The notes beneath the pieces were generated by a model. The model was not told the DNA's origin, did not search any database, and saw only the letters and a list, made by a program, of their open reading frames with translations. Source: Stereum hirsutum FP-91666 SS1 (Eukaryota; Basidiomycota; Agaricomycetes; Russulales; Stereaceae). Taken from it: a stretch of 64,000 nt of DNA. Positions 1 through 64,000 of this stretch are shown here, one piece after another. The DNA lies in assembly GCF_000264905.1 (NCBI RefSeq), contig NW_006763144.1, positions 1,059,648 through 1,123,647 of the forward strand, given 5' to 3'. Made by a program: the position numbers and the translations under genes. Every line of letters begins with the position of its first letter. Position 1 is the first letter of the stretch.

Positions 1-2837
1 TTTCGGGTTCTTGACTCTGACTCCTGCGTTTGTTGCAGCGCACGCACGCATCCATAGTTGAACAGGCCCCCGTTCTGAATCCTGATTGTTCGTATGTACG
101 TTGTTCGGCGATATACATGGACACCTAGGCTTCAAGCTTCAGATTGTGGCACGAGTCACGGTGTCGTGCATTCCTATTCTTGAGTAGCCGTGACCTGCCT
201 TGCCGTACGCCAACTGTATGCTGTGGACAGGATTCTCTGATTGAGATGCGCCAGACGCCGCGCTGTTCTTCTGAGATGCCGATGTTTGGGGTGCTCTGAA
301 CCTGCTGCATTGCGGTCTCACACTGTTTCATTGCTCAGAGCTTCCTACCTCCAGCTGTCCGCTCGCCTGTACCTCTTGTACACCTCGTCTTCAACTTCTC
401 TCTGCATGAGCACAGGTAGTTCGTTATACTTGCGTTCGCATCAGGTTATGTCTCGAAGTCCTGCTCATTGACAGCTATTCCAGTCGAATGGAATTCCACG
501 CCACATCATCTCGACACTGAGCTATAGGTCCCAGGGCCCTAGAAGGCTCAGTCAAGCCAAAGTTAGCTTTTCCAGTGTCCACAGCTGTACATGAACGTAC
601 ACAAGGCCGTTTCTGAAACGACTGATCGACTTCAACACGACGAACCTTCAGCGTTCTCGAGTGTCAGTGGAACCCTAGTCATCATAATAGCAGCACGGTG
701 TGCATTGAATCAATGACGCTGGATACACAGATATACGCACTTACGTGTGCGCTTGCACCCTCTACAGTTGTATGTATGTCCACCCCTTCATTCCATTCCA
801 TTCTGAGGGCCTGTAAGTTCAAGTTTGATTGATCACTGACTGACTCTGATTCGCATTCCAGCGACAACGACGGAGACAATACAGCATCGATCATGAACGC
901 CCTCTGGCACAGTGGCCCATACCCACACCTCCGCGGATCCGAAAGACAATACGTAGGCGAGGACAAAAGCGAACACGAACAAGAACACAAACACGAACAC
1001 GAACGAAGGCTCGAGTCCATCCGAGTCGTGGTTTTCCATACTGATCCTGACCTGACGGTCCCATTGGCTTTCCCGGCGGGTACGGTCTTCGCCAATCAAC
1101 TCCCTCTCCATTGAACATTCCAATCCCAATTCGATGAGTATGCACATCGAGAATCGAGATCCATCTCTGTACATTACACAGTGTACACTCGTCCATCATC
1201 TACTGTACTTACCCACTCAGGTCACAGTGCAGGTGCGCACATGTCCTCCCGGCCGATCTGTACAGTACAAAGCTTTCGGAGCCGTGCTCACATACTGACC
1301 GTCTTGCCCCTTGAGTAGACCTACGTATTCTGACGAGCATCATGCGGATTAACACGACCCACATCCTCACCATGGCCACTATCGGCACTGTTCATCCGGA
1401 CTTGCCACTGACTGTGACTGGCAGGACCAGCGCAATTGCAACCTCCTTCTCACCTCCGTAAGCTCGCCCAGAGGTCGAATGGAGACAAGAGTGCACAGTG
1501 TCGTAAGGCGCATTACAATCCACCTCTCGGTCTCGGATGGGCAGGCTCTCGTATTCATCGGACGTGCACTGGGGTGTCAGCCACATTAACATTGCTGGAG
1601 TAAGTCAGGTAATCCCTCGAAGGGCCGACTCGTCCATGAACTGCGGTGAGTAGTTCCAGTACTGTCATGAGCGCTACACCGGCACTGAGATGTACTGGCA
1701 TGCACTGACAGCTGACGAGGAACACTGAGCAGGGAGTAATCCTCAGCAGACGGGTGAGTTTATCTCGTTATCCACGCCTAAAGACATACGCTCGACGGCG
1801 TGACACACCGTCCGTGAATGGCCACCGATGGAAAAGTTGATTGGTCATTGGACCCGCTGGTGCACACACAGCGACGGTCCCTCTACAGACGATCGTCAGT
1901 CTGACGCTGAACAATCCTCTACAGCTTTCACAGGCGCGCCGGCCGCTCACCGCAAGGTCGACCGCGAGTCACCGTGGTGCACACGCACCCTCTGTTCACC
2001 GGTCGGCATGAGCAATACGCTCCCTAACTCGAATAGGCCGCGTCAGCGCTGCCAAAGGTCCATGTTGTGAGTCTCATCCAGTCAACATTACAATAAAAAA
2101 TTTCTGACCAACGATCGAATGAATTCCAGTCATATTTGAGCGTGACAAGCTCATCCAATCATCATGAGGCTGGCCTGCACTGTAACAACAAGCCGATCGT
2201 CCCGTTCGCATACTGCATGCAGCTGACTGGACGAACATGCTGGATGCGAGACTCCAGGGTGAGTAAGTAAGTGCCCGGGCTAACATGTGGGTATTAGATG
2301 GGCCACAAATGTAACGCGCCACCGGCCAAATTGTCAAGCAAATATTACAATGACGCGGTGCCGTTGGGACGCTTTGACGCCGGCCTCCCCGCTAGCGCCG
2401 TTGTACAGCAGTCCCGACTCCCGACTTTATCCAAACATAGAAGGTCTAACAACTTTCAGAAGAGTCAAAAGGTCGCTCGGGCGTTCCTGCAACCTATTCG
2501 GAACCGAGCATAGTAAAAGTCTCGTCACCTCGGTCCTCGGGATGGAGCGCGGGTGCCACACCGTTCGCCGCTCGTTGCCCCAAGTCGGGCTCCACGACCG
2601 AATATCACGAGGCCGAACGGAGAATTTTTCTGCTGATGACACCATTCCCCTCTCTAGAAAGAGAAAAAAAAAGCTACGGACCTTGTGCATAGCAGGAGCA
2701 ACCAGGCGTAGGAGCATATGATGTTCCTCAGGTGCAGCAGGCTCCGGAGGCGGTGTCGCCAACGAATCATCGTGGAGCCATTCTATACAGATCCGTTCAA
2801 GATCCTTGAAGCCTGTGCGAGGAGAGGTCTTGGCTGC
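1..2837. other. gene-poor stretch, no supported gene
   Basis: I see no reading frame with family resemblance or a consistent exon chain here. Short frames overlap on both strands without splice logic. A small AC/GA-rich tract near 965-1010 (repeated cgaaca-type units) is a simple-sequence run. The segment may be intergenic DNA or decayed repeat DNA next to the element at 2838-3289. Confidence 0.5.
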
Positions 2838-3289
2838 CAGTACTACAGCGTACCCAGATGTGCAAATTTTGCGGCGCTCGAGCTACTGTACTCTTTTAAC
2901 ATGCACCAGTGCTAATCTAAGTACACAGGTAGGTGGCAAAAACCCTAAACTACGCTTGACGATTTTATCGGGATTTTTTACTAGTAAGCTATGCTGTCGT
3001 CGACGTCGAGCGCGTCGACGAGTGCTTGCACCCAGTAATGCAAATGTTCACTTTTGGCGGGCCGGAAGCCTTCCGACGCGCGTCGCAAGTCGAAAGTGCA
3101 TACTTTCGACATTTTCGAGCATTTTGACGGGACATGCTCGATTTGCGCCAAACAAAGTACCCAGGGACGATAGTATGCTGTATTTACATGTTGAGGAATA
3201 TTTCCAGGGGGAACGGGGGAGAACTCGAAGAGTAAAGTCAAAATTTGCACTTCTGTAAGATTTGCACATCTGGGTACGGGGTAGTAGTG
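2838..3289. mobile_element. MITE-like element with terminal inverted repeats
   Basis: A perfect 19-bp inverted pair, CGTACCCAGATGTGCAAAT, lies at 2849-2867 and as its reverse complement at 3260-3278. The match extends outwards with three mismatches to about 2838 and 3289 (TACTAC also shared). TA flanks the CCC..GGG core on both sides, so a TA target duplication (Tc1/mariner style) with a 422-bp element at 2853-3274 is possible. The interior has no convincing coding frame but carries several hairpins: 9-bp stem at 3089-3097/3102-3110, cgagcat/atgctcg at 3116-3122/3134-3140, cggaag/cttccg at 3063-3075, and a GTCGAC-rich palindrome near 2998-3022. Size, repeats and lack of a gene fit a miniature inverted-repeat DNA transposon. 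The family and exact ends are inference. Confidence 0.6.
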
Positions 3290-3719
3290 TCAAGAGGTAC
3301 GTCCAGTGAGGCCCACATGATACCGACCGAGCCGTCATTTCAAGTATGGTGAGAAAGTAAAGAAAGAAAATTCATTCTGCTGGGTGCCGGTGACTCAGCC
3401 CAAGTCAGATTTCCAGGACTTCGACGAGACACGTACGCGTGAAGCTTGAAGGCCGGGGTTTCCGAGAACATTCTTCAGTTCCGGTATACATCGCCATACG
3501 CAACTATACGGTGTCAATATGCCGCTATGGGTGCAATTATCGCGAGCAATGCCGATGACACGACGACGTCGTGAGTGTGACTGGGAGCATGACGCGTACC
3601 CAAGGGTTCCGAGAGCACCGACGGCTGCAGAACGTAGTCAAAAATGGACAGAGAATGTAGCAGCGCCGGCTGCATCTCTCGAAAGGAATTATGTGCCATA
3701 ACAAACTCAGCATGCTGAA

Positions 3720-3950
3720 GCCGAGGTCGACTCACCATGTCCGTTACACGGTCCTCGAGTCCACGCGTAGCGTCCTTCGCATTCCGGCAGATTTGGCCTT
3801 GTACAGCACGCACACACCCCAGTAACTGAACCAAGACATGTGCGGCGAATAGACAGCCCAGCGATGGCAATGTTTGGAACCACAGTCCCTTCGCCTGAGA
3901 GACAAGCCGTAAACTCGAGGCCCATAACCGTGAGAACAACTAACTAGAAA
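3720..3950 (-). pseudogene. possible relic exon of a helical protein
   Basis: A minus-strand frame from a plausible acceptor (TTTCTAGTTAG near 3948) to a GTGAGT donor near 3733 encodes about 70 residues, including LGCVRAVQGQICRNAKD and LEDRVTDM. This has the look of the amphipathic helical N-terminal segments of Agaricomycete signalling or cell-death proteins, where a helix ending in NKxD is followed by LxxRV. I could not connect it to further exons on either side, so it is at best a fragment. Chance resemblance is possible. Confidence 0.2.
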
Positions 3951-4989
3951 CAACTTGAACGAGCCACGATCGCTTATTATTGTGGCGTCAGTGTCACCAC
4001 TGCAATAGACTGGGTGGTAGGTCTACAATGTGCATAAATAGAGCTCTTCAGGATTCCACGAAGGTAGAACAGTGAGCATCATGTATCATCTGAGGCGGAA
4101 GAAGTACCAGTGGCACTTGCGCAGAGTCCTCCGAGAATGAGAATATGTACTGCAGTGACGCAGTATTCGTTTCGGTGGTTAAAGTCCCGAGAGCCGCTGC
4201 GAACGCAATCCTCTTCCTTCCGTAACGTTACTGCCTGATACGTGCACATGCGAAGAACATCAGTGTCTACGATAACATTGATAGGCAGAATGAGGAACAA
4301 CACGAACCTCCAATAGCGTCACCAAGAACCGTACCTTGCCTGAGGTCTCAGATATTTGGGCCATAATCCCATTCGAGGCAAGAGGCCTCGTCTAAGCTAT
4401 GGACGGATGACGCCATCCTTGCGGTCGATGAAGTTTTTTTTTTATGTCTTCATGCTGCGCACAACGATCTGAACCACACGAAAAACACACGATGAAGCTC
4501 AAGCACACGACGACGACGATATATCACCACACAAACAGTAACAACGACGAAGAAGCACGAACAGGTTTTTGGATGTACACGACCGTAGCGTAAACGAGCA
4601 ATACGGGAGCAAGAGAAGAAAGGCTACACCCACCCACAGGATGATATGGATAACAAGACACGGGGATATCGACGATAAGATCATACTAGTACAAGCCGGA
4701 TTGTGGTTGGAACCGAGGACTGACGAAACCTGCCAAGGAACGAAAACGACGAGACTGATACTTAGTAAACGACAGGAAGGGGGACAAGCGAGGTACATGT
4801 GGATGAGTGAGCCCTAGCAAGAAATGGAGAGCGAGATAGAAAGACAGAGAGAGAATAGAGGCCACGATGAGATAGATGGGACAACACAGGAAAGGACGTG
4901 GCAAGCATAAAGAGAAATGACTGAAAAAAAAATGCGACACCAAAGTCAGCGGTATGAAACAAATGATAACAAGGTAGAAAACGCACTAT
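3951..4989. other. no supported gene; 3' flank of the RRM gene
   Basis: No coding frame with family resemblance is visible. A T-run of 11 lies near 4435-4445. The part nearest 4989 is presumably the 3' untranslated region of the glycine-rich RRM gene that ends at 4990. Confidence 0.4.
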
Positions 4990-6083
4990 TTAGTAAGAGG
5001 GACCACCACCGTAGCCTCCCCTACCATATCCAGCCTGCCCTCCCCCCTGGTAATCGCCGCCTTGTTGACCAAAGCCGGTTTGAGGAGGGTAGGAGCCTTG
5101 TTGACTATACTGTTGACCGTAGCCTGCTCAATGAGTGGTCAATATGGAGTGTAATGCCTTGGACAGACCTCACGGACCTTGCTGGCCGCCGTAGCCTCCG
5201 CCACCGTAGCCACCACTCTGTTGGCCACCGTAGCCTCCGCCACCGTAGCCGCCACGGCCACCACCTTAAAGTAAAAAGGAGGTCAATAACAACAACGCCT
5301 AGGAAGGCTAAGAAAACAAACCACCATATCCGCCTCCACCGGAGCCTCCGCCGTATCCTCCTCCACCACCGAAGCCTACAAAAGACATTGAGTCAGAACA
5401 TAAGACAATAAACCGAGAGAGAGAGAGAAAAGGTCTAACCTCCTCCACCTCCACCACCGCTGCCCTTAGCGTTGGCGAGGTTAACGCGAATCCTCCTGCC
5501 GTCGAGCTCCTGCTCGTTAAGGTTGTTGATGGCGGCGTCCGCCTCCTCAGGGGTACCGAAAGTGACGAAGCCGAAGCCGCGCGAGCGACCAGTCTCGCGA
5601 TCCCTCATGACGATGGACTGAACAAACATAAGACAAGGGACATCACGGTCAGTCACCTCTGCACACGATCGACGGCGGCGTTCACATGCGATGCAGTCAT
5701 TCTCATGAACATATCATCGGACGCGGAGCAGAACGCCACTGTGTTGACGGAAGAGAGGGCAGCGGAAGGAAAAACTTGCGCACATCAAGTATGGCACCGA
5801 ACTCGGAGAAAGCCTAAGGGACGGAGGGACACGATCAGGATCAGGAGCACGGTCAAAGCGAGAGCCTCGCGGCATGGATATCACACTAACTTGGCGCAAC
5901 GTGTCATCGGTGGTATTCCAACTCAAATTTCTAACGGAACGGGGTGTACAAGAGGAGGTACTATTAGTCTAACGCACCCCCTCCCTCTCGACGACGAGGG
6001 CAAGGAGAGAGAGAGCGCGCCGCGGAGAACGTATCATCGAGAAACACATCGGAGACTGACCCAACGTAAACCTTTGCAGACAT
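4990..6083 (-). CDS. glycine-rich RNA-binding protein, single RRM
   Basis: Minus-strand exons join to a small protein beginning [21 protein letters not shown], then [10 protein letters not shown], then [20 protein letters not shown] and the end of one RRM (about residues 1-80). RNP2 is VYVGNL and RNP1 is RGFGFVTF. A long glycine tail with YGGGG, GGQQ and SQQGSYPPQ units follows and ends GGYGGGPSY. The start at 6083 is the first ATG and falls exactly at the usual start of this family. At least five short introns are needed; one donor (GTGCGC after ILD) is unusual. If the GTCCGT donor near 5170 is not used, an in-frame TGA truncates the tail before its Q-rich last part, so two C-termini are possible. 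Such proteins bind RNA in nucleus and cytoplasm and are often stress-responsive; that role is inferred from the family. Confidence 0.88.
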
Positions 6084-6229
6084 GATGAATACAGAAACTT
6101 TGGGATCCTACACGGTACTGGAACGGGGAACGAGGCAGAAAACGAGACGGGGACCCGAAAAAAAACTTGGAGAACGGGGACGGCCGATTGTGGGGGGAGA
6201 CCAGATGTGGACCTGGATGGTCGTTCTAG

Positions 6230-6242
6230 GGGTTTATATACC
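6230..6242 (-). promoter_or_regulatory. TATA box of the RRM gene
   Basis: On the minus strand the sequence reads GTATATAAACC, about 150 bp upstream of the ATG at 6083. It is the clearest TATA-like motif in the gap between this gene and the ABC transporter. Confidence 0.4.
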
Positions 6243-6764
6243 TGCTAACTTTTCAGACTCCGCTTCGAAGTCAGGACATCTTGAATCTAAAATCTGATCA
6301 GCTGCCCTTGGCTCGGGCAGATGGAAACTTCCAAGCGTTCCAGGCGCGGTTTTAGGGTTCCGGAACGATGGTCAATCCGATTGGAAATTCAAGAAATAGC
6401 ATGGGCGTGTGAGAACGAACACAGCTGAAAACGAAAACGGGGAAGCGAAGAAAAAAAGATGTGGGAGAGAGTATGCTATACTACAAATGCGCCACGACCG
6501 TGATGGGTACAAGCTCCAGCAAATGGGAAGGGGGAAATGAAGGGGAGACTGGTGGTAGTGATTACCGTACGATATGGCACAGGCGGGGGAAGGGGAGTCA
6601 TAGGGGTCGTGAAAAAAACAAAAACGGAAATCGTGGCAGAGGCGTAAACAAAAGACAACAAGAGCCCAACATTCTTCGCGGCGCAGACGCGAATGGGGAA
6701 GAGGCGGAAAGGCAATAAGGATGCCGAACCGAGTGTGGAAAGGAGATACGGCGAGTGTTCTCCA

Positions 6765-9700
6765 TCACGCGCCTGGACCAGCACTGCCCGACATGCTCCT
6801 CCTCAGCTTCTTCCTATCCTTCTTCTTCTTCTCCTTCTCCTTCCCACCATCACTTCCCTGAACGCTCGGCACAGGTGATTCTGTCCTCACGGCATCCGTT
6901 ACACTATCGCCCCTCACGCTGCCGCCAGCAGCACTCTCGTCCTTCGACGCGTCCCTCTTCAGACCAGGGATGTTGGGGATGCTGGGGAACGAGGACGATG
7001 TCGAGCCCTGGCGCTTAGTTGAGAGCGAGATCCGCCTTGCTAGCCTCTGGAAGTTCTGCGAAGAAATCCGCTTCCGTTTGGGCTCAGATTCAGGGTCAGG
7101 CGTCCCCGTACGCCCAGCGGAGCTCACTTCGGGCGCGAACGTGATGCCAGGAGAGGACACAGGAGGGTTGGCGTTAGACGCCGATGCATCATCCGACGTC
7201 GGGAACTCAATCGGACTCGACACAACAGCGGGCTCCTCGGATGGCCCTGCGGCCGCTACGATCTGTTCGTCGTCGTCGCCACCATCAGGCGAGGACGGGA
7301 ACGCGACAGGCGAGTCCTCGGCAAGGATGGGGCCCGGTTCGTCGTGCGTGGACGGTGCGGTCACGTCGTTCGTGGGTATGTCGTCCGCGTTAGGTACGCT
7401 AACGTCGGCAGCAACGGCCTCCTCAGCAGGTGCCTCCACGGGGCCAGCCTCGGGAGCATCTTCGTCATTCGAGGTGTCCTGGGTCGGGCGTTCAGCCGCC
7501 TCTAGACCAGACGCAGTATCCGCGGGCTTGTCCTCGACCGAGTATCCTTGTACGGCCAACGGACGGACGGCAGGATCATCTGACGTCGCGATCTGATCAG
7601 CCCACATCGACGCGAAGATCCCGTCGAGCTCCAACAGCTCTTTGTGGCTGCCCTGCTCAACGATTTGACCATCTTTGAGAACAAGAATCCTAAACATAAA
7701 CAAGGTCGGTCAGTCTAACTAATCTCCCGCACCGGAAAGGAAGGAGCGGGAAGAACTGACAGGTCGGCGGTAGCAATAGTCTAGATATAGAAGAGCAATT
7801 CAGTAAAGTTGATCATTTGACAGAATGGAGAAACCAGCGTACGGAAAGCCGATGAGCGATAGAGAGCGATGAGCGGCCTTGTACGAGATTCTGGAGAGCC
7901 TTCTGGATATCCCTCTCGGTGGAGGTATCGAGAGCACTGAACCCAAACCATTAGCACAGTACTTCGGCCGATAGAGCAGTAGTGACAAACCTTGTAGCCT
8001 CGTCTAACAACAGGATAGGTGGGTTCTTCAATAGTGTACGCGCAATGGCCACACGTTGCTTCTCGCCACCACTCAACCGGATGCCACGCTCGCCAACCTT
8101 AGTCTCGTACCCATCGGGGAAACTCAGGATCCTGTCGTGCATCTGAGCAGCCTTGGCAGCCTCCTCGATCTCTTCTTGGCTAGAGCCGAACTTGCCATAC
8201 CTGTCAAACAGATACAAAGGCAGAGACAAAGTCAGTTCAAATAACACGAAGATAAGCCCCTTCGATCGCCACTGCCACCAGCGAAACAACTAGATCAAGA
8301 CATACCCGATATTATACGAAATGCTTGCGTTGAACAAGACAGAATCCTGCGGCACGACCCCGATCGCCTTCCTCAAACTCGTCTGCGTAACATCCCTGAT
8401 ATCCTGTCCATCAATAGTGATCCGGCCCTCTCCCTCCTGTAGATCATAGAACCTATAAAGGAGACGGAGGATAGTCGACTTTCCCGCGCCAGACTCGCCG
8501 ACGAGCGCGACCGAGCTGCCTTTGGGGACTTTGAACGAGACGGACTTGAGAGCGGTGCTGCGTCCGTCGTAGGAGAAGTTGACGTTGTCTGAAATGTGGC
8601 GAGTATTAGTATCGGTGGAATGCGATTATATAGGATAGATTCTAGACGTACCAAACTCGATCTCTCCGTCGCTGACAAGAAGGTCGGGTGCGTTGTCCCT
8701 GTCGTTGACCTCAGTAGGCTCGTTTAGGAGCTTCAACAGCCTCTCGGTGTCGACCAACGATCTTCACAACGTAACATCAGTAAAATAATTTGTCACATCT
8801 GATGAATAAGACTTACTGGTTGATGGAACGGTAAATGTAACCGAGGCTGTTCAGAGGACCGTACAGTTGACCGAGGTAGGTCATGAAGAACACAAAGTCG
8901 CTGGTAGAGAGCTGTCCTCTGGTGACACGCAGCGCGACGATCAAAGACCCGACCAGGAGACCGATAGTCTAAATAGGTAGCACTCGACTTAGACCCAAAT
9001 GCTGATAAATTCGGAGATGATACTCACGATGATGAAGTTTTGAACCAGGTTCAAAAGGTTCAACGAAACTACGATCAGACCAATACTCGGTTAGATTATG
9101 TCCTACACAATGAGAATTGAGTATTCGAGACTTACGCATGACACGGTACTCCAAGCTCTGGTAGTCACGGATGGCACCGGCATACCGTTCACCTTCATGC
9201 TCCTCGCCATTGAAGTACTTGACAGTCTCATAGTTCAACAAGCAATCGGTATGGATTCCGCGAGTAATCTGTTGCCGCAGAAGGCGATGAGCGTTGGTGG
9301 GTAAAGGTAGGAGTCGGGATACGTACCACGTCCTTGTCGTTCATCCTCCTCCGCAGCTTCGTACGCCACTTCGTGAGCAGTACACTTGCGGTAGCTAGTA
9401 CATCAGATGACCCAGCAGTTAGATACGCGACAAATCATGCGCGAACGTTCCGCAGGCAGATCGATACGCACCATAAGCGAACATGACCAGGAAGATGACC
9501 ACCGCGATAGTCCAATCGAGTCTAAGCGTGAAGAAGACGAGCGCAACGATGATATCGATGATGGTAGGAATGATGTTAAACATGATCAACTAAGGAGATC
9601 GAAGCCACACGTAAGTCAGCTTTGGCGAGCAATGAGTGACTTCAATGAGTGAAGCTAAACTGACCTCGAGAGTGTGGTTGATAGCGGCGCCACGATCCAA

Positions 9701-11246
9701 GATGCGGAGGACCTCTCCGGTCTTGCGACGGGAGTGCCAAGCGAAGGAGAGATTGAGAAGGTGGTTGAACGACAACTGGGACATTTCTGGGTAGATGGCA
9801 CAGACATGGTGTCAATTAGCGATGATGAGACTAGCGTAACACGAAAACGAACCTCGGTCGGAGTACTGCATCACAGGTGCCCAGAGAGCCTACGAAAGCA
9901 TGAAGAATTGAGTACAAGCACGTACAACTTCGTAAGAAGTCAAACGTACATCACGCAACGCAGCGAGACCACCTGCACCCTGGAGGAAGCGCAACGCAGC
10001 ATACCCGAAAAGATAAGGCCAGGGCGACTCGTTGGATTTCTCGTCGAAGATAGAAATGAGTTTCGCGAGAATGGTGGGGACGGCGATGTTGACGACACGG
10101 CCGATGAGCAGAAGGAAGATGCACAAAACCTGTAGGGCCACATTTTTTGGCAAGTCAACAAATGTAGCGTGAGTATAGCAGATGAAAAAGAGGGGACGAA
10201 CAGCAACGAGTTGCAAAGCGCGAGACTTGGAAGGCCAGAGGAAAGGAGTGATCCGACGAAGACGGTGGAGGATCTCAGACCACGAAGGATCAAGGTTGAT
10301 CTCCTTCTCCTTGGCGTCAGGCTATCCAAAGTTGAAACTCAAGTCAGCACTTTACGTTCGACGTTGACGCCGTGACACACGACACACCTTCAAAGGCGGG
10401 ACACGCCCGGACGGATCGGGAGTGTGAGCCCTGGTGGTGACACCAGAGGCTGTAGTGTTGCCTCGAGAGGTATTACTCCTGAATGTGCCGTACTTGCTGG
10501 TCTCGGCCGCAGCGTTCGGGGAAAGGGCCGACGCGTGAGCCTCCGAAGGAGGAAGTAGGAGGGAAGCATCTGTTGGAACCTCTTCGATACCGTCCTCGTT
10601 AATGGCGGTGTATGTAATACGAGGTGTGATGAGAGCGAAGAAAAGTGGCACGAGAATGAGGACTCGGAAGAGGGGCAGCACGAAGTGGACGAGACCAGCG
10701 ATGGATACTGGGAGACGAGTGTGGGCTGAATGGACAAATACACAAATGTTATTAGCGACATTGATGTTGAACGGCGAATATAGACTCACTGGACTTCGGG
10801 ATGACGACACCAAACAAGGCCACTGTGGCGATATCGAGAATCAACGAGAGCAGAACCGAGGACTTGATCCTCTTGAACGACCAAACCTGCACGCCGATGG
10901 CATCCTTGTACGCTCCCAGAGCGGCCAAACCAGAGAAGGCGACGAGGCCTGCGATCGCATTGACTTCGATTCCGGTCCGATAGGGCCAGTTTTTGGTGAG
11001 TACGGCAAAGATGACGAAGGCGAGTCCATCGAGAAGATAGGTGAGAGAAGACAAAGAAAGAAGAGAGAGAATGAGAGCCCGACGAGGGGCTTGAGATGCG
11101 ACGACGACAGGTGTGATAGGCGACGGAGACGGCGGCGGCGGGGGCTTTGAAGCGACAATGGAAAGAGCTGAGAGGAGGACGAGGCCGGGGGAGACGACGC
11201 GTAGTAGAAAGAGGGCGAGATTGAGAGGGCCAAGAGCGTCTGCCAT
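6765..11246 (-). CDS. vacuolar half-size ABC transporter (HMT1/ABCB6 type)
   Basis: About 15 minus-strand exons give a half transporter. The N-terminus ([15 protein letters not shown] onward) has about five hydrophobic helices, the extra TMD0 of the HMT1/ABCB6 group, followed by a Ser/Thr-rich linker. The core membrane domain contains [15 protein letters not shown], a motif shared with ATM1/HMT1. The nucleotide-binding domain has Walker [10 protein letters not shown], a Q-loop in [11 protein letters not shown], signature [16 protein letters not shown], Walker B ILLLDEAT and H-loop SIAHRLS. After [20 protein letters not shown] comes an unusual tail of roughly 240 residues, acidic and Ser/Pro-rich, ending in a basic [11 protein letters not shown] stretch. 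Known family members move glutathione- or phytochelatin-bound metals into the vacuole, or porphyrins; TMD0 argues against mitochondrial ATM1. The substrate here is not shown by sequence. Confidence 0.92.
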
Positions 11247-11380
11247 GGCCGTCGTCGTCGTCGTCGCCTGTGTCGTGGATGTCGTGGGGGTCGTGAGCGT
11301 TGATAGAGAGAAAAGAGAAGGAAAAGGCAGAAAAAGAGGCGAGGGACACGGCGAGTCGCAGCGCGTGGCACGCCGTGCGC

Positions 11381-11387
11381 TTTATAA
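11381..11387 (-). promoter_or_regulatory. TATA box of the ABC transporter gene
   Basis: The minus strand reads ATTATAAAGC about 135 bp upstream of the ATG at 11246. Confidence 0.35.
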
Positions 11388-12110
11388 TTATGAACTGCTC
11401 TAACGCTTATCCGATATCTCCCTCTGCTGTACATAATCTCTCCCTTCCCGAATCTTCCTCTTTCCATACCGTCTTCCCTCCTTCACAACCCTTATTGTTT
11501 GCGCTCGTCGTCGGCCTCGACGACGGGCCACCTGCTGCGTAGATTAGCGTCATCCCGAGCCCACGCCGCACATTATTGCTATCGACGGTTGGACGCGTCG
11601 CGCGCGACCGCGAGCTCGTAATATTATCGCATTGACGGCAGGGACGTCCTGGGCACTGAGTTCGCTACTGGCAGAAAGGTTTGCCTCGTGTAGCACGCGT
11701 TGCATCTTTCCACTCTTCTCGTCGATGTTCGCTCCATTCTACACACACGATCCAGCACTCCTTTGCACCAATCACCGCACCTGATCCGACCTTCCGCCCG
11801 ACTCGAGGCTACCACGACCCTCGGCAGTGAGCATTAAAAAGGATAATGGAATCTCTCGGATGTGACGGTACGGAAGGGGGTCCCGAGATACGAATCTCGA
11901 CGCGATATTGAACGTCGCCTAAAGCCTCCTTGGACAAGATGCTCGAAGGATTAGACCGGCCATCACAGAGTAAATGTCGTTTCGCGTTGACAGATCGCGC
12001 GGACCTTGGCCTCGAAGAAGCGGCATGGAACGTATTTGAGATTGGAGCTGTCTTTCTTCAGGGACTCAACTACTCACGAGAGTGTGCAGACAAATTCCAC
12101 ATACACATCC
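11388..12110. other. intergenic, nothing recognised
   Basis: This is the upstream region of the ABC transporter and the 3' flank of the small gene at 12111. I see no supported coding frame or RNA gene. Confidence 0.4.
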
Positions 12111-12449
12111 TCAATCACTTGCACGCGCCCCCGCATTGCGTTCAAGCACCTCACCGACCTCTGCCAACTTTGCTCTGACCTCTTCTACCCTCTCACCCTG
12201 TTTGTCCACCGCTCCCCTGTTTTGAATCCTCATGGCCTCCCGTGCAGCTTTCGCGAACTCGTACGAACGTGTGACCGACTCGTCAACCGCGCCGTTGGTG
12301 GACGATGCAGTCGAGGGTGTGGATTGAGCTGGATTTGAGGATGTGAGGACAGAGGCGAGGTCGACCTCGAAGGCGCGGATCAATGCGAGGTCTCGAAGGG
12401 TGTCCTCGAGGGGCAAAGGATTGGGCTTTGGTTTGGCGGCGGAAGACAT
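12111..12449 (-). CDS. small conserved-looking protein, function unknown
   Basis: One uninterrupted minus-strand frame of 112 codons starts at the ATG at 12449 (MSSAAKPKPNPLPLEDTLRD) and ends in TGA. It has a helical N-terminal segment (LEDTLRDLALIRAFEVDLAS), a Ser/Thr/Pro linker, and a charged, coiled-coil-like second half (RSYEFAKAAREAMRIQNR, then RVEEVRAKLAEVGEVLER). There is no signal peptide or membrane helix. I do not recognise the family. The organisation resembles small helical subunits of larger complexes, but that is only an impression. A spliced C-terminal extension cannot be excluded. Confidence 0.55.
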   Translation of the reverse strand: MSSAAKPKPNPLPLEDTLRDLALIRAFEVDLASVLTSSNPAQSTPSTASSTNGAVDESVTRSYEFAKAAREAMRIQNRGAVDKQGERVEEVRAKLAEVGEVLERNAGARASD

Positions 12450-12632
12450 GATGGTGGTTGGAGGTAAGTTCCGCTAGCGCCGTGTGTTAGAGTTATCAAG
12501 TGTGGCGTTCTATCGCATACTGCAGTGTGGCCCATAACAAGTGCATCAGACTTTAGTCTGCGGGCAAATGCTCGCTGCAATGATACGTTCACCAACAACC
12601 TCCTTCCAGTGCTAGTTTCCAAATACACTGGT

Positions 12633-13894
12633 TTACATTGCTTCAGCATACGCCCCCCACGCCGGCTCGGGCAACTGAACACCCTCCCAATACTTCCTCA
12701 AATACTGCTCCACAGTCTGCGGCTTCACATGCGGCAACAATCCGTTCAAATTTGGCTCAATGTCTGACCATCCGTCCACTATGGCAATTCGAACCTGCAC
12801 AGAGCATCGTGAGCAAACCATATCCAGTCATTGACTTGCACTATTAGGATGAATGACTTGACAGCAAAACTGACCTGGTAATAAAACTTCTTACTCGGAT
12901 CCTTTGCCAACTCCTCCAACTCACTCCTCCCCACATACTTCCTCAAAAACGTCCTCCCCGTAATCCTCTCCGCCGCCTCGACAATAGCATCATACGTTGT
13001 CGTCTCACCCACCATATGTCCCATCTCGGGCCACCATTTCTCCTTTATATCAAGAGCAGCAGCGACGAACTTCCCGCAGTCTTGGGCCGAGATGTACGTG
13101 ACCCGAGCAGGATTGGAGCGCGAGCCGGGGATGTCTGCGGTTCCGGCTGGGATGTTGACGATGAAGTTCAAAGGACGAAGGCCGGAGAGGGCTTCGGTTT
13201 CGTTGCGGGGGGTACCGGCGACCAACGTGTTTGTCAGAATACTGTATAGGTAGGGTGCATCTGGTGAGATGGAGCCTGAGGGATCTAATCAGGAAGATAC
13301 GCACCCGCAAGCAAACCGAGTGTACTCCAACCCGGAAGCCTCGCATGCCTTCCAAACCTTGATCTTGGGCGCGTACAGATCGACGCCCTCATTCGTCTAC
13401 AAAGAGCATTAATTCAAAACCATAATGATCCAGTGACCCATCTGTCACATCAGCACAAAAAACAATCCCACCTTCATGGCCCACTCCGACGGCGCAAATC
13501 TCCTACACCCCGCCTCCTTCGCCGCCTCCAACAGCCTGAGCTGCGCCTCCCCATAATCTTCGTCAACGCTCACGATGGTCGAGATCACGGTTTCGACGCC
13601 TCGGAGAGCTGAGACGAGCTGGGCGTGGTCGTCGTAGGAGCCGACTGCGACGACGTCGACGCCACGGGCTGTGAGGTCGGGTTTGGGGGACCGGGAGAGC
13701 AGAACGATGGAGTGTTTGTTTGTGGCGAGGATTCTGTATGAGATTTGGGATAGTTCGAAGAGTCGTTAGTCATTTGTGATGGAAGGAGAGCAAGACGCAT
13801 GGGTTGGGGAAAGGGAGGAGGAGGAAGAGACGAACGCTTCGAGGATATTACGGCCGAAGCCACTTGCGCATCCTGCCAGTGCGACTTTAACCAT
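12633..13894 (-). CDS. NmrA-like NAD(P)-binding protein
   Basis: Minus-strand exons start MVKVALAGCASGFGRNILEA, a Rossmann first strand with the glycine-rich dinucleotide loop. There follow VVAVGSYDDHAQLVSALRGV, ETVISTIVS, and CRRFAPSEWAMK, which is the FxPSEW motif typical of the NmrA/isoflavone-reductase group. The C-terminal half contains ITGRTFLRKYVG and ends PAWGAYAEAM. Four or five exons are joined by short introns and the total is about 310 residues, normal for the family. Members are NAD(P)-binding redox sensors or reductases of phenylpropanoid-type substrates; which applies here is unknown. Start chosen because the glycine-rich loop begins a few residues after this ATG. Confidence 0.85.
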
Positions 13895-13967
13895 GACTAT
13901 TTAGAAGATAAATCTCACAGTGATAAATCTCGAGGTGTTGACGGACTTGTTGTCCGAACCATCGCGG

Positions 13968-13976
13968 TCTTATATA
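13968..13976 (-). promoter_or_regulatory. TATA box of the NmrA-like gene
   Basis: The minus strand reads TATATAAGA about 75 bp upstream of the ATG at 13894. Confidence 0.4.
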
Positions 13977-15454
13977 CACCATAGCACAAAACTTCCCGAC
14001 GGCACCAGGGCTGTTGGACCCACTGGGCGCCGAAGATGGGACCCACAATGCATCCACTCATCAGCATGACATTTCTTTAAGTGTCTATGCGGCATCGAGG
14101 GAGGTCAGCCACCGTCAGCCACCAAGTCATGATCAGCCACTGCAAGATGGGTCGAGAACTTGGAAATCCACATGTAGTAGATCAGGTGAACAGTATCCGG
14201 AGCAGAAGCATAAGTCAGCGTAAGTACAGACGGGGAGTAATTGAGAGATATCGCAAATCCAACGACGTATATGGGTCTTCCACATACTAAAGGCTGCTTC
14301 GAGACGATGGACCTGAGCAGTTCAAGTCGTGGCTCCAGGGCTTCAGCTCAATGAAATCGCAGCTGAGCAGTACTGTTGTATGCATAAAGCCTGCCTCACA
14401 TCGCATTGACATGTAGCAGAGATTAGTGCATTTGTGTACCATTTAAGAAGTGCTCTTGAGCTTGTGTTTTGACGACTTAAAGGATTAGGGAGGAAGTAGA
14501 CTGAGCGTCGTGATCTTTCCACAGGTTCCTCTGCCAAGTATCGCGCTGGGTGCCAGGACCCGGGACAATGTGCACGGAAGTCTCGTGATCGCGTTTTGCC
14601 CTGTTTTGCCACGGCCAGGATCGCGGAAGGAAGGAAGGTTTAGGAAGGTTTACGAATGATGTTGTCCGGCGCGCGTCGGAGTGTTTCCAAACCTCGTCAG
14701 ACAAGATGATCAGCTCACTGGTCCGGTTGAAAACTCGTCTCAACTTTGCGCAAAACTACGAACTTCGAGGGTCTTGCGATCTGCTTTCACTTCTATTGCA
14801 TCTTACATAGCTTGTTGTTGATGACTTGAAGCCCGTTGACGCACTAATATCACCTCTCACCACCAAGAGACTCGCTAACATTCGCCTGATAGGACTCTCT
14901 GATACTTGATACAGATGAACCCTCCTTGCACCCAAAGAGAGGCTGGCGGCCCATTGCCCAAACATGACAGTGCGTGTCTCGTCATCTTATTCCAACCCTC
15001 AGGATGAGCCGCCTTTGTACCACTGCAAGCATGGTGTTGTTGATGACCCCAGGCCTCAAAATGATGGTCTCGTCAGGGCAATCACTCATGAGGCTGATCC
15101 GTTCTGGAAAAGCAATGTCACCGATGCTTCTTTGTGTTCACCGGGCCATATGTGCTCAGAAGCACCGTGCCTTCAGACTGTTAGCATACCGCTACCATTG
15201 CGAAGAGCGAAAGTCCCATCTCGACAGTAGGTATATTATTCGGCTTATCAGCACATGTGCCTTAGTTATGCTCAAAATGGCCGGCCTCTGCGATGCTCGA
15301 GACTTGATGAACTCACTATAGTTCAGTGCCTTGATGTGGACAGACATCTTTGAGTGATTATTGGGCCTGTGCTGGATGTTTTCGAAAGGTTGATCATTCT
15401 CGAGTATGGCCTCGCGGGACCGTTTTGCCATCTTGTATTGGAAGTATGAGGCAG
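13977..15454. other. 1.5-kb intergenic region
   Basis: No coding frame with family resemblance was found on either strand. A short direct repeat (gtcagccacc twice, then a third partial copy) lies near 14103-14140. The right edge carries the promoter of the GH71 gene. Confidence 0.4.
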
Positions 15455-15462
15455 TATAAAAG
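15455..15462 (+). promoter_or_regulatory. TATA box of the GH71 gene
   Basis: TATAAAAG lies 66 bp upstream of the ATG at 15521, followed by a CT-rich stretch (agctctctctcagcc) directly before the start, a common fungal promoter layout. Confidence 0.55.
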
Positions 15463-15520
15463 GCTTCCCTTGAATCCAACGAACTGCCTCAGGTTCAGCA
15501 GCTCTAGCTCTCTCTCAGCC

Positions 15521-18500
15521 ATGCGTAGCCGACTTTCCGCCCTAGGGTGCTCTTTAGCATTCATGCTCTCGCATGTTGGGCGGGTAGCGAGTAAACAGGT
15601 CTTTGCCCATTACATGGTACGTCAACCTGTTTATTCCTGTAGCAGCTCCCTCGGGACTAATCTCTGCATATATGTAGGTCGGGACCGTCACTGAGGAGCA
15701 TGTCCAGCAAGATATCAACGATGCCATGTATGTCTGTCAGTGTTTCCGGCACTTCCTTTGGCTGACTCTCTCGTTTTCAGAGCTGCAGGCATCACGGGTT
15801 TCGCTCTCAATATTGGCGACCCGTCGGAGTCGTTTGTGAGCGACACGCTCCAGTACATGTTTAACTACGCCCCCACCGTCGGGTTCTATCTGCACATCAG
15901 CATGGATATCTGGGCTTCGGGAGATGCTGACGGAGGCCATCCCGAGCTCTACAACGATATCCTACAGGGTTACGTTGCCAAATCAGGCTACTACCAAGCA
16001 ACTGCCGGAATGCCTTTTATCACGACGTTCAGTGACGGTGGACTCACTGCCGACGAATGGGATGCCTGGAAACTAAGTGCCCTAGCGAACAAGCTCTATT
16101 TCTGTCCCGACTTCGACGGTACCGCAGGCTACAACACAAGTGCTACAGAATGGTGGTGCGTGCAGTGCCTTTTCTACCTCTCATATCACGGTCATTCATT
16201 GATGTCGTCTTATCTGTTGCGCAGGGACTACTGGGGGGACACTGTCGATTGCGTTTTCAGTTGGGACGCGAGCTGGGAGGCTCGGCCGGGTTACTCTGGC
16301 TCTGAAGGTCCCGGATCCATAGAGATTGACGAAGTCGTGATCGCAGGCGCGAAAGCTCGGGGAAAGAACTACATGATGGGTGCGTATCTGCATGTTAATG
16401 TCTAGAGTCGTCGTTGACCGCTAATAAAACCACAGGGCTGAGCGCTTTGCAGTACAAGAACGCGGTAATTACCAGCAATTGAACCGTCTCTGAGGTGTAT
16501 AACATGCTCATAACATACGCTTACAGTACTCGACAAATATATATCGCCCCGGAGAGATGACACTAATTAATCGGATGGTGAACATCCTGGGCATGTCTAC
16601 GCAGCCAGACTATATTGTCGTGATTACATGGGTAAGTCTTCTTATCTTCCACCACTCAGACGCGTACTCACCTCGCTTATGGTCCTCAGAACGATGGTCC
16701 AGAGAGCCACTATGTTGGAAACATCTGGCCAGAACAAAACACCGATGCAGACCCTGCACGTTATGTCAACTCGGACGCTGAGTGGTCTCACGCTGGCTGG
16801 CAACCCCTCATTCACTCCTTCTCCGACGCGTACTTTGCGGGCGGGAGTGTGTCATCTATGACTACCCCACTCGGTTACGATGGAACCGCTCTCGGTGCGA
16901 TCTGGTACAAGTCTGTCCTACAAACCTCCACGTGCTCGAGCGGCGACCACCCTGACGGCTGGACACTCGGCAAGGATCAGATCAACTGGGCGATTGTCAT
17001 CAAGACTGGTACGGATACTTCTAACTATGTTCTGCGCATCTTCAACGGCGCGAGTACGACGGAGAAGACGGGTCTGACCACGGGCCTCAACTACGGCTCG
17101 GTTACCGTCGTTGCCGGCACTCCTTACGCTGAACTGTACGACGGAGACACTCTCGTGTATATCGCCTCCGGAGGTCGCGCGGTATCATCTGGATGTCCAG
17201 ACGGTATCTTCAACATGAATGACATTGTTGTGGGTCTCGCTGCGGCCCCGGTGATCGGCTGTTCATCTCTACAGCAGGACGTACTGGTGAGAATTTCCTT
17301 TGGACTGCGTCGCTGAGCCTCTCTGAGCAATCGTCACTATCCTCTCTCTGAAGGATGCTTTGAGCAACTTGATGTCCAATACCGTCGGATACTGGGAAAA
17401 CCGAGGCACGTTTCTTCCCACCCTTGTTTCCCATTTGATATCCTCCTGCTAACATTATATCAATGAAATAGACTGCGAGAGAACTGGTGTGTTTCTATAT
17501 TCGTATGGCATCACTTCTTACGGGATGTCTAATGGTCGCCTTCAGGTATATGTGGTCACTTCCCGGAGGTATGAAAATTTCCATTCACGATCCAGGCGCA
17601 TACGTTCCTCACACATGCGATGTCTTACAGCCTGGCACTTCGTCGCCCGGCCTTTCCGCCCAAGAATGGACGAACGTGAACTCATTCGAGACCATCTACA
17701 ACGCTATGTGGCAAACGGCAAACGTAAGAGTGATTTCTATCGTGAAACCTGAAAGATACTGAACGCACCGAATGCGCTGCAGACTGACGATGATGATCTG
17801 ATCGAAATCCAAGATATTGTCCCGAACATCGACCACGGCAGCGCCAACCTCCTTCCCGTAACGGAAAGTTATAGTATGTATTGTCTACCTCCCCAGATGA
17901 AACGCTACTTATCGAGATGAATGGACTTTCGCAGCATCACAAGATGGTATGTGTGCATACTTCTCTGCAAAGGAAAGACCGAGTGTTGAATGCGTGTATA
18001 GACGCCGGATGGGCTGGGGTGATGTATCTCAAGGTACAACAGTATAACGACGCGCACGGACTCCAGAGTGGTTCGTCGTATTACTACGTGAGTACTAGTC
18101 TTCGAATTGGGACATTTCCGGGAATAAGATTTACCTCCCGCAGGATAAAGCCGTAGCTATCCAAAAGGGTATGGCTGATACCTGGCTCAGCGGGATTGCA
18201 TGTGGCGGTGGCGGTATGTCTGAATTCATTATCGATTTTCTATGCATTCGTACTCAAAAACTGTTGTCGTAACAGTTCCCCAGCTCACTAGCGGCGGCAG
18301 CCCCAATACCATCACCACGCATCTCTTCTTCTGGCTTTCTGTCAACTTGGCGCTTTACTCTGACCCCGATGGCTCTCTCCGTACCTGGGCTGACACGGTA
18401 AGTCGAGGTTCACCGTCCGCTCGTAATCTATCCCACTAAATAGTCGGATTGTTAGGTCGGTGCTTGGTATACGACTGGGAAAGGCACTTCCTTGCGCGAT

Positions 18501-19416
18501 ACAGATGGCCTCTATTTCGACGGTCAAGGCGCAGACTGTGCCAGTCCGGATAACCACAGTAAGCCCTCAACTTAGTACATATTCCCAATGCCCGTGCTAA
18601 TCTAACCACTGTTCTCCCTTATGCAGAGTACACCTACAACCAAGGCCCCATCTTGTCCGCGCTCGGAGCCATGGCTACACTCACGGGCGATCAATCATAT
18701 ATCACGTTTGCCTTGACCACACTGGACGGCGTCGTGAAGGCTGGGTCGTCGACAGGTCTTCCTCAGACAGACTCGTCCGGCAGCGCTTTCCTTGAACTCC
18801 CCAATGGTATTTTGGCTGAGTGGTGCGATGGGACCGCGTCGAGTCCGGATTGTGACCACGACAAGCAGTATTTCAAGGTTTGTGACTAGCTCCTTCACAC
18901 GAGGACTGATGGAACTGATGGGTTGTCTTATCCAGGGTGCTTTCATGAAGGTAAATCTGATATTTCCTCCCATATGGATCAGAGTCTAGTACTCAAGTCA
19001 GTTTCCTCCAGCATCTTCAATACTTCCTGGACAATGTAAACGTCAGCATCCAGGCGAAATATGCAAGGTACTTAGTATATTCTCTTACATTTCGAACGCT
19101 TCTAACAAACTACGTGAACCGTCTATAGCTTCGTAGGGGCACAAGCCTCTGGCGTCATCCACTACGGAACAAATTCTGACGGCCTCATCGGAAGTGTGTG
19201 GTATGGTGCAGAGTAGGTGTTCTTTGTATCAGCGTCTTTGCACGCGTTACTCACCAGAGCATCTTTTTGTAGTGAGGGAGGCTCGATCTATAACTACAAA
19301 ACACACACCGCTGGACTGGATGCCCTGAACTGTGCCCAGAAGGTTTGTCAATCTCACCTTCTGTCAGAAATGTAGACGCTGATACCCCTATCTCTCTGCA
19401 GTACGCTCAATGCTGA
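15521..19416 (+). CDS. secreted GH71 alpha-1,3-glucanase continuing into a GH76-like domain
   Basis: The start MRSRLSALGCSLAFMLSHVG is a signal peptide. The first half (to about 17,290) is a GH71 mutanase: VFAHYMVGTVTEEH, AAGITGFALNIGD, PTVGFYLHISMDIW, MPFITTFSDGG, VDCVFSWDASWE, YIVVITWNDG (across an intron). A beta-rich C-terminal part ends near AAAPVIGC. GH71 enzymes cut alpha-1,3-glucan of fungal walls. With matching splice phases the frame then runs on through SSLQQDVL-DALSNLMSNTVGYWEN into MWQTAN, GWAGVMYLK, ACGGG, YTYNQGPILSALGAMA and GILAEWCDG, hallmarks of the GH76 six-hairpin family (endo-alpha-1,6-mannanase). I see no stop, promoter or fresh signal peptide between the halves. The intron at 17946-18000 keeps frame only with a non-standard GTGTGC donor, and the paired catalytic Asp of GH76 is not visible there. 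Two genes or a damaged GH76 part remain possible. Confidence 0.75.
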
Positions 19417-19871
19417 AGAGCATGATGGACAGTTTGAAAACATCCGACTCCGAGCACCAGGGATTCGAAGTTTATGTTAAGCGGTAATCTATTGGGTTGG
19501 GGTACTTGTTCTATTATGTGGTCTCGCTGGGTCTAACTTATTCTGCTGGGAATCGACACTGAATTTATCATAACTTATTTCGACATCCGTTCTGCTTCTG
19601 CATGTCTGCTCTTCGCCGTCGGTGACGATGTCACCGCCACACATATGAGTTACCAGTTGCAAGTGCGTGCACGGTGGGTCGCATCCCGCAATTCAACCTC
19701 GATATAACTGTCAAGGGCCCAGCCCTGGTTTGTTACATGATGATAGGCGTATGCAAGTATGCAGATCTGCTTTGAAAGGATATTACGCACGTGACCGCGT
19801 ATTTTGAATTTCGCGCAAACCAAACGCGTGTAAGTATTTGCTCCTTCTCTCTTGACCTTCGTGTGAGTGCG
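19417..19871. other. intergenic: 3' end of the GH71/GH76 gene and promoter of the MBIP1-like gene
   Basis: No coding frame was recognised. The TGA at 19414-19416 ends the upstream gene and the next start is 19872. Confidence 0.4.
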
Positions 19872-21899
19872 ATGGAGGGTCCTCCACCCTCAGATGCTGG
19901 ACCTTCAAATACCAGCCAATCTCCTCAGTCATCTAAACCGCAGATATCGCAGCAGCCCAGTGTCACCGCACACGTCCCGTCGTATCAGCATCTTGCTCCC
20001 CCAAACACTCAGGCTTCGTACTACAATTATCCTACAAATTGGTCTCATAGTGGTAGCTCGACCGTACCATCATCATGGTCGTCTACTGGGCCTGCGAATT
20101 CATACGATCATGGGTCAAATTATCAACAACCACAGTCATACCAGGCCCAGCAATGGCAGCAGTATCAACAGTATTACCAACAACTGCAAGCTCGCCAATC
20201 ACGCCCTTATGCTCCCTCTCATCCTCCATTACAAGATCAATCGCAGAATCAACCATACTCCCAACCATACTCCCAATCATACTACACTCAATCTCCATTC
20301 GCACCACAAACATACACTCCTCAACCTTCTTTGCCGGAGATACAGGCTCCTGCACCTTCAAAAACCCCAATACCATCACCTCCGCCGCTAGAACTGTCCA
20401 AGGACTGGGACGCTGCCATATATTCTTTCTTTACCAGAGCTGGATTAACGCAGGCCAAGCACGGTTTTGAGGCAGACATGATGGTTCTGAACCCCGAGTG
20501 GGAGGCTAAAGAGGTTCCGTCAGCTTTGAGGGAGCTGCACACAAATTTGACGGTGCGTATCTTTGGTTTTTATCACCGGGATGTGCGCGAACAATGATCC
20601 TCAGTGATTGATGCGCGGTATAGAGACTTCTGAAGCTCGAGGGTGCTTCTACGGATGAAGAGAAACAAGACGAAGGAGAGAGCATGCCCATGCAACCACT
20701 GCCTGGTCCAGAAGCCAAAGAGGACGGCGAGGCGAAATTTCAGTCCGAAAGACCACTTGACGAGCGCAAGCTCGACTACATCCATTCCACACCAGGTGCC
20801 CAACCTCGTACCCAGTCCTCCGTACGTATATTCATCTGCGCGCTAGTATTCGAAACCTGTTTCGTTATTGTGACTTATCTTCGAATTGGCAGGTCAATAA
20901 ATCTATATCGCAACTACTCGCGCGTAACCGACTACGAAACGATTCCTCCAATCGTTCTGAGTTTCTATATCCGCATCCTTCTAAACGGCGTCGTATTGAT
21001 GGGACACCTGGCCCGTCCTCACTCAACACGGGCTCATGTGCACGCACCGATGCAAAGCCGATCAACAGGGACGTCATGATGAAATATGACATAGCAAAGA
21101 ACGAGGAGGGACCTTTGAGGAGGACGACGAACGCAAATGCAAATGCAAATACTTCGGGTAATGCTTCAGGTTTGGATGCTACGAAATGTGAAGCAGGCGA
21201 GGATGTGAGTGCGGATATGGGCGTCGGGGTGGGGGCGGATGGGAAGGAGTCTGTGACACCTGAGCGTTACCCGCCTTTGGACGAAAGATTGAAAAACTTG
21301 GAGACGCATCTGGCAGTGAGATATGGTGCGTTCTGTCTGCACTGTCTCCTCTCAGAATATCTTAATTGAACAGCTTTTATGATCTAATCTTTGTACAGTG
21401 CCTTCGCCGCCAGTATCTTTATTATATCGTCTGCAGTACCTCGAAGACCATATCATACGACTAGAGAAAGACCACCCGCCATGGGCAGCTTTGCACTTCA
21501 ACCAGCCTCGCCGCGGTGTGAGTATTTTCCTTTTTTCTTGCCCAGCTGAAGCTCATCCGTTTGCTATGGCTACAGTGGCCACCTCCACCTCGCCCAACAC
21601 CAATTATTGTTCCTTCTCACCTGACATCATCTGCACCCCATTCGTCCATTGGCCCAACACAGACATCTGCATCCGCATCTCCTTCAGCAGCTGGTTCGTC
21701 TAATGTGACTGAATCCAGCGGTATCTCGCCGTCGAGTACAAACCTTACAGAAGGAATAGGAGTGGGTAGTAGTGGTGCCGCTGAGGGAAAGACTAAGAAG
21801 AGTAAGGGGAGGCAAAAGTCGAGTCTGCATAGAGCTGTATTGGAGAGACTGGAAGTGCAGAAAGCTATGAGCGACTTGAAGGGAATAGGACCAGGATGA
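19872..21899 (+). CDS. MBIP1-like protein with Gln/Tyr-rich N-terminus
   Basis: The ATG at 19872 opens MEGPPPSDAGPSNTSQSPQS, a long low-complexity region rich in Gln, Ser, Tyr and Pro (about residues 1-180). Next come LSKDWDAAIYSFFTRAGLTQ and NPEWEAKEVPSALRELHTNL, a basic RRRIDGTPGP stretch, and then the conserved core PPLDERLKNLETHLAVRYVP / LLYRLQYLEDHIIRLEKDHP / PWAALHFNQPRRGWPPPPR. The paired LExRLxxLExHL and RLxxLExxIxxLE helices resemble MBIP1 (MAP3K12-binding inhibitory protein), a subunit of the metazoan ATAC histone acetyltransferase complex. The C-terminus is basic (KTKKSKGRQKSSLHRAVLER). About six exons. A prion-like N-terminus with a coiled-coil core suggests a nuclear complex subunit; that role is inference from the family. 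Confidence 0.7.
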
Positions 21900-22155
21900 T
21901 TTGGTGTTTTTCTTGCGCTGTGGGGTTGCTTGCTTTTCTTCTAGTACCAGACTTTTGTTCGTCCCAGTAGAAGAGCCCGTCGTCGAGTTTGAACGAGACC
22001 GTACCATTCAGATAACTCCCGAGAACTGAGTACTGAGTGGCGAAGGCATGTGGCCCAAAACGGGTGGCCCTCACCGTCGGCGCCACCGGTACCAACGCGT
22101 CGCGTCTGGGTGTGCAGTCGGTCACTGACCGTCCATAATGTGCCTGAACTCTTCC

Positions 22156-25100
22156 ATGTACCGCCAACACCATGACGAGCTCCCACCAGAGCTCATATTA
22201 TCCATCCAGCGTATTCTTGAAATTCAACCGGGCCCAGACAGTGATCCTTTAGATACACTCTCTGATGACTTGAGTACTACCGACATCCTCAACTCTTACT
22301 TTCCCGATGGTCAGCATCCCACGTCCTTCATAACCTTGCGTATCAAGACTGACTAGTCAAGTTCATGGGCGTCGTTCTCAACTCAAATATCCTCTGGCAT
22401 TAAACTCCATACTGGGTCCATAATATACAGAGGCCTCGCTGGCGCAGATAGATGCCGTCCAGGCCCAGCTCGCGAAGGATGAAATGGCGCTGCAAGATGA
22501 GATTGCTGCATTGCAGGACGAGTTAACACGGCAACAGGATCCGGGGAGGATGCAGCTCATTCAGGAGATGATCTCAGTGCGCCTCCTTTCTTGCTAGTTC
22601 ATACCGTAACAACGCAAATGAACAATTTGGTTGTCGGAACCTGTGCAGGATCTACTAGGCCAGATGTCTCGTATCAGAGAGAAGGCCACGGAGTCAGAGG
22701 CCATCGTCCGAAATATCACTAAGGACATTCAGGTTTTGGATTTGGCGAAGAAGAATCTTATTCTGAGTATGACGACGCTGAAGAGGATGCAGATGCTCGG
22801 TGCGCTTCCGGTGCACTCTCCCTGCCCGATTCTTGCTTTCTAACGGAGAATCCGTACAGTCAATGCTCTTTCACAGCTGGACGACTACATTAAAGACAAG
22901 AAGTACCATGAAATCACGGAGAGTCTCGCCGTACGTCGTCGCTCTTGATGTTGCACTTGTGTGGCGCACATTCGGACTGACATACGTTGTACAGGCTGTG
23001 AAGCAGATTTCTGCGTCGTTCAAACCGTATACCTCGGTCCCCCGGATAGCGCAACTGTGGAAACGTATACAAGAAGTTCAGGGCGCAATCCGAACCCTGC
23101 TTGAAGCAGACTTTGATACCTAGTACGCTCCATCATATACCTATTTCCTTACCTGCGCCACACAATATTCCTCCAATCACCCTTCCACGCATGTTCCCAT
23201 ATTAATCTTTGTGTATTCTGAAGTTACCTACAAACCCCTGCCGCTCCAAAACCTGCCACCCTCCTTGCCGCCTGTTCCACCGCTGATATTCTAGGCGAAG
23301 ACGTCCGCGCTTTCCTCACATCCCGTTATGTTTCCCTTCTCCTCGCCGAATACCGACGCGTATTTCGATTGACGGACGAGGCTGGACAATTGGATAATGT
23401 GAGCCGGAGATTCGCCTGGTTTAGACGGGTATTGAGTACACACGAGGGTGGTCTTGGGAGAGGGTTCAAGGAAGAGTGGAGGGTTGGATGGGCTCTTGTG
23501 CAGGGCTTCACGGAGGTTACCAGGTGCGTTGATTTACGTGTGCTGAGATCCTGACATTGACAGTCCATCGAGTTCAGGGATGATATGGCAGCTCTGTTGA
23601 GCAAGGCGGGCAAGGACTTGACTGTAGCCATGCTTTTGGACGCATTGCAGCAGACGAAAGATTTTGAGAACTCGATGGCGAGGAAGTTTGCTGTCCCTGT
23701 GAGTCTGTACTTTAAATACGTCCCTCAGACACCTTTTTCACAAATTAACGGATGCTATCCGTAGTTCAGCGAAATAATACAGGCTTTCTCATCGACCCCC
23801 ACACGGCCTGCTCAACCAATAAGCGCCGCATTTGAACCACACATGGGCGTGTATGTCGATGCACAAGACAGGCCAGTTCTCCCGTCCACTCGGGTGAACT
23901 TGTCCCTTATTAGCGCTCCCTTGCAGATCCATCTCAGACATGCTTGCCCCTCATCGATCTTCCTCCAAACCGCCGGCTCGGACATCCCTCGATACTCAAC
24001 TGTCTGCTGGGCCAGAGAACAACGGAGATGACGAGGAGGGAGCGGCTGCCGTTCTGCCATCATCGACTGAGCTGTTTTATTTCTATGGACAAACGCTGGA
24101 GGGATGTGCCATGCTCTCAACTGGAAAGCCGCTGTTTGATCTGTGTGAAGTGTTTAGGAAGTGGTTGAGAGTCTACGCTGGTGAGTTCGGTGTCACCTTT
24201 GAACCCATTGTGTTTTTAAAGCCCTGATCTTGTCTCGCAGAGGAAGTATTGGTAGCTAACAGAAAGAGGTATGTTGCTCTCCCTGTTCACCCTGAGCGGC
24301 AAGTCAACGTCTGCCAATCTGTCCGTCAATAATGGCAGGCCGCCACAACAGGGCCGACGCTCAATGGACACTCGATTCGATCCCAACGAGGTCAAGAACG
24401 CGTGTGTTCTCATCAATACGGCCGATTACTGTCAGACAACAGCGCAAGAGGTCGGTGCTTCTTTATCTTTACCAACCATGAACAGGGTTGGGCTGATGTG
24501 GCGGTGGTTTTATAGCTCGAGGAGAAATTGCGTTCGAAGGTGGCACCTCAGTATAAGGAGAAAATATCATTCCAAGCGGAATGCGACCTTTTCATCAGGC
24601 ATGCCCCTGCCATCAGTCTCGTTTAAAATGTGTCTAATTAGCATCACTCCAACAGTGTTGCATCATCAGCTATCCTCCTTTTGCTCCGTGAACTTGAAGT
24701 AGCCATCGATCCTTCCCTCAATACCCTCACCCGCACGCCCTGGGGCACAGATGTTACTGGCCCGTCGCCGTTTGTGGATGAGCTGGCTCGGGCTCTGGAC
24801 ATGGTCAGCGAGACGGTGAAACCCCTCGTAGAAGGCAAAAAGTATCTGAGGAATTTCTTCGATAAGGCGGCTAGGTGTGTTCTCGTGCTCCCTTGTGTTT
24901 TTCCGCTGACTGATACACTGATGATGTGGTGATGATTTTTGACAGCTTGGTGATGGCGAAGTTCACAAACTCACTTGTGAAGAGTCGACCGCTGAAGGAG
25001 AATGGAGCTGAGCAGGTGGGTCGTTCCGATTTCGATTGCATTTTTGCGCCTAGCTCACGTCACAACTGGTGTGCAGCTCCTCATTGACTTGGCTGTGCTG

Positions 25101-25814
25101 AAGACCTGCCTATTGAAGCTACCAGGCGATACATTGGTTACGGCGGGGTAAGACATGTGTTGATCGAGCTTTTGATTATTGGAGCTCAATGTGGCACGAT
25201 GTTTCGGCAGGTACACCCGGAGCGTTACAAAGAGTTCGCAGCGGCTAGAGGCTCTGCTGAAGGTCATTGTGACGCCGCAAGACCCTGCGGAAGGCTTTAT
25301 TCTGAATTACACACTGCTCATCGGCGATGCTTCGTTCTCCAACTTCCAAAAGGTACGCAGTACTCGGGTTTCCCCTGTCCGTGCTGCAAGACCTTATGAG
25401 ACGGTTCTTCATGTTTCTCTACCTCAGATCCTGGATCTAAAAGGCACCACTCGCGCCGCTCAAAACGACCTCCTAGACTCCTTTGTGACCATCACCTCCA
25501 CTAAGCCTGAACTAGAACAAACCTCCTTCCTCACCTCGCTCGACATGGACCCCCACCCGCAACAATCCCAAATACACGCCTTCAGTCAATTAGGAAATAT
25601 GACCAGCCCAGGAGGCTCTCGAGTCTCGTTGCCTGGCTTATTGGTGAATTCCGGTGAATCGGGGATGGTATCGCCGCCTCCGGGTGCGTTGACGCCGACT
25701 GGGTTGGGACCTGGGAGTGGGGCGGAGACTCCGTTGAGGGGGGAGCAGAAGGTATTCTCAGATTTCAGGAGGTTTGTGAGTTTCGGGTTGAGGAGGGATA
25801 CGGCGCCGCAGTAG
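22156..25814 (+). CDS. VPS53: VPS53, GARP tethering complex subunit
   Basis: Plus-strand exons begin MYRQHHDELPPELILSIQRI; an upstream in-frame ATG at 22138 would add six residues. They continue LSTTDILNSYFPD and IDAVQAQLAKDEMALQDEIA, then the coiled-coil core IREKATESEAIVRNITKDIQ, LDLAKKNLILSMTTLKRMQM, DDYIKDKKYHEITESLAAVK and SFKPYTSVPRIAQLWKRIQE. This is the conserved N-terminal domain of Vps53. The later part includes DVRAFLTSRYVSLLLAEYRR and MLLDALQQTKDFENSMARKF. The final exon carries a Ser/Gly/Pro-rich tail ending LRRDTAPQ. About 15 exons and 870 residues are expected. GARP tethers endosome-derived vesicles at the trans-Golgi; Vps53 works with Vps51, Vps52 and Vps54. Confidence 0.92.
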
Positions 25815-26508
25815 TGTGGACTGTGGCAGCAGGCACGACAGGAGGTAGCAGGATGTTGCTGCATGTAAACGGATTTGGATTCAAATAGATACCCGCTTGG
25901 AATCGCATGAGTAAGTTGCTTGCAAGCTCTGGGCATCGATGAATGCAAGGAAGAATTTTAGATGTGCTACACTCAGCTGCTCGAACGGCCATACACCGCC
26001 AAGTATAATATCGTACAATGTACACTACAGATAGGTCAAACCGCGAAGCCCAAAAATCGAAAAGAAGTAGAAGTGGACTGGAACACTTGCGAAAAGCGAA
26101 GGAGCGTATGGACACATGCACGAGCAACGCAAGGGAATGAGTGTCTCTGGATCAGAGCATCGTCGAAAGCAAATCCATAAATGTGGGGTTGGGTATGAAG
26201 TGAAAATGGTTGATAGATGAAAGAGTAAATCAAAATGCAGAGATACGACAAGAAAAGAACTGTAGGCAGTGTGTGATCACCGACATTAGCAACAACACTG
26301 AACTCGAAAGCGGGACACAAAGATGCAGTAGGAGAAGCAAAAATGAAGGACTTTTGGTCCGTATGGTACAACAAAAACATCTTCGTCCGTGGCCGCAATG
26401 TTCATGAAGAAGATAGCAATTCTCGAAACCTGTTCGAAAGGATGGCATGCAGAGATCATTCGTAGTCCACCCACGGCCGCGTGCTACCGTCATGCGTGGC
26501 AGCCTTCC
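25815..26508. other. intergenic between convergent genes
   Basis: The VPS53 gene ends from the left and the membrane-protein gene ends from the right. AT-rich 3' flanks, no supported coding frame. Confidence 0.45.
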
Positions 26509-29405
26509 TCACCGTCTCCCACTGGGTCTACCCAACCCCGGTGCAAACCTTAGCTGCGGCGACACCTCTTCTCCTTCCTCCTCCTGAATTTGACTCCTTA
26601 CCCTCGCTTGTGGCTGCTCTCTCGCTGACTGCGGCTCCCGTCCCATCCCAGGACTGTACGATACCGGACCAAGCGTCGGCAAACTTTGACCTCGTTCATG
26701 GCCACGACCCAGTGATGAACCGGTAACTGGTGGCAACCTCCTTAGGCTAGCGATGTCCGGTAAAACAGTCGACGACCCCGATGAAACACCCGTAGCTGCC
26801 GTAGACGCTTGACCAGGGCTCCTGCCGAAGGCGATTTGATCTCCGAAGAGTTTCTGCACGATGAATGGTGAGGCATAAGCCCTTTGGGGTAGGGGTGGGT
26901 GAGGCGGGCGATGTGAACCACCCATCCTATCACCTTCCGGCGAAGGTGTGATGTCGTCGGAGTCTGGTTCGGAGTCCTCGTGTCTGAAATGAATATCCGA
27001 TACAGTGGCTGGGATGCTGTCAGTGGGCGAGATGCCAATGTTGGCCGAAGGAGGATGGAGATGGGAGAGGTTGCGAAGAAAAATGTTTCCAGCAGTGTTG
27101 CCTGTGCCGTTGCCGCTGCTAGTGGCGAGACCAGACACGGACGCTCCTGAAGCGGACATCGAACGATGTCGTGCTCGCGGGCGGATGTGTTCTGTCTCGA
27201 CGCGGAGGCTGGGCGGAGTCTGGTCAGATTGCAAAAGAGGCGCAGACTGTGGTGGCTGCACCGCATCCTCTCCAGCTGCAGGCGCTGGTATTCGCGGTAA
27301 GGGTCGAATGGGAAAGACAGGACCCGGCGCCACATTTGAGGTTGGACGACCAACCGGTGAGCCTACGGGTGTAGGGGCTGCTGGAATTGTGGGTAACGGC
27401 GCGGGAAGACTACGATGGTAATCAAACGCAAATCCAAGTGATATAGGCCGATCAGGTGCATAACTGATGGGCCTGTTCGGTGCGTATAGCGAGCTCGATT
27501 GACTGAGGTGGCTCGCCCGGTTCTGCCGCGCAGAGACCGATGACGATGATAACGAGGACGAACGCTGTGCAGGAGATTGATGAATGGAAGGAGAACCAGA
27601 AGAGGAGATGTCGAGGAAGGAAAAGATGGTTTCTGAGTTGTCAGCTTCGTCGGGAACGGGCTGGGAGTGGGCTGGCGAGCTTGCGACGACATTAACGGTG
27701 GGAATGGGAGGTAATGGTGCGATTGGCGGCGGTCCTGCCTGTGAATTTCGAGGAGACAGTGCAACGGTGGGAACAATATGGGTTTTTCGGGGCTCGATAT
27801 TAAGATCTGGTCGGAATGGACTGTGAGATGTTACTTCGGGGAGTAGGTTATCCGCAGGGGCATCAGACAAAAGTGCGCCTAGACTGGAATCGCGCGCATG
27901 CGCGCCTTGCGAGCGTTTCAACGATACCGTCGGGCTGCGCGGAATGGGTTGTACCAAATCCTCCGAGTAGGCCCGCTGTGAGTTTGTCGGAGGTCGGTTG
28001 GTGATCGGGAGCTCAAGCGTGAAGCTTAGACTCGCATGCGCTGGACTCTTGTCCTTTGGCTCGTCGTCGTGGAAGCTCCCCCGCCCGATGTCAAGCACGG
28101 AGCTTGGGTGGGTTGGCGAACGGGACTGTCGAGAGCGAATGGCGCGCCGACGACGTAGGAAAAGAAAGAGAAGTGCACAGGTTACCAAGAACCCGAGGAC
28201 GCACGCGACAACGATGGCTGCGATGGTCCCTCCACCAAGGCCATGAGAGGAAGAGTTCATTCTGGGCAAAAACATCGTGAGCTCAAAGCCTAGGGTGTTT
28301 AAATGGATCCTGGGCGCCCGGAAGTATGATGGCGGTGCTTACGCGGGGATACCAGAAACAGTAGTTACGTTGATGGCACCGACAGCAAGCAAGCCGTCTT
28401 CAGCGTTCGTAATGGTCAGCTGATGTGAGACCGCGGGATTCAGTCCTGTCTTGAAAAAGAGCTGGGTGGCTTCTTTCCATGACGATTTTCCGTTTAAGCT
28501 GTAGACCTCATCATCGAGCTGTACCGTGTAGTTACCCGACCCTATATCACGAAACCCGGATATAGAGACGGCAGAGCCTGTAGGAGATGTAAGGAACAAG
28601 AATGAAAGACATCAGGCCGAGACAAGGTCTCAACGTTAGGCGCATTGCTTTTGCACGGAACGGGAAGCCGTACCACTAAAATTAAAGAACGCTTGATCTC
28701 CTTTATTTGAGGTCGTGTGAAAGGTAGCGTCATCCGATGTGAGGGCGTTTTGTTCGAACGACCATTCGCCGACAAACGAAAGATGGGTGTCTGTTGTAAC
28801 GACATTAGAGACAGTCGAGCTGTGCGAACATCATCAGAAGCCGACTTCGGCGGACTGCGAATCTCATCAAGACAAGGAGCGCGAACGTACTTCGGTGAAC
28901 CTAATGGAACAGAGATGGCAACTCGGTCGATGGCAATCAGGGTGGATGATAAGTTGCTTGGATTGCGAACTATGAGTGTTAGAGTATGGTCTTCGTTGTC
29001 GAGGTCGTCGTAGGACGCGAGTAGAGTCGGATCCAGTGCTGAGAATGTCGATATAGATGAATTTGTTTGGCCGTCGAGGCGTAGATCATAAGTGGCGGAT
29101 GAGGACCGGTTCCCGAAGATTTGGACGCCACTCCCTATTGCACATGTACTTACCGTAACAACATGTGGACCGTGCAAGCATCACTCACCAGTCCAGTTGA
29201 AAGAGAACGCAGCTCCATCGAATGAGGTGAGGTGGAGACTGCTGCCATTACCCTGCGTACCCAACGACGAGGGGAAGCCCGAGTCTGTAAAGTAAGGATT
29301 CCAGCCGGCAGCGAGGTCCGGGATGCCATTGAGCGTGTCGGAGAATGGGAAATAGGATAGATTCGGTGAAGTATCATCTATGACAATCTGGAAGGTTTCA
29401 GCCAT
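26509..29405 (-). CDS. single-pass membrane protein with lectin-like ectodomain
   Basis: The ATG at 29405 begins MAETFQIVIDDTSPNLSYFP with no signal peptide. The outer part carries two beta-rich repeats: FDGAAFSFNWTG-SGVQIFGNRS-ATYDLRLDGQ and FHTT-QAFFNFSGSAVSISGF-YTVQLDDEVY. Both are rich in N-glycosylation sites and resemble the galactose-binding-like ectodomains of many Agaricomycete membrane proteins. After a last splice at about 28262 come GGGTIAAIVVACVLGFLVTC / ALLFLFL, a membrane helix, and a stop-transfer RRRRAIRSRQ. A cytoplasmic tail of more than 500 residues follows, mostly disordered (Pro, Ser) with many SPxH-type segments. The architecture suggests a cell-surface or wall-integrity sensor; ligand and function are unknown. 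About 5 exons. Confidence 0.75.
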
Positions 29406-31919
29406 CCATGAACAATACAAGTCCCTGAGGCGATGGGTACTCAAGGGACAAAAGGATAGGGAAGACCCGTCGATGAGGAGATGGTGGAAGAGGAGAAAGA
29501 AGAGGAGACTGTGCCGAACGTAAAAAGGTCGCTGGGTAATGTGAAATCATAAGGGCAGCATGGGGTTAGCGAGAATAGGCGCCACGAATAGTGTCACACA
29601 ACGAGGCGAATTCGGGTCAGAATCGGGAGACCTCGAGGGGGAAAGCCTGGAAAAACACGGAATCCTTCGATGCAGATCTGAGACAACTCTCACCCACATC
29701 ATCAGCGGGAGGCGTTCATTTGTTACTCTTCATCGAAGTTGCCGCGGTTGGCTGGACCAGTCCTGTTGAGGAACGAGATCCAGTTGAGCGGGCAACGCTT
29801 GCTTCTTTCTACTATCTTATCTCCGCCGTGGCCACAGCCGAAGGGCCTCATCATCCTTAAATCGCTACCAATCGTAACGGGCCACCGTCCTTCAGTGCAG
29901 ACCTTTCGTTTCACTCGGACTACATTGTTCTGTGCTATACTGTGCTTGCATCTCGGCCGCCGCTGAATATGCACGGCTATGAACCCCTGGTCAACTTCCA
30001 AGCATCGAGTTTGAGCATGTGTATCGAGCTTGAGAAGTCTATACCGGCGACTGTCGTTCTGCGAGTCTACGTAGTCGCATCTACCTCTGCCATCATACTC
30101 CCACCTGCTCCTCCAAGTGGTGTTTTTAGTGCACGCCACTATCGATTGCACAGCCAACAAAGAAGACTGGTCATATTCTTGTACATGTTACTTTATACAA
30201 TCTTGATCTCGAGGGCTCCGACATTTCCAAGTTGGTTCCATACGTGCACTATCCATGTTCCTTACACTTGGTCGACAATCCCGCCCAGGACTAGTATCAA
30301 AACTGACTCCATCAAAGGTTATGAGACAATTCTTGATGTTCAGTGCCTCTTCAGGTACGTATGTATGTCTCATTACCCTCCTTTAGTTGGCAGCTACCAT
30401 ATTTCTTTCTTGTGTCAGGGCATATCCGTTTGACTCGGGCGGGTGACATCCCAGCGCCTCACTAGGACTAGTACCGTTTGGTGCACGAAACCGTCTTGAT
30501 ACACTGAGCAAAGTGCCCTGGTCGCGCTCCGACAAGCGTCTTTCTGCTGTGGCAAAGATTGTCCGCCTGATGATGGTTGCGGAGTGCCCATTCTCGCTCA
30601 ACACCGAGTCCGTTTGCGGTCCGTGATGTGTCGGATATGATCACTACCTTTCGGGACGCAGGAAATACGCTTCGTGATGTCGAGCGATATTTCTGTGAGT
30701 CGGCAAAAGTCTGTTGACCGGTCGGCCGCTCTCGCTTCATGTATCCTTTGTATGGTGACATTTTTTCACTACATGCCGGGTCAGATTTTTGATGTTCCAC
30801 CAGCCTTTACTTCATTCCGTAGACTATTCCCACCACTCACTTCACCGAGGGGATGAAACACGCATCTATCTTTCTCTCACTTGTGGTATGTCTTCTCCTC
30901 ATCATGTCTCCAAATTGCTCCCGCTCTTTACAGACACAGAAGGCCACACCGTTAGCTGGAAGGAAAGTGGCACCGTGATGGTCGGCAATAAACACTCTGC
31001 ATATGGTGAAGTAAGTACCTTTTGAATCCATCTGGGTGCGCTGGCCTGTGGATAATAAAGCTCGAAAAATGTTACATAAGGAGATGTTGCTGTGGTGAAC
31101 AACACTGAACTGACGCCCGGAGGAAGTAGCGGACCAGAAGTTTCTCTACATCAAGCTCCCGCTCGAAGTTCACGTCTCGAGTTTCCACTTCTTCCATCTC
31201 GACTTTTCAAAGCTTCAAGCGGGCTATTCGTGTTTCAGGTAACTTCCTCAGTGAACGATATGCTTCCAACTGCTTCCAAGCGGCTCGGAGCAGAGATCGC
31301 CGTAGGCTGCATAATGATATAGAACAGCTGCGTAAAGGTCCAAGAAATAGAACTCAGCACATGCGTATACAGTGCTACCGTGCTTCTCTCCCCTATCCCC
31401 ATCAATCGTCTCGACACGGGTTCCTAACTCCGCAATTTTTTTTTCTTTCATTTCTTTCTTGCGCATCAGAGCGGCAACGGTTGATAAATACGAACGGGTT
31501 CAACGGGTGGATTTGCTGGAACATTGACAGATTGCGATGATATCATAGCTGTAGGCTTAAGATCCTCAGCAAGGAACAGAGCGTTGATCGCACTGCGTCT
31601 CGTTTCACCGCTACAATCGTTCAGTCGTGCCCACGAAATTCCGGAGGAATCCCGGATACAGAGTCCCTTTTATTGGTAGAGATCTCGTGGCTTCATTCGA
31701 GGATATAGTCAGGTACCGTGACTCATTTGAGGGTGGTCTTGATAAAGCTGATAAACTACCGCGCTCGTATAGAAGGATTCAGAAGACTGAGTGCTCGTGT
31801 GCACCGTTTGGCCGCTGCGTTCGATGACGACGATAGGTATTCGAGATGCCGAACAAATGGGGCATCACATTTTCCTGCACGCGTACGCTACCCATCATTT
31901 GACAGCATGATCATGAGGA
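29406..31919. other. 2.5-kb region without a supported gene
   Basis: No exon chain with recognisable protein was found. A plus-strand stretch at 30854-31255 (MKHASIFLSLVV start, then frames with TEGHTVSWKESGTVMVGNKH) could be stitched into a short secreted-type protein only by using weak donors, so it is not called. The right end includes the promoter of the first phosphatase gene. Confidence 0.4.
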
Positions 31920-31926
31920 TATAAAT
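31920..31926 (+). promoter_or_regulatory. TATA box of phosphatase gene 1
   Basis: TATAAAT lies 110 bp upstream of the ATG at 32030. Confidence 0.4.
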
Positions 31927-32029
31927 GTAGAAGTTCAACACGTCCCGCGAGTCGTGCGTCGCCCCAAGCCTTCGCCCTCAAAGTCGATAGAGGCCGTCTA
32001 GTACGACACGACCATTCGCGACCGACACT

Positions 32030-34250
32030 ATGTTCCAGTTCACGCGTCTCGTCTTCGTCGCTGCGACTGCTATTCATCTAGCCGGAGCGTATAACGTTCC
32101 TCGTGCTAGCCTATCGTCTTATGCGGGCGCGTCGACGTCGTTTGCATACCTTCCCAATGCTACGATCACTATTCCCGACCCAAATTACCCTTACGCGAGC
32201 GTGGTTGGCCACGCTGGGCCTACGCCGAGTAAGCGCGACCCTTCTTGTCCTCTTTGACGCGTCGCTTTGACCTGGCTGAACGCGTTGTTCTGTAGCGGGA
32301 GATGAGGCCGAGGCCATCGCGACCGCAACTGCTCTCGCAAAAGTCGACAGCATATTCCCCCTCACACGCCCAGACACGGAAGACCACAAGGGCACAACAT
32401 TCAACGTCGAACGGAGCTGGGGAAACCTCTCTCCGATGTGGTCTCTCGATGCCGGCACTTTTGGCCTCAACGAGTCTTCTGCGGTGATTCCAGAGGGTTG
32501 TTCGCTTACCCAGGCACATCTCATTCACCGACATGGCGCTCGTTATCCAACGACTGGTGCTGCTCCCGCGCAGTTCGCTGCCGCTTTACAGAATGCTACG
32601 GCCACTGTTAACGTTACCGGTCCCCTTGAGTTCTTGAGCACTTGGACTTATAAGCTTGGCGGTGAGCTCCTGACACCGTTTGGTCGCGAGGAATTGTGAG
32701 GTTGCTTGTGTCTATGCCCTGTACATATCTTGACAGATTTCTGTGGGCAATAGGTATTCTTTGGGAGTTGGGTTCAGAGTCAGATATGGCGAGTTACTGA
32801 AGGGATTTAATGACTTCCCTGTATGGAGGACTACTTCGGAAGGTATGTAGGCGCCTTACCTTTACTCGATCGCACTTTTGCTGACATTTCTTTCTCACTG
32901 GCAGCCCGCATGGTAGATTCCGCGTATGTTTATTTTATTCTCCATCTAGATGTAACTTTGTTCACAAACTGACTGCTCTCACGTCCAGTTTGCAATTTAC
33001 AGCAGGCTTTTTCGGTGTCCAGGCTTACCAGGACAGCTATCATGAAGTGATCGAGATTGAAGATACCGGCTTCAACAGTACTCTGGCTTCTTGGAATGCA
33101 TGCGACAACGCAAACAATGATGTTGCCAATTACGGATTCGATCAGGCAGATAAATGGGCTGATATCTACACGGCTCCTATCATCGAGAGACTCTCGCAGT
33201 ACATCACCGGCTTCAACTTGACCTCCTCCTACATCACCGGCATGCAAGAGACCTGTGCGTACGAGGTAAGAGCGGATATTCAACAATGGAGTTTATCTGT
33301 ATGCTGCTCTTTCTAACATCGTACACGTAGACTGTTGCCCTTGGCTACTCAAGCTTCTGCTCCGTCTTTACGGAGGAAGAGTGGAAGCAATTCGAGTACT
33401 ATTTGGGTGCGTGATCTCCGAAGGTGCACTCATCGCTCTCTCCTCTAATCTGAGTCCCTTAGACTTGCAATTCTGGTACGTCTATGGCCCGGGAAACCCT
33501 GCAGTGGCTGCCCAGGGCGTTGGTTGGCTTCAAGAGCTTGTCTCTCGCTTGACTCAAACACGTATCACCACATTTGCCACCTCGGTCAACGAGACGATCG
33601 TCTCGTCGAACGTGTGAGTTTGAGGTTATAGATTCTCAGGAAATACTGTCCTACTTACTCCTGGTTTTGCACAGTACTTTCCCTCTGTACCAGCCCATCT
33701 TTGTTGATGCCTCTCACGACACCAGTATGTCTCATCTGTATGACCACTATCGTCTGATGTTGGCTGATCGTCGTGTCCCATCAGTCATCAGCGCGATTCT
33801 CACTGCGATGAACCTGACCTACTTCTCTGCACCCGGCCCGCTTCCAACGGACCATATCCAGGATGGGCAGGTCAGCATCCCACTTTTTCGTTCATTCCGT
33901 GACCGCTCACTGCCACAATACAGACATGGATAACCCCGACCTTTTCACCCTTCGCCGCCAACATGGTCGGCCAAGTCCTCTCCTGCCCCGCCTCCGACAC
34001 CCCGACCCACATCCGTTTCGTCCTCAACGACGCCGTCGTCCCGCTCGCCGGTATCCAAGGCTGCGACACCGGCGACAAGGACGGTCTCTGTGAATTGGAC
34101 AAGTTCCTTAGTGGGCTCCAAGCACGGATCGACGAGATTGATTATCAGTTTGATTGCTTTGCGAATTACACGGTTCCGGACCCGGACACTATCACGGATG
34201 GGAGGTATCCGGACGCGTTGAAGAACTCGACGACGAGTGCGCGTAGATGA
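32030..34250 (+). CDS. secreted histidine acid phosphatase (phytase-like), copy 1
   Basis: MFQFTRLVFVAATAIHLAGA is a signal peptide. The histidine-phosphatase motif RHGARYP (in LTQAHLIHRHGARYPTTG, near residue 150) supplies the catalytic His that becomes phosphorylated. The distal HD proton-donor motif is FVDASHDT, near the C-terminal third. Other family segments are SPMWSLDAGTFGLNESS, GPLEFLSTWTYKLGGELLTP, QFTAGFFGVQAYQDSYHEVI, QETCAYETVALGYSSFC and TEEEWKQFEYYLDLQFWY. The C-terminus is DGRYPDALKNSTTSARR. It has several N-glycosylation sites and paired cysteines, about 560 residues, and about eight short introns. Substrates of the family are phosphate monoesters, including phytate; the exact one is not shown. 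A close paralog lies inverted at 39296-41519. Confidence 0.92.
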
Positions 34251-34834
34251 GGGGACTAACACGATGGGATGGAGCTTGAGCGGAGAAAATATACGATTAC
34301 TTATGATGCTGTATCCAGAGCCTAAGGTCATTGTTGTTCGTGAACATTTGCCAAAACACTACCTTTCTAAAACGCAGCCGGCGGATTGGCCAGGTAGTAA
34401 GGATCCCCACAATCGGACACTAAATGGTCTCTGTCAACTGCACGTATCGAGTGAAGGAGCGAAGTATCCTTCTGTAGCATGGAAAGTCAGATTTTACATT
34501 GATTCTATGGCTAACCCCCTGTAAACATTCAAGGGCAGGCCCAGCTCCACCCCTTTCTGGGTCCTGAGCGTTATACAACCCACACAAAGAAAGAAAAAAT
34601 ACAGGAAACAGATTGGTGTTGGTAGCTAGTGGTTATGTATGTGGTTACGTGGTGGCTTCGAGGCATGGATGACAGCGACGAGACGGATAGGAGGTTGACG
34701 GACATACAGGGCGTAGAGTGCTTGGGCCTAGAATGTAAATAATGATACATACCCTTACAGTGTAACAGTGGGATGTGATGGTCGTTTGAACAATGAGACG
34801 TAGGCGATTCCTCTGGAAATTTGTGTTTGAGTCC
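34251..34834. other. intergenic between convergent phosphatase and GSH1 genes
   Basis: Holds the 3' ends of both genes; no supported coding frame. Confidence 0.45.
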
Positions 34835-37800
34835 CTAGTATTTCTCGAGGGAGCCCTGGTCAGCTTCGCCCCCTTTGTAGTCTGAGGGCAGGACATCGGG
34901 TGCAGATCGAACACCTCGTTCGCTATTGAATGGATTAAAAGTAGGCGATCAGTACACATCAAGGGCATATAGATAGAAAGCCGGATAGGGTACTTACATC
35001 TCGTCCAGGGCAACCATGAGATCGTAGTTAATCTCCTGGCTCACCACCGAGTCAAACTTATACGCAGGGTGGGACCTCACGAACTCCCTTAGCCACGTCG
35101 CCGGCGTCTTCAGTGAACCTACGCGCAAAAAATAGATTCTCTATGAGCTATCGTCCCGAGAAAGTAGAGCCGTGTTCTTACCGTTCGCCCTAGAACGGAT
35201 GAGATTCAAATAGGAAGCAAACTTCTCCCGTTCAGGCTCCTGCACGTCCAGAGTCCCGAGGAACTCCTCCACCAGAGGAATCAATCCAGGGAACGAGTCA
35301 CCCTGAAAGAATCGAAAATCAATGATCGCCATTAGTGAGTATCAGACGGTCAAGAACGAGGGAGGCAATGGTAATGGGGGTACAAACCTTTCCATTCATA
35401 ATCTCATTCATGGTCATCTCCTCATACTCCGCCTCCACAGATCCGTTCGGAAGGCCTTCCTCAGGCGGTGGGATCGGCGGGAAACAATTCCTCAAGTGAC
35501 GCTCTTTCTTTCCGGTTCCATTTCCATTTCCATGCACATGTCCGTTTATACCATTAACACCGTCGATGGGGGTCACATTGCCTGAGGACGAAGCAGTGGA
35601 TGCTCTGGAAGACGCAGGGGGGAAGATAGACTTTCGGAAGAAGAACTTGGACGAGTGTGCGGCGTCGCGGATCTGCGCCCTGTGCATGTTCTCGTCCACC
35701 TAAAAGTGTCCATAGTAATGCAAACACCGCGAAGAGAAACATGAGTTTCCAGGGTTCATTCAAAGAGCAAATCTTGGGACGGACCTTAGATATAGGAATG
35801 TAGAAATTGAGATTCTGGCTCATAATGGCACGTGAGAGCAGAACGATGAATACCGCAAAGGCGGCATTCTCAAAGTCAGTGAGTTGCACTTCCATGGTAC
35901 GGAACTCGACACGCCAGCCGATGGGAGAATTGGGCGGAGGTGGTTTGAAACGGAGGGTTTGCCAGTTGGTGGATTGGATGTTCTGAAAAGGGATAACGCC
36001 AATCGATAATGATGTTGATTTACGCCGGTAAGTAAGAAATGACAGATGGTGGAGCGGAGGGGGGTCTAACCTCAAAATGATCGGTGCTCTCGTTATCGTC
36101 GAGGTCGATCATTTCGGAGAAGATGACGATAGGGTCACGGATGAATAAGTGGGATATGTGCTTGGACAGACGATCGTCAAGACCTGAGTGAACAATACGC
36201 AGAATTTAGCCAAAAAAAACACAACTTGAAGTAGCAAGCCAGAGTACTCACCGTGCTTTCGCAGACGGTCATAGATACATGAATCGTAAGGTGCATCGGT
36301 GTCGTTGTATTCAGGTCGGTTCATCCACTCCTCTGAGATGTACAGATCCACACTGTCGTAACGAGACTTGGGAATCCTGAACTTATTCTCCTTCAAGGGC
36401 TAAAACCATCATAACATACACACTATCAGCCGTCAATACGAATACTTGCGGACGGACATGGTGCAGGATTAAGGTGAATGAAGACACGTAGAATCACACG
36501 CACCTTGAGACCGCGCTCCTCTTCTGTTCTATCGTCCACTGATCCTGCGATGACATTCCAGCGACAATCGACGTCAGCGATATACCCGCGCCACAAAGGA
36601 CTCGCTGCAGTCAAGGCGAGCTGCAAGACAGATATGATGGTGAACGAAAGCAAAATAAAAAGGGCTCAGGTCATTGAATGATGACGAAAGTGTGATGTAA
36701 CGCGATGGTTCACCATGATAGGTCCGATTGGGACGAGGGCGTCATACATTCGTCTTGCGTCTTGGACGTTGCAGGATTGGAAGGTCAGTTGTAGGCAGCA
36801 GCAACCCATGCCGAAGCCCATGGCATCCATGTATATATGGTCGTTCAAAGCAGCGCCATTTCTTGCCTCTGAACGCACCGGTGCCTATCAGCAATAGCAT
36901 GAACGAAGAGGGGCGACAAGGCATACCGGGATCTTCGGGATATATATTACGCTGCCACGGAATAGTGGGGTCCACGAATGGTCGGGGTGTACGCTCATCT
37001 ATGAATAACGGAAGGTTTATAGCAACCTTTGATCCTCTTCGCGTCCGGATGTTTGCCGTTAACGTTCTAAGTGGGTGTGAAGTGGGCCACACGTGAGATT
37101 GCAGACAACGCCACACACGGATCATGAAGAGTTTGAGGCTACTGACGGGAATCGTACGTGAGGATTAGTGATCTCCTCCGGTAGGAATAGGCTGTGACTA
37201 GACGTCGCATCGGCAGGATCGCATGGTGGTTCGGTGAAGACTCCAGGGACGCCCAAACGAGGGAACGAAGTGAATGTGATAGGGATCTCATTGGGCTTCA
37301 GGTGTTTGCGAGCAAGATTTCGTCTGGAAGGCCATTGTAAAAAGCTCAAGATAGGTGCGGCTGAGACTGACTCTCACCTGTATCGCATGTTGGACTCTAC
37401 CGAAAGGAGATCACGAATGGAACCAGTGTAGGGTGAGCCGGGGGTAGACTCGAGCATGTACCGGCCATATTCCGGATGAAATGTAGGGACAGAGACTCTG
37501 AGAAATATTAGGTAGACAAAGTGCTGAAAAAAAACAGACATACGAGCTATCGGTATTCGCATCTATTTCACTAGTCAACGGCTGTAGCTTGGCAAGGATC
37601 TCAGTCTGCCGGAGAGACAATACAGCATTCTTGTTCTCCTCATCGAGAGAGATGACCATGTATTCAATCTACACACGACATTCGACATCATTCTGATTGG
37701 TGGAGATGCAATCTAAATCCGAGAAGAGCGCACCTCATCGCCCCAGAGCAGTTCATCCCCTTGCCGATCCTTGAGACGGTCCCAAATATTTAAAAACTGA

Positions 37801-37883
37801 GTGATACCATGTTGCCTGACATGGTCTGCGTATTGTTTCGCATCCGCCCAGGGAAGAGGTGTGCCGAGTGACAAGAGGCCCAT
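34835..37883 (-). CDS. GSH1: glutamate-cysteine ligase catalytic subunit
   Basis: The ATG at 37883 gives [31 protein letters not shown], the conserved start of eukaryotic GCS. There follow [59 protein letters not shown], the central [22 protein letters not shown] (catalytic-region signature), [70 protein letters not shown] and a C-terminal [20 protein letters not shown] species-type linker with Asn/Gly repeats ([15 protein letters not shown]) is inserted in the last third. The final residues are QGSLEKY. It makes gamma-glutamylcysteine, the first and rate-limiting step of glutathione synthesis, in the cytosol. More than a dozen short introns. It lies between the two inverted phosphatase paralogs. 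Confidence 0.95.
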
Positions 37884-39295
37884 GACAGTCAATAATAGAA
37901 AATAATAAGAAAGAGGATGTCGCAAGCAGAGGGCGGAATAGCGGAGTGGGAGGTGGAAACCAGCTGGTGGTGGCCCAAAGGGCCTATTGAAGTAGCTGAT
38001 GTATAAGCACAAGGGTGGCCTTCGGCGTTTGGCTCTCACACCCTTCGGCTGTCCGAACGGTTCCCCAATATCTGGCAACCATCCATCTTATCTTCTCCAA
38101 AGTCCTTTACAAAGCCATTTTTCCTTCCTTCCACGACCGCTCTGACCTGCCTTCTCGTCATTTTCGACGCTGATGCCGGCAAGACAACCTTTGAAATCTT
38201 GGGACACGCCATACTCGCGAATCTCTGGCGCTTCAATCCTTTGCAAGGAAAAAAGTACTATCCGTAGGAATCTAGGCACCTTGACTCTACCCTGTGCGAA
38301 TAGATTCATGGCTCAATTGGCCGTGATCTGCTGCAGAGCTGCCGAAGATTGTATGTGTGGCTGGGATCAAACGTCCTACGGATAGCCATCCACTGAGCGG
38401 TACAATTGCGTTGTCTGGCTCAGGCAAAATTATTGTACATGCTCACCCCCGCGCACGCCGGCGCCGTAGGTAATCGATGCCACTGAATAAGCAAAAAAGA
38501 GGTCCCAGGGAGATACAAATCACGTCGGATCACCCTCACGCGGTAAGTCTCACACTGCTTCTTGAGGAGATGGAGGCAGAGTACTTTTCTTCATCCAAAC
38601 GGGCGAGTCTAGATGTGGCCCTAGCCTATCGTTCGTTGGTTTTACTCGCAGCCAACAGATTGTGGCGCCTGGCTGTCCTCCTTCTTCCTACTTGGATCCC
38701 CGAGCCCCACCGCGAATAGGCACATCACCTATCCAGAGACTACGATAGTCCGGTCTGCTCATAACAACCCCATTTGTCTCTAATGTGCGTTTACGGTTGA
38801 AACGCCAGGATGCGGCGAGGAGTATACTGTATGAGAGTCCCTTGGCGGATCCATGCAATTCCTAAAAGTAAGCAAGTTGCCTGGCAGCGTTCACGGGTCA
38901 CGGTTTACTAAGTTTATGATGATTCAGAATAGAGCTATGTTTATGGAGAAGTAGTAAAGTCAGCATGTGCTGAGCACACGGCGCCTTCTCCTGTATAGGA
39001 CTGTATCCTCCCAAGGACAGTAAGATCAAGACAGACAGCTTCGCATGAGAGGAAAGAAGTGGAGGTTTGTACCCGAACATCCGTTCCTGTCAACGAACTC
39101 TCTGTTTCCAACATTCCCCCATACCATGCGTTCGTTTTGTCAGATCATGGTCAAGTGGGGTTTGGCTGGTCTTTGACGGGACGTCGTGATAGCCAATCTT
39201 CCGACAGTAAAGGACTCGTCGACCTGACAATTCATGGACCAAAAAAACATAGCGACAATTACCATCACAACGTCCCATCACCCTGACATCCCTTT
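37884..39295. other. 1.4-kb intergenic region upstream of GSH1
   Basis: No supported gene. A short inverted repeat, ctatccgtagg at 38257-38267 and cctacggatag near 38375-38385, brackets about 120 bp. The frame at 38477-38719 has no family resemblance. Confidence 0.4.
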
Positions 39296-41519
39296 TTACT
39301 TCGCAGACGTAGAATTCTTCAACGCATCCGGGAACCTCCCATCCGTGATATCATCCGGCACCGGAACCGTATAATTCGCAAAACAATCAAACTGATAATC
39401 CACCTCCTCGATCCTCGCCTGCAGGCCACTGATGAACTTGTCGATCTCGCACAATCCGTTCTTGTCCGCCGTGCAGCCCTGGATGCCCGTGAGCGGGAGG
39501 ACGGCGTCGTTTAGGACGAAGCGGATGTGGGTCGGGGTGTCAGAGGCGGGGCAGGAGAGGACTTGGCCGACCATGTTGGAGCCGAAGGGGGAGATGTGGG
39601 GTACTATCCATGTCTGTGTAGATGGTAGAGGTTATGTGAGTAGAACACGAAACAGGAGGATCAATTAGGGGGATTAGTACTGACTTGATCATCGGGGATG
39701 TGATCAGTGGGAAGGGGGCCAGGTGCAGAGAAGATGCTGAGGTTCATAGCAGTGACAATCGCACTGATGACTGGTGACACACACTATCATCAGCTATTTA
39801 TAGCTAAGAAAGACACGAGTAAGGAGCTTACTCGTATCGTGAGTGGCATCAACAAAAATTGGCTGAGACAAGGGGAACGTGCTGAAAACAAACATATATG
39901 GGCGACAGGCATGAAGAACCACGAGGACCTCAAACACTCACACGTTGGAAGTGACGATGGTCTCGTTAACGGAGGTGTCGAATGTGGAGATTGGTGTTCG
40001 AGTCAGACGTGAAACGAGCTCTTGAACCCAACCGATACCCTGAGCGGCCACTGCTGGGTTACCGGGACCGTTTCCATACCAGAATGAGACGTCTTCAGGG
40101 GTATGATGTTAGATGGAAGCAGGGTTCAGAGTGACCCGAACGATACGCACCCAGGAAATACTCGAACTGCTTCCATTCCTCCTCCGTGAAAAGTGCACAG
40201 AAGCTCGAGAAGCCGAGGGCCACAGTCTACGAGTCCCAGTCAGCATGCACGACGCCAAAAGTCAACCGAGGTCCGTACTTCGTATGCACAAGTCTCTTGC
40301 ATTGCAATGATAGTTGAAGCCGTGAGGTTCAAGCCAGTGATGTGTTTTGACAGCCTCTCGATCGTAGGAGCCGTATATATTTCAGCCCAAGCATTGGCCT
40401 GAGTACTCCCCAGAGACGCGACGGCGTTGTTCGCATTAGTACAGACGTCGTACGGAGCTAATGTGCTGTTGAATCCCGAGGACTCTATTTCGATGAGCTG
40501 ATGATAGCTAGTCTGGTAAGACTGTACGCCGAAGAACCCTGCCGCGAACTGCAAACTATTAGATGAGGAAGGACTTTTAGCAACGGATCATGCATCATGA
40601 AGAGTTGATAACCACTCGAAATACACTCACGCTGAGTCTACCATGCGCTCTGAATGCACGAATCCAATCAGATCATGATCGGGCTTGAATAACGGATAAC
40701 TTACCCTCTGAGGTGGTACGCCACACGGGGAAGTCGTTGAACCCCTTCAACAACTCACCGTACCTGACCCTGAAACCGACACCCAAACCATACCTAAATT
40801 CACGCGTGTGAGCCAAGTCATGTACTCAGAAAGTCTACGAAGAACGTACAATTGCTCACGTCCGAAAGGGGTCAAAATCTCAGCACCAAGCTTGTACGTC
40901 CAAGTACTTAGAAACTCCAGCGGGCCCGTCACGTTCACGGTCGTGTTAGCATTATGCAACGCGGCGGCCAATTGCGCAGGAGCAGCACCAGTGGTAGGAT
41001 ACCTCGCTCCATGGCGGTGGAGGAGGTGCGCTTGAGTGAGGGAACAACCCTCTGGGATCAGAGGCGATGACTCGTTGAGACCGAAGGTACCGGCATCGAG
41101 AGAGAACATAGGAGAAAGATTGCCCCAGTAGTGTTCGACATTGAACGTCTTCCCCTTGTGGTCTTCCGTGTCTGGACGGACGAGAGGGAATGCGCTATCG
41201 ACTTTGGATAAGGCAGTCGCGGTAGCGATAGCTTCGGCCTCATCTCCCGCTACAGAACGAAATACATTACGAAGTCAGGGAGTCGGATAACAGGTATGGA
41301 AGAGAAGTGGGACAGACTGGGTGTGGGTCCGGGAAATCCCACCACACTCGCTTCAGGGAAGTTCGGGTCAGGAACGGTCACAGTGGCGTTCGGAAGAAAT
41401 GCGAACGAAGTCGTCTCTCCAGCGGAGGAAGAGAGCACGGCGCGTGGAACATTGTAAGCTGAGACTTGCACCAAGTGAAGGCTCGCGACGAGAAAGACGA
41501 GACGCGTGAACGGGAACAT
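39296..41519 (-). CDS. secreted histidine acid phosphatase (phytase-like), copy 2
   Basis: The ATG at 41519 gives signal peptide MFPFTRLVFLVASLHLVQVS A followed by YNVPRAVLSSSAG, colinear with copy 1. The catalytic motif is intact (LTQAHLLHRHGARYPTTG) and so is the HD motif (FVDATHDT). SPMFSLDAGTFGLNESS, EFLSTWTYKLGAEILTPFGR, GFFGVQSYQTSYHQLIEIES and MVGQVLSCPASDTPTHIRFV match copy 1 almost residue for residue, and intron positions agree. The C-terminus DGRFPDALKNSTSAK is two residues shorter. Both copies keep all key residues, so both are probably active secreted phosphatases. Orientation is opposite to copy 1, with GSH1 between. Substrate range and division of labour are unknown. Confidence 0.92.
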
Positions 41520-41631
41520 GTCGATCGGCAAGGCGAAACGATGAGCTCGGGGCTCCAACTCGTCGAGGAGATGATGAGTTATGAGTTCGAGGACCGAGAT
41601 CAGCTGCTCCATCCACTCTGCGTTGATGATA

Positions 41632-41642
41632 TTTATATATAG
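41632..41642 (-). promoter_or_regulatory. TATA box of phosphatase gene 2
   Basis: The minus strand reads CTATATATAAATA about 115 bp upstream of the ATG at 41519. Confidence 0.5.
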
Positions 41643-41725
41643 TACTCATACTCGGGATTACAGCCGATTTGATGACGGGACCTATGCCCCTCAAATATGC
41701 TTCGCGAACGTGCATTTCCTCATCA

Positions 41726-42121
41726 TCAGACAGGATGAAGACCTAGCCCGAATGTTTTATTTTTATACGAGCTATGATGGTGTGATTTGCCCCCGTCCGA
41801 TGTACCGCGAGGCTTAGACGGCGTGGCATCGTAGCTACTAGACGAGGAACCCGCTGAGTTTGGGATCCCCCTGGATGATTGACAAGCATAGATTGAGAGG
41901 AATGAAGACGAGACTGTTGGCATAGAGCGTACGATATCAGGCAAAGCTGATGCTGCATGGTGTATGAGGGTCCCTATAGGCGACGAACGTGCGTTAGAGT
42001 CGGTATGGATTTGGAAAGAAATCATTGAGCGAGAAGGCCCGGCGTAAGCCGCTGCGGACCTTGAACGTTTCTTACGCCACCGAGAAATAATGTGGCCCTC
42101 GCGAAACGCTCCGAAACACAT
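41726..42121 (-). CDS. doubtful 131-codon frame
   Basis: An open minus-strand frame starts MCFGAFREGHIISRWRKKRS and is basic at the N-terminus and Ser-rich after that. It lies 95 bp beyond the UTP25 stop on the same strand and upstream of phosphatase copy 2. There is no family resemblance, signal peptide or domain. It may be part of the UTP25 3' untranslated region or a chance frame. Confidence 0.15.
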   Translation of the reverse strand: MCFGAFREGHIISRWRKKRSRSAAAYAGPSRSMISFQIHTDSNARSSPIGTLIHHAASALPDIVRSMPTVSSSFLSIYACQSSRGIPNSAGSSSSSYDATPSKPRGTSDGGKSHHHSSYKNKTFGLGLHPV

Positions 42122-42215
42122 ATTTCATCGTGACAAGAAAGTTGGCGCGTTCGGACACCGAGTCCGCGGGGCACCTCCAAGGTCATGACCAGAACAGTAG
42201 ATAATCGATAATGAA

Positions 42216-44772
42216 TCAAAGCGCGTTCTGCTTCAACAACGCCGTCGCCCCCTTGGTCCCCGCAATCCTCTCAAGTCTGAACCAGTCGTACTTTGAGAAT
42301 AGGGTCCGGCAGGTCACGTCACCCGGCTGGACGTCCTCGTCGAGGAAAGGGTAGGAGAGGAGTTCGGTGTAGAACTGCGCGTGGTCGGGAGGACCATAGA
42401 AGACAAGGTTGCGGATACCTCGGAGTTTGTATCTATTGATGTGATGTTGAAAGATCAGAGGCTGAGATTGTAGTTGAACGAGAAGGGAAAACGAGGGGGG
42501 AACAGACTGACCTTCGGTAGAAGTGGAAGCGCTCGCTGATGAGGAGGAAGGATTTCTTTCCTGTGAAGAACGCTTGTCGTGCTCGAGAGATGTCCTGATT
42601 GGAGGAATACCTAAGAAGAGCAGTTCGTGTCAGCGATAATGAACATCGGTCTTGAGAGACGACTACGTACTCAGAGAGAACAGTGTATGAGTATCCTTGT
42701 TTGCGGAACTGGTTCTCCACACGGATAAAGTCGAACGAGGAGGGGACAAAGATCGCGGTATTGGCGCTTTGAACGGCAGACTTCATGATAGCGGGCAACA
42801 TCTGGAAATTTCGACAAGTCATTATGAGGCAGAAGTGTATATGGGTTGAAGGCCAACTATACCTGTGTTGTAAAGTAATGGAACCGTTTCTCCGGCTCGT
42901 CCTTCAGGCTCGTACAGTCAAATTGTACAAAGTTCTGGGTTGTGGGGAGTGAGTGAGTACATCACTCGTTGTACGGGATTGGCAAGAAGCATACTTGATC
43001 GAGATCTTGAGGAACTTGGACAGGGGCCCATTGCCTTGTCGTTCGAACCTTGCCGGCGACATTCTTCAAGGTTTGGTTGAACAAATTCCGGGTCTCTGGT
43101 GTTTCATATGCCGAGAGAAGGACGGTTTGGCGAAGATATGCAGCACTGTGCAAGGCGTGATGAGGCTGGAGTAGTCGCAATGAAGTAGAATGCACTTACT
43201 GTCCGTCCAGGTACCAGGGCTTGATACGAGAGAAATCGGTGTTATGGGACTCTTTCGGGAGTTTGTTCAGGTGAGAGAACACGAACTGGCGATGGAAGAT
43301 GTATAAGAGGATGGTGTGTTTACAGAAGCATAGATGCTTACCTGCACATGTTCCCAATTTTGCATTGTCAGGGTGTCCATTTGATCCACAATGAGCATCT
43401 CGATGGAAGACAAGAAGTCTGCTTTACTGAGAAAAAGTTAAGTTCGAGGAAGTAAAGGATGAATGGCCCGAAAACAACACTTACTTGTCCTTTTCTATAG
43501 ACATCCTCAGGCCTAGCGGACTGGCTATGATGACATCACACGCGTAGAAATCGGCAAACAGCTTCACGCTCTTCCTCGTCAATTTGATCCCTACCCTAAA
43601 GTTGTCATCCATATTTCCCTTAAACGTCTCAACGTGATCCCGTGGATACGTCCCAGGTTCGGCGGTGGCCAACTTATCCACAGCTCCCTCAGGAAGACCA
43701 AATTCGTTGAGGAACCGTGCACGATTCTCAACTTGGTGTGTTGGAGAAGGAGTATGGGCGGAGAGGGCATCGAACCAATTGAAAGCGGAGGAGCGGAATG
43801 GGACAAGGAGGAGTATGGAGGGACGGGTGAAGCCTTGATCTTGGACATCTTCAGGTGGGGAAGCAGAAGCTTTGATTGCATGAGAGAGGCGCTCATTATT
43901 TTTGAGGACCCGTCGCCGCTTTCTGTACAAGTATTAGCGTCCGAGGAAGAATGTGAAGGTAAGAAGGACCGACTTCGTGACATGGTTCAGATAGTGTAGT
44001 GTGATTGCATCTCGCATCTTCGCTGCAGTATCCAGCGTGGTGTGGGTGTGGTGTAAATCACGATTGCTGGAGAGTACTGAGAGGGTCGTACTCTGGAGCT
44101 CACGGATCTCTGAGAAGGGTACATATCAGCGGAAATTAGGGCAGCATGGCTGTGATAGGTACCCGGAGTAAGCTTCGCCTGACGTTCTTGAAATGGCGTC
44201 CTCAGCCTCTCCAGAATCTATAAAACCAACAATATTTAAACATACAACACCACATAGCTATAGCATGTAGGTACTAACGGATTGTTGGCCTTTCGAGGAC
44301 TGCTGAGGGGCTGAGGAGCCTGACGGTGTGCACTCAACCACAGTACCGAGTCTTCGAAGAGAAGAGGTAGAAGATGCCCATTCTCCTTCATCTACAGCTT
44401 TTCTTGATGACTCTGTTAAAGAGGCGGGCTTGGGCCCAAAATGATACTCATACGGATCTGTCGGGTCTTTTGGGCCACATGAGTTTGAAGCCTCCCAGAT
44501 AAATTGTGGGGCGCACCGTCGTCCTTCAGATCCTCTGCTTCTATTGTTTTGTCCTCTTCTACTTCATCTCCTTCATCGTCCACATTAGTTGCGCCTGTAG
44601 TCTCCTCGTTGGAGTTTCCCGGATCGGAGGCTGGCTCCAGCGACCGTCTTTTATTCAGCTTTGTTGTTGGTAATGGATTATCCTCATGGCGTTTTCGTTT
44701 GGTGGACCTAGCAGCTGATACATTGAGAAGAGTAAGAAGACGGGTCGTCGGCGATGTTGGTTCCACAGCCAT
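42216..44772 (-). CDS. UTP25: UTP25, U3 snoRNA-associated processome protein
   Basis: The ATG at 44772 opens [20 protein letters not shown], with a nuclear-type basic patch [10 protein letters not shown] and an acidic disordered region ([20 protein letters not shown]). The conserved UTP25 body follows: [189 protein letters not shown]. The C-terminus is [11 protein letters not shown]. The helicase-like fold lacks catalytic motifs, as in the family. It acts in small-subunit rRNA processing in the nucleolus. About ten introns. It shares a 367-bp divergent promoter region with TOP3. Confidence 0.92.
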
Positions 44773-45139
44773 AGTTGTGTTTTCGCAGAAAGACAGTTCT
44801 GGAAAATGATTTTGCTTCAGAATATCGGTGGCACAGGGTCACATGATTAACGCGTCTCGTTTGTGGCTTTCGCGACGAGCGCCACTACTTCGTGATCACC
44901 GCGTTCTGTCTTCACCGTCGACCATCTCGTCCTTCCCCCCTCCGGCGCCCCTTGTTTCGAGGCTTTTCACGCGTATTTGAGCTTCTGAATTGTTTCTCTG
45001 GATTTTGAATTAACTTCTGGTCTCTGATCCACACCACCGGGCCAGGCCAGGGACTTTCGTAGCGAGATATACAGTCTTATAACGGCGCTTCCCATCGGAA
45101 CAAGGATTTGTTCGAGTTCAGTCGGTGATCACGCCTGTG
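44773..45139. promoter_or_regulatory. bidirectional promoter region UTP25 / TOP3
   Basis: This 367-bp gap separates two divergent ATGs, so both promoters must lie in it. I see no clear TATA box for either gene, which fits housekeeping expression. Confidence 0.45.
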
Positions 45140-48100
45140 ATGAGGGTTCTGTGTGTGGCAGAGAAGCCTTCCATATCTAAATCTATCACACAAATCCTGT
45201 CGGGCGGCCAATTTACCACAGTGTGTCCTTTCCCCCTCTTGTATGCCCATCAAGTCGCTCATGTCTTGAAACAGCGCAACACGGCCACGAACTACGTAAA
45301 AAACTATGACTTTACCTATAACTACACCCACTCCACATTCACAGTCACTTGCGTCGCTGGGCACTTAATGGAATACGACTTCCACGACACTCATCGGAAA
45401 TGGCAATCGTGCGATCCCATTGCTCTTTTCGACGCACCCATCGAGAGTAAAACGGCAAAGGACAAGACTGCTATCGCGCAAAACATTTCGAATGAGGCGC
45501 GGAGAGCGGATCAGCTCATGATATGGACCGATTGCGATCGCGAAGGAGAAAATATTGGATGGGAAATTATGGTAACTGCTCAGAAGACGAACCGTAATAT
45601 CATCGTCAAGCGAGCGAGGTTTAGTGCAATCATCGCACAGTGAGTTGCTTCACTCATATATTCGTTCGCGCAATCCGGTTCTTCAGCTCCCAATAATTAT
45701 ACAGACAGATCCATAATGCCGCCCAACATCCCATCGAACTTGACCTTCTACAAGCGCAGGCAGTCACTGCTCGCATAAACCTCGACTTGCGGATAGGTGC
45801 AGCTTTCACTCGTATGCAGACCATGGCTCTTCGTGACCGACTGGAGAAACTTAAAGAAGCCGGCGTCATTTCCTACGGTGTGTCAGATTTGTAACATGCG
45901 CTTGTCGACGTGTTTTGATTGAACTTTTACTCTGGAAGGACCCTGTCAGTTTCCAACACTTGGTTTCGTTGTCTCGCGCTACAATCAAGTGCAATCATTT
46001 GTTCCTGAGGCATTCTGGTACATTTACCTGTCGATCGAGCCTAACGCTGGCTCATCCAAGATCAATGAGGAAGTCCAGTTCACGTGGAGGAGAGGGCACT
46101 TGTTTGAGTTCGAAGTCGCTCTGGTCATCTACGAGGTAGTACTCGCCTCTCCACGGGCCAGAGTCACAAAGGTTACCAAGAAAAATACGAAGAAATGGTT
46201 CGCTATAGATTTTAGTCTCCTTTGACTGTGACTCATTCTATCCTTTAGGAAGCCGTTACCCCTCACGACGGTCGAGCTCCAGAAGGCTGGCTCCCGTCTT
46301 TTGAAACTCGCCCCCAAGAAGATTCTTGATGTATGCTAATTCTTGTCTCTTGAACTACGAGAATAATTTGCTGATCAATGGAAGGTACTTGCAGATTGCT
46401 GAGAAACTCTACCAACAAGGATTTTTATCGTACCCTCGCACAGAAACCGACCAGTACGACCCACAGTTCGATTTCATGTCTCTCATCGAAAAGCAGAACG
46501 TCGACCCAGAATGGGGTCAATTCGCGCATATGTAGGTAGACGCAGACGTCTTTCCATTGATAGTGACTGATATATGACATCGTGTAGGCTTCAGACTCAG
46601 GATGGCTTCAATGCACCCAGGAAGGGCAAGAACAATGACCACGCGCATCCTCCGATTCACCCGACAGCACACGCAGCAAATCTTGGCGGAGATGATAAGC
46701 GAGTTTACGAATTTATCGTTCGACGATTTCTGGCGTGTTGTTCGAAGGATGCATTGGGCTTTCAGACGACGGTCGATGTGCTCTGTGGGGGCGAAGAATT
46801 CTATGCTACGGGTCCGTCATCGTCACATCATGTTCTTTATACTCTGTTGTGCATTCTTGTTGAAATGTATCTAATACATCTTCATGTTACCCCAATCATG
46901 ATAGGCTTGATTATCCTCGAGCGGAATTTCTTGAACGTGTATCCCTATGAGAAGTGGAGCGGGAAGGAACTACCCGACTTTGAGGAAGGAGACGAGTTCA
47001 TGCCCTCCGTTTGTGAGCTTCGAGAGGGTGTCACTTCTCCGCCGAACCTTCTTACCGAGGCTGATCTCGTCGGATTGATGGACAAGAATGGAATCGGTAT
47101 GCACACCCCTTAACATTTCTCAAAACATTTACCAAAGGAGGGGTCTGGACATAGGTACCGACGCGACAATTGCGCAACATATCGAGACTATCATTGAACG
47201 CGGCTACGTTATACCTCGGCCGGATGGGGGAGTGAAGTACCTCGTTCCCTCGACGTTGGGTATCGGACTGGTGGATGGATACAACGAGATCGGCTTCGAG
47301 AAGAGTCTGAGCAAGCCACAACTCCGACGAGATGTACGTTCACTCGTTGTCCTTTCTGAACCTAGCCAGTCCAGCCCCCATATCAACTTCACCCTTCTTT
47401 ACTGATCAATCATCTCATTGCTGCACCTGCCAGACTGAGCGCAATCTAGTGCAAGTGTGTCAAGGACAGAAGTCCAAGACCGACATGCTTTCCGAGAGTA
47501 TAGAACAGTACAAGGAGATGTATATCCTGGCCAAAAGAGACTTCCCTAAGATCATGGCCGTGAGTGTTTTCTCATGTCATCACAGACGCGGGTTGACCAT
47601 TTTTTCATGCCCTTCTTCGGTACATGATATTGCAGGCCGTTCGGAGGCGGCTTGATGGTCGCGGCAACGCTGGCGCAGCTGGCCAAGGTGATGGAGGCGG
47701 CAGAGGGCGAGGAGGTGCCCGTGGTGCTGGGCGTGGTGGGCGTGGCGGTGGAAGAGGTGGACGAGGCGGAGGTAACGGTGGTCGTGGAGGTGGGGACGAT
47801 GACAGCGACAATGAAGGACCTGGAGGTGGAGGTGGGAGGGGTCGAGGTGCTGCAAGAGCTCGAGGGTCCACGCGCGCTGCTGCACCAGCCTCTCGTGGAC
47901 GAGCGACAGCCCGCGGTGGCGCACCGAGAGCAGCCAGCCCTCCTCCAGATATGGATGAAGAAGGTGGAAGATATATGCCCTTTTTATAACTGCCTTTCCT
48001 TCGCTCAATATAAATTTTCACCGTTGTTCACGCAGAGTTCTTCGCGCCGCCGCCGCCGCCCCCTCCAAAACCGCGGTCGACTGCCGCTAAATCGACTGCC

Positions 48101-49407
48101 GCCAAATCTGCACCAACGTCCACTTCGAATGCGAGTTCTCGAGCTGGGCCAAGCAGAAACACGAACGCAAACAATTCGGACGAGGTCCGTTGCGACTGTG
48201 GCGAGATCGCTATCGAGCGTACGGTTACGAAAGAGAGCATCAACAAAGGCCGCACTTTCCGAAAATGTGCGACAGAGAAGTGCAGCTTTTTCGCATGGGG
48301 AGACGAACCCGTAGCTTCGTCGTCGGCTTCAACATCGGCAGCTGCAAGAAGAGCAGATCCGATGCCGGCGCCTGTTCTGGGGAAGAGGGCGTTCTCTGAA
48401 CGTTCAGTAAATCATCGTCGTTCCTATCTTGTAATTGTCGAGCGATGCTGACTTTATTTTGGCTTGCCGTGTGTTAGGATTCGAGACAATCCTCGAGAAC
48501 GGCCGAGGAAGGGCCTAAACGGTGTAATTGCGATATGACCGCCATCACGAAAGAAGTGACCAAGGATGGCGCGAACAAGGGACGGAGCTTCTGGACTTGT
48601 CCTAACGTCAAAGTAGCGTCGTGTGGATTCTTTGAGTGGGTGGCGGAGGGCGTGGGTGATAGTGGTGGAGGAGCTGGGGGGAGAAGCTCCAGTGTGGGTG
48701 AGGTCAAGTCGGGCGGCTGCTTCAAGGTGAGCAGTCCGTTTGCCTTCAGAGAGATGAATCGATGACAATGTCATTACAATTGAAGTGTGGTCAAGAAGGA
48801 CATTGGGCTAGTGGTATGTGTCTTTCATGTACAGACATTCACAAACAGCACTCAAACATCGTCCAGCATGTCCAAATCCACAGGGTGGCTCTGACTCCAA
48901 CAAGAGGTTCAAGTCTGGAGGAACATTTGGAGACAGTGGTGGTACAGGTAACGCATGCTTCAAGTGCGGCGAACCAGGGCACTATAGTAATGGTATGTTC
49001 TTTTGCCGTCGATGCTCCTCTATGCTCCCCTCTTTCGAATATCTTCTAAACATTTCTTTCTAGCCTGTCCAAACCCGAATGGTGGATCAGGCCAACGGAC
49101 GAAGTCCTCAGGTGGAGGAGGCGGAGACAATGCATGTTTCAAGTGTGGCGAGTCTGGTCACTACAGCAATGGTGCGTTTCTTTAATATAACCATCCTTTT
49201 TTTGGCGACTGACACCGACTACACCTGCCTTCGACGAAAGCCTGCCCAAATCCTGGAGGCGCTGCGAAGCCGGCATCTCGGGCTGGCTCAAGAGGAGGCA
49301 AACGAGGCAGAGGTCGGGGTCGGGGACGGACAAGTGGAGGGAAGTCCCGGGGAAAGTCCTCAAAATCGGCCGGCTCGATGTTCGGCGCTGCTGATGACTT
49401 TATGTGA
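45140..49407 (+). CDS. TOP3: DNA topoisomerase III with GRF and CCHC zinc fingers
   Basis: The ATG at 45140 gives MRVLCVAEKPSISKSI, the Toprim domain start; the acidic triad motif is WTDCDREGENIGWEI. The type IA core follows: ARFSAIIAQQIHNAAQHP, QAVTARINLDLRIGAAFTR, PCQFPTLGFVV, and the catalytic tyrosine in GFLSYPRTETDQYDP. DHAHPPIHPTA and GTDATIAQHIETIIERGYV complete it. A long Gly/Arg-rich stretch (47.65-47.95 kb) comes next, then two GRF zinc fingers (RCDCGEIAIERTVTKESINK.. and RCNCDMTAITKEVTKDGANK..) and three zinc knuckles (CFKCGQEGHWASAC, CFKCGEPGHYSNAC, CFKCGESGHYSNAC). The protein ends in an RG-rich tail, GAADDFM. This is the TOP3-alpha arrangement; with a RecQ helicase and Rmi1 it dissolves recombination intermediates. 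About 16 introns. A GTG-started upstream extension has no support. Confidence 0.95.
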
Positions 49408-50040
49408 AACGTTAACCGTGGACTCTTTTCTTTTCCCCTTTCTGTGTTGTGGCGAGGATCCTAGTTTTTTTTTCCCCTGCTTATCGCACTCTCTTGTTAT
49501 CGCTGTATTTAAAATAGAAATTCCTTGTTCATTATAATGCTGCTGGCTTTTTGTGTAATTTGGTTGTAACATTTTTTGGAGGATGGGTAGTGTTGGAAGA
49601 TGGGATTCAGTGGATATGCACCTCGTGAGCCTCTGTGGTAAGCTCGATTGACAAGCTCGATCAATCTGTTCGTCACGGTACTCATGTTCCTGATACGCGC
49701 TGCTTCCACCATGATCCAAGTAGCATTCAACTCCTCAATCGACGAGCTCGTTGAGCTGAACAAAATCAAGACAAAATTGATCTGATATAACCCCGCACTG
49801 GGCCATGAGCAGGTCCGCGTGAGCCCGCCCCGCACGGGAACATCGCCGTTTTCCCCGGATCTGTTTGTCGGACTGTGGGGCACTTTGCGTTTTGAAATCA
49901 AACATCGTCTTGTCGCCTGGCTTCCGTCCGCAACACATCCACTCCGGCCCCGGACACGGAGAAGTATACAGAAGTGCAGAACCATGATTGGGCCTTGAAT
50001 TGATGGTCTCGTGTCCATTGATTTTACATTTTAGCGCTCG
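49408..50040. other. intergenic between TOP3 and the MFS gene
   Basis: No supported gene. A minus-strand frame at 49509-50018 has no family resemblance. Confidence 0.4.
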
Positions 50041-50048
50041 TATATATA
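50041..50048 (+). promoter_or_regulatory. TATA box of the MFS permease gene
   Basis: TATATATA lies 92 bp upstream of the ATG at 50133. Confidence 0.45.
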
Positions 50049-50132
50049 CACTGGCAGGCCGCTTTGCAATGACGGCTTACTCTGTCCCCCCGCCTCCTTT
50101 CTCCACCCACATCACTAGCTCCCGTCAGGACA

Positions 50133-52808
50133 ATGCCTGGGTCTATCGAGAAGGAAGACGAGTCTATGCGCGAGACGGCCAAGGTGGACTCTCCGAGTCC
50201 GGGCGATCTCTATGAGCGGGATGGCAAAGAGGAGAGACGAATATTCCGTAAGATGGACATGCATCTTTTGCCATTCGTCTCGCTGCTTTACCTGCTCTCG
50301 TTCTTGTGCGTATCGTTATGCTATCCACGCTCGGCGGCGAAGGCTAATTCTGCGCACATCACGACAGGGATCGGTCGAATGTTGGTGAGTGGCATGTCGC
50401 ATGTTCTGCCTCACGCTTTGGAGCTCAATGACTTTACTCTTACAATACGTAGGGAACGCGAAGATTGCCGGCATGGCTACAGACCTGAAATTGGTGGGCC
50501 TGCGTTATAATATCATTGCCGCTGTGTTCTTTGTGAGTAGCGCTCTCATTTCTGCGAACAGGCCGTTCTAACGGAAACTTAGCTTCCCTACTGTTTCGTA
50601 GAGATCCCATCGTATGTTCGAAATGTCCAGGCAGAACTTGAGGCTGGTTTGTTGATAAGGTCGACACAGGAATATCCTCTTGAAACTTACGAGACCTTCT
50701 CGATGGAGTACGCAACTCCGCTTCTCGGTCGGGCTTATCGTCCATCCTCAGGACTGACCTCTCTGCCTTTTTTTTCCAGTCCCTTCGATCATGCTTGCTT
50801 GGGGACTTGTGATGACTCTGATGTGCCTCGTCAACAGTTATCACGGTCTAATAATGTTTGTCCTTTTTCCAAAACGAGTGGACGGTCTCGATGGTAGGAT
50901 ACAGTTCTGACGGGCGCCTACAGAGCCCGGATATTCCTTGGATTGGCCGAGGGAGGTCTTTTCCCCGGTGTGACGTTCTACATCTCGCTCTGGTTCGTGA
51001 GATTTTCGTTCGGATGCCCTAGCTCAATGCAAAAGGTCTGCGGTTGCTTACTCCTTCGGGTGCATCAATAGGTACCCTAGGCGCAAACAGGCCAAACGCA
51101 TTGCTATCTTCTTCTCGGCTGCAACGATCGCTGGAGCATTCGGTGCGTGGCACGCTAATTTTGTTTCCATTCATTCATCTTACTCAAATGTCGGCGTGGT
51201 GTTTCAGGTGGCATCCTCGCGTGCGCTTACTGTCTTTGTCTTTTTCAGAAACATACTGGCTAACTAACCGTTTCTTTCTTTCGCCACAGGTTTGGCATTG
51301 AGAAGATGGAGGGGTGGGTCTTCCGTCTTACGCACGTAGCTTGTTTTCGCGAGGGGTCCTGATGGGGTTCTTGGTCTCTTCAGCATTGGGGGCCTGCATG
51401 GATGGCAGTGGATTGTGAGTGATTCATCCGATACGACCCAGTGTGCAAAACGAACGGCTAACAATTCATTCGTTCAGTTCTGCTTGGAAGGACTTCGTCA
51501 GTGTTGCTGTTACTGAACTCTCTCCGTTCATCCAAAACTGACATCTCGGATTCTGGCAGTGACCGTCATCATCGCGGCCTTAGCCTTCTTCTTCATGCAC
51601 GATGCGAGCATCTCTCATCTTCGTCGGCCATTATTTCGATACTGACACTACTTTTGGTCTGTTTGATAGTATCCGGAGACCGCGACCTTCCTGACCGACT
51701 CCGAGCGCCGCCACATCGTGGCATTACTTGCGGAGGACTCCAAGAACCTCGCCAAAGGCTATTCTCACAAGTACTTCTGGCAGGCCATCAAGGATTACAA
51801 GTCATGGATGCAGATCGTCGTTTATATGGGGTACGTCTCTCTACATCTTTAGTCGCCATTGCTTTGACGCGCACTGACTTGCCTACTATCTGATTGTGTT
51901 TAACCTTTTGGATCAGCGTCCTCATCCCAGTCTACGCCGTCGCTCTCTTCACACCCTCAATTATCGCCGGCCTCGGCTACGCAGCGGCTCGTGCCCAGTT
52001 ACTCTCCATCCCACCATTCGTATGTGGATGTCTGATGACTATTGTCGTGGGCATATACTCCGATAAGTTGAACTTGAGGGGTCCGTTCATTATGGGCGGG
52101 GCATTCGTGAGTCTTGTCGGGTATATCGTCTGTTATACGACGACGAGTCCTGGAGCGGGGTACGTCGGTAAGTAATGTTCCTCATAACGTATATGCCCTG
52201 TGCCAGTTGTCTCCACCATGTGCTAAACGGTGAGCTTGTATGATAGGTGCTATCATCGCGTGCTTAGGAGTGTACCCGACGATTGCTGTTAACCTGGCTT
52301 GGGCGGGGGGCAATGCGGGTGGCGATGCTAAGAGGGGAGTGGTCATCGCTATGGTCATTGGTATCGGAAACCTCGGAGGGTATGTGTTATATATCTCGCA
52401 CTCTCATGCGTTCGCTAACTGGCAATCACGATGATTTTGTCATTGGACCTTAGAATCTGCTCGTCTTTCATATACTACGACTCCCCACGATTCCACCACG
52501 GACATGGCACCATGATGGGCTGGCTCGGTCTCACGTACGTTCCGGTCTTCCACTTGATCAACGAGCACGACTTACAGATGTTTCGAACATTAGAATTATC
52601 TCGACCGCGGTCCTTATGTGGAGATACAGCGTCATCAATGCCGAGAAGGAGGCCCTCTGCAAGCGGGAGGGCATCGATGACAGTAGAGAGGAAGAGTTCA
52701 GGGAGCTGGGCGATGAGAGCCCTTTGTTCAGGTTTGTTGGCATCCACTTGGCATCTCTTCTATTCCCTCTCTAATCTTAACTCCTGGGGCTATAGGTACA
52801 CTATCTGA
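50133..52808 (+). CDS. MFS permease, anion:cation symporter (ACS) family
   Basis: The ATG at 50133 opens MPGSIEKEDESMRETAKVDS. After KMDMHLLPFVSLLYLLSFL-DRSNVGNAKIAGM (the family's TM1 end and DRSNIGNA signature, across two introns) come AAVFFIPYC-VEIPSN, ARIFLGLAEGGLFPGVTFYI SLWYPRR (TM4 signature), IFFSAATIAGAFGG, LHGWQWIF-LEG, a central loop with FLTDSERRHIVALLAED, and five further helices (VLIPVYAVALFTPSIIAGLG, GPFIMGGAFVSLVGYIVC). The C-terminus is CKREGIDDSREEEFRELGDE SPLFRYTI, the cytoplasmic tail seen in Dal5/Tna1-like carriers. Twelve helices are expected. Substrates in this family are carboxylates such as nicotinate, allantoate or pantothenate; which one is unknown. More than ten introns. 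Confidence 0.9.
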
Positions 52809-53144
52809 GACTTTTTGGTGCTGGTCTTGATGATGGCGGGGATCCCCAGACTAAATTATGTTGCAACCTACCAAAACCCTGCCGTTGTGTAAGGAGGACG
52901 TCACTCTTGTGTTTTTGTATTATATCATGATCATGATCGACGTGTAGACCATACACAATATGACCACCTTTAATGGCTGTGAAGTACCGTCGGCAGTGTG
53001 GCCCAAAGGCCACAATTCGGGTGTGGCGTTGGATTTCAAACTCCGCTCCGAACAACGAACAGGAACACCCTGGAACACCACACTTGAACCACACGGACGG
53101 TGACGGACCCCGTTCCATTTACATAGACGACAAACAAAATAACA
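52809..53144. other. intergenic between convergent MFS and GPI18 genes
   Basis: 3' flanks of both genes; nothing else recognised. Confidence 0.4.
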
Positions 53145-54683
53145 TCAAGCAGGCGGTAGAAACACCGTCCAAAGCACGACCGACACCGCACCCCACACCA
53201 CGCTCCAACCCACCCATATCTTCCCCCACCAAGGTTTCTCAAACACGAGCCACGCGGCGGCCCAGTACGTGAGCGGCATCGAAGCGGCGAGGCGGAGTGC
53301 GATTTGGGTGTGGGAGTTGAAGAGGAGGGTTAGGGAGAGGATCAGGGCGTGGATTGCGTGTGGGGTTAGGGAGGAGGATAAGAAGGGAGATGAAGGTGGG
53401 CGTTCGAGTTTTGGTTGAGTTCGGGGATCTGGGTTTGTTTGGTTTGGGGAAGCGGGTTTCTGAGTGTTGAGGTAGGAGGGAAGGAGACGGTGTTTGAGGA
53501 TGGATAGAAGGGTGGGCAGGGTGTGTGAGAGGTGTGTGAGCGTGAAGGTGAAGAGGAGAGTGAGGACGGGGGCGGCGAGGAGGAAGTTTGGGAGTTGGGA
53601 GAGGGTCCAGTAGTTGAGGAATCCGATGTTCCAGTACCGCGCTTGGACGTGGGTATATATGAGAGGGATGGTCTTGTTACACCACAGTGGTGTCGAAACG
53701 ATCTGGCCTTTGTCGTCATTAGGGGTGCAGAAGAGAACGTACGCGGCCACTTGATGTGCGACGAATGGCACGAAAGTGAGAGCAGTGGTGAACACTGCGT
53801 ATGCAACCTTCTTGATTGAAAGCTAAAAAATTACGATAAGATACTCCAACTTTTGTCGTAGTATGGATGATAGATAATGTGCTGATTGTAAGATTGATGA
53901 GAGCTCACCTGTCCGTGCAAGAGAGGTTCAACAACAAGTCCCCAGATTAGGAAGCCCCCTAGTAGTACACCATTCGACCGAAATGCGCCTGCAAGTGCGA
54001 ACCAAAACGTCGCCCATAGCCATTGCTTCTTCGCGCACGCCAACATGCCTTAAAGAAGTCGGCCTCGATGAGCGTTTGACGAGGAGAACTGGGCAGGGAA
54101 TATACCTTTATATGAGAAATAGGTGAAGAATGGCTCTGTGTAGGCTGCATAGTGAATTGTAACTGGACTGCTGGGTATAAGCGACAATAATGACGCGATG
54201 AGAGCCAGAGACGTTGAATTGAGATGATGGAAGGATAATCGGTAGAGCGTGCTGGTACTGCTGCACGCCACAGCGGCCCCCACGCCACGAAGCAGAATGT
54301 TCTCCCATCCTAAGTCAGGACCTCCTCCAAGTGATATCAAAAAATGACTGAGACGACCCATAATATTCATGACAAGCGGTAATCCAGGAGAGAATGCCCA
54401 TTCGTGTTCGTAAACATAGCCTTCACGGGCAATGTGCGTGAAGTGGAAAGCGTCCCACCGAAGAAGGGAAGATGTCAAATAGGGTGTAGAATCATCGAAC
54501 TGAGTACTCGCAGAGGAGTCGAATGACGGAAGGTGAGACGCCAAGAAGACGAGCGAAATAGTACAAGCACGGGCGGCAACGGTGCAGACGTTCAAGAGGC
54601 GAAAATGGTCGTCAACCAGTGTGGGTGTCGGCGAAGACGTGTCCGGAGCCATACGCCCCTTGTTCGCATGTTGTTTCCCCATC
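53145..54683 (-). CDS. GPI18: GPI mannosyltransferase 2 (PIG-V)
   Basis: The ATG at 54683 gives MGKQHANKGRMAPD; an upstream TTG is not needed. The N-terminal helix is followed by the luminal catalytic-region motif LLRWDAFHFTHIAREGYVYE HEWAFSPGLPLV, with the conserved WD and HEWAFSPG of PIG-V. Then come LYRLSFHHLNSTSLALIASL, SSPVTIHYAAYTEPFFTYFS, ALAGAFRSNGVLLGGFLIWG, FVPFVAHQVAAYVLFC and a FLNYWTLSQLPNFLLAAPVL helix. The last helices include LAASMPLTYWAAAWLVFE; the C-terminus is VFLPPA. About ten membrane helices, three or four exons. It adds the second mannose to the GPI anchor precursor in the ER. It shares a 262-bp divergent promoter with the peroxin gene. Confidence 0.93.
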
Positions 54684-54945
54684 GTCGTCGACGACAATGA
54701 CTCTGCTACATAGATTGTCAGTTATAACGACCCGTTCGACGAAGACAAACATGCCTTGAGGTCACGCGGAAAGAAGACAGTTGATGGTCAGCAGCAAAGC
54801 CTGTGATTTCGCGTCTTGCCTCTGACGCGCTCTCTCACTCCAGTCTCTGCGCCTCAGCCTTGCTGCTTACACTCGTGCGCACATCCGTCCCATAAACTCC
54901 CTCTGGATACTTGGACTGACACATTGAACAGGCAGAGGCTCTAAA
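54684..54945. promoter_or_regulatory. bidirectional promoter region GPI18 / dysferlin-domain peroxin
   Basis: A 262-bp gap lies between divergent start codons. No obvious TATA box. A CT-rich tract (ctctctcactccagtctct near 54830-54850) may serve as a core element. Confidence 0.4.
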
Positions 54946-56730
54946 ATGTCTACGGCGTCGCCACACAGAAGAGCAATGTCTGTACCCCAACCCCAGCCTC
55001 CTTCAACCGTTTCCGACCATGCTTCGGACGCCACAGTTCATTCTCTAGTACCTACACTGCTTGATTTCGTGAATACTGTTCCGCCACCACTTACAGCAGT
55101 ATTGACTGGTCTATCACCAACTGTCACTCCATTTCGACGTACTCTCGAAATTCTCAGTTGGCAAGCACCATGGTCCGAGAGTTGGCTCGTGGTCGCCGCT
55201 TGGTGGGGTGTATGTTTATTGTCGAATTTTGGGTTCAGGTGCGTGCGCCTACGTCTATAACTTATTATGTTGCTGGCTGACGTGGATACTTATTCAGATA
55301 TATGTTTCCCATAATATTTTTGACAGCCGTGGCTTTCAGTAGATGGCGAGCCCGAATAGCTGCAAAACGTCCCACTTCAGAACCCGTAACAGAAGATAAC
55401 CTCCAACGGACAATCTCGGACCTCTCCACCATTTTCACACTCATACCTTCCTCCCCATCCCTCCCAACAGCAGACTTCACACTTCTACTCCGAGCTTCCG
55501 CAATTCTATATCTTCCCTACCTCCTCCTCACATTCTTCGTTCCCTTACGAATCCTCATCGGCTTCGCCGGCACCATCGTCCTCACGTGGCGAGCGCCGTG
55601 GGCCACTCTGATCCGCACCAGCATCTGGCGAAGCGCCTGGATCCGGTGGTCAGCCTACCGGCTGTGGTCCTACATCTCCGGAGCCCCATTCCCTTCTCCA
55701 CTGCCCGGGCCACACCTCGTCTCGGGAAGCGCCTCGTCATTGTCAATAAACCAGACGCCGGTGAATACCGTCCGATTTTTGTTCACGGTATATGAGAATC
55801 AGAGGTGGTGGATGGGATTGGACTGGACTGCGGCTTTGGTTCCGGGCGAACGACCTTCGTGGTGCTCCGCCACTCAACAGCCCGTCCCACCACCAAGCGC
55901 TTTCGCACTTCCACAGCCTACGATCGCGTATCTCAAAGATTCTGACCCGAAGGGCGCCGAGCGCAGGGTCAAGAGGGTAGCGATGTGGGGATGGGAAGAG
56001 ACGGAGTGGAGGGTCGTGGTGAAGAAGGAAGGGGAGGACGAGTCGAAAAGGGTGGAGAGGCCGTTACCGGTTCCGAAGGAGGATGGGGCGAGAGGAGGAG
56101 GGAGTGGCGCGAAGTTGTTCAAGGCGGCAGAGAGAATGATGGAGGCTCCGCGGTCAGCATCGACTGCGTCTTCTTCGAGTGCGGGGACGGGTGGGAAGCC
56201 GAGGAGCAGGAGTCCGGTGGCGACGAGAACAGGTTCTACTGCTGGGGAGGATCATTCGGATGGTACGGATGGAGCTTATGGAGACTCGGATGATATTACT
56301 ACGGATACGGACGGATGGATTTATGGTGACAATAAATGGGAGAATCGTGGTAATAAAGGCGGAATGGGCAAGGTCAGCATTTATTGCTTTTGGCTGGGCC
56401 ACACCATTTTCCCACGCATACGCCACATCAATTTCTAACGGACTTTCCCGTCTTATAACCTTGTAGTACACAAGATACCGACGCTGGACCCGCATCGCAG
56501 TCCTCACGGAACTCGTCGAACCAGTCTCACCAGGACAAACCGGCATCCTCGTGGAAGACAGCGAACACTCCATCAGACCCAGTCAGACCATCGAGTCTGC
56601 GCCCTTTGTCGCGTCGCCGACTTCGACCTCGCTCGGGAGGAAAGATACGGAGGAAACGACGTCGACGTCGGCTGAAGAGAAGACTGGGCTAAGGCAGCGG
56701 TTGAAGGCCGCTGTGGCTGGGTCGCATTGA
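54946..56730 (+). CDS. Pex24/Pex30-type membrane protein with dysferlin domain
   Basis: The ATG at 54946 gives MSTASPHRRAMSVPQ. The N-terminal half has hydrophobic segments WLVVAAWWGVCLLSNFGF and MFPIIFLTAVAFSRW, then ILYLPYLLLTFFVPLRILIG FAGTIVLTW, in the reticulon-like arrangement of Pex24p-family proteins. The C-terminal half is a split dysferlin domain: DysF-N at VRFLFTVYENQRWWMGLDWT AALVPGERPSW, a long Ser/Asp-rich insert, WIYGDNKWENRGNKGGMGKY, and DysF-C TRYRRWTRIAVLTELVEP. It ends LRQRLKAAVAGSH. Three exons; the last donor lies within GGMGK. Such proteins sit in the ER at peroxisome contact sites and limit peroxisome number and size; lipid binding by the dysferlin domain has been proposed for the family. 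Confidence 0.88.
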
Positions 56731-57257
56731 TTTTTGGGAATTAGTACTGACTCTGTTTGAGATTCATTGGCATGGGGTGTATATGAGGGATATTTTGTTG
56801 TAATCTATGTACTGCGCTCTAATGTGTATGATGGTTGAGCTCTCCTTTCCTGATGTGAGTGTAGTCTTTGGGCAGCGTTTTCAGAGCATCGGACCGTGAT
56901 TTGCCTGCGACGACCCGCGTTGTGCGTTGCAAGAAAACGGTTCGGAACATTTATTCAACAAGAAGAACGAGATGCTATAAATATTGTACAGTACATAGTG
57001 TGCATCTAGTGCAGCTTAAAGGTCAAAATGCTACTACGGTGTCGTATTGACGGCGTCGTTGTTTGCACAAGAACCTTGATAACAAAATCTCGGGCCATAA
57101 ACACGATTCGGAGGCCACCGAACGCATGAGGATCAAGGGTCGATGGTGGTGAGCTCTGCTGGTCATAGTAACTTAGTCAGTAAACAACATGATACGTCTG
57201 GGACGCACTGAGTGAGCTGCGAAGAAGCACACACCAGTATATTCGACTGCACATGAG
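56731..57257. other. intergenic, 3' flanks
   Basis: No supported gene. Holds the 3' end of the peroxin gene and, on the minus strand, the flank beyond the relic exon of the DUF6533 gene. Confidence 0.4.
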
Positions 57258-57336
57258 TTAAGTCGTGTTAGACAATGATCCTTCTCTCGGGGCCGGTACC
57301 ATCTCAATGTCCCTCACGCCTTCGCCATCATACACC
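57258..57336 (-). pseudogene. orphaned last exon of DUF6533 copy 1
   Basis: After an intact acceptor (TTGCCAG near 57337) the minus strand reads VYDGEGVRDIEMVPAPREG and soon stops at TAA (57258-57260). The intact copy 3 ends, after its last intron, VYDGNQRDIADIEMVPMQRE CS. So this is the original last exon of copy 1, now separated from the rest of the gene by the 1.5-kb LTR element. Confidence 0.75.
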
Positions 57337-57363
57337 TGGCAATATTCTTCAGATCCATGTAAT

Positions 57364-57368
57364 ACCTC
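57364..57368 (+). repeat. target-site duplication, left copy (ACCTC)
   Basis: The five bases directly before the 5' LTR are ACCTC and are repeated exactly at 58898-58902 after the 3' LTR. Confidence 0.9.
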
Positions 57369-57637
57369 TGTTGGATTTAGCTAGTTGCAGCTCGACGTCG
57401 CGAGAGCTTTCGCGAGCTTTCGACGGACACGGATGACTCAGCAGCGCAGCTGCTTTGCCACTCTCTCGAGTACTGTAGAATATTCGAGTATAATTTGTAC
57501 AGTAGTATAAATACATGAAGAGTTTACCTGTGTAGGGCATCGGTTTGCCCTAACACAAGCCAGCCTCACAGCTCAGTGTGATTGCAAGCCCTCTCTGATT
57601 TCTCGTGCTTTTCTCACTCGCTCACGAAAATCCAACA
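57369..57637 (+). repeat. 5' LTR
   Basis: 269 bp, TG..CA ends with short inverted termini TGTTGG/CCAACA. It contains TATAAATA at 57506-57513, so U3 runs to about 57535. A small hairpin GGGCA/TGCCC (57535-57539/57546-57550) sits at the likely U3-R border. It is identical to the 3' LTR. Confidence 0.93.
57506..57513 (+). promoter_or_regulatory. TATA box of the LTR promoter
   Basis: TATAAATA in the 5' LTR. The distance of about 30 nt places the transcription start near 57536-57540, right where the self-complementary stretch begins. Confidence 0.6.
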
Positions 57638-57646
57638 CAAACCGAT
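57638..57646 (+). promoter_or_regulatory. putative self-primer binding site
   Basis: CAAACCGAT begins at the first base after the 5' LTR, the position of a primer binding site. It does not start with TGG, so it does not fit a tRNA 3' end. Its reverse complement ATCGGTTTG lies in the LTR at 57539-57547, about 33 nt after the TATA box. This matches the known Tf1/sushi mechanism, in which the mRNA 5' end primes reverse transcription. Pairing stops after exactly nine bases on both sides. Confidence 0.6.
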
Positions 57647-57683
57647 CTCGGTACCGTCGCCGATAACCCGACGCTCGTCCATC

Positions 57684-58208
57684 ATGTCCAGCTTAACCGC
57701 TGCGACTGATCTACCGACGGATCTCCCGACGGCAGCCCCTCTCGTCGCCCCTGCGCTTTGCCTCACGCGTCGCCACTCCCTTGCACCCACTCCTGTGCGC
57801 CACACCCGCTCTACCACCCTTCCTCTTCGTCGCACATCCTCAGTCGACGCCAGCGCACGCACCCCGCCTCTGCCATCACCCTCGCGTTCTCGCGACAGTC
57901 ATCCCGACTGGAGCAGAGCGATCTGCCGCCACTGCCGAGAAGTGGGCCACATAGCCCGTGTATGTCCCTCCGCCACTCTCGTCACCTCGTCCCCGCGTAA
58001 GCCGCGTAGCGTGAACGCGCCGCCGTTACCCTCTCCATCACCTTTTTCATCCGCCGCACCTCCTCCGGCCTCTCCACCCTCCAACCCCGCGTGGCGAAAA
58101 GCCATCTGTCGTCGCTGTGGTATTACCGGCCACATCGCACGCACCTGTCCTCGTCCGAGCCCAGCTCCGAGACACCCATCGTCCGCCATTTCCGTGCTTT
58201 GTGCATAG
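57684..58208 (+). CDS. Gag-like protein with two CCHC zinc knuckles
   Basis: The ATG at 57684 is the first in the interior and opens MSSLTAATDLPTDLPTAAPL; TAG is at 58206-58208, giving 174 residues. The protein is Pro/Ser/Arg/Thr-rich with two perfect CX2CX4HX4C knuckles, CRHCREVGHIARVC and CRRCGITGHIARTC, each preceded by a tryptophan-basic segment (DWSRAI, AWRKAI). Only the nucleocapsid-like part is recognisable; a capsid helical domain is not evident. The two knuckle units are similar to each other, as after an internal duplication. It presumably binds the element RNA. A +1 frame stays open from about 58117 to 58587 past the gag stop, but I recognise no protease or other pol motif in it. 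Confidence 0.85.
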   Translation: MSSLTAATDLPTDLPTAAPLVAPALCLTRRHSLAPTPVRHTRSTTLPLRRTSSVDASARTPPLPSPSRSRDSHPDWSRAICRHCREVGHIARVCPSATLVTSSPRKPRSVNAPPLPSPSPFSSAAPPPASPPSNPAWRKAICRRCGITGHIARTCPRPSPAPRHPSSAISVLCA

Positions 58209-58210
58209 AA

Positions 58211-58225
58211 CGGGTTCGATCCCCG
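58211..58225 (+). other. tRNA T-arm / Pol III B-box look-alike
   Basis: GGTTCGATCCC (58213-58223) fits the B-box consensus, and CGGG-TTCGATC-CCCG can form a T-arm. There is no A-box or acceptor stem partner upstream, so it is not a tRNA gene. It lies just past the gag stop. Confidence 0.3.
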
Positions 58226-58619
58226 GTCCGGAATTTGACGTTGACTCTCCGCCGTCCCTTGTCGCCACATCCTCAGCCCCTATTCCGCCACTTCGCCGCC
58301 ACCCACCGTTCCTCACCATCCCTTGCCACCCACACTCCTCGCCACCTTCGCCCCGACTCTCTTTTCGGTGTCTCATCCAGGCTGTATTGGGCACGGTTTC
58401 GGATGCCGTAGCGCCAGGTGAGCCGATGCTCACGACGCCTCGACGCGCATCAACCGCTAGGATACGCCGTTCGTCATCGCGAGCAGAACGGAATTGCCAT
58501 ATGAAGGAACGCGCACATGTCCAGGGGGAGTTCCTGACGACTGCCGTAGGTTCTGACCATAGACGGGTAATTCACTGCATGTCGTAGTTGATCTCGAGGT
58601 CTTTCCCGCACGTCTCGCT

Positions 58620-58628
58620 GAGGGGGAG
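58620..58628 (+). other. polypurine tract
   Basis: GAGGGGGAG directly precedes the 3' LTR, the expected plus-strand primer site. Confidence 0.8.
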
Positions 58629-58897
58629 TGTTGGATTTAGCTAGTTGCAGCTCGACGTCGCGAGAGCTTTCGCGAGCTTTCGACGGACACGGATGACTCA
58701 GCAGCGCAGCTGCTTTGCCACTCTCTCGAGTACTGTAGAATATTCGAGTATAATTTGTACAGTAGTATAAATACATGAAGAGTTTACCTGTGTAGGGCAT
58801 CGGTTTGCCCTAACACAAGCCAGCCTCACAGCTCAGTGTGATTGCAAGCCCTCTCTGATTTCTCGTGCTTTTCTCACTCGCTCACGAAAATCCAACA
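58629..58897 (+). repeat. 3' LTR
   Basis: 269 bp, identical to 57369-57637. Confidence 0.93.
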
Positions 58898-58902
58898 ACC
58901 TC
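58898..58902 (+). repeat. target-site duplication, right copy (ACCTC)
   Basis: Exact repeat of 57364-57368. Confidence 0.9.
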
Positions 58903-58913
58903 GTAAATAAAAA

Positions 58914-60681
58914 CTAGCTGCTTATCATTGGCACGAGAGTGGTGTTACCGTCGCTGTTCTCCTGCAGGAGCACCCTCTGACTGTCTCGCAGTTCTTCACG
59001 TTCCAGTTCTACGGCGTCGTCGAACTGATTCTCCCACCAATCCGGATCGAGAGGAGCACCAATATTGCCAAGAAAGCGATTTTGAGCGAAGACTGGTCCA
59101 GCAGTGGATGTAATAGCCGCAGTGGAGGTGCCTGGGTGTGACTGGGAGTCACATGAGCGAAGGTTGAGGTAGAGGCGGTTGACCAGGAGGTTTGGTAGTC
59201 TACGTCAAGATTGAGAGAGAAAAAAGGGTCAGCCATGCACCTGCTTTGTATAGCCCAAAATATTATATATGGTGACATACACGCTGAGATAAGTTTCAAG
59301 TATAGTTAGTGCTATGTTTCCCATGTCTCCACTGGTTGACGTGGACATCTGTGTAGTACAGAAAGACGAGGAAGCTTAGCACGTTGATACACAATACTAT
59401 GTGTGAATGCACTGACATAATATAAGACCTACTATGAGCGGTCGTTCAGCGATGATCATTCTGGATATAGACCTAATGTAAAAGTCTGATCAAAAAGAAA
59501 GCTCTGAAAGGCATTATCGCCAGAAAGTACAAGGTTCCTAGTAAGATATGAGTGTGGGCGGCTGAAATAGACAAACCTGTAGGCTCACCGTCTCTAAGTA
59601 GGACTTCGGAGATGCTGCCGCCCTTTTCGACCCGACGCATCTGCATAGCATGTCGATATGTCTTACGTATCGTGATTCCAAAGACCAGTATATCGAGCGC
59701 TACGGGCAGGAAGGAAACAGTGGTATTCGCGGCTGTTATCTCTATAATTGATGAGTTTGAACATGAAGGACATAGTAACCACTACCCTGCAAGCCTACCT
59801 CTGCAAAAGTGGCACACTGAAATCAAACGGCGATGGTGTAAAATACACTGATCAATGTTTACCTTCCATTGTTCGGGGGGTTATATTCTTCGTCGCAACC
59901 TCCAAAAAACACCTCGTTCGGGGTCCCTTCCGACGAGATATTCCGTACAAGAGGAGGACTACTCATCTGCCCGAGTCGATATTGTGGCCTTTAGCCTGAA
60001 GGTGCAACAGCCTGGCAAAGAGAACAGACCCAAATGTCTATTCCAGATCTTGTGAGGGCCATCACCATTGTTATCCAGAGGACGGCTTTCGTTTGACCGC
60101 ACATGGCATAGACCCTGAGGGTGAGAAGCACTCATACCCAACACAAGAGTATTTCAGCTCAACGACAAATATTGTATATATCATCGTGACTTACTATATG
60201 TAGTGACACCTGAACATGTCCCGAAGATCAGCTGAAAGTGTGCTAGTACATTGCAACTAGGATGACTCGGACTGAGTGTAACGACTGCTTGCATTTTTAG
60301 ATCTATTAGTACCTTGTGTTCGATACAGAGCCAATGCGTCGAGTCGCCAACTTGATAATGAGGGAAGCTCCATATGCATAGCGGTTTACAAAGAAAAGAA
60401 CTGCGGGGCAAGAGAGTCTGCGCGACCATACGGCCTGGATCTCCATAGGCGCAGTCTGGATGAAGTCAAGTGCCCACAATGCTTAAGAGACAAATGCCAT
60501 GAGCATTGCAACGTAGGCTTGGAACGACTACCACGAACCGACTGAAGAGGCGGAGGCATAGTCTGCAATAAGCCTGCATAGGGGCAATGCCCTGATTAAT
60601 ATGCGGAGACGCAATAAATGACTGTACTCGCCCGAGTAAGTCCTCGAGCGCGATCCCCCGGAGTGTCCCAAACTCAGGCAT
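58914..60681 (-). CDS. DUF6533 membrane protein, copy 1 (C-terminus truncated)
   Basis: The ATG at 60681 opens MPEFGTLRGIALEDLLGRVQ. After short introns comes the DUF6533 core ALDFIQTAPMEIQAVWSRRL and AVLFFVNRYAYGASLIIKLA, then CNVLAHFQLIFGTCS and LLTLRVYAMCGQTKAVLWIT MVMALTRSGIDIW. These are the first helices of a multi-pass protein widespread in Agaricomycetes, function unknown. The cytoplasmic tail has LPNLLVNRLYLNL and NRFLGNIGAPLDPDWWENQF. The frame now ends TTLVPMISS, TAG at 58914-58916. The matching place in copy 3 is a splice donor; here its GT reads AT (58924-58925), and the LTR element sits in the same former intron. About 20 native C-terminal residues are therefore lost unless a weak GTGCCA donor six bases earlier is used. 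The membrane part looks undamaged. Confidence 0.75.
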
Positions 60682-60899
60682 GGTGCGACGAGGACGTACA
60701 AGCAGAGGGCGTGGATACTTTCCTCGCATTGTTCAAGACTTGATATAGGGAATCCCTAGAGGCCTCTCCGTTTCCCATCCTGAACGGCTCAACAGATCAA
60801 TTGTAGCAGAGCACGATAAGAAACAGATATAGCTGATACCCATAATAAAACAGTTGATCAACGAGTTTAGATGAATGTAGCTCACTTACGATGACTTCG

Positions 60900-61170
60900 A
60901 GCGGGTTCCACCTAATGGTTGTGACCTCAGAAGTTTTCACCACACCAAGAACTTGTTCTCTACCAGCCAGAATCAAGGGGAGCTCCAATGTTCCGGAAAT
61001 TGATTCTCGGAAATTACTGGTTCCGACACGCCCATCGTGTATCAAGGTTGTGTCTGAGCATCGTGATTTCTTTCCTGGAAGGTTGAGGTGAAGGCGGCTG
61101 ATGAGAACGTTGGAAAGCTTAGTCAGAACAATCATTTGGGTTCGGAGCGGAATGAGACGTGAGTTCAAAT
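60900..61170 (-). pseudogene. DUF6533 relic, copy 2 (C-terminal fragment)
   Basis: The minus strand reads LSNVLISRLHLNL at 61120-61082, matching LPNLLVNRLYLNL / LPNLLANRLYLNL of copies 1 and 3. In another frame near 61000-60960 it reads FRNIGAPLDSGW followed by TAG, matching FLGNIGAPLDPNWW with Trp changed to stop. A frameshift separates the two pieces, and there is a stop between them in the second frame. I find no helices of the membrane part between 61170 and 61619. It is a decayed tail fragment of a tandem copy. Confidence 0.7.
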
Positions 61171-61619
61171 AACTCAGCTTGGGGAGATGGTTCTATTGTT
61201 CAAAAAGACATATGATGATGAACATAGTAGACTCACCGGTGGAAGCGCGCGACAGGGGATGGTAATCCTTTGAGGCACAGTTAGCATCACGGAAAACAGA
61301 CGGAATATGACCTTGTGAAAGCGACTCGGACTCTATATCCTAGCGAAACACCATGCTGGGGAGAAAATAACATATTTTGCGACGTGGCTCGACAGACCAA
61401 GTTTCGCGTGTCGAGACAACGATCACGGACGGAAAGCAAGAAATGAGGTCAACGTACATTCATCATCTCCGCGAGCAGGTGGCATGGAACCTAGCCCAAG
61501 TATGAGACATAATAATGCGTCTCTGCTTAAATTAGCACAATGACACTATGCCAAACTTCCCAGACCGTGACGTGGGTGCATAATTCTTCCCAAAAAGTAC
61601 ACTTATAGGTGCGACAGCT

Positions 61620-63530
61620 CTACGAGCACTCTCGCTGCATCGGCACCATCTCGATGTCTGCGATATCTCGTTGGTTTCCGTCGTAGACCTAATGTGTGGC
61701 CCTGAGTGATTTCCTTGACATCGTGCCCGAAAGGTGTACTCACCACTGGTATGAGCGTCGTTTGCCCGTTGCCTTCGGGTGACACCATCGGCCCATCTTG
61801 ACCGGATAGTCTTGACGTTGTACTGTGGTCTGCATAGTCATCCTCGAATCGGGTTTCCCACCAATTCGGGTCTAAAGGTGCTCCGATGTTGCCAAGGAAC
61901 CGGTTGTGGGCGAAGGCTGGTTCGGGCATATCCTTGTGGCCTGAAGTCATTGTGGAGCCCGGATCTGCTAATACACGAAGGTTGAGGTAGAGGCGGTTGG
62001 CAAGGAGGTTCGGGAGTCTGTTCGTAGTGTTTGGAGTAAGTCAGACCTTGCGAAATTCGGCTCGAGGGCGGCTTACACGATGAGGTAATTGGACAGGACC
62101 TCCGACCACAGGAGCGAAGCCTCAGTATCCTTCTACGGTTATTTCGTTGAGCATCAGCATTGGGCAGGATAGAATCATCGTCTTAGAATGCGGTCACTGA
62201 CATCGGCTAGTGCTGCCTGCGTCAACTGTTTTAGCCATTATTTTCTGTGGAAAAAAAAGGTGGGTACCAATTGAAGTGCAAGGTTTGCAGCTGAAGCAAC
62301 GGAGACTATGCTGCAAGTGAGAGACAGATACTAGTCAGACGGAGAGGCTGGTACTGTGAAAGTTACTGACAAGAAATACAAGATTCCTAGAAGGTCGTGA
62401 ATAATGTGTTTAGAAAAATCTAGTGTGGAATGCAGCTAACCATCCCTCAGAAGGACTTCGGTGATGCTTCTCTGGCCTTGTTTGCGCATCTGTGTGACGT
62501 GTCCGTATGTCTTAAAGACAGTTATACCGAAAACATAGGCATCGAATGCCAAGGGCAAAACCGCAGTGACAATGTCGGCTGATACCCAAAGTACCGAAAC
62601 AGAAGATGAGCTTAGCTCATAAGCGGTGATCTACGAACCTACCTCTTTGAAGAAGTAAACCACAACGTCAGTCTCATTATGAGATTTTTAACCTGAGACT
62701 TACCGTTGATATGCAAGAGAGTCAGATTCAATCATTCCACACATGGAGAATGTTTCGAATTGTGACCCCTTGGTTGATACGGTTGTAGACATACTCGGAG
62801 CATTCTGCTGTAAATCACTCGACTGTGTGAGAGATTTGTTGCGACCTTAGGATAGTTTCAGAGTATACATACCCACAGGTTGACTCCGAATCTTGCAAGG
62901 ATCATCGTCAACGCCATACAGAGAACGGCTCTACTTTGACCACATATTGCGTAGACTCTGAGCGTGAACAACACTACGAAAGAGGTGTGAAATGTGCGGT
63001 AACGGACAACATATAATGCATTGACCAACGGTTCGTGGATATAGTTGCAGTGATCTGTAGGATTGCTTCGGATATAGCTAGTGCATTACAGCTGGAGGGT
63101 GTGACGAGTCAGCAATCGGGTTGTCTGTCAACTATAGATACCCAAAGCTCACCTCTTATCAGTCGCAGATACAGGGCTTCCAATCACCAGTTGAAGGATA
63201 AGGGACATTCCAAAACAGTAGCGGTTGACAAGAAAGATCGCTGCAGTTCCTGTGGGTCTACTCGACCAGACGCCTTCGATCTCCATGGGTAGGGTCTGAA
63301 TAAAGTCAAACATCCACAAGACTAGTCGGGCAGAAATGCCAATCAACGTGGAGCACCCTCTGCGCGGAACAAAGACACACACTTGACGAAGATAAAACAG
63401 CATAATCATCGATGATCCTGAGCGTAATGGGGCTTAGAGAAGTACTATAAACCAGTAAGTCAAATGTTAAGACTTGCCATAATCGGTCTTCCAGCACGAC
63501 CTCGTTGAATGCTGCTTGCGATGCTGACAT
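61620..63530 (-). CDS. DUF6533 membrane protein, copy 3 (apparently intact)
   Basis: The ATG at 63530 opens MSASQAAFNEVVLEDRLWQ. The DUF6533 core is LVLWMFDFIQTLPMEIEGVW, then AIFLVNRYCFGMSLILQLVI. CNALAISEAILQITATISTN and VLFTLRVYAICGQSRAVLCM ALTMILARFGVNL are further helices. The tail has LPNLLANRLYLNLRVL, MPEPAFAHNRFLGNIGAPLD PNWWETRFEDDYADH, GQTTLIPV and, after the last intron (GTGAGT..TTAG), VYDGNQRDIADIEMVPMQRE CS with TAG at 61620-61622. About eight to ten short exons. Seven helices are usual for the family; its role is unknown, with receptor-like function only suggested by topology. A TATA box lies 51 bp upstream. Confidence 0.78.
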
Positions 63531-63580
63531 GACGGGCGAAGGACAAAGCGTTAACGAGACTGATGTTTTTGTGCCGGTTC

Positions 63581-63587
63581 TTTATAC
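63581..63587 (-). promoter_or_regulatory. TATA box of DUF6533 copy 3
   Basis: The minus strand reads GTATAAAGA, with TATAAA at 63581-63586, 51 bp upstream of the ATG at 63530. Confidence 0.45.
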
Positions 63588-64000
63588 TCGCGGCTGGACA
63601 GCTACAGGACCCCTCACGTTCTCGGAACACTTTGTCTGATGCAGGAGCAGACGACCACCACAAAAATCTGACGGTCATTTCCCGAAAATAAATTCGGTGA
63701 GAACATCTTCCTCGCATTGATGGCCTAGGAGCGCAGTGATGGTCCTAGTATAATTGGGAGGTAGTGCATGGGCGGGATGGTTCGTCCCGAGTGCCAACAT
63801 CAAGGTGTGGACGCAACTGGTAACACCCTGGAAGAATTCACGGAACGATGGACCGCCGACCATGGAACCGGAAGGTGTCCATCCTCTAGGGATCGAAGGA
63901 TCGCCTCAAACTACATTGTGGGAGTGGATACACGGAAGTGCATAGTTCCGAAGACGATGAAGAGGGACCATCTAGGACCACCTTGATTCTTGGATAGCCT
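63588..64000. other. right edge, no supported gene
   Basis: Frames on both strands show no family resemblance; a gene continuing beyond the window cannot be judged. Confidence 0.4.

Follow-up and report, generated by a model that had tools for sequence, protein, structure and literature searches.

The window analysed here, a stretch of 64,000 nucleotides from the genome of the fungus Stereum hirsutum, contains an intact LTR element of only 1,529 bp (57369-58897, + strand) with an open frame between its two repeats. This raises the question of what so small an element has kept for its copying: a coat protein of its own, or chiefly RNA signals that serve enzymes encoded elsewhere. We consider it fairly probable that the element represents a small non-autonomous, TRIM-like LTR family of S. 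hirsutum, moved in trans and probably self-primed. It appears to have retained chiefly RNA signals for copying, and not a working coat protein.

Boundaries, copies and age of the element

The element is bounded by two direct LTRs of 269 bp (5' LTR, 57369-57637, and 3' LTR, 58629-58897, both on the + strand), identical at 269/269 bases and ending in TGTTGG...CCAACA, which enclose an interior of 991 bp. The pentanucleotide ACCTC at 57364-57368 matches exactly the one at 58898-58902, and a polypurine tract, GAGGGGGAG, abuts the 3' LTR (58620-58628, +). The hallmarks of an LTR retrotransposon, namely direct LTRs with TG..CA ends, a target duplication and a polypurine tract, are all present, and the exact boundary signals described in a first-pass annotation of this DNA (LTRs, duplication, tract and 991-bp interior) were all confirmed in the sequence. 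A second polypurine run, AGGGGGAG (58523-58530, +), precedes the 3' tract by about 98 bp; both runs recur in those ends of a related LTR family, designated family B, that could be read.

A search of the genome sequence (46.0 Mb in 38 contigs) revealed three full-length copies: the one in the window, one on contig C17 (C17:498509-500040) and one on contig C2 (C2:1199618-1201144), the latter two being 97% and 96% identical to the window copy, respectively. The element's own family, family A, also has seven solo LTRs, which are 89-99% alike. A genome search with the R motif, allowing one mismatch, found 21 LTR sites, which were sorted by their primer letters into families A (13 sites), B (6) and C (2). 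Exact 5-bp target duplications were observed at 14 of the 15 sites that could be tested (10 of family A, 3 of family B and 2 of family C, with three family-B sites excluded from the count). For family A alone the figure is 9 of 10 (three full copies and seven solo LTRs), the full copy on C17 having no exact duplication (flanks CCATG/CCAGT). The duplications mostly differ between sites, GAGGC being found at two of them. The proposal that the element is mobile is therefore borne out within its own genome, where nine of the ten places carry an exact 5-bp duplication. Given these duplications and the two further full copies, an assembly duplication was rejected; full-length matches at two other genome places rule out both chance and assembly duplication.

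Another reading is that the locus arose once, by internal deletion of a long autonomous element bearing the same LTRs, an outcome that the first-pass annotation had named as fatal to its own reading. Family-B LTRs, which are 77% like those of family A and have about 128 bp beside the 3' LTR in common with them, adjoin longer stretches; the element is thus likely to descend from a longer one, and an origin by deletion long ago is possible. However, the same interior occurs at three sites with recent LTR pairs, and no long copy carrying family-A LTRs was found in the genome sequence examined, and a one-off deletion was rejected as highly improbable. The search by LTR for a long autonomous relative, proposed in the same annotation, thus yielded the related family-B LTRs but no long copy with the element's own LTRs.

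The LTR pairs of the three full copies show 100%, 99.6% and 100% identity, as against differences of 2-4% between one copy and another, which indicates that several lineages of the mini-element moved recently. These pairs agree with the earlier description of the element as complete and recently inserted. The accompanying label 'very young' can only be given a bound: at the fungal substitution rate quoted in PMC5689174 (1.05e-9 per site per year), a single difference per 269 bases already corresponds, by our arithmetic, to about 1.8 million years.

The open frame and the non-coding interior

The interior contains an open frame of 174 codons plus stop (57684-58208, coding part 57684-58205, +), which is open in all three copies. 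The N-terminal part of the encoded protein is rich in Ser, Pro, Thr and Arg. Pfam assigned two stretches to zf-CCHC (E 8e-10), in keeping with the two CCHC knuckles claimed previously for a 174-residue protein; the first zinc knuckle is encoded at 57924-57965 and the second at 58107-58148 (both +), and all of their Cys and His residues are kept in the three copies. Six Pfam rows were obtained for this protein at E <= 1, of which only the zinc knuckle was above its cut-off. No capsid or gag domain was found by Pfam at E <= 1 in the 174-codon frame and six other frames of the element, nor was a reverse transcriptase or integrase domain found in these seven frames. Remnant pol in the six other frames was rejected on this basis, and the claim that the element has no enzymes of its own is upheld for the seven frames tested by Pfam.

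These data bear on the proposal of the first-pass annotation that the element is a true TR-GAG, in which a functional Gag packages its own RNA and a partner supplies pol. Like the plant TR-GAG elements (PMC9784723, PMC10552921), as described in the passages cited, it consists of LTRs around one frame, with no pol found by Pfam in seven interior frames. Unlike them, it has no detected capsid or gag domain, and selection on its frame was not detected. The Gag domain of a TR-GAG comprises capsid and nucleocapsid, whereas the zinc knuckle alone was found here. About 80 Ser/Pro/Thr/Arg-rich residues precede the first knuckle, which would be too little space for a capsid domain of the usual kind, and a capsid was likewise not seen in a single-sequence AlphaFold model of low confidence almost throughout (mean pLDDT 46, best near the knuckles), to be taken as weak evidence.

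The frame is variable at 30 of 525 columns across the three copies, the changes being 11 silent and 19 replacing, with no stop. Neutral simulations of the same kinds of change gave a mean of 10.3 silent changes, and 76% of the runs were free of stops, so both the silent/replacing ratio and the lack of stops fit neutrality. Pairwise replacing/silent ratios are 0.48, 0.69 and 1.02. The test has little power at 30 changes, a number that is itself inflated by several neighbouring changes clustered in the linker that separates the knuckles. The frame is about as variable as the 5' LTR (30/525 versus 12/268 columns, P 0.51), and purifying selection was undetected at this low power. A working Gag would find support in the frame staying open in every copy, in its sole indel being of 3 bp where other indels of the interior are of 1, 2 and 4 bp, in the retained Cys and His residues, and in the C17 copy being a predicted gene in public records. 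Set against the missing capsid and the neutral pattern of change, these points leave a true TR-GAG unlikely. The label 'Gag' could not be sustained for a protein in which only zinc knuckles were found, without a capsid or gag domain or a sign of purifying selection; 'knuckle-only frame' is established and 'Gag-only' is not. In the preferred TRIM-like, self-primed reading the knuckle protein is an accessory at most, and the case is a warning that zinc knuckles in an intact, LTR-flanked frame do not by themselves make it a working Gag.

Among 5.8 billion proteins, one cluster was matched (three member sequences, one contig), its listed sequence being the C17 copy. The protein of that copy is STEHIDRAFT_125050, an uncharacterised protein of Stereum hirsutum FP-91666 SS1. 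Two weak protein matches in the genome were rejected, as they sit in long frames of apparent other retrotransposons; the frame of the first continues into what we read as a DTG protease-like motif, and the second is in a common 1,528-aa frame with an RVT_2 match.

The non-coding part of the interior is less variable than the frame (Fisher P 0.0002, three copies). In the 3' interior (58209-58628, +) only 6 of 415 columns vary, a lower share than the 30 of 525 seen for the frame (Fisher P 0.0005), and this part is also less variable than the 5' LTR (Fisher P 0.025); the leader has no variable column among 46. The conservation of the 3' part could reflect recombination among copies and not function. 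Just 3' of the stop of the frame, at 58209-58240, is the stretch GGGTTCGATCCCC, unchanged in all three copies. It resembles what we take to be the T-arm/B-box of a tRNA gene, and was set aside as a curiosity: no tRNA was called there or anywhere else in the window, and no Rfam family was matched at E <= 1 in 57300-59000.

The primer site and the R-U5 fold

The predicted primer binding site (57638-57646, +) is located directly 3' of the 5' LTR. These first nine bases of the interior are a perfect reverse complement (9/9) of LTR positions 171-179, the predicted self-primer (57539-57547, +), which begins 33 bp after the start of a TATA box, TATAAATA, at LTR position 138 (57506-57513, +). Of the 16 further LTRs listed, 14 have the TATA word at a distance of 33-34 bp ahead of the primer; of the two exceptions, one has no exact TATA word and the other has an intervening insertion. 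From this distance an RNA start at LTR position 171 is predicted, and if transcription does start there, the nine bases are the first nine of the RNA. Shuffling gave an anchored match as long in 13 of 20000 cases for the LTR and in 11 of 20000 for the interior (0.06-0.07%). The complement is the same in all three full copies, and because of this invariance it has no covariation support of its own; the family-B primer differs from that of family A at two bases. A pattern search for family-B or family-C copies with a primer site of their own recovered the three known copies at zero mismatch and three matches at two mismatches, where a control pattern gave one match.

Judged from this arrangement, the element most probably primes its minus strand with a 5' piece of its own RNA, in the manner of Tf1. 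In Tf1 the RNA pairs through its first 11 bases with the primer site, and this piece, once cut off by RNase H, acts as primer (PMC7175516), and Tj1 has the same self-priming arrangement (PMC4600332). As in Tf1/sushi and Tj1, going by the passages cited, the site after the LTR complements the RNA 5' end, here a predicted one, and the predicted pairing spans 9 bases in contrast to the 11 of Tf1 (PMC7175516). Copies would spread because the RNA carries everything that the reverse transcriptase and integrase of an LTR retrotransposon need in cis. Pol II would start near LTR position 171, downstream of the TATA box, and the first nine bases of the RNA would pair with the site directly after U5. After RNase H cutting, this nine-base piece would prime minus-strand DNA, the polypurine tract would prime the plus strand, and an integrase from another element would insert the product with 5-bp duplications. 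If the element does carry its own primer, it would show what minimum of RNA signals suffices for a borrowed reverse transcriptase.

Alternatively, the mini-element may be primed by a tRNA or a tRNA half, the nine-base LTR complement being a chance match or a by-product of the R-U5 fold described below. Nine bases are short, and of 966 interior offsets one other also gives a complement of nine bases to the LTR. A copia-type element found elsewhere in this genome, as we read it, seems to have a tRNA-half-like site, the tRNA presumably being the initiator. In the 50 of 63 listed tRNA places that were read, initiator Met not being among them, no antisense match to the leader of at least 10 bases was found, which counts against conventional 3'-tRNA priming. 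A complement to all nine bases that follow the 5' LTR is absent from the 50 loci even with their flanks; one to the first eight occurs at a single locus, that of a Cys tRNA with its flanks. There is also no TGG near the end of the 5' LTR for pairing with a tRNA 3' end, and the LTR complement begins exactly at offset 0 and falls on the expected start site. Priming by a tRNA thus seems unlikely.

In the minimum-energy fold of the predicted leader (-23.4 kcal/mol) the primer is paired with its binding site and a U5 hairpin adjoins the LTR end (57597-57632, +). This fold has a z of -2.6, with 1 of 200 shuffles as good; for a longer leader the values are -2.05 and 7 of 200. A stem like the U5 hairpin is present in the folds of the family-B and family-C rows, except for a row with a damaged end. 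A 1998 paper, by its title, reportedly deals with a Tf1 leader containing a U5 stem, and the leader of the element likewise folds with one.

A second structure, the R-U5 fold (57542-57590, +), covaries among the LTR families. It was examined in an alignment of 17 of the 21 LTR sites from the primer onward, giving 10 distinct rows; the sites left out were the 3' LTR of each full copy, three in all, and a family-B copy with a damaged end. Three stacked helices (primer bases 4-10/46-52, 16-19/39-42 and 24-26/33-35) carry CTCAC in the apical loop. Bases are paired in 98.6% of cells, a value reached by none of 500 shuffles, and changes on both sides occur at 7 of 14 pairs across the three families, again matched by 0 of 500. 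Slid controls gave at most 2 such pairs, a comparison biased towards the fold, as it was first spotted in single-sequence folds of the same rows. One of five covariation measures, further pair types, was not above shuffles (266 of 500 as high), and one pair is broken in two distinct rows. The rows derive from three LTR families and hence represent fewer independent events than cells. Unaided, RNAalifold returned nearly the same fold, with two outer pairs shifted by one and 7 compensatory pairs. When sequences were folded singly, the full three-helix fold was optimal in the family-C rows and B_32 only; family-A LTRs preferred shifted inner helices, and most family-B rows a shorter outer helix.

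Helix 1 takes in primer bases 4-9. Since these same bases are needed for pairing with the primer site, the R-U5 fold and the primer-site pairing are mutually exclusive. In family A the computed energies of the two pairings, -20.5 and -23.4 kcal/mol, are 3 kcal/mol apart. The natural reading would be that the primer is held in the R-U5 fold and then released: the fold would hold the last six bases of the primer until these pair with the primer site, and it may act as a packaging or timing signal. In this respect the covarying fold offers a testable model for the holding and releasing of a self-primer. A more far-reaching suggestion, tentative and in our view improbable as a whole, is that the leader is a two-state RNA switch in which the 3' two thirds of the self-primer are held and then released, with the knuckle protein as the chaperone that throws the switch. 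Were this true, a minimal retroelement would amount to primer RNA, a polypurine tract and a nucleocapsid-like chaperone, living as a parasite of a self-primed helper.

Relation to known elements and candidate helpers

TRIM elements are small, have two LTRs with TG..CA ends and a polypurine tract, encode no enzymes and are moved in trans. The element resembles them in its size, its LTR ends, its tract and the absence of detected enzymes, and its movement would likewise be in trans. It differs in the longer interior of 991 bp with an open frame, TRIMs being called non-coding in the descriptions at hand, and in having a predicted self-primer in place of a tRNA site. TRIM and LARD elements have already been tallied in fungi (PMC5689174), so, as far as that tally is described in the passage cited, the element's kind is already known. 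Neither a fungal TR-GAG nor a self-primed miniature element was found among the literature matches listed, and, as far as these matches go, a knuckle-bearing form with a probable self-primer and a covarying leader is new. For a bivalve TRIM, the authors could propose no clear initiation mechanism in the passage cited (PMC6934838).

Among the self-priming elements, Tf1 and Tj1 are, in the passages cited, full gag-pol Ty3/gypsy elements, while the element studied here lacks pol; like Tj1, it has a 5-bp duplication (PMC4600332). Self-priming has also been predicted for the TAR lineage of Ty1/copia, including Houba and Osr-1 (PMC6317226), as it is here, although the TAR elements as described there are full-length copia elements of plants. 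Since the prediction extends to this copia lineage, self-priming alone does not assign the element to a superfamily. In the fungal GalEa copia elements a Conserved Hairpin Site substitutes for the primer site, and the authors found no complement in U5 in the passage cited (PMC5445492). The element shares with GalEa, as described there, its fungal host, LTR ends of TGT..CA, 5-bp duplications and an unusual, in our case predicted, initiation; in GalEa, however, the hairpin lies after the LTR, whereas the complement described here lies inside it.

The helper proteins would come in trans from another element. If the element is self-primed, the helper would be expected to recognise a leader of this type, and fewer elements would then come into question as its partner. 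The genome contains at least 13 RVT_2 matches of the copia type and at least 18 Integrase_H2C2 matches of the gypsy type; among those listed, none was tied to the element's LTRs by the junction of tract and LTR. This junction, AGGGGGAGTGTTGG, occurs seven times in the genome searched, three times each in families A and B and once in a gene-like stretch on contig C3, which was for that reason rejected as an element end.

Several observations were made on other LTR sequences of this genome. The copia-type element at L041 (contig C5) has GGTTATGGGCCCTG after ...CAACA, a putative LTR end. We take this stretch to resemble the complement of the anticodon arm of initiator Met tRNA, which is unlike the arrangement in the element studied. 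At L036:2602-2870, a solo LTR of family C contains a MITE-like insertion of 269 bp with 14-bp perfect inverted ends, situated between the TATA box and the R motif. Two 3' ends of family B, in opposite orientation, are flanked by a 312-bp direct repeat (L029:4134-4445 and 8877-9188), 99.7% identical, which points to a rearrangement or an unusual insertion. In the window itself, an inverted pair of 2.2 kb (32030-34232 and 39308-41519), 70% identical, perhaps represents diverged duplicate genes.
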